Of a DNA stretch of 54,500 nt, positions 1-54,500 are shown in pieces (position 1 is the first letter of the stretch; each line of letters starts with the position of its first letter). The notes below the pieces were generated by a model. The model was not told the origin of the DNA and ran no database searches. It worked only from the letters and a program-made list of their open reading frames with translations. This DNA is from Ectobacillus funiculus (GTDB taxonomy: Bacteria > Bacillota > Bacilli > Bacillales > Bacillaceae_G), in contig NZ_SCFM01000034.1 of the NCBI RefSeq assembly GCF_004138295.1, forward strand, positions 1 through 54,500. The letters run 5' to 3'. The translations under genes were made by a program, and so were the position numbers.

Positions 1-40
1 GTTGGGGGTTTCCCCCTGTGAGAGTAGGACGTCGCTAGGC
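1..40 (+). rRNA. rrf: 5S ribosomal RNA, 3' end only
   Basis: The window opens inside a 5S rRNA. The stem GGGGG-ttt-CCCCC followed by TGTGAGAGTAGGACG and a GC-rich closing arm is the usual Bacillus 5S 3' end. The 5' two thirds lie outside the window. An intrinsic terminator follows within 10 nt and no tRNA gene follows, so this is the end of an rRNA operon. Confidence 0.92.
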
Positions 41-48
41 AGCTGGAA

Positions 49-80
49 AGCTGATGGATTATAATCCATCAGCTTTTTTT
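49..80 (+). terminator. rRNA operon terminator
   Basis: Twelve-base-pair perfect stem (AGCTGATGGATT / AATCCATCAGCT) followed by a run of seven T. It directly follows the 5S gene. Confidence 0.9.
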
Positions 81-130
81 GCTTTGTATAAATCATTTAT
101 ATTTTCTAGAAAAATGTCTATTTTTAGTGG

Positions 131-613
131 ACAAGCGAGCCGCAATATGGAACCATAATTACAGTTAATATGCCAACGCATATTGCCGGAGTCATTGATT
201 TTGCAAGCGGCGCAATCGGGATGCTGATTACAAGCTTTGATATTAAAGGCGGTTCTTCTGCATTCCCGTATATTGAAATTTACGGTACCGAAGGCTCACT
301 CAAGGTACCGGATCCCAATACATTTGATGGTCCGGTGTATGTAAGACGAAACGGAGATGCCAATTGGAGCGAAGTGCCATTAACACATGGCTTTACCGAG
401 CAAGGCCGCGGATTAGGCGTTGCTGATATGGCGTGTGCGATTCGAACGGGACGAAAGCATCGGGCGAACGGAGGCTTAGCGTACCATGTACTTGAAGCAA
501 TGCATGGCTTTCATGATGCGTCAAAGGAAGGAAAACATTATCTGATGGAGAGTACATGCGAACGACCAGCTGCGCTGCCGCTGCATTTACCGGCCGACGC
601 GCTGGATAGCTGA
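131..613 (+). pseudogene. 5'-truncated Gfo/Idh/MocA-family oxidoreductase remnant
   Basis: The reading frame carries the C-terminal substrate domain of a Gfo/Idh/MocA NAD(P)-dependent dehydrogenase: EPQYGT, then [30 protein letters not shown] and the helical tail with [10 protein letters not shown]. Family members have about 350 residues and begin with a Rossmann GxGxxG domain. Here homology starts abruptly at about codon 131-133 after an in-frame TAG, with no start codon or ribosome site at the natural place. An ATG at 170 could give 147 residues, but without the NAD domain it cannot be an active dehydrogenase. It lies about 50 bp after the rRNA terminator, so a deletion at the rrn locus probably removed the 5' half (inference). 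Confidence 0.75.
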
Positions 614-640
614 TTGATAGGATAGCAAATTTTTGCTTAC

Positions 641-798
641 AAGTATAAGAAAAGCGGACAAGGCCCGCCTTTTATGGCAGCGTAGGGGTGAGCCGGAGTA
701 AAAGGCGCTTTTTGCCTTTTGCAGGGGTTCAGCCCGGAGTCTGCCATTTTGGGCCTTGGGAGCTAGACCCCACCTCGAAAAGTTATACTTTCTTATCT
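641..798 (-). repeat. Repeat family B, long copy
   Basis: Second copy (inverted) of the element at 31290-31396. Shared blocks include AAAAGCGGACAAGGCC, CAGCGTAGGGGTG, GTCTGCCATTTTGGGCCTT and AAAAGTTATACTTTCTT. This copy carries about 45 extra bases in the middle. The blocks with CATTTTGGGCCTT at both ends form a long hairpin in the short copy. One end shares the motif AAGAAAGTATAA with repeat family A. Confidence 0.75.
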
Positions 799-808
799 TA
801 TCAAAAAT

Positions 809-842
809 AAAACCCATTGGCTGCATTGTTCCAATGGGTTTT
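809..842. terminator. Bidirectional terminator
   Basis: Twelve-base-pair stem AAAACCCATTGG / CCAATGGGTTTT between the rightward oxidoreductase relic and the leftward dioxygenase, with A/T runs on both sides. Confidence 0.75.
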
Positions 843-845
843 ACC

Positions 846-983
846 TTTACACTGTATAAGGTATAAATTTCCAGCTGGAAGTCAATTCAACGTAGTCGGA
901 AATATTAGGAATACAGTATAAATAGGGCTGCACCTCTGTCTTCGCCCAAGAGCGGGTCTCGCCAATCAGCGAGTTTTCTTTAG
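846..983 (+). repeat. Repeat family A, full copy
   Basis: Full-length member: ACACTGTA start, palindrome TTTCCAGCTGGAAG, core TTCAACGTAGTCGGAAAT, CTCTGTCTTCGCCC, then the CTCGCC-like hairpin and TTTTCTTTAG end. Flanked by TTTAC and TTTAG. Its right end overlaps the stop codon of the dioxygenase gene: the TAA comes from the TTTAG target-like sequence. Confidence 0.85.
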
Positions 984-1954
984 CCCTGCTTCGTATCAAG
1001 CGGCTTCAAGCGTGCTTCAATTTCTTTGCGCTGCGGCTCGAAAAATGGCGGCAGTGCGAGGGATTCACCTAAATGCTCTAGTTCTTCATCTGTATCAAAG
1101 CCAGGCCCATCTGTTGCGAGCTCAAATAGAATGCCGTTTGGCTCCTTAAAGTAGAGGGAGTGGAAATAGAAGCGATCCACAAAGCCAGAGTTTCCAAATC
1201 TAGCTTTCTTAATCCGTTCAATCCAAGCGCGCAGCTCTTCATCGTTATCCACGCGGAAGGCAACGTGATGAACGCCGCCGCGACCGAGACGCGCTGGCGG
1301 AAGGTCTGTCCGTTCCTCTACATGCACCTCAGCACCTGTTCCTCCTTCTCCTGTTTCAAACACAATAATATCAGGCTGGTTTGGCACGGAGGATGGATAT
1401 TGTCCAACTTGTCGGAAGCCCATTAGCTGTGTTAAGACAGTGATTGTATGTTCAGCTTGGCGCACGGTTAATTGAACAGGTCCTAAGCCAAGAATGCCAT
1501 ACTTGCGCGGAATAGGGCTCTTTTCCCATGGGATGCCGCCTGCTACACCTTTGTTTGCTTCATCTGATACAAGAATTAGACGCTGTCCTTCAAAATCCTT
1601 AAATGCAAGAGTAGAACGACCTGCCCGTTCCTTAATCTCTTCATGTACGACACCTGCTTCTTCAAAGCGTTTCTTCCAGTAAGACAATGCCTCATCACTC
1701 GCTACACGAAGAGAAAGTGCTGAGATGCTGTTAATCCCTTCATAATTATGCCCAGCTCTTGGAATTTCAAAAAATGTTAGTTCTGTTCCCGGGTTTCCTT
1801 TTTCATCTCCATAAAATAAATGATAGACGGATGTATCGTCCTGGTTTACTGTTTTTTTCACTAAGCGCAGTCCGAGAGTTTTTGTGTAAAATTCAAAGTT
1901 TTTCGGAGCAGAAGCTGTAATGGCGGATACGTGGTGAATTCCTTTTAATTCCAT
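980..1954 (-). CDS. Ring-cleaving dioxygenase, VOC superfamily (MhqO/MhqA type)
   Basis: 324 residues, made of two tandem vicinal-oxygen-chelate modules. Module 1 begins GIHHVSAITASAPKNFEFY. Module 2 contains GRGGVHHVAFRV and a late metal-ligand Glu in GILFELATDGPGF. HH and E residues are the expected Fe/Mn ligands of extradiol-type ring cleavage. In B. subtilis this family (MhqA, MhqE, MhqO) responds to quinone and catechol stress. ATG 1954 follows a clear AGGAGG-like site (TAGGAGGAATTTAA). A TTGACA/TATATT promoter with an overlapping palindrome lies upstream. The 3' end abuts a family A repeat. The exact substrate cannot be read from the sequence. Confidence 0.88.
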   Translation of the reverse strand: MELKGIHHVSAITASAPKNFEFYTKTLGLRLVKKTVNQDDTSVYHLFYGDEKGNPGTELTFFEIPRAGHNYEGINSISALSLRVASDEALSYWKKRFEEAGVVHEEIKERAGRSTLAFKDFEGQRLILVSDEANKGVAGGIPWEKSPIPRKYGILGLGPVQLTVRQAEHTITVLTQLMGFRQVGQYPSSVPNQPDIIVFETGEGGTGAEVHVEERTDLPPARLGRGGVHHVAFRVDNDEELRAWIERIKKARFGNSGFVDRFYFHSLYFKEPNGILFELATDGPGFDTDEELEHLGESLALPPFFEPQRKEIEARLKPLDTKQG

Positions 1955-2029
1955 TTAAATTCCTCCTAGCTGTATTTTCACTCATGTAATAGTTCTGTGC
2001 AATTTTTATATAAAGAAGAAGACTTGAAA

Positions 2030-2079
2030 TTAACTAACTTTATGTAAGTTAATATACTATTATGGGATTGTTATGTCAA
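2030..2079 (-). promoter_or_regulatory. Promoter and palindromic operator of the dioxygenase gene
   Basis: On the minus strand TTGACA (2079-2074), a 17-bp spacer and TATATT (2056-2051). The interrupted palindrome TTAACTTAC-n5-GTTAGTTAA (2052-2030, 8 of 9 bases paired) begins in the -10 and covers the start point, as a repressor site would. MarR-type quinone sensors such as MhqR control relatives of this gene, but no such regulator gene is adjacent here. Confidence 0.7.
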
Positions 2080-2116
2080 CCTTTATATGTAATGGTCAGG
2101 AAGTAGTATATTTGTT

Positions 2117-2252
2117 CCACTGTAGGAAAGTATAAATTTCTAGCTAGAAGTAGATGCGACGTAATCGGAGGTTTTAGGAATACAGTATAAGTAGGGCTAC
2201 ACCTCTGTCCTCGCCAGGGAGCAGGGCTCACCAATCGACGAGTTTTCTTTAG
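2117..2252 (+). repeat. Repeat family A, full copy
   Basis: Starts CACTGTAGGAAAGTATAAAT, carries the TTTCTAGCTAGAAG palindrome, GCGACGTAATCGGA core, CTCTGTCCTCGCC and an AGTTTTCTTTAG end. Lies between the dioxygenase promoter and chrA. Confidence 0.85.
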
Positions 2253-2346
2253 TTTCGCACAAAACTTTCATTACACACTTTTATCCAAAATGGAGAAAAG
2301 TATGCTATGATAATAATAACGAAGCCGCATACATGGGGGGAGTTGT

Positions 2347-2973
2347 ATGAAAACGGACTTGAAAGTGTTGTGGGGAATTTTTTTAGTTTTTCTAAAAATC
2401 AGTCCTGTTACGTTTGGCGGAGGATATGCAATGATTCCTGCCATTGAAAGGGCGGTTGTTCGAGAAAAGAAATGGCTGAAGGCGGAGGATGTTACGGATG
2501 TGTTCGCTGTAGCGGGTTCTGTTCCTGGGGCGGTTGCAATTAATGCGGCTACCTTCACTGGCTATCGCATTGCGGGAGTTAGCGGCGCAATGGTCGCTAT
2601 GATGGGAGTATTAGTTCCTACCTTTTTAGTTGTTGTTGCGATTAGCCTTTCCTTCTTCTATTTAAAAGATAACCCAAAAATGACTGCTGCTTTTAAGGGT
2701 ATCCGGCCAGCAATTGTTGCGTTAATTACATTCGCCGGATATAAAATTTGGAAGACTGCTGTTTTTGATAAAACAACATTCGTTACAGTTTGTGTAACGG
2801 TTTTCTTTTTATTAGTCCTACATGTTCATCCTGTTTTTATAATTATGTGCGGAGCAGCAGCGGGAATTGGATTTGTAAAGGTAAAAGAAAAGTTAGGATA
2901 TGCGACTCGTTTAGATGAACCGAAGACAGAAGAAGTTCCTGATATTCATTATTTTATGGGCGCAGGTATATAA
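2347..2973 (+). CDS. chrA: Chromate transporter, N-terminal-type short chain
   Basis: 208 residues. Short-chain ChrA (CHR superfamily) proteins form heterodimers that export chromate; the long-chain form is a fusion of two such halves. The family signature VTFGGGYAMIPAIE is at residues 21-34 and PGAVAINAATFTGYR follows near 60, with about five hydrophobic segments. GGGGGGAG precedes the ATG. The partner starts 23 nt downstream and carries the same signature, so the two are an operon. No chromate-responsive ChrB/PadR regulator is seen; the next gene is a ROK regulator. Real substrate could differ, since many CHR proteins are uncharacterised. Confidence 0.85.
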   Translation: MKTDLKVLWGIFLVFLKISPVTFGGGYAMIPAIERAVVREKKWLKAEDVTDVFAVAGSVPGAVAINAATFTGYRIAGVSGAMVAMMGVLVPTFLVVVAISLSFFYLKDNPKMTAAFKGIRPAIVALITFAGYKIWKTAVFDKTTFVTVCVTVFFLLVLHVHPVFIIMCGAAAGIGFVKVKEKLGYATRLDEPKTEEVPDIHYFMGAGI

Positions 2974-2996
2974 GAAGATGGAAAGAAGGAGAGAGT

Positions 2997-3536
2997 ATGC
3001 TTTTATGGGGGCTGTTTAAAACGTTCTGTATGATCGGGCTCGTTTCGTTTGGCGGAGGCTATGCGATGATTCCTGTCATTGAAACAGAGGTTTCAAGAAA
3101 CGGCTGGATGACGACCCAGCAATTTACTGATGCTGTTGCGATTGCCGGGATGTCGCCTGGCGCTATCGCAACGAATAGTGCGATGGTCGTTGGGTACCAA
3201 ACAGCCGGTGTTCTGGGAGCGACTGTTGCTGCCCTTGGCATGATTTTGCCTTCCGTCGTTATTATCTTACTTGCTGCTGTCTTTTTTAACAAAGTTCATA
3301 AAAATAAAACGGTACAATCGGCATTTTACGGATTACGGCCTGTTGTAGTCGGTATGATTATTTATGCAGCGATAAAGTTGGCGCTTTCTAATGGAATGAT
3401 GAACTCTATTTCTTATTATTCTATCAGTGCCTTCTTATTATTTGCGCTATCCTTATTTGCTTTAATGCGTCTGCGTATGCATCCTGTTTACGTGATTATC
3501 CTCGCAGGATTAGTCGGTGTAACCTTATATTCCTAG
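2997..3536 (+). CDS. chrA: Chromate transporter, second short chain
   Basis: 179 residues and paralogous to the preceding gene. It has SFGGGYAMIPVIE at residues 17-29 and PGAIATNSAMVVGYQ near 54, matching the partner position by position, plus five or so hydrophobic helices. AAGGAGAG ribosome site 5-6 nt before the ATG. Paired short ChrA chains are thought to insert with opposite topology and work together in the membrane; this gene alone is unlikely to be a complete transporter. A ROK regulator begins about 30 nt downstream, so the three genes may be one transcript. Confidence 0.85.
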   Translation: MLLWGLFKTFCMIGLVSFGGGYAMIPVIETEVSRNGWMTTQQFTDAVAIAGMSPGAIATNSAMVVGYQTAGVLGATVAALGMILPSVVIILLAAVFFNKVHKNKTVQSAFYGLRPVVVGMIIYAAIKLALSNGMMNSISYYSISAFLLFALSLFALMRLRMHPVYVIILAGLVGVTLYS

Positions 3537-3568
3537 TCAAATAGGGGAGAGGAAGGAGAGGATGCTTG

Positions 3569-4732
3569 ATGCTGAAGCACTTTTTGCAAGCAGACTTGAA
3601 AAAAGATAAAGAGCTAAAAGCATTGTATCAACTCATTCATAAGAAGGGACCGACTACAAAGGTCTGGTTGCTTGAGCAAACGAAAATGAAGCAAACGACA
3701 CTGACAAGAATGATGGATGAGCTTCTTGGCAAGGGGTTGATTCGCGAGTGCGGATTCGGTGAGTCGAGCGGAGGTAGACCGCCTACCTTATATGATGTTG
3801 ATGCAGGCAATCATTTTATCATTGGAATAGACATTACCCGTATTCAAACACGTGTGGTGTTAACCGATCTTCGTCTTCAGCAGATAGAGAAAAAATCGTT
3901 TGCGATGACGGCTGAACATACGCCAGAGAGAACGGTTTCCGAAATCAAGAGCATTATTTCCGGATTCATGAAGAACTATCAATTTGCGCTGGAGGAATTG
4001 TTGGGCATTGGAATCAGCGCGGTTGGACCGCTTGACCGGAACGCAGGGGTGATTTTGCGTCCAGAAGCCTTTTACGCATCTAACTGGGTGCAAGTACCTA
4101 TTGTTCAGCAGCTTCGGGAAGCATTTCCTGTTCAGGTACTTCTTCGCAATGGGGCGCATACAGCTATTATTGGGGAATCCTATCAAGAGCCTTTTGTGGG
4201 GGAGAATATTTTGTACTGTATAAGCGGCGAAGGTCTTCGCTGCGGCGTAATGACCAATGGTGAGTTGATCCAAAATAAAACCGGAGATGTGAGCGCCTAC
4301 GATCATATGATTATTGAGGTAAACGGGCGTCCATGTGTATGTGGGAAAAAAGGCTGTATCACCTCTTATATGTCGCACAAGGCGATTCGACAAGAACTGG
4401 GTCAGCTATTGAACAGGAGTTCTATTACAGCAGAAGAGATGATGAAGCTGATCGAGAAGCGGCATCCTGCTGCTGTACAAGCGGTGATGCATTCTGCTTA
4501 TTATTATGGAGTTGGAATTGCGAATATGGTGAATTTGCTGCAACCGGATGTTGTAATGTTAAGCGGCGCATTGATATACGGCTATCCAGAATACTATAAT
4601 GCTGTTATTCGTGCAGCTTTGCAGCATATGCACGATATAGAGCGGGGGCATGTTACTTTTACCCAAGGTGTGCTAAAGTCGGATGCAGCAGCTGTAGGGG
4701 CAGCTGTTTTGGCGTTTCAGTCATATTTTTGA
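3569..4732 (+). CDS. ROK-family transcriptional regulator (NagC/XylR type)
   Basis: 387 residues. N-terminal winged helix-turn-helix (about 1-70, with KMKQTTLTRMMDELLGKGLIRE), then the ROK fold with FIIGIDITRIQTRVVLTD (phosphate-binding loop of the actin-like ATPase fold) and the zinc-binding signature CVCGKKGCITSY near residue 253. Ribosome site GGAAGGAGAGG favours ATG 3569; a TTG 3 nt earlier is possible. Such proteins usually repress sugar genes and are relieved by a sugar or sugar phosphate. It follows the chrA pair closely, yet has no sugar gene beside it, so its target is unknown. Confidence 0.85.
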   Translation: MLKHFLQADLKKDKELKALYQLIHKKGPTTKVWLLEQTKMKQTTLTRMMDELLGKGLIRECGFGESSGGRPPTLYDVDAGNHFIIGIDITRIQTRVVLTDLRLQQIEKKSFAMTAEHTPERTVSEIKSIISGFMKNYQFALEELLGIGISAVGPLDRNAGVILRPEAFYASNWVQVPIVQQLREAFPVQVLLRNGAHTAIIGESYQEPFVGENILYCISGEGLRCGVMTNGELIQNKTGDVSAYDHMIIEVNGRPCVCGKKGCITSYMSHKAIRQELGQLLNRSSITAEEMMKLIEKRHPAAVQAVMHSAYYYGVGIANMVNLLQPDVVMLSGALIYGYPEYYNAVIRAALQHMHDIERGHVTFTQGVLKSDAAAVGAAVLAFQSYF

Positions 4733-4749
4733 ATAGCGAAACTTTGGAC

Positions 4750-4774
4750 AGAGTGTTTTCCAACACTCTTTTTT
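4750..4774 (+). terminator. Terminator after the chrA-ROK operon
   Basis: Stem AGAGTGTT / AACACTCT with a TTCC loop and a following T run. Confidence 0.8.
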
Positions 4775-4890
4775 ATACTTTAAGAAAGTATAAATTCCCA
4801 ACCGGAAGTCAATTCGACGTAGTAGGGAATTTTAGGAATACAGTATAAGGGCAACCACGCCTCTGTCTTCGCTAATTGGTAGGGCTTGAT
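4772..4890 (+). repeat. Repeat family A, copy with eroded right end
   Basis: Begins ATACTTTAAGAAAGTATAAA, keeps AATTCGACGTAGTAGGGAAT and GGAATACAGTATAAGGGCAA, then CTCTGTCTTCGC. The final hairpin is degraded (TAATTGGTAGGGCTT). Confidence 0.8.
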
Positions 4891-4974
4891 ACATATTAAA
4901 TGCTGAAAATGATAGAAAGAAGCTGATATGATAGTGGTGCTGTAAAATATTAAGTGTTCTAAAGGAGAATATGT

Positions 4975-5025
4975 ATGTTATGCAACCGAATCAAGCTTTC
5001 GGTTGCATTTTTTGATTTTACTTGA
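4975..5025 (+). CDS. Possible 16-codon leader peptide overlapping a terminator
   Basis: AAAGGAG stands 7 nt before an ATG that opens a short frame (MLCNRIKLSVAFFDFT, stop). The codons from Cys on lie within the hairpin at 4981-5014. A weak promoter (CTGAAA, 18 bp, TATGAT at 4927-4932) precedes it. The unit could be an attenuator-type leader or a small RNA with a chance ORF. The strong ribosome site is the only argument for translation. Confidence 0.3.
   Translation: MLCNRIKLSVAFFDFT
4981..5014 (+). terminator. Intrinsic terminator
   Basis: Ten-base-pair stem TGCAACCGAA / TTCGGTTGCA followed by six T, about 45 nt after a possible start point and 110 nt before the RHH gene. Confidence 0.8.
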
Positions 5026-5043
5026 AAATCTAATCACTGTATA

Positions 5044-5110
5044 TTTTTTGTGCTACAAAAATTGTTTTCCCATTAGAAATGGTTTATGATTTTTTGTAGA
5101 ACAAAAAATC
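5044..5110 (+). promoter_or_regulatory. Two palindromic operators before the RHH gene
   Basis: Site 1 (5044-5061) is TTTTTTGT-gct-ACAAAAA. Site 2 (5088-5110) is GATTTTTTGT-aga-ACAAAAAATC, a perfect 10-bp inverted repeat. The centres are 46 bp apart, and site 2 ends just before the ribosome site AAGGAG. Identical TTTTTTGT-n3-ACAAAAA half-sites next to a DNA-binding gene suggest autoregulation. Confidence 0.6.
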
Positions 5111-5122
5111 TAAGGAGAACAT

Positions 5123-5512
5123 ATGAAAGAGCTGACATTCACATCATTTGAGCAGTATGAGCAATATATAAAAGAAAAAATGGCGCATAAAGCAAGAAAA
5201 AGAGGCTTGCAAGGTGATGCTTTGACTGAGTATTTGCGGAAGCATGAGAATGATGCGGCACGTATTTGGAAAGAGCACGACTGCCAGACATGGCTTGAGA
5301 AAGATGGTTATGTGACGATAGCTGTTTGGAGAGATGAGAGCGGGCAACGGAAAATTGGCAGAGGCAGACCGAGGAAGTCAGAATGTGAAAAGCTTAAGCA
5401 TTCAATCCACGTTCGGTTAGATGAGGAAACATATCAAAAGCTCAGTCATTTTTGTATGGAACAAAATATTGATATTTCTGAGGTAATTCGGCTTTTGATC
5501 CGACGCATGTAA
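5123..5512 (+). CDS. Ribbon-helix-helix domain protein of unknown target
   Basis: 129 residues. The N-terminal two thirds (EQYEQYIKEKMAHKARKRG and onward) is helical, basic and unrecognised. Residues 93-129 fit a ribbon-helix-helix DNA-binding fold: a beta strand SIHVRLDEETYQKL, then helix LSHFCMEQNI and DISEVIRLLIRRM. A basic linker RGRPRKSE (AT-hook-like RGRP) lies just before it, which would suit the very AT-rich operators upstream. ATG 5123 follows AAGGAGAAC. No toxin-like partner follows; the next gene, an efflux pump, starts 58 nt later and could be co-regulated. Confidence 0.65.
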   Translation: MKELTFTSFEQYEQYIKEKMAHKARKRGLQGDALTEYLRKHENDAARIWKEHDCQTWLEKDGYVTIAVWRDESGQRKIGRGRPRKSECEKLKHSIHVRLDEETYQKLSHFCMEQNIDISEVIRLLIRRM

Positions 5513-5570
5513 TGTGGCAATCTTTTTGTTTTTTCGTAGTAGCTTTTAGTTAGGAAAGGAATGATTGAAT

Positions 5571-6809
5571 ATGGGGAATTCTTTAGTAAACTCAGTAGAT
5601 AGCAATCTATCAAAATCTAAGCGATTATGGATTGCGGTTATATTAGGCACCTTGGCTGCATTCGGCCCGTTATCAATTGATATGTATTTACCAGCCTTGC
5701 CGGACTTGGCAAAAGATTTTCATACTAGTCCCTCTTTTGTACAGCTTAGCCTGACCTTTTTCTTACTAGGCCTTTCTTCAGGACAGCTGCTTGCCGGTCC
5801 GCTTAGTGATATATACGGACGTAGAAGACCGCTTCTCATTGGACTTAGCATTTACTTTGTTGCCTCTATTTTATGTGTATTTAGTCCTTCTATTTGGGCG
5901 TTTATTGTATTGCGCTTAATACAAGGCATGGCAGGAGCAGCCGGGGTTGTTATTTCCCGTGCTGTTGTCCGGGATCTTTACTCTGGTTCGGAGCTCACGA
6001 GGTTTTTTTCACTGCTTTCTCTAGTAAACGGAATTGCTCCTATTTTGGCACCTGTATTTGGCGCACAATTGCTGCGAATCGCACCGTGGCAGGGAGTTTT
6101 TATCGTGTTAAGTTTTATCGGCTTTGCCATGTTTTTTGTCGTTATGTTCGGTTTGCCTGAAACATTGCCAAATGAGCGTCGTTTAGCGGGCGGTGTGAAA
6201 AATACGCTTCTTACGTTTGGAAATATTCTTCGTGACCGCAGCTTTATCGGTTATGCACTGTCACAAGGTCTTGTATTTGCCGCAATGTTTGCCTATATCT
6301 CGGGTTCACCGTTTGTTGTACAAAATATTTATGGAGCGTCTGCGCAAATGTTCAGCTTGATTTTTGCGATAAATGGGATAGGAATTATGCTGGCTAGTCA
6401 AATAACTGGCAGATTAGCCAATATCGTAGGGGAGACAAGGCTTCTGGTCACTGGCTTATGTGCATCCTCGCTAGGAGGCATCGCATTGCTTCTTGTATTA
6501 TTGCTTCATGCAAGCTTATATGTCGTATTGATTCCCTTGTTTTTTGTCGTTGCAAGTGTTGGCATGGTAAATGCAGCTGGTTTTTCATTAGCTATGCAAA
6601 AGCAAGGCAAATCAGCGGGCAGTGCGTCGGCTTTGCTAGGGGTGATTTCGTTAGCCTTTGGCGGGATGGTTGCACCTCTCGTCGGAATGGGCGGTGAGAA
6701 GTCTGCTGTTCCGATGGGTATTATTATTGCGGCCTTAGGTTTTGGTGCTGTTTTATCTTATCTGATTTTAGTGAAAAAATCAGAAGCATTACGTGAGAAC
6801 TCCATCTGA
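5571..6809 (+). CDS. Bcr/CflA-family drug-resistance MFS transporter
   Basis: 412 residues, 12 predicted membrane segments. Bcr/CflA signatures are FGPLSIDMYLPALPDLAKDF (helix 1 region), GQLLAGPLSDIYGRRRPLL (motif A, loop 2-3) and LRLIQGMAGAAGVVISRAVVRDLYSG (motif C region). The family expels drugs such as bicyclomycin, sulfonamides or chloramphenicol, and some members export cysteine. AGGAAAGG precedes both TTG 5565 and ATG 5571; ATG was chosen. A strong terminator follows. The substrate cannot be predicted from the sequence. Confidence 0.88.
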   Translation: MGNSLVNSVDSNLSKSKRLWIAVILGTLAAFGPLSIDMYLPALPDLAKDFHTSPSFVQLSLTFFLLGLSSGQLLAGPLSDIYGRRRPLLIGLSIYFVASILCVFSPSIWAFIVLRLIQGMAGAAGVVISRAVVRDLYSGSELTRFFSLLSLVNGIAPILAPVFGAQLLRIAPWQGVFIVLSFIGFAMFFVVMFGLPETLPNERRLAGGVKNTLLTFGNILRDRSFIGYALSQGLVFAAMFAYISGSPFVVQNIYGASAQMFSLIFAINGIGIMLASQITGRLANIVGETRLLVTGLCASSLGGIALLLVLLLHASLYVVLIPLFFVVASVGMVNAAGFSLAMQKQGKSAGSASALLGVISLAFGGMVAPLVGMGGEKSAVPMGIIIAALGFGAVLSYLILVKKSEALRENSI

Positions 6810-6854
6810 TCATAACAGAGGATCGAAAATAGCATCACACTGTTGTAAATGGAA

Positions 6855-6896
6855 ATGCACCCTAATCTACTTCGGTAGATTAGGGTGCATTATGTT
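6855..6896. terminator. Strong bidirectional terminator
   Basis: Sixteen-base-pair perfect stem ATGCACCCTAATCTAC / GTAGATTAGGGTGCAT with a TTCG tetraloop, between the converging efflux and gerP-like genes. Confidence 0.9.
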
Positions 6897-6928
6897 TTTC
6901 TAGTATTACAACATGGAATTCGCCTTAC

Positions 6929-7171
6929 TTACAATGGTGTAGCTATAGGTGAAGATGGGTTCGCCACTTGACCTTGATCGCTGATATCAGAATCATTCAC
7001 ACCGGTTGCCATCACGCTATTCGCAAAGGATAAATCGCCTAACGTAAAACAAGCACCCATCATTTTGCTGTTGGCAGTGTGACTGTTATGAACGGTTGGA
7101 CCGATATCAATATTACCGTTTTGTGTTACGCCGTTGACTTTAATATTAAAGACATTTATTGCATATGGCAT
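6929..7171 (-). CDS. GerPA/GerPF-family spore germination protein
   Basis: 80 residues. Matches the small GerPA/GerPF family: VNGVTQNGNIDIGP, VHNSHTANSK, a GDL block, and the C-terminal DSDISDQGQV (consensus D-x-D-x-x-D-Q). GerP proteins are made late in the mother cell and help germinants pass the spore coat. It is the second gene of a pair, 22 nt behind a paralog, and has its own AGGAGG ribosome site. It is not the main gerPABCDEF operon, since no GerPB, C or E is present. A third paralog lies at 30871-31110 with nearly the same NGVTQNGxxxx and HNSHTANSK blocks. Confidence 0.8.
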   Translation of the reverse strand: MPYAINVFNIKVNGVTQNGNIDIGPTVHNSHTANSKMMGACFTLGDLSFANSVMATGVNDSDISDQGQVANPSSPIATPL

Positions 7172-7193
7172 GAAATAAGCCTCCTAATTTTTC

Positions 7194-7442
7194 TTAAGTG
7201 TTTTGTTGTTGCTCAACAATTGGTGATTCTGTAGTACCGATATCAGATTGATCTACAAAATCGGGGTCCTGTACATTTAAATCCATATTTGCATGTATCG
7301 GGGACGTATCACCCACTGAGGTGGAATTCCCTAAAAATTTGCTATGGGCAGAGTGGCTATTATGGAAAGCAGGACCAATATTGATGGAGGCGTTGCTTGC
7401 CATGCTGTTTATTTTTACATTTTGGATGTTTATTAGAAGCAT
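7194..7442 (-). CDS. GerPA/GerPF-family spore protein, upstream member of a pair
   Basis: 82 residues with the family plan: INIQNVKINSMASNASINIGP, FHNSHSAHSKFLG, VGDTS and the C-terminal QDPDFVDQSDIG. It diverges from the next gene but keeps the HNSH-A-SK block. AGGTGGG precedes the ATG. First gene of a two-gene spore operon that converges with the efflux gene. Expression is expected in the mother cell under SigK, but I could not identify a confident SigK promoter. Confidence 0.78.
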   Translation of the reverse strand: MLLINIQNVKINSMASNASINIGPAFHNSHSAHSKFLGNSTSVGDTSPIHANMDLNVQDPDFVDQSDIGTTESPIVEQQQNT

Positions 7443-7602
7443 AATTTACCCACCTATCTTTTTCCGTTACACTTACCACAGTATATGAAGTTGTTTGAAA
7501 AGCGTTAAAGAATTAGGAAGGATTACAGCGGATCCTCAATATGTCAGTACTAAAGGCTCTAGACAACTAATATGATAAAGTAGCCGTGAGAGGAGGTCTG
7601 AT

Positions 7603-7716
7603 ATGAACCAGTATCGTTTGATTGGAGAAAGCATCAATGATTGCTGCGTAAGCTATCAGGAAATGAAAAAGGCTGTACAATCTGTGCTTCAAAATGGAAA
7701 GCAGGGTGAAATCTAG
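7603..7716 (+). CDS. 37-residue small protein at the head of the xdhC-mocA operon
   Basis: ATG 7603 sits behind GAGAGGAGGTC, one of the best ribosome sites in the window. It opens 37 codons (MNQYRLIGESINDCCVSYQE..., ending QNGKQGEI). The TAG stop overlaps the GTG start of the XdhC-type gene by one base, which implies translational coupling. The peptide is soluble, with a CC pair at residues 14-15. I do not recognise a family. It may be a partner of XdhC or only a translation-coupling leader. Confidence 0.6.
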   Translation: MNQYRLIGESINDCCVSYQEMKKAVQSVLQNGKQGEI

Positions 7717-8735
7717 TGGCTGCCTTGTATGATATTATAGAAGCCGTTACAACTATATCTGAATCGTGTACACTCGCAACCCTTATTCGTGTGGAAGGAT
7801 CGTCATATCTGAAGGAAGGCACAATGATGGTAATGAGAGAAGATGGCATGCGGCTTGGTATGCTGAGCGCAGGCTGTGTGGAGGAGGATCTTTATCATCA
7901 CTCTCAGGATGTCACCTTCGACAAATGGTCTATCCATGAGTTTGATACGGGGGAAGAGGACGATTTATCATGGGGAATCGGTTGTAATGGAATACTTCAT
8001 ATATTGTTGGAGAAGGTGGATCCTTTTTATCGAGAATCTTTACGAAGAGTAAAAGCGTATATGGATCAAGGGCTGTATGTTTGGATGGTGAAGCATCTCA
8101 TAAAATCCAAAACTCTTTTTATAAGTGAAAACGGAGATATATTTGGAAGCTGGGCGGAAGACATTCCTTCCGTTTTAGAGCTGAGAAATGGGATTTACAA
8201 GGACATATACATGCAGTGCCTTCAGCCTCAGCAGCGTTTATTTATTTTTGGCGCGGGTGAAGATGCAAAGCCCCTGGTTCGTTTAGCGAAGGAAACTGGT
8301 TTTTTCACCACAGTTTATGATTGGCGTGAGGCATTGTGTACGCCGTTAAGCTTTCCTGAGGCAGACTCTTGCATAGTTGGCTTCCCAAGAGAAGTCATGC
8401 CTCGTTTAGACATTACAGAACGTGATTTTGTGGTGATTATGACGCATCATTTCAAACGAGATCAAGAAATTCTAACACTTCTCTTACAGAGAACATGCCG
8501 TTATTTGGGGATGCTAGGATCTAGGCAGCGTACCGCCCGGTTATTTAGAGAAATGGAAAAGCCCGCGTGGATATCTGCCCCGGTCGGTTTACCCATTGGA
8601 GCGCGGGGGCCCGCGGAAATTGCTGTAAGCATCATTGCAGAAATGATACAAATAGTGAGGATGGAGCATAATGAAAATAGTAGGAATATACTTGGCAGCG
8701 GGAAGCAGCAGGAGAATGGGACCAGGAATGCATAA
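7716..8735 (+). CDS. XdhC/CoxF-family protein
   Basis: 339 residues. N-terminal XdhC domain has LATLIRVEGSSYLKEGTMM and LGMLSAGCVEEDL. The C-terminal Rossmann domain has LFIFGAGEDAKPLVRLAKE, DWREALC, VIMTHHFKRDQEIL and YLGMLGSRQRTARL. The PIGARGPAEIAVSIIAEMI block closes it. XdhC proteins bind molybdenum cofactor, help sulfurate it and insert it into xanthine-dehydrogenase-type enzymes. GTG start coupled to the small gene before it. Its end overlaps mocA by 65 nt, so the last 20 or so residues may be dispensable. No molybdenum hydroxylase gene is in the window, so the client enzyme is elsewhere or absent. Confidence 0.85.
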   Translation: MAALYDIIEAVTTISESCTLATLIRVEGSSYLKEGTMMVMREDGMRLGMLSAGCVEEDLYHHSQDVTFDKWSIHEFDTGEEDDLSWGIGCNGILHILLEKVDPFYRESLRRVKAYMDQGLYVWMVKHLIKSKTLFISENGDIFGSWAEDIPSVLELRNGIYKDIYMQCLQPQQRLFIFGAGEDAKPLVRLAKETGFFTTVYDWREALCTPLSFPEADSCIVGFPREVMPRLDITERDFVVIMTHHFKRDQEILTLLLQRTCRYLGMLGSRQRTARLFREMEKPAWISAPVGLPIGARGPAEIAVSIIAEMIQIVRMEHNENSRNILGSGKQQENGTRNA

Positions 8736-9321
8736 GCTCTGTCTTCCTATGAAGGGGACATCGCTTGGAAATTTGGCACTGAATACTGCTCTTGCCTCGA
8801 GTTTGAGCGAAGTGATAGTGATTACAAATTTTTCCTCTTGGATTTTGGGAGGGGGACAGAAGGAAAGGATACATCTTCTTTCCTGTCAGAACGCATCCTT
8901 GGGGCAATCCTATTCCTTGCGCCAAGGGATTGAGAAAGCGGAAAGCCTGCAGGCGGATGGGGCAATGGTCCTGCTGGCCGATCAGCCGTTTATTACAGTT
9001 GAAACTTTGAATACAATCATACGGGAGTTCCAGCAGTGTCCGGAATTACAGTATGTAGCAGCAGCCTATCAAGATATTCCGCGACCTCCTGTTTTATTTT
9101 CCAGCAATATTTTTCCGGTTTTGAAAAAGCTGAAGGGCGATCAAGGAGCCCGTTTCATTTTTTCTGATCCTTCGTTTCGAGGGAAGGTCCTTCCGTATGA
9201 TAATGCAAGGTTGTTTTATGATGTAGATACATGGGAGGACTATCATGCAGCTAGCCGTTCTTTTTTTAAAGAAAACTCGCCGACTGGCGAGCCGTGCCCT
9301 TGGGCGAAGACAGAGGTGTAG
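8671..9321 (+). CDS. MocA-type molybdenum cofactor cytidylyltransferase family (NTP transferase)
   Basis: 216 residues. MobA-like NTP-transferase fold with signature YLAAGSSRRMG followed by a Lys (HKLCLP), then ADGAMVLLADQPFI (metal-binding Asp) and GDQGARFIF. MocA adds CMP to molybdopterin cofactor for xanthine-dehydrogenase-type enzymes; this is the usual partner of XdhC. GAGG lies 9 nt before the ATG. The C-terminus is odd: from about 9266 the coding frame runs into a family A repeat, so the last 17 residues (KENSPTGEPCPWAKTEV) are repeat-encoded. The natural tail was replaced. Confidence 0.82.
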   Translation: MKIVGIYLAAGSSRRMGPGMHKLCLPMKGTSLGNLALNTALASSLSEVIVITNFSSWILGGGQKERIHLLSCQNASLGQSYSLRQGIEKAESLQADGAMVLLADQPFITVETLNTIIREFQQCPELQYVAAAYQDIPRPPVLFSSNIFPVLKKLKGDQGARFIFSDPSFRGKVLPYDNARLFYDVDTWEDYHAASRSFFKENSPTGEPCPWAKTEV

Positions 9322-9403
9322 CCCTACTTATACTGTATTCCTAAAATTTCCGACTGCGTCGAATTTGCTTCTAGCTGGAAATTTATACTTTCCTACAGTG
9401 AAA
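9266..9403 (-). repeat. Repeat family A, full copy, inside the 3' end of mocA
   Basis: Inverted orientation. Reads GAAAACTCGCCGACTGGCGAG, GGCGAAGACAGAGGTGTAG, ACTGTATTCCTAAAATTTCC, TGCGTCGAATT, then the palindrome CTTCTAGCTGGAAA and ATACTTTCCTACAGTG. It supplies the stop codon and final codons of the upstream gene. Confidence 0.88.
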
Positions 9404-9405
9404 CT

Positions 9406-9447
9406 AAAATCACTGCAAAACAGGAAGGCTTTGCAGTGATTTTGTTT
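9406..9447. terminator. Bidirectional terminator
   Basis: Fourteen-base-pair perfect stem AAAATCACTGCAAA / TTTGCAGTGATTTT between converging mocA and the small membrane gene. Confidence 0.85.
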
Positions 9448-9593
9448 TATATATGAACAGTGCTTTCTGAAATGAGTGCAACGTCACTCGCTTTAGGCTG
9501 AGTGAAGAAAAAGATGAAGGAAATGATGAGCACCGCCATGAAGAAAATAGTAGTTTCAGATGGTTTAATCGTTGGAAGGTCCGTTAAAGACAT
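9447..9593 (-). CDS. 48-residue single-span membrane protein
   Basis: ATG 9593 lies 6-7 nt after AAAGGAG and 5 nt after the stop of the gene before it, so the two form an operon. The peptide (MSLTDLPTIKPSETTIFFMA, then a VLIISFIFFF core) has one strong membrane helix at residues 15-31 and a polar tail of 17 residues. No family is recognised. Short length, good ribosome site, coupling to its neighbour and a terminator right after its stop all support a real gene. Confidence 0.6.
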   Translation of the reverse strand: MSLTDLPTIKPSETTIFFMAVLIISFIFFFTQPKASDVALISESTVHI

Positions 9594-9598
9594 CGATA

Positions 9599-10051
9599 TC
9601 ACTCCTTTGTTAGTTTTTCCACTAGTGCAGGGTCAACATAAAAATGCTGGGATACAATCTTTTGGAAAGAATTAAACTCTTTATTTACCTGACTCAAAGC
9701 GGACGGTTCAGTTCTCGAAACCCCAAAGATAGGTCCGCTGACAGTAAGTGTGAATCTTTTTGAAGAAGTAAATGTTCCTAATACTCGAATCTGATCGTGA
9801 ATCAATAATGCAGCTATAATAATATCTATGATATCAATAAACCAACTAGCTATTCGATTTTTTTGTTTACCCTCTAGCCGGCTAATTCCGGTGAGCGGTC
9901 CTCCTATTGAAATGCGAAATCCTCCCGGGGTAACAAATACGCCTATAATTGTAATTTGGCCAGTCAATAATAATATGGCTGTTATGACATCAATGTTCCG
10001 CTGAATGAAGCTAATGGTTTGTTTCTCTTTTTCTAGGGCGTTGTTTTCCAA
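9599..10051 (-). CDS. Unrecognised protein with an internal duplication
   Basis: About 150 residues if TTG 10051 is the start (GGATGTGG lies 5 nt before it). A frame back to ATG 10180 is open but has no ribosome site. Two similar units of about 45 residues are visible: NIDVITAILLLTGQITIIGV ... GPLTGISRLEG, and FIDIIDIIIAALLIHDQIRV ... GPIFGVSRTEP. Each is a hydrophobic stretch, a beta-like segment and a GP-x-x-G-[IV]-SR motif. The C-terminal 40 residues are polar. It shares an operon with a 48-residue membrane peptide. I do not recognise the family; the pattern suggests a small membrane-associated protein. Confidence 0.55.
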   Translation of the reverse strand: MENNALEKEKQTISFIQRNIDVITAILLLTGQITIIGVFVTPGGFRISIGGPLTGISRLEGKQKNRIASWFIDIIDIIIAALLIHDQIRVLGTFTSSKRFTLTVSGPIFGVSRTEPSALSQVNKEFNSFQKIVSQHFYVDPALVEKLTKE

Positions 10052-10179
10052 ATTTACCACATCCTTTATCAGTTTCCAGCAGAAGACTCCCGTTTCAAAC
10101 CTGTAATGGGCATAACCCAGTGATAATTGGGAGATGTGCAACACCATTGCAACACGTATAGGGTGAAAAAAGAGAAGCA

Positions 10180-10345
10180 TCCATCATTCTTTGTAAGGGA
10201 GTGTGAGCTCTCCCTATTGCCCTATGAGAACTCTGTATTTCGCTTCCTAGGAAGAAGATACGGAATCCCCCACCTTCGACCAACGGAAATCCCCTTGTGG
10301 GAAAGGAGCATTAGCGAGCAGGTGGTGGGCAGTTCAAGGTGGGAT
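10180..10345. other. Gene-free stretch with inverted repeats
   Basis: The region 10052-10463 has no credible gene: the open frame at 10127-10402 has no ribosome site and no recognisable protein. It holds nested inverted repeats: AGGGAG/CTCCCT near 10196-10215, and CCCACCTT (10269-10276) with AAGGTGGG (10336-10343) enclosing a TCCCC-ttgt-GGGA hairpin. It is richer in G+C than the flanks. It could be a structured RNA or a decayed gene; it matches no RNA class I know. Confidence 0.25.
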
Positions 10346-10463
10346 ACTGTATTCTATGCTGAAAATGGATTCGTGTTATTAACCTATTTTTATGTGGAAT
10401 GAACAGTACATACATCGGTTTTACAACAAGCTATAATCAAGCATATCCCTGCTGAAATCCTTT

Positions 10464-10602
10464 TTTACACTTTAAGAAAGTATAAATTTCTAGCTAGAAG
10501 ACAATTCGACGTAGTGAGAAATCTTAGGAATAAAGTATAAGTGCAACTACGTCTCTGTCTTCGCCCAAAGGCAGGGCTCGCCAATCGGCGAGTCTTCTTT
10601 AT
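10464..10602 (+). repeat. Repeat family A, full copy
   Basis: TTTAC-ACTTTAAGAAAG start, TTTCTAGCTAGAAG palindrome, ATTCGACGTAGTGAGAAAT, CTCTGTCTTCGCCC, CTCGCCAATCGGCGAG hairpin and TTCTTTAT end. Flanks TTTAC / TTTAT. It lies just upstream of the rhaEW promoter region. Confidence 0.9.
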
Positions 10603-10680
10603 TTTAGGAGAGAATAAAAGGGATTTAAACAAGGATAAAACAGACAAGTAAACAAAAGTTAACAAAAATAAAAAAAGGTA

Positions 10681-10760
10681 TTTAAAAATAAAAAGATCTG
10701 TTATATAATGAATTCAAACATAAACAAACTATAAAAATTAAAAAACAAACATAAACAAAG
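10681..10760 (+). promoter_or_regulatory. rhaEW promoter with two identical RhaR-type boxes
   Basis: TTTAAA (10681-10686), 17-bp spacer, TATAAT (10704-10709). Downstream, CAAACATAAACAAA occurs twice exactly (10715-10728 and 10746-10759), 31 bp apart, about three helical turns. The second box ends just before the GGTGG ribosome site. AT-rich direct repeats of this kind suit DeoR-family repressors, and a DeoR regulator (rhaR) is in the locus. Confidence 0.7.
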
Positions 10761-10773
10761 GTGGTAAATCAAA

Positions 10774-12843
10774 ATGGTAAAAAGCCTATGGCAAGCAGAG
10801 CAAGCAGCACAATTGCAGCAAGGGGTAGAAGAATTAGCATACCGCTCCAATTTAATTGGAACAGATCGTTCTGTATGTAACTGGGGTGGCGGCAATACAT
10901 CAATGAAAACAATCGAGAAGGACTTCCGCGGCCGCGATGTAGAAGTAATGTGGGTAAAAGGAAGCGGTTCCGATTTAGGAACAATGAAAGTTCAACATTT
11001 CACTGGCCTGCGTATGGAAGATATTCGTCCACTGATCGAGCGTGACGAAATGCCGGATGAGGAAATGGTGGCATACTTGGCAAACTGTATGATTGACAGC
11101 AAGCATCCACGCGCATCCATCGAAACATTATTGCATGCATTCCTGCCATTCAAGCATGTAGACCATACGCATCCAGATGCAATCATCGGCCTTTGCTGCG
11201 CAGATAACGGCAGACAGCTGGCGGAAGAAATTTACGGCAATCGATTCGTTTGGGTACCATATATTCGCCCTGGCTTCACATTATCCAAAATGATTGCGGA
11301 AGGTGTAAAAAACAATCCGAACGCTGAGCTTGTATTAATGGAAAAGCACGGTCTTGTTACGTGGGGTGAAACGTCCGAAGAGGCCTATGCAAAAACAATC
11401 GCAATTATTAATGAAGCTGAAGCATATATCAACGATCGCATTGAAGAAGAGAAAGTATTTGGCGGTCAAAAATACGGAGCACTTGCTGCTGAAGAGCGTA
11501 GAAACATCTTGGCACAAGTTATGCCTGTTATCCGCGGTGCGGTAAGCGACGAAAAGAAAATGATTTTATCTTATGACGATGCAGAAGATGTACTTCAATT
11601 TGTAAACAGCCACAATGCACCTGAGCTTTCCCAAGTTGGAGCAGCTTGCCCTGACCATCTTGTGCATACAAAACGTACACCATTGTACATTGACTGGAAC
11701 CCACAAACTGAAGATGTAAACAGCCTAATTGAAAAAGTGAAGGCTGGCGTTGCAAGCTTTAAAGAAGAGTATGCAGCATATTTTGAACGCAATAAACACG
11801 AAGGCGACAAAATGTTTGAAGCAGCTCCGCGTGTTATCCTAATCCCTGGTATCGGTATGGTGAACACAGGCAAAAATTTAGCAATGTCACATGTAAGCGG
11901 AGCCCTGTATCACCGTGCAATTGCAGTTATGAAGGGCTCTACAGCATTAGGTGAATTTGTATCCTTAAACGAAAATGAATCCTACAACGTAGAATACTGG
12001 CCATTAGAGCTTTACAAATTAACACTTGCTCCAGCTGAGGCTGAATTCTCTCGTAAGATTGCCTTTATTACAGGCGGTGCAGGCGGAATCGGCAGCGCAA
12101 CAGCACGTCGTTTTGTATCCGAAGGTGCGCATGTTGTATTAGCTGACTTGAATCTTGAAGGCGCACAAAAGGTTGCGGCTGAAATCAATGAAAAGTATGG
12201 TGAAGGCCGTGCGATTGGCGTGAAAATGGACGTGACAAGCGAAGAGCAAGTACAAGCAGCATTCGCAGAAGCAGCTCTAGCATACGGCGGTGTAGATATT
12301 ATCGTCAATAACGCAGGTCTTGCAACATCCAGCCCATTCGATGAAACATCTCTTAAAGAATGGAACTTGAATATGAACGTGCTTGGAACAGGCTATTTCT
12401 TAGTAGCACGTGAAGCATTCAAGCAAATGAAAGTGCAAGGTGTTGGCGGAAGCATGGTATTCGTTGGATCTAAAAACTCTGTGTATGCCGGCAAAAACGC
12501 AGCAGCATACAGTTCTGTGAAAGCACTTGAAACACATTTGGCACGTTGTATTGCAGCAGAAGGCGGAGAATATGGCATTCGCGTAAACTCTGTATTGCCT
12601 GATGCAGTATTACAAGGTTCAGCAATTTGGGGATCAAACTGGCGTAACGAACGTGCCGCAGCATACGGCATTGAGCCTGATCAATTAGAAGAGCATTACC
12701 GTAAACGTACAACATTGCTTGTTAATATCTACCCATCGGATATTGCGGAATCTATCGCATTCTTCGCATCCTCCAAGGCAGAGAAAACAACAGGCTGCAT
12801 GATTACAGTTGACGGCGGTGTACCAGCAGCATTTACTCGATAA
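10774..12843 (+). CDS. rhaEW: Bifunctional rhamnulose-1-phosphate aldolase / L-lactaldehyde dehydrogenase
   Basis: 689 residues. Residues 1-420 are a class II aldolase/adducin-type domain (TDRSVCNWGGGNTSMK, metal-binding HVDHTHPDAIIGL and EKHGLVTWGE). Residues 430-689 are a short-chain dehydrogenase (AFITGGAGGIGSATARRFV nucleotide loop, NNAGLA, catalytic Tyr-Lys in YSSVK, DGGVP end). This matches B. subtilis RhaEW (YuxG): cleavage to DHAP and L-lactaldehyde, then NAD-linked oxidation of lactaldehyde, in the cytosol. ATG follows AAAGGTGG. Two operator-like boxes lie in the promoter. It is separated from rhaB/rhaA by the yidC2 and araC-type genes and is transcribed alone, ending at a terminator. 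Confidence 0.93.
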   Translation: MVKSLWQAEQAAQLQQGVEELAYRSNLIGTDRSVCNWGGGNTSMKTIEKDFRGRDVEVMWVKGSGSDLGTMKVQHFTGLRMEDIRPLIERDEMPDEEMVAYLANCMIDSKHPRASIETLLHAFLPFKHVDHTHPDAIIGLCCADNGRQLAEEIYGNRFVWVPYIRPGFTLSKMIAEGVKNNPNAELVLMEKHGLVTWGETSEEAYAKTIAIINEAEAYINDRIEEEKVFGGQKYGALAAEERRNILAQVMPVIRGAVSDEKKMILSYDDAEDVLQFVNSHNAPELSQVGAACPDHLVHTKRTPLYIDWNPQTEDVNSLIEKVKAGVASFKEEYAAYFERNKHEGDKMFEAAPRVILIPGIGMVNTGKNLAMSHVSGALYHRAIAVMKGSTALGEFVSLNENESYNVEYWPLELYKLTLAPAEAEFSRKIAFITGGAGGIGSATARRFVSEGAHVVLADLNLEGAQKVAAEINEKYGEGRAIGVKMDVTSEEQVQAAFAEAALAYGGVDIIVNNAGLATSSPFDETSLKEWNLNMNVLGTGYFLVAREAFKQMKVQGVGGSMVFVGSKNSVYAGKNAAAYSSVKALETHLARCIAAEGGEYGIRVNSVLPDAVLQGSAIWGSNWRNERAAAYGIEPDQLEEHYRKRTTLLVNIYPSDIAESIAFFASSKAEKTTGCMITVDGGVPAAFTR

Positions 12844-12886
12844 GAAGCTGTAATAGTGTTTATTTGCCCCCTATAAATAAAGAAGC

Positions 12887-12925
12887 AAAAAGGACGAATC
12901 CGAAACCATGGATTCGTCCTTTTTC
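12887..12925 (+). terminator. rhaEW terminator
   Basis: Fourteen-base-pair stem AAAAGGACGAATCC / GGATTCGTCCTTTT followed by T residues. Confidence 0.9.
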
Positions 12926-12928
12926 TAG

Positions 12929-13063
12929 CCTTTTAAGAGAGTATAAATTTCCAGCTAGAAGCTAATTCAACGTAGCAGGAAATTTTAGAAACAGAGTGTA
13001 AGTACCACTACGTTTCTGTCTTTGCCCGGGGGCAGGGCCCGCCCATCAGCACGTTTTCTTTAG
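12929..13063 (+). repeat. Repeat family A, full copy, diverged
   Basis: CCTTTTAAGAGAGTATAAAT start, TTTCCAGCTAGAAG, AATTCAACGTAGCAGGAAAT, TTTCTGTCTTTGCCC, and an ACGTTTTCTTTAG end. The terminal hairpin is partly mismatched. Confidence 0.82.
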
Positions 13064-13088
13064 TAATGAATTCCATGGATCCCTTATC

Positions 13089-13118
13089 AAGTAATTCAAT
13101 GTTATCATTGAATTACTT
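13089..13118. other. Perfect 13-bp hairpin without a T run
   Basis: AAGTAATTCAATG (13089-13101), TTAT loop, CATTGAATTACTT (13106-13118). No poly-T follows, so it may be an operator or RNA structure rather than a terminator. The remaining 13120-13350 stretch shows nothing recognisable. Confidence 0.4.
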
Positions 13119-13356
13119 CACCTACGCCCTTCACAAAATTGAAGTAGGGTACTATTCTAGCAAAGTCTGATAGAAAAATGCTTATAGGTTGTATAATATC
13201 AAAATTGGTCATATGGATATGAAGGGGATGTTATTAGCTATAACGAATACAAAGCATAATGAACGAGGATCACGGATTTCTGTATCTGCTGTATTCAATT
13301 GCCACAGCATTGTTGCAGCTCATTTTTCTATTCAAAAGGTTGTTTTTCTTTCTTTG

Positions 13357-13365
13357 TGTTATAAT
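13357..13365 (+). promoter_or_regulatory. Extended -10 promoter of the small ORF-yidC2 unit
   Basis: TG-T-TATAAT is a perfect extended -10. No well-placed -35 is seen (TTGTTT at 13340 leaves only 14 bp). The start point would be near 13372, shortly before the ribosome site of the 94-codon ORF. Confidence 0.45.
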
Positions 13366-13387
13366 GGGGTTAGAAGGATGTGAAACT

Positions 13388-13672
13388 GTGGAATTTTTTA
13401 TACCGGATGGCTCTATGTATATAGCATTTGTCTTGCTGACAACGTTTTTTCTATGTATGGCATCACAATTTGCTGCAACTCAGACTGTACATAAGCAAGC
13501 CGCCCTTCGACAAGGAAGCTTGTGTATTGTACAACAGACTGATGTTTGCTCTAACTGTAACCTTGTGCCGTCTATTTATTTTAAATATAAAATGACTTGC
13601 TCTGTCCACAGACAAGAATCTGCCGGAGAGCAAGACGATGAAGGTCCGTATCTCTCAATGTTTTTCGCATAA
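13388..13672 (+). CDS. 94-residue membrane peptide, candidate MifM-like sensor of YidC activity
   Basis: GTG 13388 follows AGAAGGATG. Residues 9-30 are a membrane helix (SMYIAFVLLTTFFLCMASQF). The middle is cysteine-containing (DVCSNCN, KMTC). The end is acidic (GEQDDEGPYLSMFFA), with D83-D84-E85. YidC2 starts 24 nt after its stop. The last codons (13651-13666) pair with 13675-13691, covering the yidC2 Shine-Dalgarno GGAGGG. In B. subtilis, MifM has about 95 residues and one N-terminal membrane segment. It stalls at a C-terminal acidic stretch, opening a hairpin that hides the yidC2 ribosome site. I see no clear sequence identity with MifM, so the role is inferred from architecture. A frame extending back to ATG 13259 exists but lacks a ribosome site. 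Confidence 0.65.
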   Translation: MEFFIPDGSMYIAFVLLTTFFLCMASQFAATQTVHKQAALRQGSLCIVQQTDVCSNCNLVPSIYFKYKMTCSVHRQESAGEQDDEGPYLSMFFA

Positions 13673-13691
13673 CAGAAAAACATTGGAGGGA
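13651..13691 (+). promoter_or_regulatory. Hairpin sequestering the yidC2 Shine-Dalgarno
   Basis: 5' arm TCTCTCAATGTTTTTC (13651-13666) lies in the last codons of the small ORF. 3' arm GAAAAACATTGGAGGGA (13675-13691) contains the yidC2 ribosome site. The stem has 16 pairs, one of them G-U, with a single bulged G at 13686. A ribosome halted around D83-E85 (13634-13642) would have its leading edge at about 13655, opening the base of the stem and freeing GGAGGG. No T run follows, so it is not a terminator. Confidence 0.7.
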
Positions 13692-13696
13692 CATAT

Positions 13697-14455
13697 ATGT
13701 CAAAACTCATAAAACTTTTATCGATAACATTGTTATTTATAGGTATACTTGCGGGATGCAGCGCAGCCGCATCTTCTTCCGGGCCAAACACGGACTTGTG
13801 GCACCATTATTTTATTTATCCGATGTCTTTGCTTATTGTTCATGTTGCGAAGGCGTGGATATTTCAAAGCTTTGGCTTTGCCATTATGATTGTAACGGTT
13901 GGTGTGCGGATGCTTCTCATGCCTCTCAATGTTATGCAATATAAGAATCAGTTGAACATGAAACGGCTTCAGCCGCAGCTCAAGGAGCTGAAAAAAAAGT
14001 ACTCATCTAAGCATGCGGAGGAACAAAAGCAATATCAGGTGGAAATGATGAAGCTCATGCAAGAGAATAAGGCCAATCCAATGATGGGATGTCTTCCTCT
14101 TATCGTGCAGCTCCCAGTTTTCTCAGCTGTGTATTATGCTATTCGACAGACGAAGGAGATTAGCAGTGCTTCCTTTTTATGGCTAAACCTTGGACATCCT
14201 GATCCGTACTATGTGCTTCCGCTTCTTGCGGCATGTATGACGTATATACAAGCAAGGGTCGTTCAGACGAATGTCCCAGCAGAACAGATGGCGCAGGTTA
14301 GAATGATGCAATTGATGTCACCGGTCATGGTTCTTATGTTTGGATTCGCTTCACCATCGGGACTTGTGCTCTATTGGCTGACAGGTAGTATTTTTATGAT
14401 TGCACAATATACGGTTTTGAAAAAGCTGTACCGAAACGAGACAGCTTCAGCATAA
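13697..14455 (+). CDS. yidC2: Membrane protein insertase YidC/OxaA family (YidC2 type)
   Basis: 252 residues. Lipoprotein signal with lipobox LAGC (residues 18-21), then the Oxa1/YidC/Alb3 core: first core helix FGFAIMIVTVGVRMLLMPL with the conserved hydrophilic-groove Arg, charged coiled hairpin (RLQPQLKELKKKYSS...), MGCLPLIVQLPVFSAVYYAI, and the final helices with GLVLYWLTGSIFMIAQY. It inserts and folds membrane proteins and can cooperate with Sec. B. subtilis has two copies (SpoIIIJ and YqjG/YidC2); the second is induced when the first fails. Its ribosome site GGAGGG is buried in a hairpin shared with the preceding ORF, which argues this is the regulated copy. Confidence 0.92.
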   Translation: MSKLIKLLSITLLFIGILAGCSAAASSSGPNTDLWHHYFIYPMSLLIVHVAKAWIFQSFGFAIMIVTVGVRMLLMPLNVMQYKNQLNMKRLQPQLKELKKKYSSKHAEEQKQYQVEMMKLMQENKANPMMGCLPLIVQLPVFSAVYYAIRQTKEISSASFLWLNLGHPDPYYVLPLLAACMTYIQARVVQTNVPAEQMAQVRMMQLMSPVMVLMFGFASPSGLVLYWLTGSIFMIAQYTVLKKLYRNETASA

Positions 14456-14460
14456 GAGTG

Positions 14461-14495
14461 AAGAGAGCATTCTGTTAGAGCAGAATGCTCTCTTA
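14461..14495. terminator. yidC2 terminator
   Basis: Fourteen-base-pair stem AAGAGAGCATTCTG / CAGAATGCTCTCTT with a TTAGAG loop. Confidence 0.85.
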
Positions 14496-14521
14496 TCTAT
14501 AATAGATTAGGGGGAATTTGG

Positions 14522-15490
14522 ATGTCCTTCGATTTACTGCAGGAGTTAATGGAATTAACAGAGGAGGAACAAGCCATCCTCCAGCAAAAACAAGAAGTGC
14601 GAAGAGAGCTTTACACAAGTCAGACCAATTTTATTATTGAAGGCGATAAGTTTCTCACTAAAGAAAAAATGATTATGGTTCGAAAGCATACACGCTTTGT
14701 TGACTTCCCAAAGCATAAGCATGATTATATTGAAATGAATTATGTATATAACGGAACGCTAAAGCAAAAGGTAGGCGGTACATCAATTACTTTAAAGCGA
14801 GGCGAATTCCTTATTTTGAACCAGCATATAGAACACGAGATTGAGGCTTGTGCAAAAGAGGACATTGTTATCAATTTCATTATACGCGCGGAATTTTTTG
14901 ATTTTATTTTCTCTTACTTAACATCCGAAAATATTGTAAGCGATTTTTTAATTAACAGCTTATATAACAATACGCAAAATGGGCAATTTATGTATTTTAA
15001 AGTGGCAGAGGTTAGTGAAATTCAAGAGATGCTTGAAAAAATAATTAGGGAAATTATGAATCCCTCCTTATTATCGGAATCCACAATTAAGCTATATATG
15101 GGGCTTTTCATGATTGAATTGATTAAGCACGCTGATAAGGTAGAGCAGAAGAAAGAGTCTTCTCTCCAGCACTTTTTAGTTGTTGAATCGTTAAAATATA
15201 TTGATCAGCACTTTCCTAATGCATCTCTATATGAATTAGCAGAAAAGCTGAATCAATCTCATTATGGTCTCAGCAAGCATATTAAGAAGGCTACAAATTA
15301 TACATTTAAAGAGCTGCTGCAGGAGAAGCGCTTGAGTAAAGCAAAGGAATTATTAGAAAGCACCGATCTGCCTATTTCCTCAGTGATTGAGCAAGTAGGT
15401 TATGATAATATTAGTTATTTTTATCGTATTTTTAAGAGCAAATATGGCCGAACACCAAAGGAATGGCGAGATTGTGAAGTAAGGGAGTAG
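14522..15490 (+). CDS. AraC-family transcriptional regulator with cupin sensor domain
   Basis: 322 residues. Cupin-type ligand domain around 55-130 (FPKHKHDYIEMNYVYNG ... LILNQHIEHEI), then a helical linker and a C-terminal AraC double HTH (LYELAEKLNQSHYGLSKHIK, LSKAKELLESTDLPISSVIEQVGYDNISYFYRIFK, GRTPKEWR). Placed directly before rhaB in the same direction with a 242-nt gap. This suggests a rhamnose-responsive activator like RhaS/RhaR of enterics, although the match is only to the general class. Ribosome site AGGGGGAA before the ATG. The B. subtilis rha locus relies on a DeoR repressor, so a second regulator here is notable. Confidence 0.82.
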   Translation: MSFDLLQELMELTEEEQAILQQKQEVRRELYTSQTNFIIEGDKFLTKEKMIMVRKHTRFVDFPKHKHDYIEMNYVYNGTLKQKVGGTSITLKRGEFLILNQHIEHEIEACAKEDIVINFIIRAEFFDFIFSYLTSENIVSDFLINSLYNNTQNGQFMYFKVAEVSEIQEMLEKIIREIMNPSLLSESTIKLYMGLFMIELIKHADKVEQKKESSLQHFLVVESLKYIDQHFPNASLYELAEKLNQSHYGLSKHIKKATNYTFKELLQEKRLSKAKELLESTDLPISSVIEQVGYDNISYFYRIFKSKYGRTPKEWRDCEVRE

Positions 15491-15692
15491 TTTTCTTTTT
15501 GAAAGCTGCTCCCTTATTTTTGGGAGGCAAATATATAGCTTTCTAATTTCACAAAAAAAGGAATATAACAGCTTTGTTTGTGATGATTTCTTTCCGAGTT
15601 TACAGGCTAAATTAATAATAATTTATGTGCAAATAAGGACAATAAAAAGGCTACTCACGTTATTATTTTTTTTCCTTATTTCCTTTATCCTA
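15491..15692 (+). other. Intergenic region before rhaB
   Basis: Very AT-rich, without a gene. It holds the probable rhaB promoter near the pyrimidine-rich stretch 15665-15690 (TATAAA around 15691 as a weak -10). No clear terminator for the araC-type gene is visible, so read-through into rhaB is possible. Confidence 0.4.
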
Positions 15693-15714
15693 TAAACATA
15701 AGCAAACGCTTTCA
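15693..15714 (+). promoter_or_regulatory. Overlapping RhaR-type box and cre site before rhaB
   Basis: TAAACATAAGCAAA (15693-15706) matches the rhaEW box in 12 of 14 bases. AGCAAACGCTTTCA (15701-15714) is, on the other strand, TGAAAGCGTTTGCT, a good CcpA cre match. The overlap would let the specific repressor and catabolite repression act at one place. Confidence 0.6.
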
Positions 15715-15732
15715 GTATAGAGGGTGATAAAA

Positions 15733-17151
15733 ATGACAAAACATTGTGTAGCAGTTGATATCGGTGCATCAAGCGGAAGGCTCATCGCGGGTCATATTGA
15801 GAATGGCACCCTGCAACTACAGGAAGTGCATCGTTTTGAAAATAAAATTGTGCAAAAAGGGAATCATTTTTGCTGGGAAGTAGATACGTTATTTGCGGAA
15901 ATTAAAAAGGGAATTCATAAATGCCGCGAGCTCGGTTTACAGCCAGAGAGCATCGGTATTGACACTTGGGCGGTAGATTTTGTGCTGCTGGATGAAGATG
16001 GAAATCCTTTAACGGATGCTGTTTCATATCGCGATCCAAGAACAGACGGGATGATGGAAGAGGTTTTTAATATCATTTCAAAGGAGCGCCTTTACTTAGA
16101 AACAGGGATTCAGTTCCAAAAGTTTAATACCATTTATCAGCTGTATGCCTTGAAGCAAAGCAATCCAGAGATTTTAGAAAAAGCAAAAGCATTCTTGATG
16201 ATTCCAGAGTATTTTAACTATTTATTAACAGGCAAGAAGGCAAATGAGTATACAAACGCGACATCCACGCAGCTTGTAAATGCTTTTACAAAGAAATGGG
16301 ATAAGGAGCTTTTGGGGCAATTGGGCATTAATCCTGATGTGTTTCAAGATATTCAAATGCCAAAGACAATCTTAGGGAATTTGACAGAAGAGCTTGTAGA
16401 GGAATTTGGCTTTGATATGAAGGTTGTCCTGCCGGCAACACACGACACAGGATCAGCAGTTCTATCTGTTCCTTCATTAGAGGATACTATTTACATTAGC
16501 TCTGGTACATGGTCATTAATCGGTGTGGAAAATCCGTTTCCGATTTGTGTGCCTAAGGCGTTAGATTATAACTTCACAAATGAAGGCGGAATGGATTATC
16601 GCTATCGCTTCTTAAAAAATATTATGGGGCTTTGGATGATTCAGGAAGTGAGAAGAAATTATAACAATCAATATTCCTTTGCCGAGCTTGTGCAATTGGC
16701 GCAGGAAGCTGCAGATTTCCGTTCTATTGTGAATGTGGATGATGCAAGGTTTTTGAAGCCAGACAATATGATTAAGGCGATTCAAAACTATTGCCGTGAA
16801 ACAGAGCAGGCGGTGCCAAGCACAGTAGGAGAAGTTGCGAAGTGTGTATTTGACAGTTTAGTGGCCAGCTATGAGAAGGCTATTGGTGAGATTAAAGAAA
16901 TTTTTGAAAAAGAATTTAAAACAATCCATATAATTGGCGGCGGCTGTCAAAATGAATTGTTAAACCAAAAGATTGCTGATGCAACAAATAAGACGGTATA
17001 TGCTGGGCCTGTTGAGGCAACTGCGATTGGGAATCTTGTCGCACAGCTGATGGCATTAGGTGAGATTGACAGCTTGAACGAGGCAAGAGAACTCATTCAA
17101 CAGTCATTTGAAGTAAAAACATTTGAAAAAATAGAGGCTTGTATAAATTAA
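15733..17151 (+). CDS. rhaB: Rhamnulokinase
   Basis: 472 residues. FGGY-family sugar kinase: VAVDIGASSGRLIAGHIENG phosphate loop at the N-terminus, GIDTWAVDFVLLDEDGNPL, SYRDPRTDGM, TATHDTGSAVLSVP-type block (LPATHDTGSAVLSVPSLED), SSGTWSLIGVE and the C-terminal IHIIGGGCQNELLNQ. It phosphorylates L-rhamnulose at O1 with ATP. GAGGGTGA gives ATG 15733 as the start; an in-frame GTG at 15724 is inside the ribosome site. RhaA follows 24 nt later, so rhaBA is an operon. No rhaM mutarotase follows, unlike B. subtilis. Confidence 0.94.
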   Translation: MTKHCVAVDIGASSGRLIAGHIENGTLQLQEVHRFENKIVQKGNHFCWEVDTLFAEIKKGIHKCRELGLQPESIGIDTWAVDFVLLDEDGNPLTDAVSYRDPRTDGMMEEVFNIISKERLYLETGIQFQKFNTIYQLYALKQSNPEILEKAKAFLMIPEYFNYLLTGKKANEYTNATSTQLVNAFTKKWDKELLGQLGINPDVFQDIQMPKTILGNLTEELVEEFGFDMKVVLPATHDTGSAVLSVPSLEDTIYISSGTWSLIGVENPFPICVPKALDYNFTNEGGMDYRYRFLKNIMGLWMIQEVRRNYNNQYSFAELVQLAQEAADFRSIVNVDDARFLKPDNMIKAIQNYCRETEQAVPSTVGEVAKCVFDSLVASYEKAIGEIKEIFEKEFKTIHIIGGGCQNELLNQKIADATNKTVYAGPVEATAIGNLVAQLMALGEIDSLNEARELIQQSFEVKTFEKIEACIN

Positions 17152-17175
17152 GAGCGCAGAAGGGAAATTAGGACT

Positions 17176-18432
17176 ATGACAACGAAACAAAGCTATGAAT
17201 TGGCGAAGCAGCAGTATGAAAAGTGGGGCGTTAATGTTGATGCGATTTTAGAGCAGCTAAAGAATATACCAATTTCCATCCATTGCTGGCAAGGCGATGA
17301 TGTAGCAGGATTTGAAGTAAACAAAGGCGAACTATCCGGTGGGATCGATGTAACAGGAAACTACCCAGGGAAAGCAAGAACACCTGAGGAGCTTAGAAGC
17401 GACTTAGAAAAAGCACTTTCTTTAATCCCAGGGAAACACCGATTGAACCTGCATGCAATTTATGCGGAAACAAACGGAGAGGCTGTAGAGCGTGACCAAT
17501 TAGAGCCAAAGCACTTTGAGAACTGGGTGAACTGGGCAAAAGAACAGGGACTCCACGGTTTAGATTTTAACCCGACATTATTCTCTCATGAGAAAGCCGG
17601 AGATGGCCTTACTCTATCTCATCCAAATGAAGAAATTCGCGAGTTTTGGATTCGCCATTGCATCGCGAGCCGTAAAATTGCGGAGTACTTCGGGAAAGAG
17701 CTAGGAACTCCATGTCTGACAAATGTTTGGATTCCGGATGGCTATAAAGATATTCCGAGTGACCGTCTGACTCCAAGACAGCGTTTAAAAGAGTCTTTAG
17801 ATAAAGTTTTTGCGGTAGAGATTGATGAACAGTACAATATCGATGCAGTTGAAAGTAAACTATTTGGTATTGGCTCCGAGGCTTATGTAGTAGGATCACA
17901 TGAATTTTATATGGGCTATGCTTTGAAAAACAATAAGCTATGCTTGCTTGATACAGGACATTATCATCCAACAGAAACAGTGTCCAATAAAATTTCCTCC
18001 ATGCTGATGTTCAGTGACAAGGTTGCGCTGCATGTTTCCAGACCAGTGCGTTGGGATAGCGACCATGTTGTCATTTTAGATGATGAACTGCGTGAAATTG
18101 CACTTGAAATCGTCCGCAACGATGCAGCTGATAAAGTAATGATCGGTCTTGACTTCTTTGATGCGAGCATCAACCGTGTAGCTGCATGGACAATTGGAAC
18201 GCGCAACATGATTAAAGCGTTGCTATATGCGATGTTGACGCCAAATGCATATTTAAAGCAATTGCAGGAAGATGGTAATTTCACAGAACGATTGGCGCTT
18301 ATGGAAGAATTCAAAACATATCCGTTCGGCGCAATTTGGGATTACTACTGCGAGCAAGCAGGTGTGCCTGTGAAAGAAACTTGGTTAGAGGAAGTAAAGC
18401 AGTACGAGAAAGAAGTATTAGCAAAACGATAA
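17176..18432 (+). CDS. rhaA: L-rhamnose isomerase
   Basis: 418 residues, the usual length. Converts L-rhamnose to L-rhamnulose with two divalent metals. Family blocks are [84 protein letters not shown] and [18 protein letters not shown]. The metal-binding His/Asp residues sit in [20 protein letters not shown] and [11 protein letters not shown]. Second gene of rhaBA, closed by a terminator. The ATG follows AGGGAAATTAGG, a modest ribosome site. Confidence 0.95.
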
Positions 18433-18436
18433 TAGA

Positions 18437-18476
18437 GAAACCGGACTCACCTCACTGGAGGGAATCCGGTTTTTTG
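18437..18476 (+). terminator. rhaBA terminator
   Basis: AAACCGGA ... TCCGGTTT stem with six T after it. Confidence 0.85.
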
Positions 18477-18502
18477 CATTATTCGAAAATGAAAATATTA
18501 CA

Positions 18503-18676
18503 TTATTTATCCTTCATTGCTAATGCCGTTCGATCTTCTATTAAATGAGGTTGTTCCAGCATGTGTTTGTGAAAGCAAAGTCCTGCCGTTTCGTTGATAT
18601 ACTGAGTCCAAAAAGCAGCAAACTCTGCGGAAGTCAGCTTCGACTTGGATTGATGGAGGAAATTCACAATCAGCAT
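18503..18676 (-). pseudogene. Fragment resembling the N-terminus of a DUF3231 protein
   Basis: The minus-strand frame reads KLTSAEFAAFWTQYINETAG, close to the start of DUF3231 proteins (KLTSAEIAxLWxQYxNDT), then stops after about 57 codons, whereas the family has 160 residues or more. No ribosome site precedes it. I read it as a relic. It lies in the 18477-18797 gap, which otherwise holds only a degraded repeat. Confidence 0.45.
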
Positions 18677-18715
18677 CTCATTGTTTTTTTTAGGTTTGCA
18701 TACTTTACACGGCAG

Positions 18716-18787
18716 TATACAGTATCGTTTATCGTTTTCTGACTACGTCGAATGGGCTCCTAAATGTAAATTTATACCATATTACAA
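18716..18787 (-). repeat. Repeat family A, degraded copy
   Basis: Shares ACAGTAT, TGACTACGTCGAAT and AAATTTATAC-ATATTACA with the minus-orientation consensus; the hairpin half is missing. Confidence 0.5.
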
Positions 18788-18797
18788 TAGGAAATAA

Positions 18798-18820
18798 CCC
18801 CGCCCTCATAAAAGGCGGGG
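18798..18820 (-). terminator. rhaR terminator
   Basis: CCCCGCC / GGCGGGG stem 8 bp past the rhaR stop, followed on the minus strand by TTATTTCC. Confidence 0.7.
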
Positions 18821-18827
18821 ATGAGCT

Positions 18828-19610
18828 TTATAACGAAAAAGCCTCAGTTTTAGGCTGTACTGTAGTCAATTTAATTCCTTTTTCCTCCAGTATTTGCTTG
18901 GTTGTATTTTCTACGCAGGAATCAGTGATAATATGAGTAATGTCACTTATTTGTGCGGTTTGCACAAAGGTACGGACGCCAAATTTACTAGAGTCAACCA
19001 TTACAATCGTTTGATCTGCGCTGTCGATCATGCATTTCTTTAACAGTGCCTGCCATTCATTTGAATCGCTTAAGCCGCTGTCCAAGTGAAAGCCTTTGCA
19101 GGAGAGGAAGGCTTTGTCCACATGATATGCGGCAAGGGAGCGTTCTGCTAAAGGTCCAGCATAAGATAAGGATTTAGGAAGCAACATGCCTCCTGTTGAA
19201 ATGACTTGAATTTTTTCTTTTTTACTCAGTTCAACAGCTACCTTGATGGAGTTGGTAATGACCGTGAGCGGCATATCCGGAAGTGCCTTTGCTAAATACC
19301 AAGCTGTTGTGCTGGCATCAAGGATAATACGCTCACCGCTTGTGATGTGTTTAGCCGCCTCATAGGCGATTGCCCTTTTCTCGGCCATATTTGTAATTTC
19401 CCGCTCAGATACATCTGTTTCCGATTCTTCTTGAACACTGACAGCTCCACCATGGCTTCGTTTTAGTTTATTTTCCTTCTCTAGCTTCTCCAAATCACGG
19501 CGAATGGTTTCTTCCGTTACAGAGAATAGTTTGCTAAGTTCACTTACACGAATGCTTAATCGTTCATTAACGAGTTCAACAATTTTTTGGTGTCTTTCTG
19601 CTACAAGCAT
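18828..19610 (-). CDS. rhaR: DeoR-family repressor of rhamnose genes
   Basis: 260 residues. N-terminal DeoR HTH (LVAERHQKIVELVNERLSIR, VTEETIRRDLEKLE, LKRSHGGAV), then a sugar-phosphate-binding isomerase-like domain (RIILDASTTAWYLAKALP, LTVITNSI, GGMLLPKSLSYAGPLAERSL, VMVDSSKFG). It matches the B. subtilis RhaR (YulB) role: a repressor relieved by L-rhamnulose-1-phosphate. It is transcribed divergently from the MFS permease. Box copies of 13/14 identity to those at rhaEW lie 45-75 bp upstream, which implies autoregulation and control of the divergent permease. Confidence 0.88.
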   Translation of the reverse strand: MLVAERHQKIVELVNERLSIRVSELSKLFSVTEETIRRDLEKLEKENKLKRSHGGAVSVQEESETDVSEREITNMAEKRAIAYEAAKHITSGERIILDASTTAWYLAKALPDMPLTVITNSIKVAVELSKKEKIQVISTGGMLLPKSLSYAGPLAERSLAAYHVDKAFLSCKGFHLDSGLSDSNEWQALLKKCMIDSADQTIVMVDSSKFGVRTFVQTAQISDITHIITDSCVENTTKQILEEKGIKLTTVQPKTEAFSL

Positions 19611-19654
19611 TTTGAACTTCCTTTCTGTTCGATAGACTAGGATATTTTGTGAAT

Positions 19655-19684
19655 TTTGTTTTTGTTTGTTTTTATTTATGTTTG
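19655..19684 (-). promoter_or_regulatory. RhaR-type boxes in the rhaR / permease intergenic region
   Basis: On the minus strand CAAACATAAATAAA (19684-19671) matches the rhaEW box in 13 of 14 bases. A looser neighbour, CAAACAAAAACAAA, is at 19668-19655. The boxes lie between divergent rhaR and the MFS gene. Confidence 0.65.
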
Positions 19685-19783
19685 TTTATAGTATACCATT
19701 TTTTTGTTTATTAGATATAATAATCTTCTAAAATATTTCTGGTTAAATCAGAAGAATCTCCCCCCTACCTGATAATAGTCTCC

Positions 19784-19797
19784 TACAAGCGCTTTCA
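19784..19797 (+). promoter_or_regulatory. cre-like site before the MFS permease
   Basis: TACAAGCGCTTTCA. It keeps the central AAGCGCTT symmetry and CA end of CcpA sites but has two mismatches. Likely catabolite repression of the rhamnose permease operon. Confidence 0.5.
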
Positions 19798-19893
19798 ATC
19801 CTTCTGTATAGTTAAAGTATCAAGAGAGCTTCACATCAAAATTTCACAGGAAAGTTTGTAACCGCTTCACTTTGAGAAAGGGGAGAGAGAAGG

Positions 19894-21207
19894 ATGGCAA
19901 AAGGGTTTGGAAGTAAAAAAACGACAGGCTGGAAAGCAACGGCATCTGTTGCGATGGCCAACTATATTGAAGCTGGCTCTATCGTGGCCGGCGCAGGCGG
20001 ATTGTCACTTTGGGTAGAGTATTTACATCTCGATAACATTAAAATTGGATTATTGGGTGCAGTAAGTGCCAATGCTTTCGGCGCTGCAATCGGTGCCTTG
20101 CTTGGCGGCTATCTTTGCGATAAATATGGACGCAAGTTTATTTATACGTATGATCTGCTTATTTATATGCTGGGGATGCTCATTACGATTTGCTCAGTAA
20201 ACTTCCCGATGCTATTAATCGGCTACATTATAACAGGATTAGCAGTTGGTGCCGGAGTCCCAGCTTCCTGGACGTATATCGCTGAAGAATCTCCTTCTGA
20301 TAAACGGGCAGCGCATACAGGGATGGCACAGCTTGCTTGGTCGCTCGGACCTGTGCTTGCATTATTGCTTTCTGTATTATTAGCACCATTAGGTCTTCTT
20401 GGCAGCCGGATTATTTTTGCGCACTTACTTGTAATCGCATTCATCACATGGTATATCAGACAAGGTTTATCGGAGTCTTCTCTATGGAAGGAAGAAAAGA
20501 AAAAGCAGCAACAGACTGGCCAAGCTAGTACCAGCTCTGTAAAAGAACTATTTAGCAAAAAGGTAAACAGAAGGGCATTATTTCTTCTGCTTGGCGTGTA
20601 TCTATTCTGGAATTTAACAGCTGGAGCAATGGGATTCTTTATGCCTTACATTTATGAAACTGTCGGCGGCCTTTCCGCAAGCGCAGCAAACTTATTACAA
20701 TCGGTTCTTTGGATCTTTACAGTAATTTGCACATATGCTGTCTTTATGAAATTAGGAGATAAAAAGAGCCGTCGCGCGATTTATGCGGTATCTGCGATTA
20801 TGGCAATTCTTGCTTGGGTTTTACTCGTGTATGCAAAAATGACAATGCCGGTTCTACTCGTCTTTGTTTTACTATGGGGCTGCTCCGCAGGATTTGGGGC
20901 ACAAGCCTTCTACGGTTTATGGGCAAGTGAACTGTTCCCGACAAAATACCGCGCAAGAGCGCAAGGCATTATGTTCTTTATAGCACGCATCGGAGTAGGG
21001 CTATGGACTGCTGTTATGCCAACGGTTATTTCTAAACTTGGATTTGCGGTTGCGGGAGGAATTATGATTGCATTCCTTATCGTGGCAGCTTTTATCGGCA
21101 TTGTCTATGCTCCTCGCACACAAGGCAAGACATTGCAGCAAATTGAAAGAGAGCGTTACGGAGATGAGGCAGCTGCCGAGGTTCAGGCAAGCAGCCGCGC
21201 TTTATAA
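19894..21207 (+). CDS. MFS sugar permease, probable L-rhamnose transporter
   Basis: 437 residues with 12 predicted membrane helices. Sugar-porter/metabolite:H+ symporter features: GGYLCDKYGRKFIY after helix 2, GVPASWTYIAEESPSDKRA, DKKSRRA in the second half and ELFPTKYRARAQG near helix 10. Sequences around the conserved Asp-Arg motif are typical of substrate-H+ symport. Divergent from rhaR across shared operator boxes and preceded by a cre-like site, so rhamnose import is the best guess. No ABC rhamnose importer is present. The ATG follows AAAGGGGAGAGAGAAGG. The ASRT-family gene follows 21 nt later. Confidence 0.82.
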   Translation: MAKGFGSKKTTGWKATASVAMANYIEAGSIVAGAGGLSLWVEYLHLDNIKIGLLGAVSANAFGAAIGALLGGYLCDKYGRKFIYTYDLLIYMLGMLITICSVNFPMLLIGYIITGLAVGAGVPASWTYIAEESPSDKRAAHTGMAQLAWSLGPVLALLLSVLLAPLGLLGSRIIFAHLLVIAFITWYIRQGLSESSLWKEEKKKQQQTGQASTSSVKELFSKKVNRRALFLLLGVYLFWNLTAGAMGFFMPYIYETVGGLSASAANLLQSVLWIFTVICTYAVFMKLGDKKSRRAIYAVSAIMAILAWVLLVYAKMTMPVLLVFVLLWGCSAGFGAQAFYGLWASELFPTKYRARAQGIMFFIARIGVGLWTAVMPTVISKLGFAVAGGIMIAFLIVAAFIGIVYAPRTQGKTLQQIERERYGDEAAAEVQASSRAL

Positions 21208-21228
21208 TTGATCATAGGAGAGAGAAAA

Positions 21229-21597
21229 ATGAAACATGTAAAAGGAGCTACACAGTGGGTTATTCCGGACGGATATATTCCGCCAGTGAGTTCAGGAGAG
21301 CTGCTCAGTCACGAATCGATCTGTGTACTCAATTGTAATACAGAGGATGCAAATCTTATGGTGACCGTTTACTTTGAGGATCGCCCACCATTAGAGAATA
21401 TTCCTGTAGTGGTAAAGGGAAAACGAACAAACCATATTCGTACCAGCTCCCTTCAAAAGGACTCTGAGTATATTCCAGTCGGCGTTCCGTACGCACTTGA
21501 AGTGGAAAGTGATATTGCTGTAATTGTACAATACAGCCGTTTGGATGCAACCCAGCCTGAGCTTGCGTTAATGTCAACAATAGCGTATCCATTATAA
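21229..21597 (+). CDS. ASRT-family protein (sensory rhodopsin transducer-like, predicted small-molecule-binding barrel)
   Basis: 122 residues, full family length. Blocks match the Anabaena sensory rhodopsin transducer: WVIPDGYIPP near the start, SHESICVLNCNTEDANLMVTVYF, the basic KGKRTNHIR, and IAVIVQYSRLDATQPELALMSTIAYP at the end. The family is a beta-sandwich that forms tetramers. Outside rhodopsin signalling it is found beside carbohydrate genes and predicted to bind sugars. Here there is no rhodopsin; it is the second gene after the rhamnose permease. A role as a rhamnose (or rhamnulose) binding or accessory protein is inference. AGGAGAG sets ATG 21229. Confidence 0.8.
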   Translation: MKHVKGATQWVIPDGYIPPVSSGELLSHESICVLNCNTEDANLMVTVYFEDRPPLENIPVVVKGKRTNHIRTSSLQKDSEYIPVGVPYALEVESDIAVIVQYSRLDATQPELALMSTIAYPL

Positions 21598-21600
21598 ATT

Positions 21601-21659
21601 TAGAAAGAATGTCTCCTTGCCGCCGAGCTGCATCTATAGTTTGGCGGAGAGGGGGCTTT
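21601..21659 (+). terminator. Imperfect long hairpin after the permease-ASRT pair
   Basis: Nested arms AGAAAG, CTCC and CCGCC pair with GGCGG, GGGG and CTTTCT. Weak T run, so termination is probable but not certain. Confidence 0.5.
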
Positions 21660-21717
21660 CTGCCGTTTGATTTAGCAGTCAGTAGTTTTGGTATAATAGC
21701 TTGGAGGAGGGAGCAGT

Positions 21718-22767
21718 GTGCTCTATAAATTGCTGACTTGTATCTTTGTACTATTTAGTGTAAGCGGTTGCGCTTCGCGAAGTAATCCACCGAAATATGA
21801 GATTATTTATAACGGTGAGAGCAAACAAAGCCAACAGAGTAAACAAAATCAGGGTAACTATACCAATGAGTATACGATTGCAGTCGTGCCAAAGGTAAGC
21901 GGTATTCCGTATTTCAATGCTGTAAAGGATGGTGCATTAGAGGCAGGACGGGATCTTGGTGTGAATGTTCTCTATATGGGACCGACCATTGCGGATTGGG
22001 AGCATCAAGCAAAGATTATCGAAGAACTGGTGCAGAGAAAGGTGAATGTGATTGCGGTTTCTGCTAACGATCCAAATAAGCTTGGATCTGTTTTAGAGGA
22101 AGCTCAGAAGAAAGGAATAAAGGTGATTACGTGGGACTCAGATACGAACTCTGCATTCAGAGAGCTTTTTATTAATACAGTAGATCCTGAAACACTTGGC
22201 CGACATTTGGCGGATACGCTGGCAAGGAGCTTAGGGGAGCAAGGAAGCTATGCGATTATGACAGGATCTTTGAATGCAGCAAATTTAAATGAATGGATGA
22301 AATGGACCAAGGTGCAGCAGCAAAAGTATTATCCGAATATGGAGCTTGTTGAAGTTGCAGCGACAAATGATGCACCTGCAGAAGCGTATGAAGTTGCCAA
22401 AGGGCTGCTTAAGAAGTATCCGACGCTTACGGGCATAATCGGACTTTCATCTGTTGGACCTCCAGCAGCAGCCCAGGCTGTGCAGGAGGCTGGAAAGCAA
22501 GGAAAGGTTGCAGTTGTGGGACTGTCTACCCCCAATTTAATGCGAGAGGACTTAAAGAGTGGAGCCGCGCAAATTGTAACACTTTGGAGTCCCAAAAAGT
22601 TGGGGTATTTAACAGTACGGTTGGCAAAGGATCTATTGGAAGGGAATGAGCCACAAGATGGGAAGTATATTAAAAACATCGGTGATATAGAGGTGAAGGG
22701 AGATATGGTCATTATGGGGCAGCCAATTGATTTTACAAAAGAGAATATTGATCAATATGATTTTTAA
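21718..22767 (+). CDS. Sugar-binding lipoprotein (RhaS/LsrB-like periplasmic-binding fold)
   Basis: 349 residues, GTG start after GGAGGAGGGAG. Signal peptide with lipobox VSGC (Cys 18), a low-complexity QSKQ linker, then a type I periplasmic-binding fold: YTIAVVPKVSGIPYFNAVKD, VIAVSANDPNKL, VITWDSDTNSAFR and GIIGLSSVGPPAAAQAV. It resembles rhamnose- and AI-2-binding proteins of ABC importers. No permease or ATPase gene is here. Its stop overlaps the start of a sensor kinase (TAATG), so it probably presents a sugar to that kinase as a co-sensor on the outer membrane face. Confidence 0.82.
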   Translation: MLYKLLTCIFVLFSVSGCASRSNPPKYEIIYNGESKQSQQSKQNQGNYTNEYTIAVVPKVSGIPYFNAVKDGALEAGRDLGVNVLYMGPTIADWEHQAKIIEELVQRKVNVIAVSANDPNKLGSVLEEAQKKGIKVITWDSDTNSAFRELFINTVDPETLGRHLADTLARSLGEQGSYAIMTGSLNAANLNEWMKWTKVQQQKYYPNMELVEVAATNDAPAEAYEVAKGLLKKYPTLTGIIGLSSVGPPAAAQAVQEAGKQGKVAVVGLSTPNLMREDLKSGAAQIVTLWSPKKLGYLTVRLAKDLLEGNEPQDGKYIKNIGDIEVKGDMVIMGQPIDFTKENIDQYDF

Positions 22768-24593
22768 TGTACAGAATGATGATACAACTAAAAAATATTA
22801 AGCTGACAAACAAACTCATTATTACGTATATTCTTTTAACGATTATCCCGATGACTCTCTTAGGCTATATAGCGTATTCCCAATATACAAAATCTATTGA
22901 AGAGGAAGTAGGAAGATATGTTCCTAAGCTGCTTAAGCAGGCCAATCAAAATATTGAAAATGAAATGAGTAAACTAGAGGACTTGCCGGATTTGCTATAC
23001 AGCTCAAGCGATATTATGACTGTGCTGAGAGATAGTGGATACCAGAGTCAATCTGAACTGCTGCAGGATCAATTTGTAGTAAAAAATTTTCTGGCAAGAA
23101 CGTACCTGAATAACAACTCGGAAATATTAGGAGCATTCCTTCTATCCAAAAATCGTTTATTTGCCAGCTCGCGTGTTGCATATAGCGGCTTTCATCTAAC
23201 GGAAAATCCATTTCCTTATGGGGAAGATTTTGATTTAGAAGGCAACATGCAAATTCTTCCGCCAAATGGAGTCGATTTAACATTTGAAGGACATCCGCCT
23301 TATTTGCTGCTTATGAAACAGGTTACAGATTTTGATAATCGAAAAACGCTCGGAACGTTATTTCTCGCAGTGAAGGTAACATTTATTGAAAAAATTTTAA
23401 AGGACTTAGATGAACAAAACAACGCGGTGATGTGGCTGATGAATGAGCATGGACAAGTGATTTATCATACGGATGCATCTAAAATCGGTACGGTGCTGGA
23501 GGAGACCGATGAGTATCCTCTATTAAACGGAAGCTTTCGCACAACGCTGCATGGGAAACGGACACTGATTAGTGTGAGTGAATCGAAGACGCATCATTGG
23601 GTTCTTGTTCACCAAATCCCGTTGAAATATTTAACTGGAAAAATAGATCTTGTGCGTAATGCAATCATCCTCATTTTTATCATACTTGCTGTTGTTACAG
23701 TTGTGATATCCATTTTTCTTGCTTGGACTGTGACAAGACCCATTCATACGCTGAGCCGATTAATGAAGCAGGTGGAGAGTGGAAACTTTCAGGTCGATAT
23801 TCCAATTCAATCACAGGACGAAGTCGGGATGTTGGCACGCAGCTTTCATTCGATGATCACAAAAATCCGTGAATTGATTCAAAAGAATTATCATATTGAG
23901 CTGCGGCAAAAGAATGCTGAGCTATATGCTCTGCAATCCCAGATTAATCCACATTTTATGTACAATACATTGGAAACGATCAGCATGGCGGTAGAAGACG
24001 GGGAATCGGAAATGGTTGTAGATATGGTAACGCTGCTTGGGAGAATGCTTCGTTTTTCGCTGGGCAATAAAGACCGGATTTTACCGATTTCAGAAGAGCT
24101 TCTTCATATTAAGGACTACCTGCGTATTCAAAAGTTTAGGTTTGAGGAGCGCCTGTCCTTTCAAATTCGTGAGAACGTCGACAGTGCGTCTTATTACACA
24201 CCAAAGTTTGTCCTTCAGCCTGTTGTGGAGAATGCCATTAAATATGGGTTGGAAAAACGGAGGGGGATTTTTATTGAAATTGACGTTCAGCAGGAGGAAC
24301 AGGATATTGTGCTGATGGTTCGGGATAACGGGCCAGGTATTACAACTGAAACATTAGAGCGATTACACATGCTCCTGCACTCAGATCCAATGACCGGACG
24401 CGATTCAGGGTTTGGCATTATCAATGTTCACGCTAGAGTTGCCATGATGTTCGGAGACTCGTATGGACTGCAAATTCATAGTGTGGAGGGGCAAGGAACA
24501 GAGGTTATCATTCGGATTCCGATGATTGCACAGAAAGAAGCAGCACAGTTTTTGAACGGAGGAGACATGAGAGAAGACAATGGACATCATTAA
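22767..24593 (+). CDS. Sensor histidine kinase, YesM/LytS type
   Basis: 608 residues. Membrane helix about 14-35 (LIITYILLTIIPMTLLGYIA), a large extracellular sensor region, second helix about 292-315, HAMP, then the His_kinase motif QINPHFMYNTLE with the phosphorylated His, and HATPase boxes (QPVVENAIKYG, DNGPGI, GFGIINVHARV). It belongs to the class that regulates sugar-utilisation genes with an AraC-type partner. Translationally coupled on both sides: 1-nt overlap with the binding lipoprotein and 14-nt overlap with the regulator. Likely input: sugar-loaded lipoprotein. Confidence 0.9.
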   Translation: MYRMMIQLKNIKLTNKLIITYILLTIIPMTLLGYIAYSQYTKSIEEEVGRYVPKLLKQANQNIENEMSKLEDLPDLLYSSSDIMTVLRDSGYQSQSELLQDQFVVKNFLARTYLNNNSEILGAFLLSKNRLFASSRVAYSGFHLTENPFPYGEDFDLEGNMQILPPNGVDLTFEGHPPYLLLMKQVTDFDNRKTLGTLFLAVKVTFIEKILKDLDEQNNAVMWLMNEHGQVIYHTDASKIGTVLEETDEYPLLNGSFRTTLHGKRTLISVSESKTHHWVLVHQIPLKYLTGKIDLVRNAIILIFIILAVVTVVISIFLAWTVTRPIHTLSRLMKQVESGNFQVDIPIQSQDEVGMLARSFHSMITKIRELIQKNYHIELRQKNAELYALQSQINPHFMYNTLETISMAVEDGESEMVVDMVTLLGRMLRFSLGNKDRILPISEELLHIKDYLRIQKFRFEERLSFQIRENVDSASYYTPKFVLQPVVENAIKYGLEKRRGIFIEIDVQQEEQDIVLMVRDNGPGITTETLERLHMLLHSDPMTGRDSGFGIINVHARVAMMFGDSYGLQIHSVEGQGTEVIIRIPMIAQKEAAQFLNGGDMREDNGHH

Positions 24594-26187
24594 AACGATT
24601 ATTGTAGATGATGAGGTGCGAATCCGCAGAGGAATTGAACGACTTGTTCGCTCCTGTGGAGAGGAATGGGAGATTGTGGGGATGTTTGCTGATGGAAAAG
24701 AAGCATATGAAGCGATGATGCAGGAAAATCAATCATTTGATTTGTTAATTACGGATGTGCGGATGCCTGAAATGGACGGCTTAACTTTAGTAAAGGAGCT
24801 TAAAAAGACGCATTCCTTTTCCTCTTTGATTGTGAGCGGATTTGATGATTTTCAATATTTACAAACTGCCCTGCGGGAAGGGGCGATGAACTATATTTTA
24901 AAGCCAATTGATCGAGAGAAGTTTCGGGAACAAATAGAGGAGGTAAAGGAGAGGATTATCAAGCAGCGCAGTGAACAGAAGGAAGTACAGGAAAAAGAGC
25001 TGCAATTGACATATACCAAACAAGTTCAGCTGCTAAGCGAGGTCACATGGAATCATGATACGGATGTATCCTTATTAAACTGGACACGTGAATTTCCAAA
25101 GGGGACATATCGGCTTATATATGTGAGCACTGATCAGAAGCTATCAAAAACAAAGAGTGAAGAATGGGAGGCTTGGAGGGCTGCTATTGAAAAGCTAATA
25201 ACAGAATTGTTCGGGAGGGAATGGCAAGACGGCCATAGAAGGTATTGGTGGTGGAGAGGGACAAAGCTAAGCTTTTGGTTATTGCTGCTTGATGAAGAAC
25301 AAGTGGTGAGTTCCACAGAAACGAAGCAAACTCTACAGCAGCTTAAGCAATCGATCCAGCGTCTTACCCCTTTTACCGTTTCGGTGGCATTTGGCAATGA
25401 GTTTAAGGATGTATCCTTTCTACCTAGTATAAGAGACCAATTACTATCCCTATTACAGTTTCGTATGATTCAAGGGGGAAATCAAATTTTTCAGCTGGAT
25501 TCTATGCAAGACGTGACAGATGAGGCACCTAGGGGAATTTCAACTGCTATTTATAAAAGCACACATCAAATTCTACATGCGTTAGAACAGAAACCAGGCG
25601 AAGAGACGGAGAAGGCGTTACAGCTGTTTTTTCATGAAATCCAATCCCTATCATTGCCTGCTGCTCTCCAAGAGGCTGTGCATTACTTATGCATCCGCAT
25701 CATAAATAGATGGATGGAGCACCAAGGATTTAAGGAAGATCCACATGTGTTTACTGAGGCGCTGCAGCTTACACAGCATGCTGGAGATTTTGCTCAATTA
25801 AAGGATGGTGTGAAGCACTGGGTGTTGCGTATGAAAAATAAAATGCTCATACATCATGATTCCAATCCTATGCAGCAAGCAAAGGAATTTATCCAGGATC
25901 ATCTAGGCGAGAATATTACCATCAAGAGAATTGCCGATCATGTGTATATGAACCCTACGTATTTTTGTGAATCCTTTAAAAAGCAAACAGGCGAAACTGT
26001 TTTAGATTATGTCATCAGAAACCGTCTGGAGAAAGCGAAGAAATTATTAAAAATGACAGATCTTAAGGTGTATGATATTTCCGCAGAGGTCGGGTATCAG
26101 GATACAAAATATTTTAGCCGCTTGTTTAAAGAGTGGATTGGTCAATCTCCTTCTCAGTATCGGGAGCACTATGTAAATCGGGAATAG
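24580..26187 (+). CDS. Response regulator with AraC output domain, YesN type
   Basis: 535 residues. Receiver domain 1-125 with acidic pocket IIVDDEVRIRRG, phosphoacceptor Asp in LLITDVRMPEMDG and the Lys in NYILKPID. A middle region of about 280 residues with coiled-coil start follows. The C-terminal AraC double HTH has KEFIQDHLGENITIKRIADHVYMNPTYFCESFKK and KAKKLLKMTDLKVYDISAEVGYQDTKYFSRLFK. Partner of the preceding kinase. Probable targets are rhamnose genes in this region; no binding site can be named from the sequence alone. Confidence 0.9.
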   Translation: MDIIKTIIVDDEVRIRRGIERLVRSCGEEWEIVGMFADGKEAYEAMMQENQSFDLLITDVRMPEMDGLTLVKELKKTHSFSSLIVSGFDDFQYLQTALREGAMNYILKPIDREKFREQIEEVKERIIKQRSEQKEVQEKELQLTYTKQVQLLSEVTWNHDTDVSLLNWTREFPKGTYRLIYVSTDQKLSKTKSEEWEAWRAAIEKLITELFGREWQDGHRRYWWWRGTKLSFWLLLLDEEQVVSSTETKQTLQQLKQSIQRLTPFTVSVAFGNEFKDVSFLPSIRDQLLSLLQFRMIQGGNQIFQLDSMQDVTDEAPRGISTAIYKSTHQILHALEQKPGEETEKALQLFFHEIQSLSLPAALQEAVHYLCIRIINRWMEHQGFKEDPHVFTEALQLTQHAGDFAQLKDGVKHWVLRMKNKMLIHHDSNPMQQAKEFIQDHLGENITIKRIADHVYMNPTYFCESFKKQTGETVLDYVIRNRLEKAKKLLKMTDLKVYDISAEVGYQDTKYFSRLFKEWIGQSPSQYREHYVNRE

Positions 26188-26191
26188 CTAG

Positions 26192-26226
26192 AACAACCCC
26201 AATCAAGGAGTGATTGGGCTTGTTGC
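26192..26226. terminator. Terminator between the yesN-type gene and the rhaD relic
   Basis: CCCAATCA / TGATTGGG stem, extended by AACAA/TTGTT, with an AGGAG loop. It serves the converging genes. Confidence 0.7.
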
Positions 26227-26230
26227 TGTC

Positions 26231-26483
26231 CTATTCTTCTACAGCTAATACTCCCTCTAATGGTGTTACGCCAAACGCCTTTGCCAAATCCGACAATTGC
26301 TGATCTGTAATGACTTGTTTCACGCCGCCTTGATGAGAGCTAATGAGCATATAAATTTGCGCTGCTTTTTCCGCTGTTTCTCTCGTCCCAGCCAAAGCGC
26401 CACATATTGTATGTTGTATCCATCATCTCGTGAAGAAAAGGAGCGTTTAATATGCCGTTTTTTGCAATGGTTTCATTTCTCAT
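26231..26483 (-). pseudogene. rhaD: Deleted rhamnulose-1-phosphate aldolase (rhaD relic)
   Basis: The minus frame starts with ATG 26483 behind TTGGAGG and reads 33 codons ending MWRFGWDERNSG, the exact N-terminal landmark of RhaD. In the next frame the sequence continues AEKAAQIYMLISS, GGVKQVITDQQLSDL, AKAFGVTPLEGVLAVEE and a stop, the C-terminal landmark of the same enzyme. About 190 internal codons, with the zinc ligands, are missing, and the join is out of frame. A 13/14 copy of the RhaR-type box survives upstream. The bifunctional RhaEW replaces its function. Confidence 0.85.
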
Positions 26484-26558
26484 TGTTAGGAGCCTCCAAT
26501 TTTATGCTTAATAGCAATGGTTGTTTTGCTTCCTGTCTTGCAGACTAACAATCACCTG

Positions 26559-26572
26559 TTTGTTTATTTTTG
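26559..26572 (-). promoter_or_regulatory. RhaR-type box upstream of the rhaD relic
   Basis: CAAAAATAAACAAA on the minus strand, 13 of 14 identical to the boxes at rhaEW, 76 bp before the rhaD relic start. Confidence 0.55.
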
Positions 26573-26636
26573 TATTTGGTGAATTATTTCTTGTTATCTC
26601 TTAGGAAAGACGGAATAAAGAGTGTTCGACACCTGC

Positions 26637-26665
26637 TTTACACTTGAAGAGAGTATAATATCTCC
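26637..26665 (+). repeat. Repeat family A, terminal fragment
   Basis: TTTAC-ACTTGAAGAGAGTATAA resembles the left end only. Low certainty because it is short. Confidence 0.4.
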
Positions 26666-26752
26666 TTGTTTTACAATCAGAAATATCCCGCAAAGAATTT
26701 TTCTTCCCATCATTCCTCTGTAATTAGCTAAGAAGAAAAAAGGAAAAAAAGA

Positions 26753-26829
26753 ATGGATCGTTTTTTTTTCTGCTTATGTTGATAGTGTTAGTTTTGGGGA
26801 TTTTGTTTGTACTGGATGTGTCTCTTTAA
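26753..26829 (+). pseudogene. Frameshifted tiny membrane peptide at a nine-T tract
   Basis: AAAAAAGG precedes ATG 26753. The frame MDRFFFCLC stops at 26780, but one extra base in the T9 run (26761-26769) would continue as LLMLIVLVLGILFVLDVSL, a perfect membrane helix with a stop. It may be a sequencing or replication slip in a real 25-residue peptide, a phase-variable gene, or chance. Confidence 0.3.
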
Positions 26830-26874
26830 GTCTAAGATGGAAACAAATAATCAAAAGAAGTATTTCATCTACGC

Positions 26875-26932
26875 TAAAAAGCGGGAGGATGCAAACGGTG
26901 AGCATTTACCTTTTGGGTTCTCTCGCTTTTTG
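26875..26932 (+). terminator. Terminator-like hairpin
   Basis: AAAAAGCGGGAG pairs with CTCTCGCTTTTT across a long loop; a T run follows. Confidence 0.55.
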
Positions 26933-26971
26933 TTACACTGTAAGTATAAATTTTTAACTGGAAGCTAATGA
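26932..26971 (+). repeat. Repeat family A, left-end fragment
   Basis: GTTAC-ACTGTAAGTATAAAT, then TTTTAACTGGAAGCTAAT. Truncated where the MFS relic begins. Confidence 0.6.
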
Positions 26972-27701
26972 ATCGTTGGTTTATGTATTATGGCTGTTTC
27001 ATCCGCCGGATATTATTAGTGCGGCAGTGTATTTTTTTAGCTGCTTCTGCGTATTTTGTACGGTGTGGTTTTTTACTTGACGAGTACAATCTTTTCCGAC
27101 GATGGCCTCTTACACACTTCCTGTACACCGAATAGGGGATGGGATGGGATATTTTGGATTTTCTTCCTCCCTCGCAATGTCGACTGGTTCAGTGGCCAGG
27201 TTGTGGCTTCTTTACGAACAAGGCTTTGGAGCACTCATTGCTGCCTCTTTCTTCACTATATTAACTATTTTTTCGCTTGTATTGCTTATTCGTGTCCTAG
27301 CGCCGCAAGCAGCAATGCACTCTCGCAATGTGCAGCCCTCCAGTAAAGAAAACTCGGTGATTGGCGAGCCCTGCTCCCCGAGCGAAGACAGAGGCGTAGT
27401 TGCCCTTATACTGTATTCCTAACATTTCCGACTACGTCGAATTCACTTCTAGCTGGAAATTTATACTTTCTTACAGTGTAAACCGAAGCTATTAGTATGA
27501 AAGCGTTTTCTAATGGCTGTGCTTCATGTTTGTCTAGCTGTCACATTTGCCGGGATGATTAGCTTTCTAGCGTTGTTTGGGAACGAAGCGAATATCATGC
27601 ATGCAGCGCTATGCGATGATGTGCCGCACCGCTGCTGGTTCAATGGTGATATTTATCCTTCTATGCCTTGTAATGGGGACGATTTAAGAGAAGATACGTA
27701 A
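26972..27701 (+). pseudogene. MFS transporter relic interrupted by a family A repeat
   Basis: One frame gives TLPVHRIGDGMGYFGFSSSL and AMSTGSVARLWLLYEQGFGA (helix 5-6 region of a 12-helix drug/sugar MFS), up to NVQPSSK. It then enters a repeat at 27343-27482 and resumes in the same frame with RFLMAVLHVCLAVTFAGMIS and FLALFGNEANI (helix 7). In-frame TGA codons occur near 27078 and 27498. N- and C-terminal parts are absent or scrambled (after about 27600). The repeat sits in what was the central loop. Confidence 0.75.
27343..27482 (-). repeat. Repeat family A, full copy inserted in an MFS relic
   Basis: Complete element in inverted orientation, flanked by GTAAA (27343-27347) and GTAAA (27478-27482), i.e. 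TTTAC on the element strand. Element plus one GTAAA is 135 bp, so the host frame is unchanged. Best evidence in the window for movement of the family. Confidence 0.92.
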
Positions 27702-27776
27702 AAGAAAGGAGAAGACATCTGCGATTCCGATGTAGTGTACGTGGCTAGAGACGAAAATATAGAGAGGGGAAGACAA

Positions 27777-29219
27777 ATGAGTGGGATATCTGAAGAGTCA
27801 TCTTTAGAGTTTAAGCGGGCGCCTATTGTTGCGCTGCTTCTTACGGGTGGCTTTGTTACCATTTTAAATCAAACGCTGCTTATTACCGCTTTGCCGTCAA
27901 TTATGCGGGAGTTTCATATATCGGCAAGCACGGTGCAGTGGATTACAACCGGGTTTATGCTGACAAATGGGGTCATGATTCCTATTACTGCGTTTTTACT
28001 ACGAAGATTTACAACGAGGCAGCTATTTTTTGCAGCAATGAGTATATTTTCAATAGGAGCTTTGATCGCTGGAACAGCGAACATGTTTCCTGTGCTATTG
28101 CTGGGAAGAATTGTGCAGGCGTGCGGTGCAGGTATTATGATGCCGCTCATGCAAACAGTGTTTCTAACAATTTTCCCACGGGAAAAACGGGGTGCAGCGA
28201 TGGGGATGGTTGGTCTCGTCATTTCCTTTGCACCTGCTATCGGTCCAACATTTGCTGGTTGGTTGGTAGACCAGTATTCCTGGCGTATCCTCTTTTTTAT
28301 CGTACTTCCGATTGCGCTTCTTGATCTTGTATTTGCCTTTTTTTATTTGAAAAATGTGACAAAACGAACATTTCCGAAAATCGATGTCCTGTCTATTGTT
28401 CTATCTTCACTTGGCTTTGGTGGTGTGCTTTATGGGTTTAGCAGCGCTGGTGCGAGCGGCTGGTCAAGTGCGGAGGTTGAGTTGTCTTTGATAATTGGCG
28501 GCGCAACCTTAATTTGTTTTATATGGCGTCAGCTAAGGCTGGAGGAGCCGATGCTTGAGTTTCTCGTATTTCAATACGGAATTTTTAAGTTAACGACGAT
28601 GATTAACGTCATTGCCTTTTCATCGGCGATTGGGGCCGAAATGCTGCTGCCGATTTATATGCAAAGCACGCGCGGTACGTCCGCGTTTGAATCCGGATTG
28701 TTACTGTTGCCGGGTGCGATTGCAATGGGAATTATGTCGCCGATTGCTGGGCGGATATTTGATACATACGGTGCGCGCCCGCTTGCGACAATCGGAATGA
28801 GCATTGTCGTGGTGACAACAATCCCGCTGTGGCTTTTATCAGCACACACTTCTTTTATTTTCATATGCGTGATGTATACGGTGCGGATGGCCGGTGTTTC
28901 GATGCTGCTTATGCCCGTAAATACAGCGGGATTAAATGAGCTGCCACTGCATTTGCTGCCGCATGGAACGGCGATGACAAACACGATGCGTCAGGTTGGA
29001 GCATCCATTGGAACGGCTCTCCTCGTTACAATTATGACGAATGGTGCGGCACATGCGGAAGGGAAAACAATGAATGAGGCACTTGTCCATGGCATCAATC
29101 TTGCTTTTCTTGTGTGCGAAGCGTTTGCGGTTCTTGGGTTAGGATTGTCGTTTTATATTAAGCGTGCGCAGTCGAAAAAGCAACCTGCTGAAACAGCTAG
29201 TGTAAAAGGAGCAGGGTGA
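27777..29219 (+). CDS. DHA2-family multidrug MFS transporter (14 helices)
   Basis: 480 residues. DHA2 (EmrB/QacA) features: ILNQTLLITALPSIMREF (helix 1), VQWITTGFMLTNGVMIPI (motif D1 region), LLGRIVQACGAGIMMPLM (motif B), REKRGAAMGMVG and GPTFAGWLVDQYSWRILFF (motif C). About 14 hydrophobic segments. It exports drugs or cationic compounds using the proton gradient. Start chosen at ATG 27777 behind AGAGAGGGGA; a GTG at 27735 is open but lacks a ribosome site. It follows the relic of a different MFS gene and has no local regulator. Confidence 0.88.
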   Translation: MSGISEESSLEFKRAPIVALLLTGGFVTILNQTLLITALPSIMREFHISASTVQWITTGFMLTNGVMIPITAFLLRRFTTRQLFFAAMSIFSIGALIAGTANMFPVLLLGRIVQACGAGIMMPLMQTVFLTIFPREKRGAAMGMVGLVISFAPAIGPTFAGWLVDQYSWRILFFIVLPIALLDLVFAFFYLKNVTKRTFPKIDVLSIVLSSLGFGGVLYGFSSAGASGWSSAEVELSLIIGGATLICFIWRQLRLEEPMLEFLVFQYGIFKLTTMINVIAFSSAIGAEMLLPIYMQSTRGTSAFESGLLLLPGAIAMGIMSPIAGRIFDTYGARPLATIGMSIVVVTTIPLWLLSAHTSFIFICVMYTVRMAGVSMLLMPVNTAGLNELPLHLLPHGTAMTNTMRQVGASIGTALLVTIMTNGAAHAEGKTMNEALVHGINLAFLVCEAFAVLGLGLSFYIKRAQSKKQPAETASVKGAG

Positions 29220-29413
29220 CAGTCCTATTCTTGGATATTCTAGAAAACTATAATTATGGTTCGAACATAGAAGGTTGGGGACTGTCCTCCCTAATCTTTC
29301 TCCAAATTTTGTGTACATTGGTTATTTAAGCTGTTTGGAACTGGGATATACCAGGATAAGATATAGAGGTGCACAATAGCTTCATATATCAACTATGGAA
29401 AAGAGGGATATGG
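29220..29413 (+). other. Gene-free stretch
   Basis: Between the DHA2 pump and the SDR gene. GACAGTCC (29218-29225) and GGACTGTC (29279-29286) could pair across a 53-nt loop, the only notable structure. No repeat copy. Confidence 0.3.
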
Positions 29414-30163
29414 ATGAAACTGTCAGGAAATACAATCCTTATTACAGGTGGCGCATCAGGAATTGGCCTCGCTTTTGCAGAGCGTTTTCTCAAAGCGGGA
29501 AGCAAGGTCATTGTCTGCGGAAGAAGGGAAAGAAAGCTGCAAGAAGCAACAGAAAAGTTCCCTGAACTCATTACTCGTGTGTGTGATGTAACGATTGAAG
29601 CTGAACGTGTGGCTTTATTCGAATGGGTAACAAGCCAGTATCCTGAATTGAACGTAGTTGTGAATAATGCTGGGATTCAGCAGCGATATAATATACTAGA
29701 AGCGAATGCGAAAGAGGACTGGAGCTATTTCAGCAAGGAGATTACCGCAAATGTGGAGGCCCCCATTCATCTTGCTATGTTGTTTGCCCCATACTTTGCA
29801 AACAAAGAAGATGCGGCCATTATTAATGTCACATCTGGTTTGGCATTTACTCCGATGGCGATTGCGCCCATTTATTCGGCTACTAAGGCGGCGCTGCACT
29901 CATTTTCCATGAGCTTGCGCTATCAGCTTTCAAGTACATCAGTCAAGGTGATTGAAGTGGCCCCTCCTGCGGTAAATACAGATTTAGGCGGGGTAGGCTT
30001 ACATACGTTCGGAGTTCCTGTAGATGAATTTGCTGATGGCATTTTTAAAGGACTAGAGGAAGGAAAGAATGAAATTGGTTATGGTACATCTGAAAAAGCG
30101 ATGCGTATGTCGCGGGAAGAAATTGATGAAGCTGTCAAGAATATTTACAATCGGGTAAGATAA
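29414..30163 (+). CDS. Short-chain dehydrogenase, DltE-like
   Basis: 249 residues. Classical SDR: ILITGGASGIGLAFAERFL cofactor loop, RRERKL (basic, NADP-type preference possible), VVNNAGIQQRYN, catalytic Ser in INVTSGLAFTP and YSATKAALH (Tyr/Lys). C-terminal PPAVNTDLGG. Similar proteins are annotated DltE, an oxidoreductase of unknown substrate linked by name only to lipoteichoic acid D-alanylation; no dlt genes are here. ATG 29414 follows AAGAGGG. Monocistronic, with its own terminator. Confidence 0.85.
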   Translation: MKLSGNTILITGGASGIGLAFAERFLKAGSKVIVCGRRERKLQEATEKFPELITRVCDVTIEAERVALFEWVTSQYPELNVVVNNAGIQQRYNILEANAKEDWSYFSKEITANVEAPIHLAMLFAPYFANKEDAAIINVTSGLAFTPMAIAPIYSATKAALHSFSMSLRYQLSSTSVKVIEVAPPAVNTDLGGVGLHTFGVPVDEFADGIFKGLEEGKNEIGYGTSEKAMRMSREEIDEAVKNIYNRVR

Positions 30164-30173
30164 GGAACATACT

Positions 30174-30216
30174 AAAGGGGCAGGCTTGCATATTTAGGAC
30201 CAGCCCCTTTTTGTTT
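30174..30216 (+). terminator. SDR terminator
   Basis: AAAGGGGC ... GCCCCTTT stem with TTTTTG; it also serves the converging cwlJ-type gene. Confidence 0.8.
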
Positions 30217-30269
30217 TAAATAACAACATTAGATTCATGGTTTTACTGCTGATTTTTGCTTACCATTCC

Positions 30270-30698
30270 CTAATAGGTGTTATACACATTTTGACAGGTT
30301 GCAGCTGTTGGTTCATAAAAGCAATGCTTTTTAAAACGTCCTACAAGAGGCTGGTCATACCACTGGCTTGGACAAGAGCCTGGTGGCCGAAAATACCATA
30401 AACTAAATTTTGCAGGCCAGTGTTTCTGCCCATTAATGACTTGCCGGGCTAAGCGTTTTTCACTCTCTCTTGCCCGTTGGTAGAAGTAACCGTGCTGAAC
30501 GGCTTCAAATGCATGCTCCTGATAGATCATTTGCGGAATGGTACGAAGCCCTTTAAAGTCAGAACAGTTTGCCCGAATGCGGTTGATTCCTACGTTTCCA
30601 ACAAGCAGCATGCCGGTGTTGCCTTCTCCTTCAGCTTCTGCTCTTAGTAATCTTGCTAAGAGATCAACATGTGCTTCTGTAGCACTGACAACTCCCAT
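30270..30698 (-). CDS. cwlJ: Spore cortex-lytic cell wall hydrolase, CwlJ type
   Basis: 142 residues. SleB/CwlJ hydrolase_2 domain without a signal peptide or peptidoglycan-binding repeat, which is the CwlJ form (SleB is longer and secreted). Landmarks: LLARLLRAEAEGEGNTGMLLVGNVGINRI with the catalytic Glu, then QMIYQEHAFEAVQHGYFYQRA, WYFRPPGSCPSQW and HCFYEPTA. CwlJ sits in the spore coat and cleaves cortex during calcium-dipicolinate germination. GGAGGTGAG ribosome site before ATG 30698. In B. subtilis cwlJ is followed by gerQ; here it is divergent from a GerPA/GerPF-like gene, so this may be a second (cwlJ2) copy. Confidence 0.9.
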   Translation of the reverse strand: MGVVSATEAHVDLLARLLRAEAEGEGNTGMLLVGNVGINRIRANCSDFKGLRTIPQMIYQEHAFEAVQHGYFYQRARESEKRLARQVINGQKHWPAKFSLWYFRPPGSCPSQWYDQPLVGRFKKHCFYEPTAATCQNVYNTY

Positions 30699-30870
30699 AA
30701 TCTCACCTCCGTTATGTGTGCACCTCGGTTATATGTATGCCTCTTTTAGGTAGTACAATGACCGTTGCCGCTATTCTTATGAAAAGTAAAATGCCTCTAT
30801 TTGTTAACCCTTTTCTTGTACATGCATACATTATTGTACAAGTCTGATTACGTGGAAGGAGGCTTACTCC

Positions 30871-31110
30871 GTGGCTGGATATATTAGAGTTGGCAGAATA
30901 GACGTTAATGGTGTGACGCAAAACGGAAGTCTAAATGTGAGTGAGGGTTCTATTGTTCATAATAGTCATACCGCAAATAGTAAGTATTTCGGGGCTTGCT
31001 TTACAATAGGAGATTTCTCACAAGCAAAATGTATAATGTATAACTGGGTAAAGAGTACGGTTTTCAGTGATCAAGGTCAAATAGACATTTCTTCTCCAGA
31101 GCAACAGTAA
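30871..31110 (+). CDS. GerPA/GerPF-family spore protein
   Basis: 79 residues. GTG start 8 nt after AAGGAGG. Sequence landmarks IDVNGVTQNGSLNVSEG, VHNSHTANSKYFGACFTIGD and FSDQGQI are close to the gene at 6929-7171, so these are recent paralogs. The C-terminal D-x-D part of the usual motif is partly lost. Divergent from cwlJ; both products belong to the spore coat, so a shared sporulation promoter region (30699-30870) is likely. I could not place the promoters with confidence. Confidence 0.78.
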   Translation: MAGYIRVGRIDVNGVTQNGSLNVSEGSIVHNSHTANSKYFGACFTIGDFSQAKCIMYNWVKSTVFSDQGQIDISSPEQQ

Positions 31111-31118
31111 TAGGAAAG

Positions 31119-31153
31119 GAGCTGCTTGTGTGGTCCAAGGCAGCTCTTTTTTT
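31119..31153 (+). terminator. Terminator of the gerP-like gene
   Basis: GAGCTGC / GCAGCTC stem with seven T. The T run merges with the TTTAC flank of the next repeat. Confidence 0.85.
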
Positions 31154-31289
31154 ACACTTTAAGAAAGTATAAATTTCTAGCAGGAAGCCAATTCGACGTA
31201 GTGAGAAATTTTAGGAACAAAGTATAAGTGCAACTACGCCTCTGTCTTCGCCCGGGGAGCAGGGCCCGCCAATCGGCGAGTTTCTTTAC
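31151..31289 (+). repeat. Repeat family A, full copy with exact TTTAC flanks
   Basis: TTTAC at 31151-31155 and again at 31285-31289. Contains TTTCTAGCAGGAAG, AATTCGACGTAGTGAGAAAT, CTCTGTCTTCGCCC and a CCCGCCAATCGGCGAG hairpin. A family B element follows directly. Confidence 0.92.
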
Positions 31290-31396
31290 AAGAAAGTATA
31301 ACTTTTCGGGGGGATGTCTAGCTCCCAAGGCCCAAAATGGCAGACTCCGGCCCACCCCTACGCTGTCATTTTGGGCCTTGTCCGCTTTTCCTAAGT
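31290..31396 (+). repeat. Repeat family B, short copy
   Basis: AAGAAAGTATAACTTTTCGG start, then CTAGCTCCCAAGGCCC, and two AAGGCCC/GGGCCTT blocks forming a long stem (AAGGCCCAAAATGGCAG pairs with CTGTCATTTTGGGCCTT with one mismatch). Inverted copy of 641-798. Abuts the family A copy. Confidence 0.75.
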
Positions 31397-31471
31397 ACAC
31401 CTTTTTATTCAGAATAAATAATTATTCAATGGGTATAGTAAACGGAGAATGTAAAAACGGAGGAAATGAGA

Positions 31472-31930
31472 ATGAAGCATATTCTAGGTTTAGTTTCGAG
31501 TGTATTCATTTGTATGGTCGTTCATTCCCTGCCTGCTCAAGCCTTTTCACCCAAAACGCTCCCCATATCTCAGTCCTCTGATCATTGGAAGGTCACCATT
31601 GAGGAGCCCGTTTTAGATGGTATGCAGCCTCCAAAAGGGGTTGCTGATTTATATAAAGTGAACGTGACAAACATTGGTGAAAACGTTTATGATGCCACCA
31701 TAGAAGTATATCAAGACGATCCTGTGACTCAAACAAAATCTCGGCTAGGTACATATGACATCCCAAAGACACAGAACTTTTTCGAGCATCAGAACCTTGG
31801 TGTATCTGTAAAATCCAAAATGATAGAGATTGTGGTGACTTGGAGAAAGGAGCCTAGCAGAATGATGGAAAATGAGCAGAAGGATTCAGCACAAAAATTT
31901 AAGCAAAGCTTTTCGTTTCGGCAAGATTGA
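31472..31930 (+). CDS. Secreted protein of unknown function
   Basis: 152 residues. Signal peptide MKHILGLVSSVFICMVVHSL with AQA cleavage site (about residue 24), then a soluble domain: WKVTIEEPVLDGMQPPKG, YKVNVTNIGENVYDATIEVY, and a beta-rich pattern that suggests an immunoglobulin-like fold. The polar tail (MMENEQKDSAQKFKQSFSF) is helical. No family recognised. GGAGG is 8 nt before ATG 31472. Single gene between a family B repeat and a strong terminator. Confidence 0.65.
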   Translation: MKHILGLVSSVFICMVVHSLPAQAFSPKTLPISQSSDHWKVTIEEPVLDGMQPPKGVADLYKVNVTNIGENVYDATIEVYQDDPVTQTKSRLGTYDIPKTQNFFEHQNLGVSVKSKMIEIVVTWRKEPSRMMENEQKDSAQKFKQSFSFRQD

Positions 31931-31960
31931 ATTGCTTGAACTACCCTCCACTTACTCGCT

Positions 31961-31997
31961 AACACCCCTTCCACATGATTGTGGAAGGGGTGTTTTA
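31961..31997. terminator. Strong terminator
   Basis: Fourteen-base-pair stem AACACCCCTTCCAC / GTGGAAGGGGTGTT followed by TTT. Confidence 0.9.
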
Positions 31998-32132
31998 CAC
32001 TGTAAGAAAGTATAAATTTCCAGCTAGAAGTGAATTCGACGTATTCGGAAATTTTAGGAATACAGTATAAGGGCAACTACGCCTCTGTCTTCGCCCAAAG
32101 GCGGGGCTCACTAATCGGCGAGGTTTCTTTAT
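31994..32132 (+). repeat. Repeat family A, full copy
   Basis: TTTAC left flank and TTTAT right flank, with TTTCCAGCTAGAAG, AATTCGACGTATTCGGAAAT and CTCTGTCTTCGCCC. The terminal hairpin is slightly mismatched. Confidence 0.9.
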
Positions 32133-32181
32133 TTTCTGTAATAATTTGTAATGAAATTTCGGGGAATAAAGTATGAAATAA

Positions 32182-32234
32182 ATTGACCACATCAGTCAAT
32201 GAGGGGTATAATCGAATTGACCGATGTGGTCAAT
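32182..32234 (+). promoter_or_regulatory. Promoter with two operators of the TetR/ABC operon
   Basis: TTGACC (32183-32188), 18-bp spacer, TATAAT (32207-32212). Operators ATTGAC-n7-GTCAAT (32182-32200) over the -35 and ATTGACC-n5-GGTCAAT (32216-32234) downstream of the start, 34 bp apart. The local TetR repressor is the obvious ligand. Confidence 0.8.
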
Positions 32235-32272
32235 TTATTAGGTAACTTTAAAAAGGAAAGTAGGCATCAAGC

Positions 32273-32896
32273 ATGTTTTCAAAGTTTTTCAATTTAGAAA
32301 AGGGAAAGCAGGACCGGATCATAAATGCGGCTCTCAAGGAATTTGCGCAAAAAGGTTATGAAAGGTCCTCAACAAATGAAATTGTCAAAGAAGCCGGGAT
32401 ATCAAAGGGACTGTTATTTCATTATTTTCAAAATAAAAAGCAGCTATATGTGTGGCTGTATGATTATTGCATCGATATCCTAGTACAGGAGTTTTTTGGG
32501 AAAATTAATTTTACTGAAACTGACTTTTTTGTAAGAGTACGACAAGCGGTGTTAATCAAAATGGAGCTTTTGAATCAATATCCTCATATTTTTCGATTTG
32601 TTGAAAGTGCTTATATGGAAGATGCGAATGAGGTCAAGGCAGAACTGCAGCAAAAGAAAAAGGAGCTTACGGAAATTCATAGGAGTAAAATCTTTGAGGG
32701 GATTGATACGTCTCGGTTTCGGGATGATATTGACCTTCAAAAGACCTTTAAAATTATTATGTGGACATTTGAACAATTTGGAGAAGAGGAGCTGCAAAAG
32801 GCAAAGCAATCCTCTGCTCATGAAATTGATTATGAACAAAGCTTTATTGCTGCAAATGAATACTTTGAGATTTTTGTAAAATGCTTCTATAAATAA
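32273..32896 (+). CDS. TetR-family repressor of the adjacent ABC operon
   Basis: 207 residues. N-terminal TetR HTH (KQDRIINAALKEFAQKGYER, TNEIVKEAGISKGLLFHYFQNKKQLY) and a helical ligand domain of unknown specificity. First gene of a four-gene operon (15-nt gap to the ATPase). Its promoter carries paired palindromes, so it should repress itself and the exporter until a drug or lipid-like ligand binds. Confidence 0.88.
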   Translation: MFSKFFNLEKGKQDRIINAALKEFAQKGYERSSTNEIVKEAGISKGLLFHYFQNKKQLYVWLYDYCIDILVQEFFGKINFTETDFFVRVRQAVLIKMELLNQYPHIFRFVESAYMEDANEVKAELQQKKKELTEIHRSKIFEGIDTSRFRDDIDLQKTFKIIMWTFEQFGEEELQKAKQSSAHEIDYEQSFIAANEYFEIFVKCFYK

Positions 32897-32911
32897 CGGG
32901 GGGCTATACAG

Positions 32912-33796
32912 ATGAATGTGATTGAGGTTAAGAATCTAACGAAAACGTACGGTAATGCAAGAGGCATTACGGATGTAAGTTTTGTGGTAGAGGAAGGGGA
33001 AATCTTTGGATTTATTGGACCGAACGGGGCAGGAAAATCCACGACCATTCGCACCTTATTATCACTGATTTATCCAACGAACGGCAGTGTCACTATTTTT
33101 GGTAAGGATGCTGTAAAATATGCTCCTGAAATCAAAAAGGAAATTGGCTATTTGCCTTCTGAGGTTTTTTATTACGACAATATGAAGGTAAAGGATTTAT
33201 TAAAGTATTCTGCGAGCTTTTATAAAAAGGATTGCAGCAAACGGATTCATGAATTAGCAGAGATTATGAATTTGGATGTAAATAAAAAAATTGATGATTT
33301 GTCATTTGGAAATAAAAAGAAGGTGGGAATCGTCCAAGGCTTGCTTCATGAGCCGAAGCTGATTATCCTCGATGAGCCAACAAGTGGCCTAGATCCGCTC
33401 ATGCAGCAGAAATTCTTTGATGTATTAAAGGAAGAAAATAGGAAAGGAACGACAATTCTATTTTCTTCTCATATTTTGAGCGAGGTTCAGAGATTATGTG
33501 ATCGTGTGGCAATCATTAAGGAAGGTCGGCTGATTGCACTCGAAAAAATCAGCACACTGCAAGAAAATAACTATAAAAAGATAAAGCTTGAAACAAAGGA
33601 ATCTATCAATGATAAGTTTTTTAATCTTCCGGGCGTAAGTAAAATCGAGATTCGAGATCAGATTGTGAGCTTTTTATTTCGAGGAAATATTAATGTGATC
33701 ATGAAAAAGCTTGCTGAATTGCAGCTGACGAATCTTTTGATTGAAGAGCCTGATTTGGAAGAGATTTTTATGCATTATTATGAAAAGGAGAGCTGA
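32912..33796 (+). CDS. ABC transporter ATP-binding protein
   Basis: 294 residues. Walker A GPNGAGKST, signature LSFGNKKKV (LSFGN instead of LSGGQ), Walker B LIILDEPTSGLDP and the H-loop SSHIL. A C-terminal extension of about 80 residues is typical of ABC-2 exporter ATPases of the drug/bacitracin class. ACGGGGGG precedes the ATG. It drives the two permeases that follow; the stop is only 4 nt before the first permease start. Confidence 0.92.
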   Translation: MNVIEVKNLTKTYGNARGITDVSFVVEEGEIFGFIGPNGAGKSTTIRTLLSLIYPTNGSVTIFGKDAVKYAPEIKKEIGYLPSEVFYYDNMKVKDLLKYSASFYKKDCSKRIHELAEIMNLDVNKKIDDLSFGNKKKVGIVQGLLHEPKLIILDEPTSGLDPLMQQKFFDVLKEENRKGTTILFSSHILSEVQRLCDRVAIIKEGRLIALEKISTLQENNYKKIKLETKESINDKFFNLPGVSKIEIRDQIVSFLFRGNINVIMKKLAELQLTNLLIEEPDLEEIFMHYYEKES

Positions 33797-33800
33797 GGCT

Positions 33801-34598
33801 ATGAACATGTTTCTGCATGAGCTTAAGGCGTATCGAAAATCGACCATTATTTGGACACTATCATTGGTTGCGTTAATTGTCCTCTTTTTATCGATGTTTC
33901 CGGCCTTTTCAAGTGACGCAGCAGCCTTTAAAAAACTTCTTGAGGGATATCCGGAATCTGTTAGAAAGGCACTGGGCATTTCGATTGATAGCATTTCTTC
34001 CCTGCTTGGATTTTATTCCTATGTGTTTGGATATGTTTTGCTGTGCGAGTCTATCCAGGCTATGAATATTGGAGTCTCCATTTTCTCAAAGGAAATGCGT
34101 GAGAAAACGGCAGATTTTCTGTTAACAAAGCCTGTAACGAGAGCACAAATCGTAACAGCTAAGCTTTCGGCCGCAATCGTTTCTTTGCTGATCACGAATA
34201 TTATTTATACCGCTGCTGCAAGTACAGTGGCGTTCAGGGTGTCAAAGCAATCGTTTGACTTTACAGTGTTCATCATGATTTCGCTTACCGCCTTTTTTGT
34301 TGGATTCATGTTTCTTACGCTTGGTATGCTGGTTTCGGTTCTTGCTCCGAAAATCAAAGCCGTGCTGTCTCTTTCGCTTAGCATTGTATTTGCCTTTTTT
34401 ATTATTAGCATGTTTGGCTCTGTGCTTGGTGAAACGGTAATCCGATATGTGACGCCATTTCAATACTACGATAGCGCCTACATTATCAAGCATTCGGCTT
34501 ATGAGGTATCATTTATCATCGTCGAAATTGTGTTCATTTTGGCAGCTGCGATTACTAGCTATATTATCTATTTGAAAAAAGATATCCATGCGGTTTAA
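33801..34598 (+). CDS. ABC-2 type permease, first subunit
   Basis: 265 residues and about six membrane helices. N-terminal MNMFLHELKAYRKSTIIWT is followed by a helix, the extracytoplasmic loop with LLEGYPESVRKALGI, SKEMREKTADFLLTKPVTR (conserved ABC-2 coupling segment) and a hydrophobic end. ATG 33801 follows AAAGGAG; earlier in-frame starts overlap the ATPase gene. Same length and clearly paralogous to the next gene, so the exporter is a heterodimer. Substrate unknown. Confidence 0.85.
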   Translation: MNMFLHELKAYRKSTIIWTLSLVALIVLFLSMFPAFSSDAAAFKKLLEGYPESVRKALGISIDSISSLLGFYSYVFGYVLLCESIQAMNIGVSIFSKEMREKTADFLLTKPVTRAQIVTAKLSAAIVSLLITNIIYTAAASTVAFRVSKQSFDFTVFIMISLTAFFVGFMFLTLGMLVSVLAPKIKAVLSLSLSIVFAFFIISMFGSVLGETVIRYVTPFQYYDSAYIIKHSAYEVSFIIVEIVFILAAAITSYIIYLKKDIHAV

Positions 34599-34615
34599 TG
34601 AAGGAGAGGCTTGCG

Positions 34616-35413
34616 ATGAATGTATTTTTGAGAGAGATGAGGGCAACCCGAAAATCTTTAATTATCTGGAGTATAAGCATGATTGTGATGGTAGCCGGTG
34701 GAATGAATAAATATGAAGCTATCTCTGCATCCGGTCAGTCTATGAACGAGCTTGTCTCGCAAATGCCAAAATCATTGCAAACGATTATGGGGATGGGAGC
34801 TTTTGATCTATCAAAAGCTCTTGGCTACTATGGTCTCTTGTTTTTATATTTAGTTCTGATGGCGGGCATTCATGCTTTAACGCTAGGTGCTACGATCATT
34901 GTAAAGGAAGAACGTGATAAAACAGCAGAATTCCTATTGGCAAAGCCGATTTCCAGATCTGGAATTGTAACCGCAAAGCTGATGGCGGCATGTGCCAATC
35001 TAGTAGTGTTAAATGGAATCACAATGCTTACATCTATTCAAATGGTTAGCTATTACAGTAAGGGAGCAACACAGACACATGATATTATCGTTTTGATGAT
35101 AGGGATGTTTTTCCTGCAGCTGATCTTTGGAGCATTAGGGGCGGGAATTGCAGCAATCCATAAGCATCCGAAGACTGCTGTTTCAATTGGCACATTCATT
35201 CTTTTGGCTATGCTTATTTTATCTCTAATGATTGATATCAACAGCAAGATAGAAGTTCTCAAGTATTTAACACCCTTTCAATATTATACAGCAAAGCAAA
35301 TATTAGCTTCTCGGGGGTTAGATTCAGTTTTTGTCACGTTGTCGGTTGTGGAGATTGTTCTCCTACTGCTGGCCACATATGTTTCCTTTAATAAAAGAGA
35401 TATGAATGTGTAG
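34616..35413 (+). CDS. ABC-2 type permease, second subunit
   Basis: 265 residues, same plan as its neighbour: MNVFLREMRATRKSLIIWS, VSQMPKSLQTIMGMG, VKEERDKTAEFLLAKPISRSG, six helices. AAGGAGAGG places the start at ATG 34616; the frame opens earlier at 34598, overlapping the previous stop (TAATG), which suggests coupled translation. Last gene of the TetR/ABC operon, closed by a terminator. Confidence 0.85.
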   Translation: MNVFLREMRATRKSLIIWSISMIVMVAGGMNKYEAISASGQSMNELVSQMPKSLQTIMGMGAFDLSKALGYYGLLFLYLVLMAGIHALTLGATIIVKEERDKTAEFLLAKPISRSGIVTAKLMAACANLVVLNGITMLTSIQMVSYYSKGATQTHDIIVLMIGMFFLQLIFGALGAGIAAIHKHPKTAVSIGTFILLAMLILSLMIDINSKIEVLKYLTPFQYYTAKQILASRGLDSVFVTLSVVEIVLLLLATYVSFNKRDMNV

Positions 35414-35418
35414 GTGGG

Positions 35419-35451
35419 AACAGGCCGATTGGCACAACCGGTCTGTTTTAC
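35419..35451 (+). terminator. TetR/ABC operon terminator
   Basis: AACAGGCCG / CGGTCTGTT stem and a TTTTA tail. Confidence 0.8.
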
Positions 35452-35554
35452 ATACTTAAAAAGATCGGAGCATCATTCACTTTATATGCCAACGCTCTTT
35501 AAGCAGATATGGTGTTAAAGCAGGCATGGACGTATAGATTAAAATACACAGCGA

Positions 35555-35587
35555 AAGGGGCAGTCCTCGAAATGGGACTGTCCTTTT
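35555..35587 (+). terminator. Second terminator-like hairpin
   Basis: CAGTCC / GGACTG stem extended by AAAGG/CCTTT. The 35452-35554 segment between the two hairpins shows no recognisable gene. Confidence 0.6.
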
Positions 35588-35589
35588 CA

Positions 35590-35663
35590 TTCCACTGTAG
35601 GAAAGTATAAATTTCCATATGGAAGTGGCTTCGACGTAGCCGGAAATTTTAGCAATAAAGCAT
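35590..35663 (+). repeat. Repeat family A, truncated
   Basis: CCACTGTAGGAAAGTATAAA, TTTCCATATGGAAG, GCTTCGACGTAGCCGGAAAT, then ends at TTTTAGCAATAAAG. The right half is lost. Confidence 0.8.
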
Positions 35664-35795
35664 CCCGCATGAAAGACCTGATCAAAAATTCGCATTAAAG
35701 AAAATGAATAAGTAAATACATGATTAAAAGGGGAGGATAGTTTTTCTATAATAACAAAAGCTAATCAAGGAAAAAAGTGTAAGGGAGATACATAC

Positions 35796-37019
35796 GTGAA
35801 AAAATTACGGAAAATCCTTCGTATACTTCTATTTGGCTTTGTTGGTCTATGTTTTGTTTCACTTGTTTGGGATAAGGCGGATCGAACCTTGGCGGTGAGA
35901 GAGAAGGTGTTCGATCAGGAGTCTGTCCAATATCCGATTCGTAAAAGCGATGTAACCTTATACACGGATGGACAAGAGTTTTATGACCGCTTATTAGATG
36001 ATATAGCGAATGCGAAGCAATATATACATATCAGCTTTTTCTCTATTGCTGATGATACGGTTAGTCATCGTTTTGAGGAGCTTTTAAAGAAAAAAAGTAA
36101 AGAAGGGGTCGAGGTTTATTACGCTGTAGACAGGCTAGGGGGCGTTTTATTAAAAGAACAGGATAAACAAGCTTTGCTAAAAGCAGGAGTTCATTTTACT
36201 TATTACAATAAGCTTGATTTTCCATATTTCTTTTCTTCTTTAGAACACCGGAATCATAAGCGGATTTCAGTTATTGATGGCACGATAGGTTATGCAGGTG
36301 GATTTAATATTGGGAAAAAATATTTAGGAAAAAACAAAAAGCTGGGAAGTTGGAGAGATTATCATCTTCGCATTCAAGGGGAAGGCGTACAGGACCTAGA
36401 ACAGGAGTTTGAGCTGGATTGGGTAAAGAACGACCGAGAAACAGTGTGGAAAACCCATACTTCCACTGAAAAAGGAACAACTGCGCTTCGGTTTAAGGCA
36501 TACAGCGGAAAGGATTTGGCATATGACTATGCGAATTTGTTTCATCAGGCGCAAAAGTCGATCACTATTTTATCACCGTATTTTATACCAAATAACAAAG
36601 TTATTTGGCATGCGTTAATTGATGCTGAAAAAAGAGGGGTAGAGATAAACATTTTGTGGTCTCCGGAATCAGACGCTCCTCTTGTTAAGCAGGCCGCCTA
36701 TCCTTATATTCGGAAAGCCTTAAAACATGGTATGCATGTTTATGGGTATCGGGATGGGATTCTTCATGGCAAGGTATTGGTCATTGATGAAAGGGTAGCG
36801 ATGGTAGGGAGTGCCAACCTAGACTCGCGTTCCATACACCTAAATAAAGAACTCAACTGTTATATATATGATACTGCTTTTATCAAGCAGGTATTAAACA
36901 AAAAGGTTCATGAAGATTTTCAACGTTCGAAGCAGATTCATTCCTCTTATGTTAATAATTTGCCGCTGCAAGAAAAGCTAAAGGAGCGCTTGGCCAAATT
37001 AGTAGAGTATTATTTGTGA
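35796..37019 (+). CDS. Cardiolipin synthase-like phospholipase D protein (YwjE type)
   Basis: 407 residues. One N-terminal membrane helix (ILRILLFGFVGLCFVSLVW), then two PLD domains. The second HKD motif is intact (HGKVLVID, residues about 326-333). The first reads HKRISVID near 157 where HxK is expected, so the first catalytic Lys position holds Arg unless the His-Lys register is unusual. GG-F-N-I-G and GSANLDSRS follow the two motifs. These enzymes join two phosphatidylglycerols to cardiolipin at the membrane. GTG start after AAGGGAG. B. subtilis YwjE has a similar size. Function is probable but the first motif deserves attention. Confidence 0.82.
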   Translation: MKKLRKILRILLFGFVGLCFVSLVWDKADRTLAVREKVFDQESVQYPIRKSDVTLYTDGQEFYDRLLDDIANAKQYIHISFFSIADDTVSHRFEELLKKKSKEGVEVYYAVDRLGGVLLKEQDKQALLKAGVHFTYYNKLDFPYFFSSLEHRNHKRISVIDGTIGYAGGFNIGKKYLGKNKKLGSWRDYHLRIQGEGVQDLEQEFELDWVKNDRETVWKTHTSTEKGTTALRFKAYSGKDLAYDYANLFHQAQKSITILSPYFIPNNKVIWHALIDAEKRGVEINILWSPESDAPLVKQAAYPYIRKALKHGMHVYGYRDGILHGKVLVIDERVAMVGSANLDSRSIHLNKELNCYIYDTAFIKQVLNKKVHEDFQRSKQIHSSYVNNLPLQEKLKERLAKLVEYYL

Positions 37020-37287
37020 ACTAGTATTTGATGTCCGAGATATTGGTCAACTAAATAGCTGTAATGGAGGATGCACATTATGTAAAATAAACAGGGGGTA
37101 AACGCCGGATGCTGCAAGGGCTTGTTTTCTGCTTGCACTGTAAGAAAGCAGACGTTTCCAGATGGAAGTACTGGAAAGACATCCTCAGACCAGTAACTAT
37201 TTCCTAAATTAGCTTGACGAAATAAGCGAATTTTTATTACTATAGCTATAGTTATTATAACGAAAGTTTGAACATATTGGAGGGAAA
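37020..37287 (+). other. Intergenic region before the HPP-like gene
   Basis: Holds a repeat fragment (37132-37176) and an AT-rich promoter-like stretch (TTGACG at 37213, TATAGT near 37247). No gene or clear terminator. Confidence 0.4.
37132..37176 (+). repeat. Repeat family A, left-end fragment
   Basis: CTTGC-ACTGTAAGAAAGCAGA and TTTCCAGATGGAAGTA, then homology ends. Confidence 0.6.
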
Positions 37288-37785
37288 TTGTTCGTGGTGG
37301 TTCGGCTGTTTACGATTTGTTTGTATCTTACATTTGTGTATTGGGCATCTTCTCATATCTCTGTAGATAATGTACTATTTTATCCAACATTAGGCGCTTT
37401 TAGCTACTTTTTTGTCAGCCGAAGCATGAGCAAAGCGGAGTCTCTTAAAACGATTCTTGCTGCTGTGATTGGCGTAACATGTGGCAGTAGGCTTCATATG
37501 TTAAGCGCAGGTATTATAACATTTTTAATTACTTGCCTGATTGCGATTGCTCTATTGCGTATCTTAAAGATACACGCTGCTCCAGTTGTAGCAGTTTCAT
37601 TGATTCCTTTTTTCTCAAAAACCCCTTCATTTTGGGTTCTTCCTGTCTCAGTCCTTTGTTCGCTAAGCGGTCTGCTTCTTGTATTATGGGGCTCACAGCT
37701 AGTGGAAGCAAGATGGATTACTTGGAAAGAGAAAGCAAGGTTATATCCTTCAGTTCGAGGGAAAAGTTTTGAAGAAACATTGTAG
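37288..37785 (+). CDS. HPP-family-like membrane protein
   Basis: 165 residues, five hydrophobic helices. Pattern similar to HPP proteins: FYPTLGAFSYFFVSRSMSKA (first conserved loop), AAVIGVTCGSRLHML and ILKIHAAPVVAVSLIPFFS in the place of the H-P-P loop. The exact HPP triplet is absent (HAAP). TTG 37288 or GTG 37294 after TTGGAGGG. HPP proteins include nitrite transporters of cyanobacteria, but most bacterial ones are uncharacterised. Monocistronic. Confidence 0.5.
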   Translation: MFVVVRLFTICLYLTFVYWASSHISVDNVLFYPTLGAFSYFFVSRSMSKAESLKTILAAVIGVTCGSRLHMLSAGIITFLITCLIAIALLRILKIHAAPVVAVSLIPFFSKTPSFWVLPVSVLCSLSGLLLVLWGSQLVEARWITWKEKARLYPSVRGKSFEETL

Positions 37786-37820
37786 CGTAACAGTAGTAGA
37801 AGTGTTTTATCTATGTTTGT

Positions 37821-37854
37821 AAGGTGACCTAATTGGAAGGGTCATCTTTTTTTG
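37821..37854 (+). terminator. Terminator of the HPP-like gene
   Basis: AGGTGACC / GGTCATCT stem followed by seven T. Confidence 0.8.
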
Positions 37855-37927
37855 TACTTTAAGAAAGAATAAATTTCTAGCTGGAAGAAAATTCGACGTA
37901 GCGGGGAATTTTAGGAATACAGTATAT
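37851..37927 (+). repeat. Repeat family A, left half
   Basis: TTTGT-ACTTTAAGAAAGAATAAA, TTTCTAGCTGGAAG, AATTCGACGTAGCGGGGAAT, GGAATACAGTAT. The hairpin half is missing. Confidence 0.82.
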
Positions 37928-38010
37928 TTACATACCTTACTTTTTAGATTGAAACGGAGCTTTGCACAGTTAGTTTAACTTTTTTATGTGTTGAAGGGGG
38001 AGTGAAGCGT

Positions 38011-39606
38011 GTGAAGAAACAAAAGTGGGGATTGCAGGCGACTATAACCGTGCTTGTTTGCTGCGTTGTAGCAGTCTGCCTGCTTGTAACGGATGCACGT
38101 ATTAGTAAAACAATTGCTGATTCTATTGAGAAAAGCCAACGGGAAAAAGCAACGAATGTGGCACGTGTGGTAGCACATTCGGACATTGTGATAGATGCTT
38201 TGGAAAAGGGAAATGGTGATATCCAAGGATTTACAGAGGAGATACGAGGACTGACGAATGTACAATTTATTGTTGTAATGGATATGAACGGGATTCGCAA
38301 ATCACATCCCGATCCGGCCAAGATTGGAAAGCGCTTTGTTGGCGGTGACGAGTATCTTGCACTTAAAGGAAAGGAACATGTTTCAATCTCAAAGGGGACA
38401 TTAGGTATTTCGCTTCGCTCCTTCATACCTATTTTCGATCATAATGGCAAGCAGCTTGGGGTAGCAGCAGTTGGCATTTCTTTAAATAATGTGCACAAGG
38501 CTGTTGGTCAAGCTCGTGAAGATATATACATGGGTACATTGTTCGGTGTAGTAGCTGGTCTGCTTGGTGCCATTCTGTTAGCAAGGTATATTAAGAGTAT
38601 TTTGTTTGGGCTGGAGCCCTCTGAGATTGCGAAGCTGCTGCAGGAGCGGGGAGCTATTCTACAGTCCGTAAGGGAAGGAATTATCGCTGTTGATCAGGAG
38701 TCCCGGATTACACTTATTAATAAAGCAGCACTTCGTTTGCTGCAAAAGGCGGGCCTTGCAAAGGAGCCGCTTGGCATGAAAATGGAAGAGTATTTGCCAA
38801 ACTCGAAGCTTGGACGGGTATTGGAAACCGGACAAGAGGAACTGGATGAGGAGATGGAGTTAAATGGAATTACGGTAGTTGCCAATCGTGTTCCTGTTAT
38901 GCTGCAGGACAGAATCGTTGGGGCTGTTTCGACGCTTCGTGATAAAACAGAAGTGCAGCAGCTTGCTGAACAGCTAACAGGTGTACGCTCGTACGCTGAG
39001 GCGCTGCGGGCGCAGTCCCATGAGTTTATGAATAAGCTGCATGTTATTTTAGGGATGGCGCATATGGGGTATTATGATCAGATGACGCAGTATATAAGTG
39101 AACTCGTACACCATCGTAACAATGAGATTGGAGCAATCTCGAGATATATGAAAGATCCTGTGCTTGCTGGATTTTTAATTGGAAAGCTGAGTTATACGCG
39201 TGAAGCAGGCGCCGAGCTGTTCGTCTCAAGCGAACGAGAAGTGCCGGAGCCGCTCCATTCTCATACATCTCACGAGTTGATTACGATATTGGGAAATTTA
39301 ATTGAGAATGCGTTAGATGCGGTATCACGCTCTCTTGTTAAGAGAATTGACGTGCATTTTGATTATGGCGATGATATTTTAACTGTTGAGGTACACGATA
39401 CCGGAGCTGGTATCGATAAAGAAACACAGCACACGATGTTTGAAAAAGGGTTTTCCACAAAGGGAGAAGACCGGGGCTTCGGTCTATTTTTAGTGATGCA
39501 AAGCTTGGACAGGCTTGGTGGAGAGATAGAGGTTTCCTCAAAGCCATCAGAAGGAACGAGATTTGTTGTTTATATACCATATGATGGAAAGGCTGGTGCA
39601 AAGTGA
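38011..39606 (+). CDS. malK: Sensor histidine kinase of the DcuS/CitA family (malate sensor, MalK type)
   Basis: 531 residues. Membrane helix about 6-27, extracytoplasmic PAS sensor with the carboxylate-binding region (MDMNGIRKSHPDPAKIGKRF), second helix near 175, cytosolic PAS (GIIAVDQESRITLINKAALRL), the kinase core AQSHEFMNKLHVILGMAHMG with phosphorylated His, and ATPase boxes NLIENALDAV, DTGAGI and GFGLFLV. GTG 38011 is 10 nt after AAGGGGG. Its stop overlaps the regulator start. Sensing of malate is inferred from the malate symporter and malic enzyme that follow, as in B. subtilis MalK/MalR. Confidence 0.88.
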   Translation: MKKQKWGLQATITVLVCCVVAVCLLVTDARISKTIADSIEKSQREKATNVARVVAHSDIVIDALEKGNGDIQGFTEEIRGLTNVQFIVVMDMNGIRKSHPDPAKIGKRFVGGDEYLALKGKEHVSISKGTLGISLRSFIPIFDHNGKQLGVAAVGISLNNVHKAVGQAREDIYMGTLFGVVAGLLGAILLARYIKSILFGLEPSEIAKLLQERGAILQSVREGIIAVDQESRITLINKAALRLLQKAGLAKEPLGMKMEEYLPNSKLGRVLETGQEELDEEMELNGITVVANRVPVMLQDRIVGAVSTLRDKTEVQQLAEQLTGVRSYAEALRAQSHEFMNKLHVILGMAHMGYYDQMTQYISELVHHRNNEIGAISRYMKDPVLAGFLIGKLSYTREAGAELFVSSEREVPEPLHSHTSHELITILGNLIENALDAVSRSLVKRIDVHFDYGDDILTVEVHDTGAGIDKETQHTMFEKGFSTKGEDRGFGLFLVMQSLDRLGGEIEVSSKPSEGTRFVVYIPYDGKAGAK

Positions 39607-40310
39607 TACGAGTACTGATTGTAGAGGACGATCCAATGGTTGCGGAATTTAATAAACGTTATTTGGAGCAGGTAGGGGGATTTCAGCTTGTTTCCATCGC
39701 TGCTTCTGTAAAGGAAGCGTTGCGTGTACTTGAGGAAGAAGCGGTCGATTTAATGCTGATGGACATTTTTATGCCAGGGAAAACGGGACTGGAGCTGCTG
39801 CGGCATATTCGGGAAACAGGCCGGAGAACGGATGTTATTTTCATTACAGCTGCCTCGGATATGGAACGAATTCAAACTGCGCTGCGGTACGGGGCGGTCG
39901 ATTATTTAATTAAGCCTTTTGAGTTTGAACGATTTAATGAGGCATTATCCGCTTATCGTGAAAAGTTTGCCTTTATGAAAAATCAACATACTTTAAGTCA
40001 AGCGGAGCTTGATCGGCAAATTCTTCAGAAGGAAGCGAAAGCTATTACAGAAGAGCTGCCAAAGGGATTAACAAGGGGGACCCTTCAAGTAATTGTAGAA
40101 GCAGTGCAAAGCATGGGCAGATCACCGTTTTCTACAGAGGATATTTCCGAGCGTGCAGGCATTTCAAGGGTATCTGTTAGAAAATATTTGAAATTTTTGA
40201 GTGATATACATTTTCTTGGGGTAAAGGTTCATTACGGTACAATTGGCAGACCTGTTTATCAGTATCAGTATGATGAAGAAAATGAGAGCGTGATCAAGCA
40301 ATTTTTGTAA
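39603..40310 (+). CDS. malR: Response regulator of the CitB/DcuR family (MalR type)
   Basis: 235 residues. Receiver: VLIVEDDPMVAEFNKRYLEQ, phosphoacceptor Asp in LMLMDIFMPGKTG, Lys in YLIKPFEF. The C-terminal winged HTH has STEDISERAGISRVSVRKYLKFL. GTG start overlaps the kinase stop (GTGA). Expected to activate the malate symporter gene that starts 119 nt downstream across a terminator and direct repeats. Confidence 0.88.
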   Translation: MIRVLIVEDDPMVAEFNKRYLEQVGGFQLVSIAASVKEALRVLEEEAVDLMLMDIFMPGKTGLELLRHIRETGRRTDVIFITAASDMERIQTALRYGAVDYLIKPFEFERFNEALSAYREKFAFMKNQHTLSQAELDRQILQKEAKAITEELPKGLTRGTLQVIVEAVQSMGRSPFSTEDISERAGISRVSVRKYLKFLSDIHFLGVKVHYGTIGRPVYQYQYDEENESVIKQFL

Positions 40311-40336
40311 GCGGCCTACATGGGTCGTTTACTTAT
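40307..40336 (+). terminator. Terminator after malR
   Basis: GTAAGCGGCC / GGGTCGTTTAC stem with some mismatches, followed by TTATTTT. Confidence 0.6.
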
Positions 40337-40340
40337 TTTA

Positions 40341-40388
40341 ATTACAAAACTCTTGAGAAAAATTACAAAAACTATGAAAGCGTTTGTA
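40341..40388 (+). promoter_or_regulatory. Candidate MalR direct repeats and cre before the malate symporter
   Basis: ATTACAAAA at 40341-40349 and 40362-40370, exactly 21 bp (two turns) apart. TGAAAGCGTTTGTA at 40375-40388 resembles a CcpA cre site (two mismatches). Activator repeats followed by cre fit a malate gene under both controls. Confidence 0.5.
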
Positions 40389-40428
40389 AAAAGGTTAAGC
40401 TGTGAATATGAAAAAGGAGGTATACAGT

Positions 40429-41763
40429 ATGCAATCAGTAAAAAAACTGCAAACGCTTACGAATTCAGAATCAAAAGAAACTATGTTTTCAAAAATTGTT
40501 AATACGAAAATAGGTGTAATCCCATTACCGCTATATATCGTTCTAGCGGCTGTTATTTATGCGGCATCTGTGTATAATCAGCTTCCTGCTGACATGATCG
40601 GCGGCTTTGCAGTAATTATGATTATGGGAATTTTTCTAGGACATGTTGGAATGAGAATTCCAGTGCTTAAAGATATTGGCGGACCAGCGATTTTGTCATT
40701 ATTTGTTCCATCTATTATGCTATTTTTTAATTGGATGAATCCGGCTTCCATGGCAGCGGTTACGTCTTTAATGAAAACGTCAAACTTTTTATATCTCTAT
40801 ATTTCTTGCTTAGTAGCAGGGAGTATACTTGGGATGAACCGTAAAGTGCTTATTCAAGGCTTTATGAGGATGTTTGTTCCGCTTATTGTCGGTACGATTG
40901 CGGCAGCCGTTGCTGGAGTGGGAGTAGGTCTTCTCTTTGGATATGAAGCAAAGGAAACGCTTTTCTTTATCGTTGTTCCCATTATTGGCGGGGGAATTGG
41001 AGAAGGGATTTTACCGCTTTCCATCGGTTATTCTGAAATTTTAAATCAGCCAGCTGAGCATTTTGTATCTCACATGATTCCGGCTGCGGTGATTGGCAAT
41101 GTGGTTGCGATTATCGGCGCCGCTTTAATGAAAAAATTAGGTGAGAAAAAGCCAGAGCTTACTGGAAATGGTGTATTAGTCAAAACAAATGCAGATCGAG
41201 ATATTCAAGAAGCAAAAAGTATAGATAAGCCAGTTGATTTCTCCTTGATGGGAGCAGGTTTGCTGATTGCTTGCAGCTTCTTCGTTTTTGGAAATCTGGC
41301 ACATAAATTTGTTGGAGTTTCGGGAGCTATTATTATGATTTTTACGGCAGCAGCCGTTAAATATACCAACATTATGCCAGCGAAGATGGAACAGGGAGCT
41401 TACCATTTGTATCAATTTGTATCGAAAAACTTAACATGGCCGCTTATGGTCGGATTAGGCTTGCTGTATATTCCGCTTGATAAGGTTGTAGATGTTGTAA
41501 CACCAGCTTATGTTGTTATTTGTGCATCGGTCGTGGTTGCGATGATCAGCAGTGGATATCTCGTTGGAAAGCTTATGAATATGTATCCAGTTGATGCGGC
41601 AATTGTTACTGGCTGCCATAGCGGTTTAGGTGGCACAGGTGATGTAGCCATTTTGTCAGCGTCAAACAGAATGGAATTAATGCCGTTCGCACAGGTTTCT
41701 ACTCGACTTGGTGGAGCGGGAACGATTGTATTAGCTACTTTATTACTGCAGTTGTTAAGTTAA
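40429..41763 (+). CDS. maeN: 2-hydroxycarboxylate (malate) Na+ symporter
   Basis: 444 residues. 2-HCT family: about 11 helices and two reentrant-loop GGxG motifs, GGGIGEGILPLS and GLGGTGDVAILS. IGVIPLPLYIVLAA begins the core. Members MaeN, CimH and CitS carry malate or citrate with sodium. Sitting behind a MalK/MalR-type pair and before malic enzyme, malate is the likely substrate. AAGGAGG is 11 nt before ATG 40429; an upstream in-frame GTG at 40402 has no ribosome site. Confidence 0.9.
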   Translation: MQSVKKLQTLTNSESKETMFSKIVNTKIGVIPLPLYIVLAAVIYAASVYNQLPADMIGGFAVIMIMGIFLGHVGMRIPVLKDIGGPAILSLFVPSIMLFFNWMNPASMAAVTSLMKTSNFLYLYISCLVAGSILGMNRKVLIQGFMRMFVPLIVGTIAAAVAGVGVGLLFGYEAKETLFFIVVPIIGGGIGEGILPLSIGYSEILNQPAEHFVSHMIPAAVIGNVVAIIGAALMKKLGEKKPELTGNGVLVKTNADRDIQEAKSIDKPVDFSLMGAGLLIACSFFVFGNLAHKFVGVSGAIIMIFTAAAVKYTNIMPAKMEQGAYHLYQFVSKNLTWPLMVGLGLLYIPLDKVVDVVTPAYVVICASVVVAMISSGYLVGKLMNMYPVDAAIVTGCHSGLGGTGDVAILSASNRMELMPFAQVSTRLGGAGTIVLATLLLQLLS

Positions 41764-41827
41764 TTACACCAAGACAGATAAGACAACAAGGACGGTCTTT
41801 CGCAGGATCGGAAGAGGAGAGAGGATA

Positions 41828-43021
41828 ATGGGAAAGATAGAAGAACAAGCCCTGCAGCTTCATAAAGATTTAGTTGGGAAGATTGAGATTGTAAGCAAGG
41901 TAGAGCTAAACTCTGCGTATGATTTGAGTCTCGCTTATACGCCAGGGGTAGCAGAGTCATGTAAGGACATTGCGGAAAATAGCGAAGCTGTTTATGAGCA
42001 AACCGCACGGGGAAATATGGTGGCAGTTGTAACGGATGGAACAGCTGTACTTGGATTAGGGGACATTGGTCCAATGGCGGCAATGCCAGTTATGGAAGGA
42101 AAATGTGCTTTATTTAAAAAGTTTGCGGGTGTAGATGCATTTCCACTTTGTCTAGCAACGAAGGATGTAGATGAGATTGTTAAGGTTGTAAAAGCGCTAG
42201 AGCCAACATTTGGCGGCATCAACCTTGAAGATATCGCAGCGCCACGTTGTTTTGAAATTGAGGAGCGTCTGCGTAAGGAGCTGGACATTCCTGTCTTTCA
42301 CGATGATCAGCATGGGACGGCCATTGTAGTATTATCTGCACTCTTAAATGCGCTTCGGGTTGTAAAAAAGGACATCGCGGCGATCAAGCTCGTTATTAAC
42401 GGAGCGGGCTCTGCCGGAATCGCTATCGCGAAGCTCCTCCTCAAGGCAGGTGTACAGCATATTTCACTTGTTAGTCTAGAAGGTGTTGTATGTGAAGGGG
42501 AAGCATGGATGAATCCTGCACAAGAAGAGATAGCGAAGCTTACAAATAGAGATAAGATTCAAGGGACATTACCAGACATCATTAGCGGTGCGGATGTATT
42601 CATCGGTGTTTCCGGACCAGGCGCATTAACGGGAGAATTGGTGCGAACGATGAATCAGGATGCGATTGTACTAGCGATGGCAAATCCAACACCGGAAATT
42701 TTCCCTGAGGAAGCGTTAGCGGCTGGAGCGAAGGTAGTGGGAACAGGACGTTCGGATTATCCAAACCAGGTAAATAATGTGCTCGCATTTCCGGGAATTT
42801 TCCGAGGCGCTCTTGATGTACGCGCAACGGATGTGACAGAAGAAATGAAGCTGGCGGCTGCTTATGCGATTGCCAATATTATTTCGGGTGAAGAGCTAAG
42901 CCCGAACTATGTGATTCCTAACCCGCTTGATGCACGTGTTGTTCCAGCCGTTGCGGAGGCGGTAGCAAAAGCAGCAATTGCGGCGGGAGTAGCACATGTT
43001 TCCAAGTGTGTGCAGCACTAA
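41828..43021 (+). CDS. NAD(P)-dependent malic enzyme (YtsJ/MalA-like)
   Basis: 397 residues, the short bacterial form. Blocks: SLAYTPGVAESCKDIAEN, GTAVLGLGDIGPMAAMPVMEGK, ATKDVDEIV, GGINLEDIAAPRCFEIEERL and FHDDQHGTAIVVLSAL (metal ligands E, D, D), then the Rossmann loop INGAGSAGIAIAKLL and LAMANPTPEIFPEEA. It converts malate to pyruvate and CO2. GAGGAGAGAGG precedes the ATG. 64 nt after the symporter, so symport and decarboxylation are coupled. Cofactor preference (NAD or NADP) cannot be read safely. Confidence 0.93.
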   Translation: MGKIEEQALQLHKDLVGKIEIVSKVELNSAYDLSLAYTPGVAESCKDIAENSEAVYEQTARGNMVAVVTDGTAVLGLGDIGPMAAMPVMEGKCALFKKFAGVDAFPLCLATKDVDEIVKVVKALEPTFGGINLEDIAAPRCFEIEERLRKELDIPVFHDDQHGTAIVVLSALLNALRVVKKDIAAIKLVINGAGSAGIAIAKLLLKAGVQHISLVSLEGVVCEGEAWMNPAQEEIAKLTNRDKIQGTLPDIISGADVFIGVSGPGALTGELVRTMNQDAIVLAMANPTPEIFPEEALAAGAKVVGTGRSDYPNQVNNVLAFPGIFRGALDVRATDVTEEMKLAAAYAIANIISGEELSPNYVIPNPLDARVVPAVAEAVAKAAIAAGVAHVSKCVQH

Positions 43022-43081
43022 TACATGATGAACGAAACAGTGTGAACGGCTTATGCATTTCATGAAAGGTCATATAGAAAG

Positions 43082-43122
43082 AAAAGCCTTGGGTGATTAG
43101 AAAAATCACTCCGGGCTTTTTG
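43082..43122 (+). terminator. Malate module terminator
   Basis: AAAAGCC-GGGTGATT / AATCACTCC-GGCTTTT stem with a T run. The remaining gap to 43251 is AT-rich and gene-free. Confidence 0.85.
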
Positions 43123-43251
43123 TGTGCAAATAGTTGAAGGGATATCAATTGTTTGAGAAAATAGCAAAAGATAATATTTATCTAGGTAAGAAAAATAGAA
43201 AATAATTTAGCAGGAGATACTTTATCGATTCTTGCACTGGAGGGAATACAG

Positions 43252-44004
43252 TTGGCAATTGCGTTAACAATGTTTGCGATGGGGATTTTATTAGGATTTG
43301 TCGGAGCGGGAGGAGCTGGTTTTATTATTGCGCTCTTAACTGTTCTATTTGGAGTTCCCATTCATACTGCTTTAGGAACCTCGCTGGCAGCAATGGCTTT
43401 TACGACGCTGTCGGGAGCTTATAGTCATTTTCGACAAGGGAATATTTCGCTTAAAACCGGTTTACTTACTGGGATATTTGGAGCTATTGGCTCTTATTTC
43501 GGTTCTCAGACAGCCGGATGGATTCCGGTGCATTCCTTACATTGGCTCACAGCAGGAATGTTATTTCTATCTGCTGTTGTTCTTTTAATTCGATTATTTA
43601 TCGTACAGAAAAGATTTGAGAATCGAAAAACTGAGCTTGCAAATGTTCCATGGATTTTTCCAAAAGCAGTATTAGTAGGAATCATATCAGGAATATTAGC
43701 GGGCACTTTTGGAATTGGCTCGGCTCCATTTATTCAGATTGGACTCCTCACTGTGCTAGGGCTCTCAATTAAACAATCCGTAGGAACGACGATGCTGGTT
43801 ATTTTGCCGATTGCATTTGCTGGCGGGATTGGCTATTATGCCGAGGGATACCTAGATGTGGTCCTGCTGTTGCAAGTATTGATTGGAACGATGATAGGAT
43901 CCTATATCGGAGCGAGGTTTACGAACTATGCTCCACAAGGTTTGCTAAAGAGCGCGATGGTTCTTACACCAATCACTGCTGCGGCGATTATGCTTATTAG
44001 CTAA
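43252..44004 (+). CDS. TauE/SafE-family membrane transporter
   Basis: 250 residues, eight or so helices in two halves. Each half starts with the family pattern: MGILLGFVGAGGAGFIIALL with HTALGTSLAAMAFTTLSGAYSH, and GIISGILAGTFGIGSAPFIQIGL with KQSVGTTMLVILPIA. TauE/SafE proteins export sulfite, sulfoacetate or related organic anions. TTG start 6 nt after GGAGGGA. Monocistronic between terminators; neighbours give no clue to the anion. Confidence 0.85.
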   Translation: MAIALTMFAMGILLGFVGAGGAGFIIALLTVLFGVPIHTALGTSLAAMAFTTLSGAYSHFRQGNISLKTGLLTGIFGAIGSYFGSQTAGWIPVHSLHWLTAGMLFLSAVVLLIRLFIVQKRFENRKTELANVPWIFPKAVLVGIISGILAGTFGIGSAPFIQIGLLTVLGLSIKQSVGTTMLVILPIAFAGGIGYYAEGYLDVVLLLQVLIGTMIGSYIGARFTNYAPQGLLKSAMVLTPITAAAIMLIS

Positions 44005-44026
44005 AGTATATGATTATCTGCAACGT

Positions 44027-44072
44027 AAAAAAATCCCTCTTGGCTTCATCAGAAGCCAAGAGGGATTTTTTT
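44027..44072. terminator. Bidirectional terminator
   Basis: Perfect stem of about 20 bp (AAATCCCTCTTGGCTTC / GAAGCCAAGAGGGATTT core) between converging tauE and azoR. Confidence 0.92.
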
Positions 44073-44085
44073 AGAGCCTTTAAGC

Positions 44086-44712
44086 TTAAAATGCTGCTGC
44101 AACTGTTACAGCCTTTTGGATTCCTTCTGTAATAATTTCCTTTGCTTTGTCTGGGAACTGATTGTGGCCTTCAACAATAACAGTTGTGATATCTTGTACG
44201 CCCCAGAAGCCCAAAATTGTTTGCACGTATTTTACAGACATTTCTACTGCTGCTGCAGGACCTTCAGAGTACACACCGCCTCTTGCATTTAAAAGAGCGA
44301 CTTTTTTATTAGTTAAGAGACCAACCGGACCTTCAGCTGTATAGCTGAAAGTTTTCCCTGCTTGGCTGAGATAATCAAGATAAGTATGCAGTACAGCAGG
44401 AACCGTAAAGTTCCAAAGCGGGAATGCAAATACAACCTTGTCAGCTGCTAAGAATTGATTTAAGTATTTGTTGACAAGATTTGCTGCTGCTTGTTCTTCG
44501 GCCGTTAACTCAAGACCTTTGCCAAGCTTAAACATACCGTTGATTTTATCTGTATCGTAGTACGGAAGGTTTTCTGCAAATAGATCAAGTTCTACTACTT
44601 CATCCTGTGGATGTGCTTCTTTATAGCTTGCAAGGAATGCATCATACAGTTGAACGCTGACAGCTTGTTCTGCCGGGCGAGAGTTTGCTTTTACAAATAG
44701 TACGTTTGTCAT
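44086..44712 (-). CDS. azoR: FMN-dependent NADH-azoreductase
   Basis: 208 residues. Flavodoxin-like AzoR: VLFVKANSRPAEQAVSVQLYDAFL (FMN phosphate loop), FAFPLWNFTVPAVLHTYLDY, and LLNARGGVYSEGPAAAVE. It reduces quinones and azo compounds by two electrons with NADH, protecting against thiol-reactive quinones. Ribosome site AGGAGG before the ATG. Downstream of a MarR regulator on the same strand; two identical palindromes flank its promoter. Together with the ring-cleaving dioxygenase at 980-1954 it fits a quinone-stress set. Confidence 0.92.
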   Translation of the reverse strand: MTNVLFVKANSRPAEQAVSVQLYDAFLASYKEAHPQDEVVELDLFAENLPYYDTDKINGMFKLGKGLELTAEEQAAANLVNKYLNQFLAADKVVFAFPLWNFTVPAVLHTYLDYLSQAGKTFSYTAEGPVGLLTNKKVALLNARGGVYSEGPAAAVEMSVKYVQTILGFWGVQDITTVIVEGHNQFPDKAKEIITEGIQKAVTVAAAF

Positions 44713-44742
44713 TATGTTTCCTCCTATTATTCCTCTAATTTA

Positions 44743-44822
44743 TTAGTTGTTATAGCAACTAATAAATAAAGCTGAGCTTATGGGATTGATTGTATCATGG
44801 GATTAGTTGTTACAGCAACTAA
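44743..44822 (-). promoter_or_regulatory. azoR promoter with two MarR-type operators
   Basis: TTAGTTGTTATAGCAACTAA (44743-44762) and TTAGTTGTTACAGCAACTAA (44803-44822) are near-identical 20-bp inverted repeats, 60 bp apart. On the minus strand TTGCTG inside the distal site, 18 bp and TACAAT form a promoter, so the distal site covers the -35 and the proximal site lies near the ribosome site. The adjacent MarR protein is the expected ligand. Confidence 0.8.
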
Positions 44823-44845
44823 AATTCCTCACAATGCGCTGAAGG

Positions 44846-45271
44846 TCATGTTACATTCGCGCGCATTTTAGTCAAAATTCTTCTGAGTTCTTTTAACTCT
44901 TCATCTGTAATTCCATTACAAATAAGATTGTGAAATTCCTCCGCAATTGGAATAACAGAACTGCCAAGCTCTGTTCCCTTTTCGGTCAGGTATACTTCTA
45001 ACGAGCGGCGATCGTGCTGATTTACGACTCGCCGAATAAAGCCCTTTTCCTCAAGATTAGCAACCATGCGGGCAATATTTGTCTTATCCTTATCTAATTT
45101 TTCAGCAAGCTCATTTTGAGTTAATCCATCTTGCTCCCAAAGAAGCATCATAATCAGATTTTGTTCAGGAGCAATATTAAAAGGAGCAAGCCGATCCTTT
45201 ACACAGCTTGTAAGGGCTAAGTCTGTTTGATGAATGAAGATACTAATATAATCATCTAAAGTTAATTTCAT
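44846..45271 (-). CDS. MarR-family regulator, probable azoR repressor
   Basis: 141 residues. Winged-helix MarR core: LLWEQDGLTQNELAEKLDKDKTNIARMVANLEEKGFIRR with the DRRSLEVYLTEKG wing. One Cys at residue 21 (LTSCVKD) could be redox-sensing, as in quinone-sensing MarR proteins such as YodB-like or MhqR-like ones, and a second is near the C-terminus (NLICNGI). ATG 45271 is 6 nt after GGAGG; the longer in-frame start at 45292 lies upstream of that site. A consensus promoter lies just upstream. Confidence 0.87.
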   Translation of the reverse strand: MKLTLDDYISIFIHQTDLALTSCVKDRLAPFNIAPEQNLIMMLLWEQDGLTQNELAEKLDKDKTNIARMVANLEEKGFIRRVVNQHDRRSLEVYLTEKGTELGSSVIPIAEEFHNLICNGITDEELKELRRILTKMRANVT

Positions 45272-45301
45272 ATAAATCCTCCGCAGTTCCATGCTGTACG
45301 C

Positions 45302-45330
45302 ATTATATGTAAAAGAATTGCAATTGTCAA
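45302..45330 (-). promoter_or_regulatory. marR promoter, consensus SigA
   Basis: Minus strand TTGACA (45330-45325), 17-bp spacer, TATAAT (45307-45302). It lacks the TTAGTTG palindrome seen at azoR. Confidence 0.8.
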
Positions 45331-45489
45331 TAACAGGAAGAGTTACACATGGAACAAAGAGTGAAGTAACAGTATATTCGGGATTATGTTTTATTTAGAA
45401 TTAATGATAATAAGTTTTTAATGAATAAGTTTTCAAGTCCTGTAAAGTATAAACAAGGTAATCTATACCTATGAAGGCGAGGCATGCTT

Positions 45490-46347
45490 ATGTACTATTA
45501 TAAGGAAGAGCTGATTAATATAATTAAACCGGACAAGCCAGATCCGGCAGCTGCTAAAGTATTGCAAGAGACGCTCGGCGGACAATTCGGGGAAATGCGG
45601 ACGATGATGCAATACTTTTTTCAAAGCTCTAACTTTAGAGGAAAGAAAAAGGCATATCGTGACTTAATTCGCGGAGTGTTCCTAGAAGAAATTAGCCATG
45701 TGGAGCTTGTGCAAAGTACAATCAATCAACTACTGAATGATTCTGGTGCTTCTTCTGAAGTAGGAGCTGGTGGTGTGGACGGTGCTCCTCTTGACGAAGC
45801 AATTAAGTATGCTAACCCGCATCACTATATTGTGGGGGCACAAAGTTCCCTTCCCGTAGATGCGGGCGGAAACCCATGGAACGGGTCATGGGTATACAAT
45901 CATGGCAACTTAATTGCTGATCTGATGAATAATCTTATTCTGGAGTCTACTGGCGTTCTGCAAAAAACAAGAATTTACGAAATGAGCTCAAACCAAACGC
46001 TTCGTGAAACGCTCGGGTTTCTTATCGTGCGCGACAATGCGCATCAAAATGCCTTTGCCAAAGCACTAGAAACATTAGGTGTTGAATGGGCGAAGCTTTT
46101 TCCTGTTCCGAACTATGATATCAATAAATATCCAGAATGCAGAAAGTACGTAGAAATGGGCTTCCATAATGCACAGTTTAACTTTAGATTGGATGAAACG
46201 AAAATCGGAGAGATTTTTCAAGGGCAGACTCCAAGCAGAAATGGAGGAATGTTATCGGTAACAGAACCACCAAAGGGCTTCCCAGTTCCCGAGCTTCCTG
46301 AGATGCCAAACGAGCATAGCCCTGGACTGCGGGATATGGATTTTTAA
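45490..46347 (+). CDS. Manganese catalase family protein (CotJC/YjqC-like)
   Basis: 285 residues. Di-manganese ferritin-fold enzyme; ligands fit E in GGQFGEMRTMMQYFFQ, E and H in LEEISHVELVQ, E in NNLILESTGV and H in RDNAHQNAFAKAL. It degrades hydrogen peroxide. Bacillus members are often spore-coat or late-stationary proteins. The C-terminal MPNEHSPGLRDMDF tail is typical. ATG 45490 is 7 nt after GAGG (45484 is also possible). Monocistronic. Confidence 0.9.
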   Translation: MYYYKEELINIIKPDKPDPAAAKVLQETLGGQFGEMRTMMQYFFQSSNFRGKKKAYRDLIRGVFLEEISHVELVQSTINQLLNDSGASSEVGAGGVDGAPLDEAIKYANPHHYIVGAQSSLPVDAGGNPWNGSWVYNHGNLIADLMNNLILESTGVLQKTRIYEMSSNQTLRETLGFLIVRDNAHQNAFAKALETLGVEWAKLFPVPNYDINKYPECRKYVEMGFHNAQFNFRLDETKIGEIFQGQTPSRNGGMLSVTEPPKGFPVPELPEMPNEHSPGLRDMDF

Positions 46348-46377
46348 TGGATTGGAGCTTTAAGAATAGGATGTGCA

Positions 46378-46405
46378 GCCTCTAATTTTCATTAGGGGCT
46401 TTTTC
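46378..46405 (+). terminator. Catalase terminator
   Basis: GCCTCTAAT / ATTAGGGGC stem (one G-T pair), TTTC loop, five T. Confidence 0.85.
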
Positions 46406-46459
46406 TTGCACTTTAAGAAAGTATAAATTTCTAGCAGGAGGCCCATTCGACGTATTTTC
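46405..46459 (+). repeat. Repeat family A, left fragment
   Basis: CTTGC-ACTTTAAGAAAGTATAAA, TTTCTAGCAGGAGG, ATTCGACGTA. Ends abruptly. The rest of the gap (46460-46777) is AT-rich without a credible gene. Confidence 0.75.
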
Positions 46460-46777
46460 GTTAATACATATGAATAGCGCTCATTTACCTTTTGTATATA
46501 TAGAAATGTATTAGTTGCTGAGCTTTTCGTGGATGAATAATATTTTCCGGGTTTTTAGAGTCATAAAGAGATGCAAGAGTATAGCACAGATTGCATAGTA
46601 TTTTATTTTTAGCTTATGAAGGAGAGTGATATATATTAATTTTTGTATCTGTTGAGAAAGATCGGGTAAAATAAGGGTTCTTTGATGCGTTAATTTATAA
46701 AATTGTTCTCTAATGAACGGGAAGGGCAAAACTGTAGTGTATTAGGATTGAAGATTAACTATTAAGGGGGTGTAACT

Positions 46778-47377
46778 TTGTCAAAACAAACCTATGTTAG
46801 TATATTGCTAGTTGTGTTTTTTATTTGCTTGGCACTTTCAGCCATTCGTCCGCATGATTATTTCACATGGTTTTTGGAGGTACTACCAGGTATTCTTTTG
46901 ATACTTGTTCTGATAGGAACCTACCGCTCATTTCAGTTTACAAGCATGACGTATACGTTCATATGGCTGCATATGCTTATTTTAATGATTGGCGGACATT
47001 ATACATATGCAGAGGTACCGTTATTCAACTGGATACAACATGAGTGGGGTTTAGATCGGAACTATTATGACCGTCTGGGGCATTTTGCCCAAGGGTTCGT
47101 ACCAGCATTAATGGCAAGAGAAATACTGCGGAGGCATGTCGGTGTTACGAAATACGGTTGGTTGGCCGTGCTTGTTGTTTCGGTTTGCTTAGCATTCAGC
47201 GCTTTTTATGAATTGTTGGAATTTTTGGTTGCTAGGCTGACTGGGACGGCGGCGGAAGCATTTCTTGGTACACAAGGAGATGTGTGGGATACCCAATGGG
47301 ATATGACACTAGCACTCATAGGGGCTATTGCAGCACTGTTTTTTAGCAGAATACAAGATAATGCGATGAAGCAATAG
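46778..47377 (+). CDS. DUF2238 membrane protein (YjdF type)
   Basis: 199 residues, six helices. Family landmarks: the conserved histidine block IGGHYTYAEVPLFNWI, DRLGHFAQGFVPAL, FSAFYELLEFLVA and the acidic FLGTQGDVWDTQWDM. These His/Glu/Asp residues face one side of the membrane and may bind a metal or lipid. Function of the family is unknown. TTG start after GGGGGTG. Followed by two terminator-like hairpins. Confidence 0.88.
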   Translation: MSKQTYVSILLVVFFICLALSAIRPHDYFTWFLEVLPGILLILVLIGTYRSFQFTSMTYTFIWLHMLILMIGGHYTYAEVPLFNWIQHEWGLDRNYYDRLGHFAQGFVPALMAREILRRHVGVTKYGWLAVLVVSVCLAFSAFYELLEFLVARLTGTAAEAFLGTQGDVWDTQWDMTLALIGAIAALFFSRIQDNAMKQ

Positions 47378-47424
47378 AACTAAGCGCAGTTCTTGGGCTG
47401 CTTTTTTTCATCTTCACGCTTAGA

Positions 47425-47462
47425 AAAAAAGCAATTCCCTCACAAAGGAAATTGCTTTTTTG
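47425..47462. terminator. Terminator after the DUF2238 gene
   Basis: AAAGCAATT ... AATTGCTTT stem with A/T runs on both sides. A smaller hairpin with seven T lies at 47384-47409. Confidence 0.8.
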
Positions 47463-47538
47463 CACTTTAAGAAATTTTAGGAATATAGTATAAGAGCAAC
47501 TAGGCCCGTATCTTTGCCAATCGGCGAGTTTTCTTTAC
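47459..47538 (+). repeat. Repeat family A, internally deleted copy
   Basis: Left end TTTGC-ACTTTAAGAAA joined directly to TTTTAGGAATATAGTATAAG, then CCGTATCTTTGCC and AATCGGCGAGTTTTCTTTAC. The palindrome and core are missing. The right end touches the stop codon of the CorC gene. Confidence 0.82.
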
Positions 47539-48833
47539 TATATTCGTTCTACCCTTACTCTCGTGATTCGTCTATTCTGTACCTTCTCCACCTGGAACTG
47601 CACACCATTATATTCGATAGTCGAGACTGTATCCTTATCTGGGATATGGCCAAGCTGACCGATTAGAAATCCGCTTAACGTATCATAATCCTCTGTAGGC
47701 AAATTAATTTTGAGCACATCTTCAACCTCATATAGATTTACTAGACCATGGATTACAAAGGCGTTTTCTCCTAATTTTTTAATCTGCTGTTGCTCTTCTG
47801 GTTCATCGTGCTCATCGAAGATGTTGCCGACGATTTCCTCAATTAAATCTTCAATCGTAATAAGTCCGTATGTTCCGCCATATTCATCGATGACAATTGC
47901 AATATGGACTTTATCCTTCTGCAAATCTCGAAAGGCTTTGTCTGTACTTCTTGACGCCGGAAGAAAGTATGGTTTTCGTAGCACTTCCTGCAGGCTAAAT
48001 TCTCTTTTGCATAGTTTTTCAAGACGTGGAATGACATCTTTTACGTGAAGGATACCAATAATATTATCTAAGCTATTTTCATATATTGGAAACCTGGTAT
48101 ATTTTTCTGTATTCATGATTGTTAGCAGTTCGTCTAATGTAGCTTGCATTGGGATGCCGACGATATTTGTTCTATGCGTCATTAAATCTGAAACTGTTTT
48201 ATTGTTAAACTCAAAGATATTGTTAATCATCATTTTTTCTGTCGGTTGAATGGTGCCCTTTTCTTCACCGACGTCAATCATCATGCGAATTTCCTCTTCG
48301 GTGATTTTTTCCGGCTCCGCATTCGGATCAACGCCGAAAAAGCGGACGATTAGGTTCGTGGAGAATGTTAGTAATTTTACAAATGGGGCCGAGATCTTAG
48401 AGAGTATTGTTAAAGGAATGACAGCAAGCATTGAAATAAGCTCGGCTTTTTGCATGGCCAAACGCTTTGGTACTAGTTCGCCTAACACCAATGTAAAATA
48501 GGAGAGAAACAAGGTGATGATGATAACAGATATTGTTTCGAGAATATTTTTTGGGAGGGGTATGCCGATTTCAACAAGAAGAGCAGATAATTGCTCTGCA
48601 AAGCTTCCTGCGGCAAAGGCACTTGCCATAAATCCAGCAAGGGTAATCCCAATCTGAATTGTTGCCAGGAAGTTGCTCGGCTCACTGAGTAGATTGCGAA
48701 GCATCTTTGCTTTTTTATCACCAGCCTCCGCCATATACTTTACTTTATTATCATTTAAAGAAATAAGGGCGATTTCTGATGCTGCAAAAAACGCGTTGAG
48801 GAAAACCAGTAAAAGCAATATCGCGATTTCCAT
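47538..48833 (-). CDS. HlyC/CorC-family (CNNM-CBS-CorC) membrane protein
   Basis: 431 residues. N-terminal CNNM/DUF21 domain with three to four helices (LLLVFLNAFFAASEIALISL ... FLATIQIGITLAGFMASAFA ... LGELVPKRLAMQKAE), two CBS domains (MTHRTNIVGIPMQATLDELL, GILHVKDVIPRLE) and a C-terminal CorC_HlyC domain (IDEYGGTYGLITIEDLIEEIVGNI). Related proteins take part in magnesium/cobalt export or protection. The ATG follows GGAGGAG. Its stop is contiguous with a family A repeat. Confidence 0.9.
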   Translation of the reverse strand: MEIAILLLLVFLNAFFAASEIALISLNDNKVKYMAEAGDKKAKMLRNLLSEPSNFLATIQIGITLAGFMASAFAAGSFAEQLSALLVEIGIPLPKNILETISVIIITLFLSYFTLVLGELVPKRLAMQKAELISMLAVIPLTILSKISAPFVKLLTFSTNLIVRFFGVDPNAEPEKITEEEIRMMIDVGEEKGTIQPTEKMMINNIFEFNNKTVSDLMTHRTNIVGIPMQATLDELLTIMNTEKYTRFPIYENSLDNIIGILHVKDVIPRLEKLCKREFSLQEVLRKPYFLPASRSTDKAFRDLQKDKVHIAIVIDEYGGTYGLITIEDLIEEIVGNIFDEHDEPEEQQQIKKLGENAFVIHGLVNLYEVEDVLKINLPTEDYDTLSGFLIGQLGHIPDKDTVSTIEYNGVQFQVEKVQNRRITRVRVERI

Positions 48834-49010
48834 AGGTGGCGAATCTCCTCCAAACCATTTTCCTTCATTATACCATTACAAGGAATAGGAGAGTATTTGA
48901 AAAAAAGGAAATATTAGCTTTGCGGGAATATAAATAATGTTTATTTGTAGTTTTTAGCTGGACTGTATAATACTCTCCCTATAGTTTATTTCGAAATCTT
49001 ATCCATGTTT
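48834..49010 (-). other. Intergenic region upstream of the CorC gene
   Basis: Contains GGTATAATG (minus strand, near 48868-48876) as a probable -10 of the CorC gene. No other feature seen. Confidence 0.4.
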
Positions 49011-49050
49011 AATGGAATGGGCTTGGTCAAAAGACCAAGCCCATTTCATT
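49011..49050 (-). terminator. uppP terminator
   Basis: ATGGGCTTGGTC / GACCAAGCCCAT stem with an AAAA loop, starting at the uppP stop codon. Confidence 0.85.
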
Positions 49051-49882
49051 AAAAGTAAACAATATAGATAAGAACCGCTAAAACAATTCGATAAATTGCA
49101 AATGGCATGAGTTTGATTTTGTTGATTAGCTTCAGGAAGAAGCGCATGGAGATTAGCGCGAATATAAAGGCGCTGAGAAAGCCTGCGATAAAAAACGGCA
49201 ATGCATCCATTGTGAAGTACTGCCAATTTTTCAATAAGGATAGAAGGCTTGCACCACACATAATAGGAACTGCCATAATAAAGGTGAAATCAGCAGCTGC
49301 TCGGTGACTCATTCCGAGCAAAACACCTCCTGAAATTGTTGAGCCTGATCGAGAGAAGCCCGGCCACAAGGAGAGACATTGAAACAGTCCCACTGCGAAT
49401 GCTTGCTTGTAGGTAATTTGGTCAACAGTCTGAACTTTTGGTTCCTTTCCTCCCAAGCGATCGGCAACAATCATAAAGATAGCACCGAGCACTAAACCGA
49501 TTAAAACAGTAGCAGTTGAAAATAAGTATTCATCAATATAGTCTTCCAGTAATACCCCTAAAACACCAGCGGGAATTAAACCTACAAGAACTTGTGTAAG
49601 CCTAAGGCGCTGCGGCTGGTGAACATTGGTACCTTTATGTCGGCGGCCTAATCCTAATAGCTCAATGAAGCGGTCTCTAAAGATAACTACAACAGCTAAA
49701 ATCGAACCGAGCTGAATAACAACCTTAAACGTATTTGCAACATACTTTGTTAGAAATTGTTCGGATTGCAGCCACATATCGTCGACGATTACCATATGGC
49801 CAGTTGATGAAACAGGCGCAAATTCTGTTAATCCTTCTACAATTCCTAAAATGATAGCTTTTAAAATCGTAAGAAAATCCAT
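49049..49882 (-). CDS. uppP: Undecaprenyl-diphosphate phosphatase
   Basis: 277 residues, BacA/UppP family with about eight helices. Catalytic motifs: EGLTEFAPVSSTGHMVIVDD (E-rich and SSTGH motif) and LWPGFSRSGSTISGG (PGxSRSGxT motif). It recycles undecaprenyl pyrophosphate for cell-wall synthesis and gives bacitracin tolerance. ATG 49882 is 11 nt after AAGGGG; an in-frame TTG at 49891 is too near that site. Monocistronic. Many Bacillaceae have two or more uppP genes, so this may not be the only one. Confidence 0.94.
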   Translation of the reverse strand: MDFLTILKAIILGIVEGLTEFAPVSSTGHMVIVDDMWLQSEQFLTKYVANTFKVVIQLGSILAVVVIFRDRFIELLGLGRRHKGTNVHQPQRLRLTQVLVGLIPAGVLGVLLEDYIDEYLFSTATVLIGLVLGAIFMIVADRLGGKEPKVQTVDQITYKQAFAVGLFQCLSLWPGFSRSGSTISGGVLLGMSHRAAADFTFIMAVPIMCGASLLSLLKNWQYFTMDALPFFIAGFLSAFIFALISMRFFLKLINKIKLMPFAIYRIVLAVLIYIVYF

Positions 49883-49891
49883 TGTGTTCAA

Positions 49892-50036
49892 CTACCCCTT
49901 AGTTCATTATTCGTACTTAGATAAAGCTCGTACGTCATGGCAACAAATGAAGAGATATAAGGAAATGTGCATATAAAAAGCTAATAAACGCAACTATGCA
50001 GCACATCGGGAGATTTTATAAGCTGCCTAGTTGTTT
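49892..50036. other. uppP upstream region
   Basis: Gene-free, AT-rich. It must hold the uppP promoter (not clearly readable). The rest of 49892-50567 consists of two repeat copies, a terminator and about 200 bp of AT-rich sequence without ORFs. Confidence 0.4.
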
Positions 50037-50162
50037 TTTGCACTGCAAGAAAGTATAAATTTCCAGCTGGAAGCTAATTCGACGTAGTCGGAACTGCTAG
50101 AAATACAGTGTAAGTGAAACTACGCCTTTGTCTTCGCCTGCCAGTTGGCAAGTTTTCTTTAT
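50037..50162 (+). repeat. Repeat family A, near-full copy
   Basis: TTTGC-ACTGCAAGAAAG, TTTCCAGCTGGAAG, AATTCGACGTAGTCGGAACT, CCTTTGTCTTCGCC, GCCAGTTGGCAAGTTTTC, flank TTTAT. The stretch between TCTTCGCC and the last hairpin is shortened by about 10 bp. Confidence 0.88.
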
Positions 50163-50358
50163 CTTTCAGCATCCCAAATTTCTTCCTTCATAAGGCACCT
50201 ATTGTATTGTATCAAATATTGGCAAAAAGCCAATCGAATTCTAGATTTGTATTTTAATTTTTACAATTCCATATGAATTCCATTTCTTATGTTGAATATT
50301 CATCTGGTTAGATTTTAATGGTGTCTATAACAATAAAGTGCAGGAAAAAGTTGAGCAA

Positions 50359-50470
50359 TACGAAGAAAACTCGCAGATTGACGAGTCCTGCTCATATATT
50401 TTATTCCTAAAATTTCCAAACATGTCGAATTGTCTTCCAGCTAGAAATCGATGCTTCTTTAAAGTGTAAA
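50359..50470 (-). repeat. Repeat family A, internally shortened copy
   Basis: Inverted: GAAAACTCGCAGATTGACGAG, TTTTATTCCTAAAATTTCC, ATGTCGAATT, CTTCCAGCTAGAAA, CTTCTTTAAAGTGTAAA. The TCTTCGCC block is missing. Confidence 0.82.
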
Positions 50471-50476
50471 ACAGAA

Positions 50477-50500
50477 AAAGCCGCTGGATGCGGCTTAATT
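50477..50500 (-). terminator. Amino-acid permease terminator
   Basis: AAGCCGC-atcca-GCGGCTT on the minus strand, followed by TTTTTC. Confidence 0.8.
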
Positions 50501-50567
50501 TAGAAAAGAATGTCCTCTTCTTCAAGCGAAGGCTGTCATCCTGTGGAGAGGCCTAAACAGTTTCTAT

Positions 50568-51896
50568 TTATTTCTTTCTCCCGATCAAAACGGATAAGAG
50601 GGATAAAAGAACTAGAATACTGATGCATATACCAGAGTTAATAATATTTCCCGTGAACAAGAAAAAGAAAAAAATGGTAGCTAAGGCTACTGCTGCAAAT
50701 AATGTGCTATATGGAAACAGCCATAAGCGAAAATACGGGGTGCTAGGATATTGCTTGCGCAGTTTCAATTGAGCAAGGCAGATGCTGGTCCAAATAAACA
50801 AAATCGTAAAGCCTGGAATAGACATTAAATATGAAAAAACATGCTCTGGTGTAAGATAAGCGATAAAAGAACCAATAAGTAAAGCAATACCGCTGACGAT
50901 AATTCCCCAAATAGGAACACCGCGCTTCGTTACAAAAGAGAATAAAGCGGGCGCTTCTTGATTCTGCGCTAGGGAGTACAACACGCGAGATGTAGCGTAC
51001 ATTCCTGAATTTGCAGCAGATAGCAAGGCAGTCAATAATACAAAGTTCATAATATGAGCAACGCCCTGTAGTCCGGTCGCAGAGAAAACCTGAACGAAAG
51101 GGCTGCCTTGCGTTCCGATTTCATTCCAAGGGATGAGCCCGCAAATAACCAGAATAGGAAGTGTATAAAACAAAATCACGCGGAACATAGTGCCCTTGAT
51201 GACCTTCGGAAGCGTTTGTTCCATATGTTTCATTTCTGTTACAGTTAATCCAATTAATTCAGAACCTCCAAAGGAGAAAACTACGATTAAGAGAGCTGCA
51301 AAAACACCTCCCCATCCCTTTGGAAGGAAGCCGCCGTGACTTATGTAGTTCCCAAAATATACAGCCTCTTGATTTGGGAAGAGCCCAAATAATAGAGCAG
51401 CCCCGATGACAATAAATAATATGAGCGTGATGATCTTAATCCCTGCAAGCCAAAACTCTATCTCTCCGTACATTTTGACGCTGATTAAATTAACTGACAG
51501 AATGAGTATGGTACATATTAAACTGAGCAGCCATAATGGAGCTGCTGGGAGCCAGTATTGCAAAAAGCTTGCCGCCGCCAATACTTCGACAATAATAACC
51601 AAAATCCAGTTTACCCAATAGAGCCAACCGACGACGAAGGAAAAGCGAGAACCAAAAGCCTTTTGGATCATTCCTTGAATATTTAAACCTGGATAAGCAA
51701 TTGCCATTTCCGCTAAAGCGGTCATAACAATCAAAAGCAGAAAACCTGTAAACAAATATGAAACAATAATGCCGGGGCCGGCGGCTGAAATGGTATCCGA
51801 GCTTCCTTTAAAAATACCAGTTCCAATCATCCCGCCCATTGCCATAAGCTGGACGTGGCGAGGCTGCAGCCCACGTTGTAAACTATTTTTTTTCAT
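50568..51896 (-). CDS. APC-superfamily amino acid permease (AAT type)
   Basis: 442 residues, 12 helices. N-terminal signature QLMAMGGMIGTGIFKGSSDTI, then AGPGIIVSYLFTGFLLLIV and YPGLNIQGMIQKAFG, VFSFGGSELIGLTVTEMKHM and the later ANSGMYATSRVLYSLAQNQEAP. Related to YvbW/AapA/RocE-like permeases that take up amino acids with protons. ATG 51896 follows AAAGGTGG; an in-frame GTG at 51908 overlaps that site. A SigA promoter 150 nt upstream and a folded leader suggest regulation by RNA structure. The amino acid is not identifiable. Confidence 0.9.
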   Translation of the reverse strand: MKKNSLQRGLQPRHVQLMAMGGMIGTGIFKGSSDTISAAGPGIIVSYLFTGFLLLIVMTALAEMAIAYPGLNIQGMIQKAFGSRFSFVVGWLYWVNWILVIIVEVLAAASFLQYWLPAAPLWLLSLICTILILSVNLISVKMYGEIEFWLAGIKIITLILFIVIGAALLFGLFPNQEAVYFGNYISHGGFLPKGWGGVFAALLIVVFSFGGSELIGLTVTEMKHMEQTLPKVIKGTMFRVILFYTLPILVICGLIPWNEIGTQGSPFVQVFSATGLQGVAHIMNFVLLTALLSAANSGMYATSRVLYSLAQNQEAPALFSFVTKRGVPIWGIIVSGIALLIGSFIAYLTPEHVFSYLMSIPGFTILFIWTSICLAQLKLRKQYPSTPYFRLWLFPYSTLFAAVALATIFFFFLFTGNIINSGICISILVLLSLLSVLIGRKK

Positions 51897-52043
51897 GTAA
51901 AATTCCACCTTTTATAGTAATGACAATTGAAAAATCCCCACTGATAACAGCAGGGACGAAAAAACTTTACGGCACTACCTGAAGTAGGAATAAAAGCTCA
52001 TATTTTAGTGCTTTTACTATAATTTATTCTGCTATAATGTCCG
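51897..52043 (-). promoter_or_regulatory. Structured 5' leader of the amino-acid permease gene
   Basis: On the minus strand, ATAGTAA (52020-52014) can pair with TTACTAT (51921-51915), closing a domain of about 105 nt. Inside, GCACTA can pair with TAGTGC; TAAAAGC/GCTTTTA and CTAC-ttca-GGTAG give alternative or nested helices. Last comes TCCCTGCTG-ttat-CAGTGGGGA with an ATTTTT tail, a terminator-like hairpin. The ribosome site follows. This is the plan of an attenuated or riboswitch-type leader, but it matches no T-box (no GGTGGnACCGCG) or other class I recognise. Confidence 0.5.
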
Positions 52044-52049
52044 ATTTTG

Positions 52050-52079
52050 ATTATAAGGATAGGGTTGGAAGATTGTCAA
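52050..52079 (-). promoter_or_regulatory. Promoter of the amino-acid permease gene
   Basis: TTGACA (52079-52074), 18-bp spacer, TATAAT (52055-52050) on the minus strand. Start near 52043. Confidence 0.8.
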
Positions 52080-52424
52080 GGGTGTGCATTTCTTCTTTTG
52101 GCAGTGATGTGTAGAAAAACGCAAGGTAGAAAACGTGGGGGATGTTGTATAAAACAGACCACTCCATCTTTCATCCGTTCCCGCGTTTGATACATCCTAT
52201 AACCTTATCTGAACACCTACTCATGGTATAGAACACAATCTTAAGTGCAATGTACAAAATCTTTTGTCCCGAACATGCTCTTTTCATTTGAAGAAACTAT
52301 TCTATACAGTACAGAGAAAAGAAATATTATATTGCTTCGTAAAATTGCAATAATGTTTTCTAAAATGTACTGTTTCTGTATATAATATACCACTATCCTG
52401 TGTTCAGCGTGAGGGGGGTTCTTC
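52080..52424. other. Intergenic region between divergent genes
   Basis: No gene found. GTATATAATATAC (52378-52390) contains a likely -10 for the rightward gene. AAACGTGGGG near 52132 and TCCCGCGTTT near 52189 could pair weakly. Confidence 0.35.
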
Positions 52425-53087
52425 TTGAGCATAACAGCCTTGTGCGGCAAACAAGTTGATGTAATCATATCGGCAAATGCCTTTTTTCAAGGAATATTGA
52501 TTGAGACCGGGAAAGATATTCTTGTATTGTTTGATGGACAAAGATTTGTATATATCCCTTTGTTGCATGTCCATCGGGTGAATCTTAGCCCAGTTATAAA
52601 TGATGAGCTTAGTAACCCTACTGAAATTTCTTTAGCAAAAGATGTAGAAGCCATTTCGTATCGTACCATTTTAACAAATGCAAAAGGACTGTTTACTGAA
52701 ATTTATGTGACAGGCAATATATCATTACACGGATATGTTATGAGCGTTCGCAGTGATTATTTTGCTTTTTACTCTCCTGTTTACAAAACGATGCTGATTT
52801 CCTTACAGCATCTAAAATGGCTGATTCCTTATAATCTAAAAACGCCTCCGTATACTTTAAGCACTGAAAAGCTTCCTGTCATTCCAGCAGCTGCCCCATT
52901 GCTTCGATCATTCGAGGAACAAGTAAAAAAATGGGAAGGAGAGCTTGTAGTGTTTGATATAGGAGAGGATCCAGCGAAGATCGGGTTGGTAAAGAAAGTG
53001 AGGGATTCTATTATTGAGCTTGTCATTGCAGGCGGCGAAACAGTGTATTTAAAACTTTCTCATATCAAGTCTGCTCATGTACCGTAA
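52425..53087 (+). CDS. Protein with three similar small-barrel units, function unknown
   Basis: 220 residues. TTG start after GAGGGGGG. Three units of about 55-60 residues end alike: ...FVYIPLLHVHRVNLSP, ...TMLISLQHLKWLIPY, ...VYLKLSHIKSAHVP. Each reads as a beta-strand-rich SH3/Sm-like barrel with a final [IL]-x-L-x-H-[IVL] strand. Similar repeats occur in DUF2642-type Bacillus proteins linked to spore coats, but I am not certain of the family. No signal peptide or membrane helix. Monocistronic, followed by a very long hairpin. Confidence 0.6.
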   Translation: MSITALCGKQVDVIISANAFFQGILIETGKDILVLFDGQRFVYIPLLHVHRVNLSPVINDELSNPTEISLAKDVEAISYRTILTNAKGLFTEIYVTGNISLHGYVMSVRSDYFAFYSPVYKTMLISLQHLKWLIPYNLKTPPYTLSTEKLPVIPAAAPLLRSFEEQVKKWEGELVVFDIGEDPAKIGLVKKVRDSIIELVIAGGETVYLKLSHIKSAHVP

Positions 53088-53136
53088 TATACACAGAGGA
53101 GCAGATCAGGCTGAATAATGGTTTAAAGAATGTGAA

Positions 53137-53195
53137 CTGTGCATACACATAAATGCTCTGGGATCAATTCTCAGAGCATTTATGTGTATGCGCAG
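53137..53195 (+). terminator. 24-bp hairpin, probable terminator
   Basis: Arms 53137-53160 and 53172-53195 pair over 24 positions (one G-T pair; the inner 20 are perfect, e.g. ACATAAATGCTCTG / CAGAGCATTTATGT) with an 11-nt loop. It is followed by TCTTTTAG, a weak T run. The remaining gap to 53502 has no gene. Confidence 0.6.
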
Positions 53196-53502
53196 TCTTT
53201 TAGCTAATGGCAATCCAACTAAAGAGTGAATTGAGGAAACTCTTAGATTGACCGTGCGATATGGAAAAGCATATTTTCATGCGTACAGAGGGCCTGCTCA
53301 TAACAGGAAGACCTTTATATAATCTGCAAACACCTATACCATCCTGTAATAAAGCATAGAGGACAAGCGTACATCTTGAGCGCCTATTAGGTCTATTGTC
53401 TATCTCTGTTTTCGTAGATTTGCATATATTATAGTATGATAAGAATCAGACAAGCAAATACTAAGTGATTTGCGATTCCAAAAAGGAAGAGATAATATAA
53501 CA

Positions 53503-54500
53503 ATGGATATTCATATCATAATTTCAGTACTCGTATTCCTTATGACAACAATAGTGATATTCTGGAGACCAAGGGGAATGAGCGAAGCTTGGCCGGCTGC
53601 AATTGGTGCAACCATTATTCTATTAACAGGCGTTGTATCCCGTGCTGATATTCTAGACATTCTACAAAAAATTGGCGGCGCTTCAATTACGATTATCTCA
53701 ACGATTGTTATGGCAGTTATACTGGAAAGCTTCGGCTTTTTCCACTGGTCAGCAGCACGACTTGCAAGTGCAGCAAAAGGTTCGGGATACCGTTTGTATT
53801 GGTACATTCAGCTACTGTGCTTTTTGATGACACTTTTGTTTAATAATGATGGCAGTATCTTAATTACCACTCCCATTTTAATTTTACTCCTCAAAAATCT
53901 TCAACTCAAACCACACCATCAAATTCCATATCTTTTAACTGGCGCTTTAATTGCCACAGCTTCAAGCACCCCTATTGGTGTAAGTAATATCGTGAACTTA
54001 ATCGCATTGAAGATTCTTCATATGACACTTTATATGCAGACAGCAATGATGTTTATTCCAACAGCGTTGGGCCTGCTATTTATGTCCTGGCTAATGTATA
54101 TATTGGTAAAACGAAAGCTTCCTAAGCGATTGCCAAACTCAGCGTATGACATTGAACAAATGTTTTTCACGAAAAACTTTCATCCGTTAAAAGGACATCT
54201 TGTAGTTGAAACCAAACGGCAGCGTACAAAATTTATGTTAAAGATTTTACTCTTTGTTTTTCTCATGCGCAGCTCCCTTTTTATAGCATCATTTTTCTCA
54301 ATCCCAATTGAATTTGTGGCGGTACTTGGCTCCCTCATTTTGCTTATATGGAGATGGTATTACCTACGTACAAAACCTATTGATATCTTGAAAAAAACTC
54401 CTTGGCATATCTTCATTTTTGCTTTTTCCATGTATGTGCTCATTTATGGTCTGCATAACTCGGGACTAACAGAACTTCTAGTGAAAATGTGCGAACCGAT
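53503..54500 (+). CDS. ArsB/NhaD-type ion transporter, 3' end beyond window
   Basis: At least 332 residues, cut by the window edge. ATG 53503 follows AAGGAAGAG. Repeated helices and landmarks LVFLMTTIVIFWRPRGMSEA, AAIGATIILLTGVVS, LLFNNDGSILITTPILILLL and GALIATASSTPIGVSNIVNL fit the ArsB-type arsenite pump / ion transporter superfamily (usual size about 430). ArsB exports arsenite, but close Bacillus relatives annotated ArsB or YdfA are mostly untested. No arsR or arsC is visible upstream; downstream genes are out of view. Confidence 0.82.
   Translation, partial: MDIHIIISVLVFLMTTIVIFWRPRGMSEAWPAAIGATIILLTGVVSRADILDILQKIGGASITIISTIVMAVILESFGFFHWSAARLASAAKGSGYRLYWYIQLLCFLMTLLFNNDGSILITTPILILLLKNLQLKPHHQIPYLLTGALIATASSTPIGVSNIVNLIALKILHMTLYMQTAMMFIPTALGLLFMSWLMYILVKRKLPKRLPNSAYDIEQMFFTKNFHPLKGHLVVETKRQRTKFMLKILLFVFLMRSSLFIASFFSIPIEFVAVLGSLILLIWRWYYLRTKPIDILKKTPWHIFIFAFSMYVLIYGLHNSGLTELLVKMCEP

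Follow-up and report, generated by a model that had tools for sequence, protein, structure and literature searches.

MifM is the textbook sensor of YidC activity. In excerpts of two papers on the MifM-yidC2 system of Bacillus subtilis (PMC6037786, PMC4423224), the peptide has 95 residues and an acidic stretch near its C-terminus, and stalls near its end. An excerpt of a third (PMC13183943) names MifM, ApcA and CliM as the three arrest peptides found upstream of yidC and gives CliM (uC_KYxIW), which precedes yidC in Clostridia, as shown to monitor YidC; a class of YidC-monitoring arrest peptides is thus already known. The locus described here lies in a 54,500-nucleotide stretch of DNA (the window, meaning the whole stretch that was analysed), in which a small ORF directly precedes the gene for a YidC-family insertase. 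The best reading of this ORF, which we consider probable, is that of a regulatory nascent chain working like MifM and placed before an insertase of a third lineage. Judged by sequence comparison, it belongs with a few other pairs of a candidate arrest peptide and a third YidC, which stand apart from the classical MifM-YidC2 pairs.

The window locus has in common with MifM-yidC2, as that system appears in the excerpts of PMC6037786 and PMC4423224, one N-terminal membrane segment, an acidic C-terminal stretch and a hairpin hiding the Shine-Dalgarno sequence (SD) of a secondary YidC. It differs in its motif (VHRQExxGEQDDEGP), in having no significant match to B. subtilis MifM, in the placement of its YidC in a third clade, and in that the genomes of its relatives carry a classical pair besides. 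The K-Y-x-I-W motif of CliM is absent, the window ORF reading K-Y-K-M-T at residues 66-70 and the other members KF or KH. With ApcA and the RAPP/RQH peptides (excerpts of PMC10987492 and PMC7897499) the ORF shares a position upstream of a localisation gene and a C-terminal arrest motif, here a candidate one, but it lacks RAPP, RAGP, RAPG or any like motif. The open-access literature searched yielded no description of the motif, of a third YidC clade with its own peptide, or of the MutS arrangement described below; some of these ORFs may be among the 572 MifM sequences of Fujiwara et al. 2024.

The upstream ORF and the hairpin over the insertase Shine-Dalgarno sequence

The features of the locus are as follows.

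13357..13365, + strand: predicted extended -10 promoter element (TGT-TATAAT), just 5' of the ORF (sequence)
13374..13382, + strand: ribosome-binding site of the ORF, AAGGATGTG (sequence)
13388..13672, + strand: arrest-peptide candidate, 94 aa, GTG start (translation and homologues)
13412..13477, + strand: membrane segment at the N-terminus, about residues 9-30 (seen by eye as a hydrophobic run in the translation)
13604..13648, + strand: conserved arrest motif (candidate), residues 73-87, VHRQESAGEQDDEGP (nearly invariant over 8 members)
13651..13666, + strand: 5' arm of the hairpin, the last codons of the ORF (RNAfold, 8-member alignment, RNAalifold)
13675..13689, + strand: 3' arm of the hairpin, overlapping the insertase SD (RNAfold, 8-member alignment, RNAalifold)
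13685..13690, + strand: GGAGGG, SD of the insertase gene, buried in the stem (sequence, RNAfold)
13697..14455, + strand: YidC-family insertase of a third lineage, with lipoprotein-type N-terminus and conserved TM1 arginine (Pfam 60KD_IMP, E 4.7e-47; tree)

The translation of 13388-13672 is VEFFIPDGSMYIAFVLLTTFFLCMASQFAATQTVHKQAALRQGSLCIVQQTDVCSNCNLVPSIYFKYKMTCSVHRQESAGEQDDEGPYLSMFFA. The sequence-only reading had described a 94-codon ORF starting at GTG 13388, with a single N-terminal hydrophobic stretch and the acidic residues D83-D84-E85, whose stop lies 24 nt 5' of the ATG (13697) of the YidC gene, and sequence and translation bear this out in every part. The ORF adjoins the yidC gene on the same strand and directly ahead of it, the placement expected of a YidC-monitoring arrest peptide. 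The segment taken by eye as membrane-spanning (about residues 9-30) is preceded by acidic and followed by basic residues, so that by the positive-inside rule its orientation is probably N-out/C-in. More than 30 residues separate it from the motif at 73-87, the spacing that PMC10987492 asks for between membrane segment and arrest site. E81, D83, D84 and E85 form a patch of negative charge within residues 70-100, in agreement with the MifM rule for yidC uORFs of Firmicutes in the excerpt of that paper, which applies the 70-100 charge rule after clustering where we used it directly. The ORF has no match in Pfam or NCBIfam at E up to 1, none in PADLOC and, used alone, none in a sequence search of the PDB; five Rfam matches over 12800-14600 all fall below the gathering score.

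Relatives were sought with the ORF as query in 397 genomes of the order (Gnnn and Lnnn denote genomes and loci). Full-length relatives occur in 6 of the 396 other genomes (36-47% identity, E 2.8e-25 to 5.5e-16), and a seventh, G180, keeps a remnant of 41 codons (E 3.0e-5); among the matches listed, the remaining ones begin at E 0.002, many of them with internal stops. A seventh intact homologue lies on the Priestia aryabhattai plasmid pG5MAi6_1, giving eight members with the window, a small clade in which some rows are near-copies. All seven homologues begin M-E-[LF]-[LF]-x-P-D at the position of the window GTG, which supports that start. Among the six homologues compared, the ribosome-binding site reads AAGGATGTG or AAGGACGTG in five and AAGTATGTG in L199, and a TATGnTAnnAT stretch occupies the place of the predicted promoter element in all six. 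The element, which would leave the ORF a leader of only about 15 nt, is not listed by the consensus scanner, which demands a -35 hexamer.

Conservation in a relative's C-terminus had been proposed as a check on the sequence-only reading, and across the seven other members the C-terminus is indeed the most conserved part of the ORF. It is nearly fixed over the eight members as [ST]V[HQY]R[QK]E[AS]xGE[QH]DDEGP, with V73, R75, E77, G80, E81, D83, D84, E85, G86 and P87 invariant over seven aligned members. In the six pairings of four divergent members, residues 70-87 are identical at 77 of 108 positions, compared with 76 of 186 in the TM region and 75 of 219 in the linker, and 42 of these 77 identical positions are encoded by different codons. 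The dN of residues 70-87 (0.13-0.22) is likewise below that of the TM region (0.31-0.65) and the linker (0.32-0.82), the dS of residues 70-87 being above 2 or not computable. Identical residues specified by different codons, together with the low dN, show selection on the amino-acid sequence. Over residues 88-92, the tail, only 1 of 13 identical positions uses a different codon, a small number but as expected if the RNA is constrained there.

The hairpin that had been placed over GGAGGG is real, although its extent is 15 bp with a one-base bulge ending at 13689 (RNAfold) and not 16 bp reaching 13691. The region 13620-13730 folds at -29.7 kcal/mol against -16.8 +/- 3.1 kcal/mol in shuffles (z -4.2, 0 of 200 as stable). 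Covarying positions had also been suggested as a check, and in the alignment of eight members (13 pairs counted) the SD-burying stem is kept by compensatory changes. Paired cells number 102 of 103 (99.0%, against 90.9% in shuffles; 0 of 500 as high), both sides have changed at 5 of the 13 pairs (3 of 500 shuffles reach that count), and changes on both sides occur in 9 cells (0 of 500 shuffles), which with near-copy rows within one genus represent fewer events, at least one per changed pair. The covariation score is 0.376 against 0.204 +/- 0.029 (0 of 500 shuffles) and at most 0.124 for slid versions; the count of further pair types (8, shuffled 8.7, 449 of 500 as high) is the sole one of the five measures without an excess. 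RNAalifold independently recovers the same stem, and the pairing is kept even though the 5' arm encodes a peptide tail that varies. A chance origin of the hairpin is rejected on the z of -4.2 and the covariation, and a terminator on the lack of a U-run after the stem.

The effect of a parked ribosome was calculated on the assumption that its leading edge lies 16 nt beyond the P-site codon's first base. Freeing the window SD-to-ATG stretch is calculated to cost 12.8 kcal/mol in the free mRNA and 4.0 kcal/mol with the P-site at G86. The corresponding costs fall from 15.1 to 5.5 kcal/mol in L200 (calculated with an ATG four bases 5' of the gene's start), from 13.4 to 1.3 in L201, from 10.9 to 1.4 in L202 and from 13.5 to 4.2 in L285. 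In L197, L198 and L199 opening the free mRNA takes only 3.1, 6.4 and 3.4 kcal/mol, so that the lock is predicted to be weak; these costs are lower than those with a ribosome parked at D83 or D84, and the SD is only partly hidden in the free mRNA (unpaired 0.39-0.41). With a parked ribosome the probability that the SD is unpaired, averaged over its bases, starts at 0.12 in the window and reaches no more than 0.46, a rise limited by other predicted pairings, and in L285 it goes from 0.13 to 0.56 at one ribosome position only. This less clear response argues against a clean on/off reading from folding alone.

The downstream insertase and the distribution of the pair

The groove of YidC contains an arginine contributed by TM1, and sequence comparison finds it kept. 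In a maximum-likelihood tree of 65 YidCs from a chosen subset of loci (midpoint root, for drawing only), the window protein groups with those of G205, G252, G273, G332 and the plasmid with 100/100 support. This clade falls outside the SpoIIIJ group and outside the classical (MifM-preceded) rows, which themselves do not all form one clade (22 rows, 3 changes). Four clade YidCs compared are 50-81% identical to each other and 30-40% identical to eight others. Control of a YidC2 orthologue, a mark of the MifM family proper, is therefore not what we find, the clade standing apart at 100/100, and the name yidC2 first given to the downstream gene should be dropped. By its place in the tree the insertase is a third YidC lineage and not a YidC2 orthologue.

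The window genome has two YidCs only, a SpoIIIJ type behind rnpA and the third type. An intact YidC of the one clade adjoins the ORF in six of the eight members (window, L198, L199, L201, L202, L285); the gene is truncated in L197 and replaced by another in L200, so the coupling of ORF and insertase is not absolute. A classical MifM-type yidC pair is also present in all seven other genomes with an ORF of this type (among them G180, whose ORF is the remnant), a count drawn from the 397 genomes searched. These classical pairs are as follows.

G252, G205, G180, G351: classical pair (YRKTPVKEKNNDEEDPFLL)
G332, G273: classical pair (IKKPVKERSKSNGDEEDPFLL)
G182: classical pair (IRRKRCSQDDSEDP)

G252 and G205 have three YidCs each, two of them behind arrest-peptide candidates, so that one cell can hold two candidate arrest-peptide and insertase pairs with different arrest sequences. 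G332 and G273 have two YidCs each by Pfam, neither linked to rnpA and both behind arrest-peptide candidates. In these two genomes the distance from rnpA to jag (identified by likeness and position) is 386-389 nt, and the gap contains no match to SpoIIIJ (best tblastn E 0.61, nine residues).

L287 1094-1483 (G273): rnpA-jag gap without spoIIIJ
L288 1842-2228 (G332): rnpA-jag gap without spoIIIJ

Both genomes thus seem to be without SpoIIIJ in its usual place, which leaves them only YidCs that stand behind arrest-peptide candidates. Such genomes open to experiment the questions why a cell retains a second sensor, whether the two sense different things, and how arrest peptides exchange their motif yet keep their job. 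Such work could be done in a tractable host, since close kin of Priestia megaterium carry the module: three of the six relatives and the remnant are Priestia, with rnpA-spoIIIJ DNA 98.0-99.3% identical to a P. megaterium record.

The ORF occurs in 6 of 16 genomes of family f44 (remnant included) and 1 of 151 of family f47. In the class-wide sample it was found in 1 of 398 genomes, that of the window, with 12 candidates scored per genome among the matches listed. Three other genomes of the window genus gave no ORF match at E 0.001. One of these, G002, has a uORF of classical-like form ahead of its second YidC; in a genome of this genus the branch of the second YidC (L009, G003:C1:2175595) is very long (2.37 changes per column), and no uORF was seen before the gene. 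Phage records gave no ORF match at E 0.01, and none of 276 pattern matches in IMG/VR was confirmed.

Likeness to MifM, possible mobility and decay

YidC was found in all 150 sampled genomes of the order, at least one in each and in most of them with two matches. Neighbourhoods were taken from part of these matches (29 new loci, L108-L136) and from 60 loci chosen by place, at least 30 of which are linked to rnpA. Where the upstream gene is neither rnpA nor yidD, it is usually an ORF of 85-123 aa that has a hydrophobic stretch near its N-terminus and an acidic patch near its C-terminus. We call classical those uORFs that fit the MifM rule as given in the excerpt of PMC10987492, a set of 39 that includes L008, L138 and L143 and excludes L040 (a YidC fragment). 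An SD could be placed in 36 of the 39 loci and is predicted to pair with the 3' end of the ORF above 0.5 in 35 of the 36, with a mean of 0.89 (shuffled 0.40), the exception being L138 (0.11); in 24 of the 36 the pairing beats 95% of 60 shuffles. Near-copies occur among the rows. No SD was placed by this rule in L107, L171 and L175 (G018, G046, G041), where the frame extends some 25-40 residues past the acidic patch to give ORFs of 121-123 aa and codons in the extension, such as those for RGG or RRGG, may contain the yidC SD. No such uORF was seen before L131, L135, L149, L155 and L173; the YidCs of L131 and L135 fall in the SpoIIIJ group of the tree.

The alternative that survives best concerns origin. 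The ORF may be a diverged member of the MifM family proper, sharing an ancestor with B. subtilis MifM, and we lean slightly to this over a separate invention. The two share their gene order and length, a membrane stretch, the position of the acidic patch and the hairpin, and profiles reach a borderline likeness. The profile of the 39 classical uORFs matches the window ORF at E 0.044 in a set of 2593 sequences, fourth among the matches listed, where the only other of the 592 window frames is the longer frame containing the ORF. The profile of 42 classical uORFs gives E 0.0076 for the window ORF and 0.0018 for the G182 member (for 1000 sequences), hhalign reaches a probability of 45% across the final 20 residues, and the G182 member reads YRKESKGEQDDEGP, near FRKESPDDKEG of L137. 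None of 1000 fully shuffled copies of the window ORF scored above the real one, but 3 of 1000 did when residues 31-94 alone were shuffled, which weakens the case for descent. Further against it, the clade profile does not find B. subtilis MifM in the PDB at E up to 10 (one chance-level match), the classical profile finds it at no better than E 0.61, ranked below an unrelated chain (E 0.42), and the YidCs group apart from other MifM-preceded YidCs, though in a tree with an arbitrary root. The earlier statement that the ORF has no obvious residue similarity with MifM is near right, then, but misses a weak likeness that lies chiefly in the last 20 or so residues. The ORF belongs to a small family of its own, for which descent from MifM is plausible.

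The surroundings of the pair vary. In the window it has on one side a 689-aa ORF (10774-12843) and on the other two ORFs, of 322 and 475 aa (14522-15490, 15724-17151), the latter two of which we take to be rhamnose-use genes (regulator-like and kinase-like), and across 10774-17151 it is placed as if inserted in a sugar-use cluster. In G205 and G252 its neighbour is an ABC transporter; elsewhere it is on a plasmid, pG5MAi6_1, where a group II intron reverse transcriptase and an IS21 element are found close to the member and an annotated yidC follows it. Two copies are decaying.

L197 1380-1782 (G351): ORF and hairpin whole, yidC match stopping after about 24 codons
L203 1345-1640 (G180): first 41 codons of the ORF left, start codon changed

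The patchy occurrence, the plasmid copy, the remnants and the differing contexts suggest that the module has been transferred between genomes. In one genome the ORF stands before an unrelated gene.

L226 11038-12971 (G182:C5): ORF of window type and SD hairpin before a gene for a MutS_V-domain ATPase

Here a gap of 26 nt separates ORF and hairpin from the gene that stands in place of yidC, which encodes a 539-aa protein containing MutS domain V. Directly 5' of ORF and hairpin lie genes with TnsA, Mu-transposase-C (in the tnsB place) and TnsD/TniQ domains, as in a Tn7-like transposon, with an ORF in the tnsC place assigned by position. In PADLOC the MutS-like protein has weak matches only, mostly to ATPase parts (E 0.00013 and up). 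Four others of the 397 genomes (G031, G321, G383, G112) have matches over much of it, and no ORF of the window type was seen upstream of these, with forward frames covered in G031 and a contig that ends soon upstream in G112. Compared by eye, the 539-aa protein and its relatives start at the same point, and the switch therefore seems to have been joined at the MutS-like gene's own start. As the arrangement is seen in one genome, it may be an assembly error or a chance junction.

Tentatively, and as the less probable account of origin, the clade could be a further family of YidC-monitoring arrest peptides that does not derive from MifM, is mobile with the third insertase and can be placed before other genes such as that for the MutS ATPase of G182, because peptide and hairpin make up a self-contained switch. 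If this were true, non-insertase genes would come under the control of membrane-insertion stress.

Proposed regulation of the insertase

Whatever its origin, the ORF is read here as a MifM-like regulatory nascent chain, for which we infer arrest, release by insertion and induction of the insertase. The N-terminal membrane segment of the ORF would be an insertase substrate. When insertion succeeds, the chain would be pulled, translation would run through, and the hairpin (13651-13689) would re-form and hide the insertase SD. When insertion fails, the chain would stall its own ribosome around D83-P87 by means of VHRQExxGEQDDEGP, and the parked ribosome would cover the 5' arm, freeing the SD so that the spare insertase is made.

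Plain translational coupling, in which any ribosome translating as far as the ORF stop would open the hairpin and so start translation of the insertase gene with no regulated arrest, is unlikely. It draws on the position of the stop codon (13670-13672) in the hairpin loop, by which a terminating ribosome also covers the 5' arm, but it offers no reason for near-invariant residues 73-87 beside a drifting linker, nor for a kept membrane segment. That the product instead acts in trans as a small membrane protein, for example an insertase partner, with a hairpin that merely tunes the ratio, is very improbable: although the ORF is conserved as a protein and is intact in G351, where the yidC match ends after about 24 codons, its conservation peaks in the C-terminal tail adjoining the hairpin, the G182 ORF with the same hairpin precedes an unrelated gene, and the layout recurs before other second YidCs. 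In G205 a small ORF with hydrophobic stretches (L228 7129-7437), for which no counterpart was seen in the window, shares 14 bases with the end of the third yidC, and the operon there may include it as a third gene.
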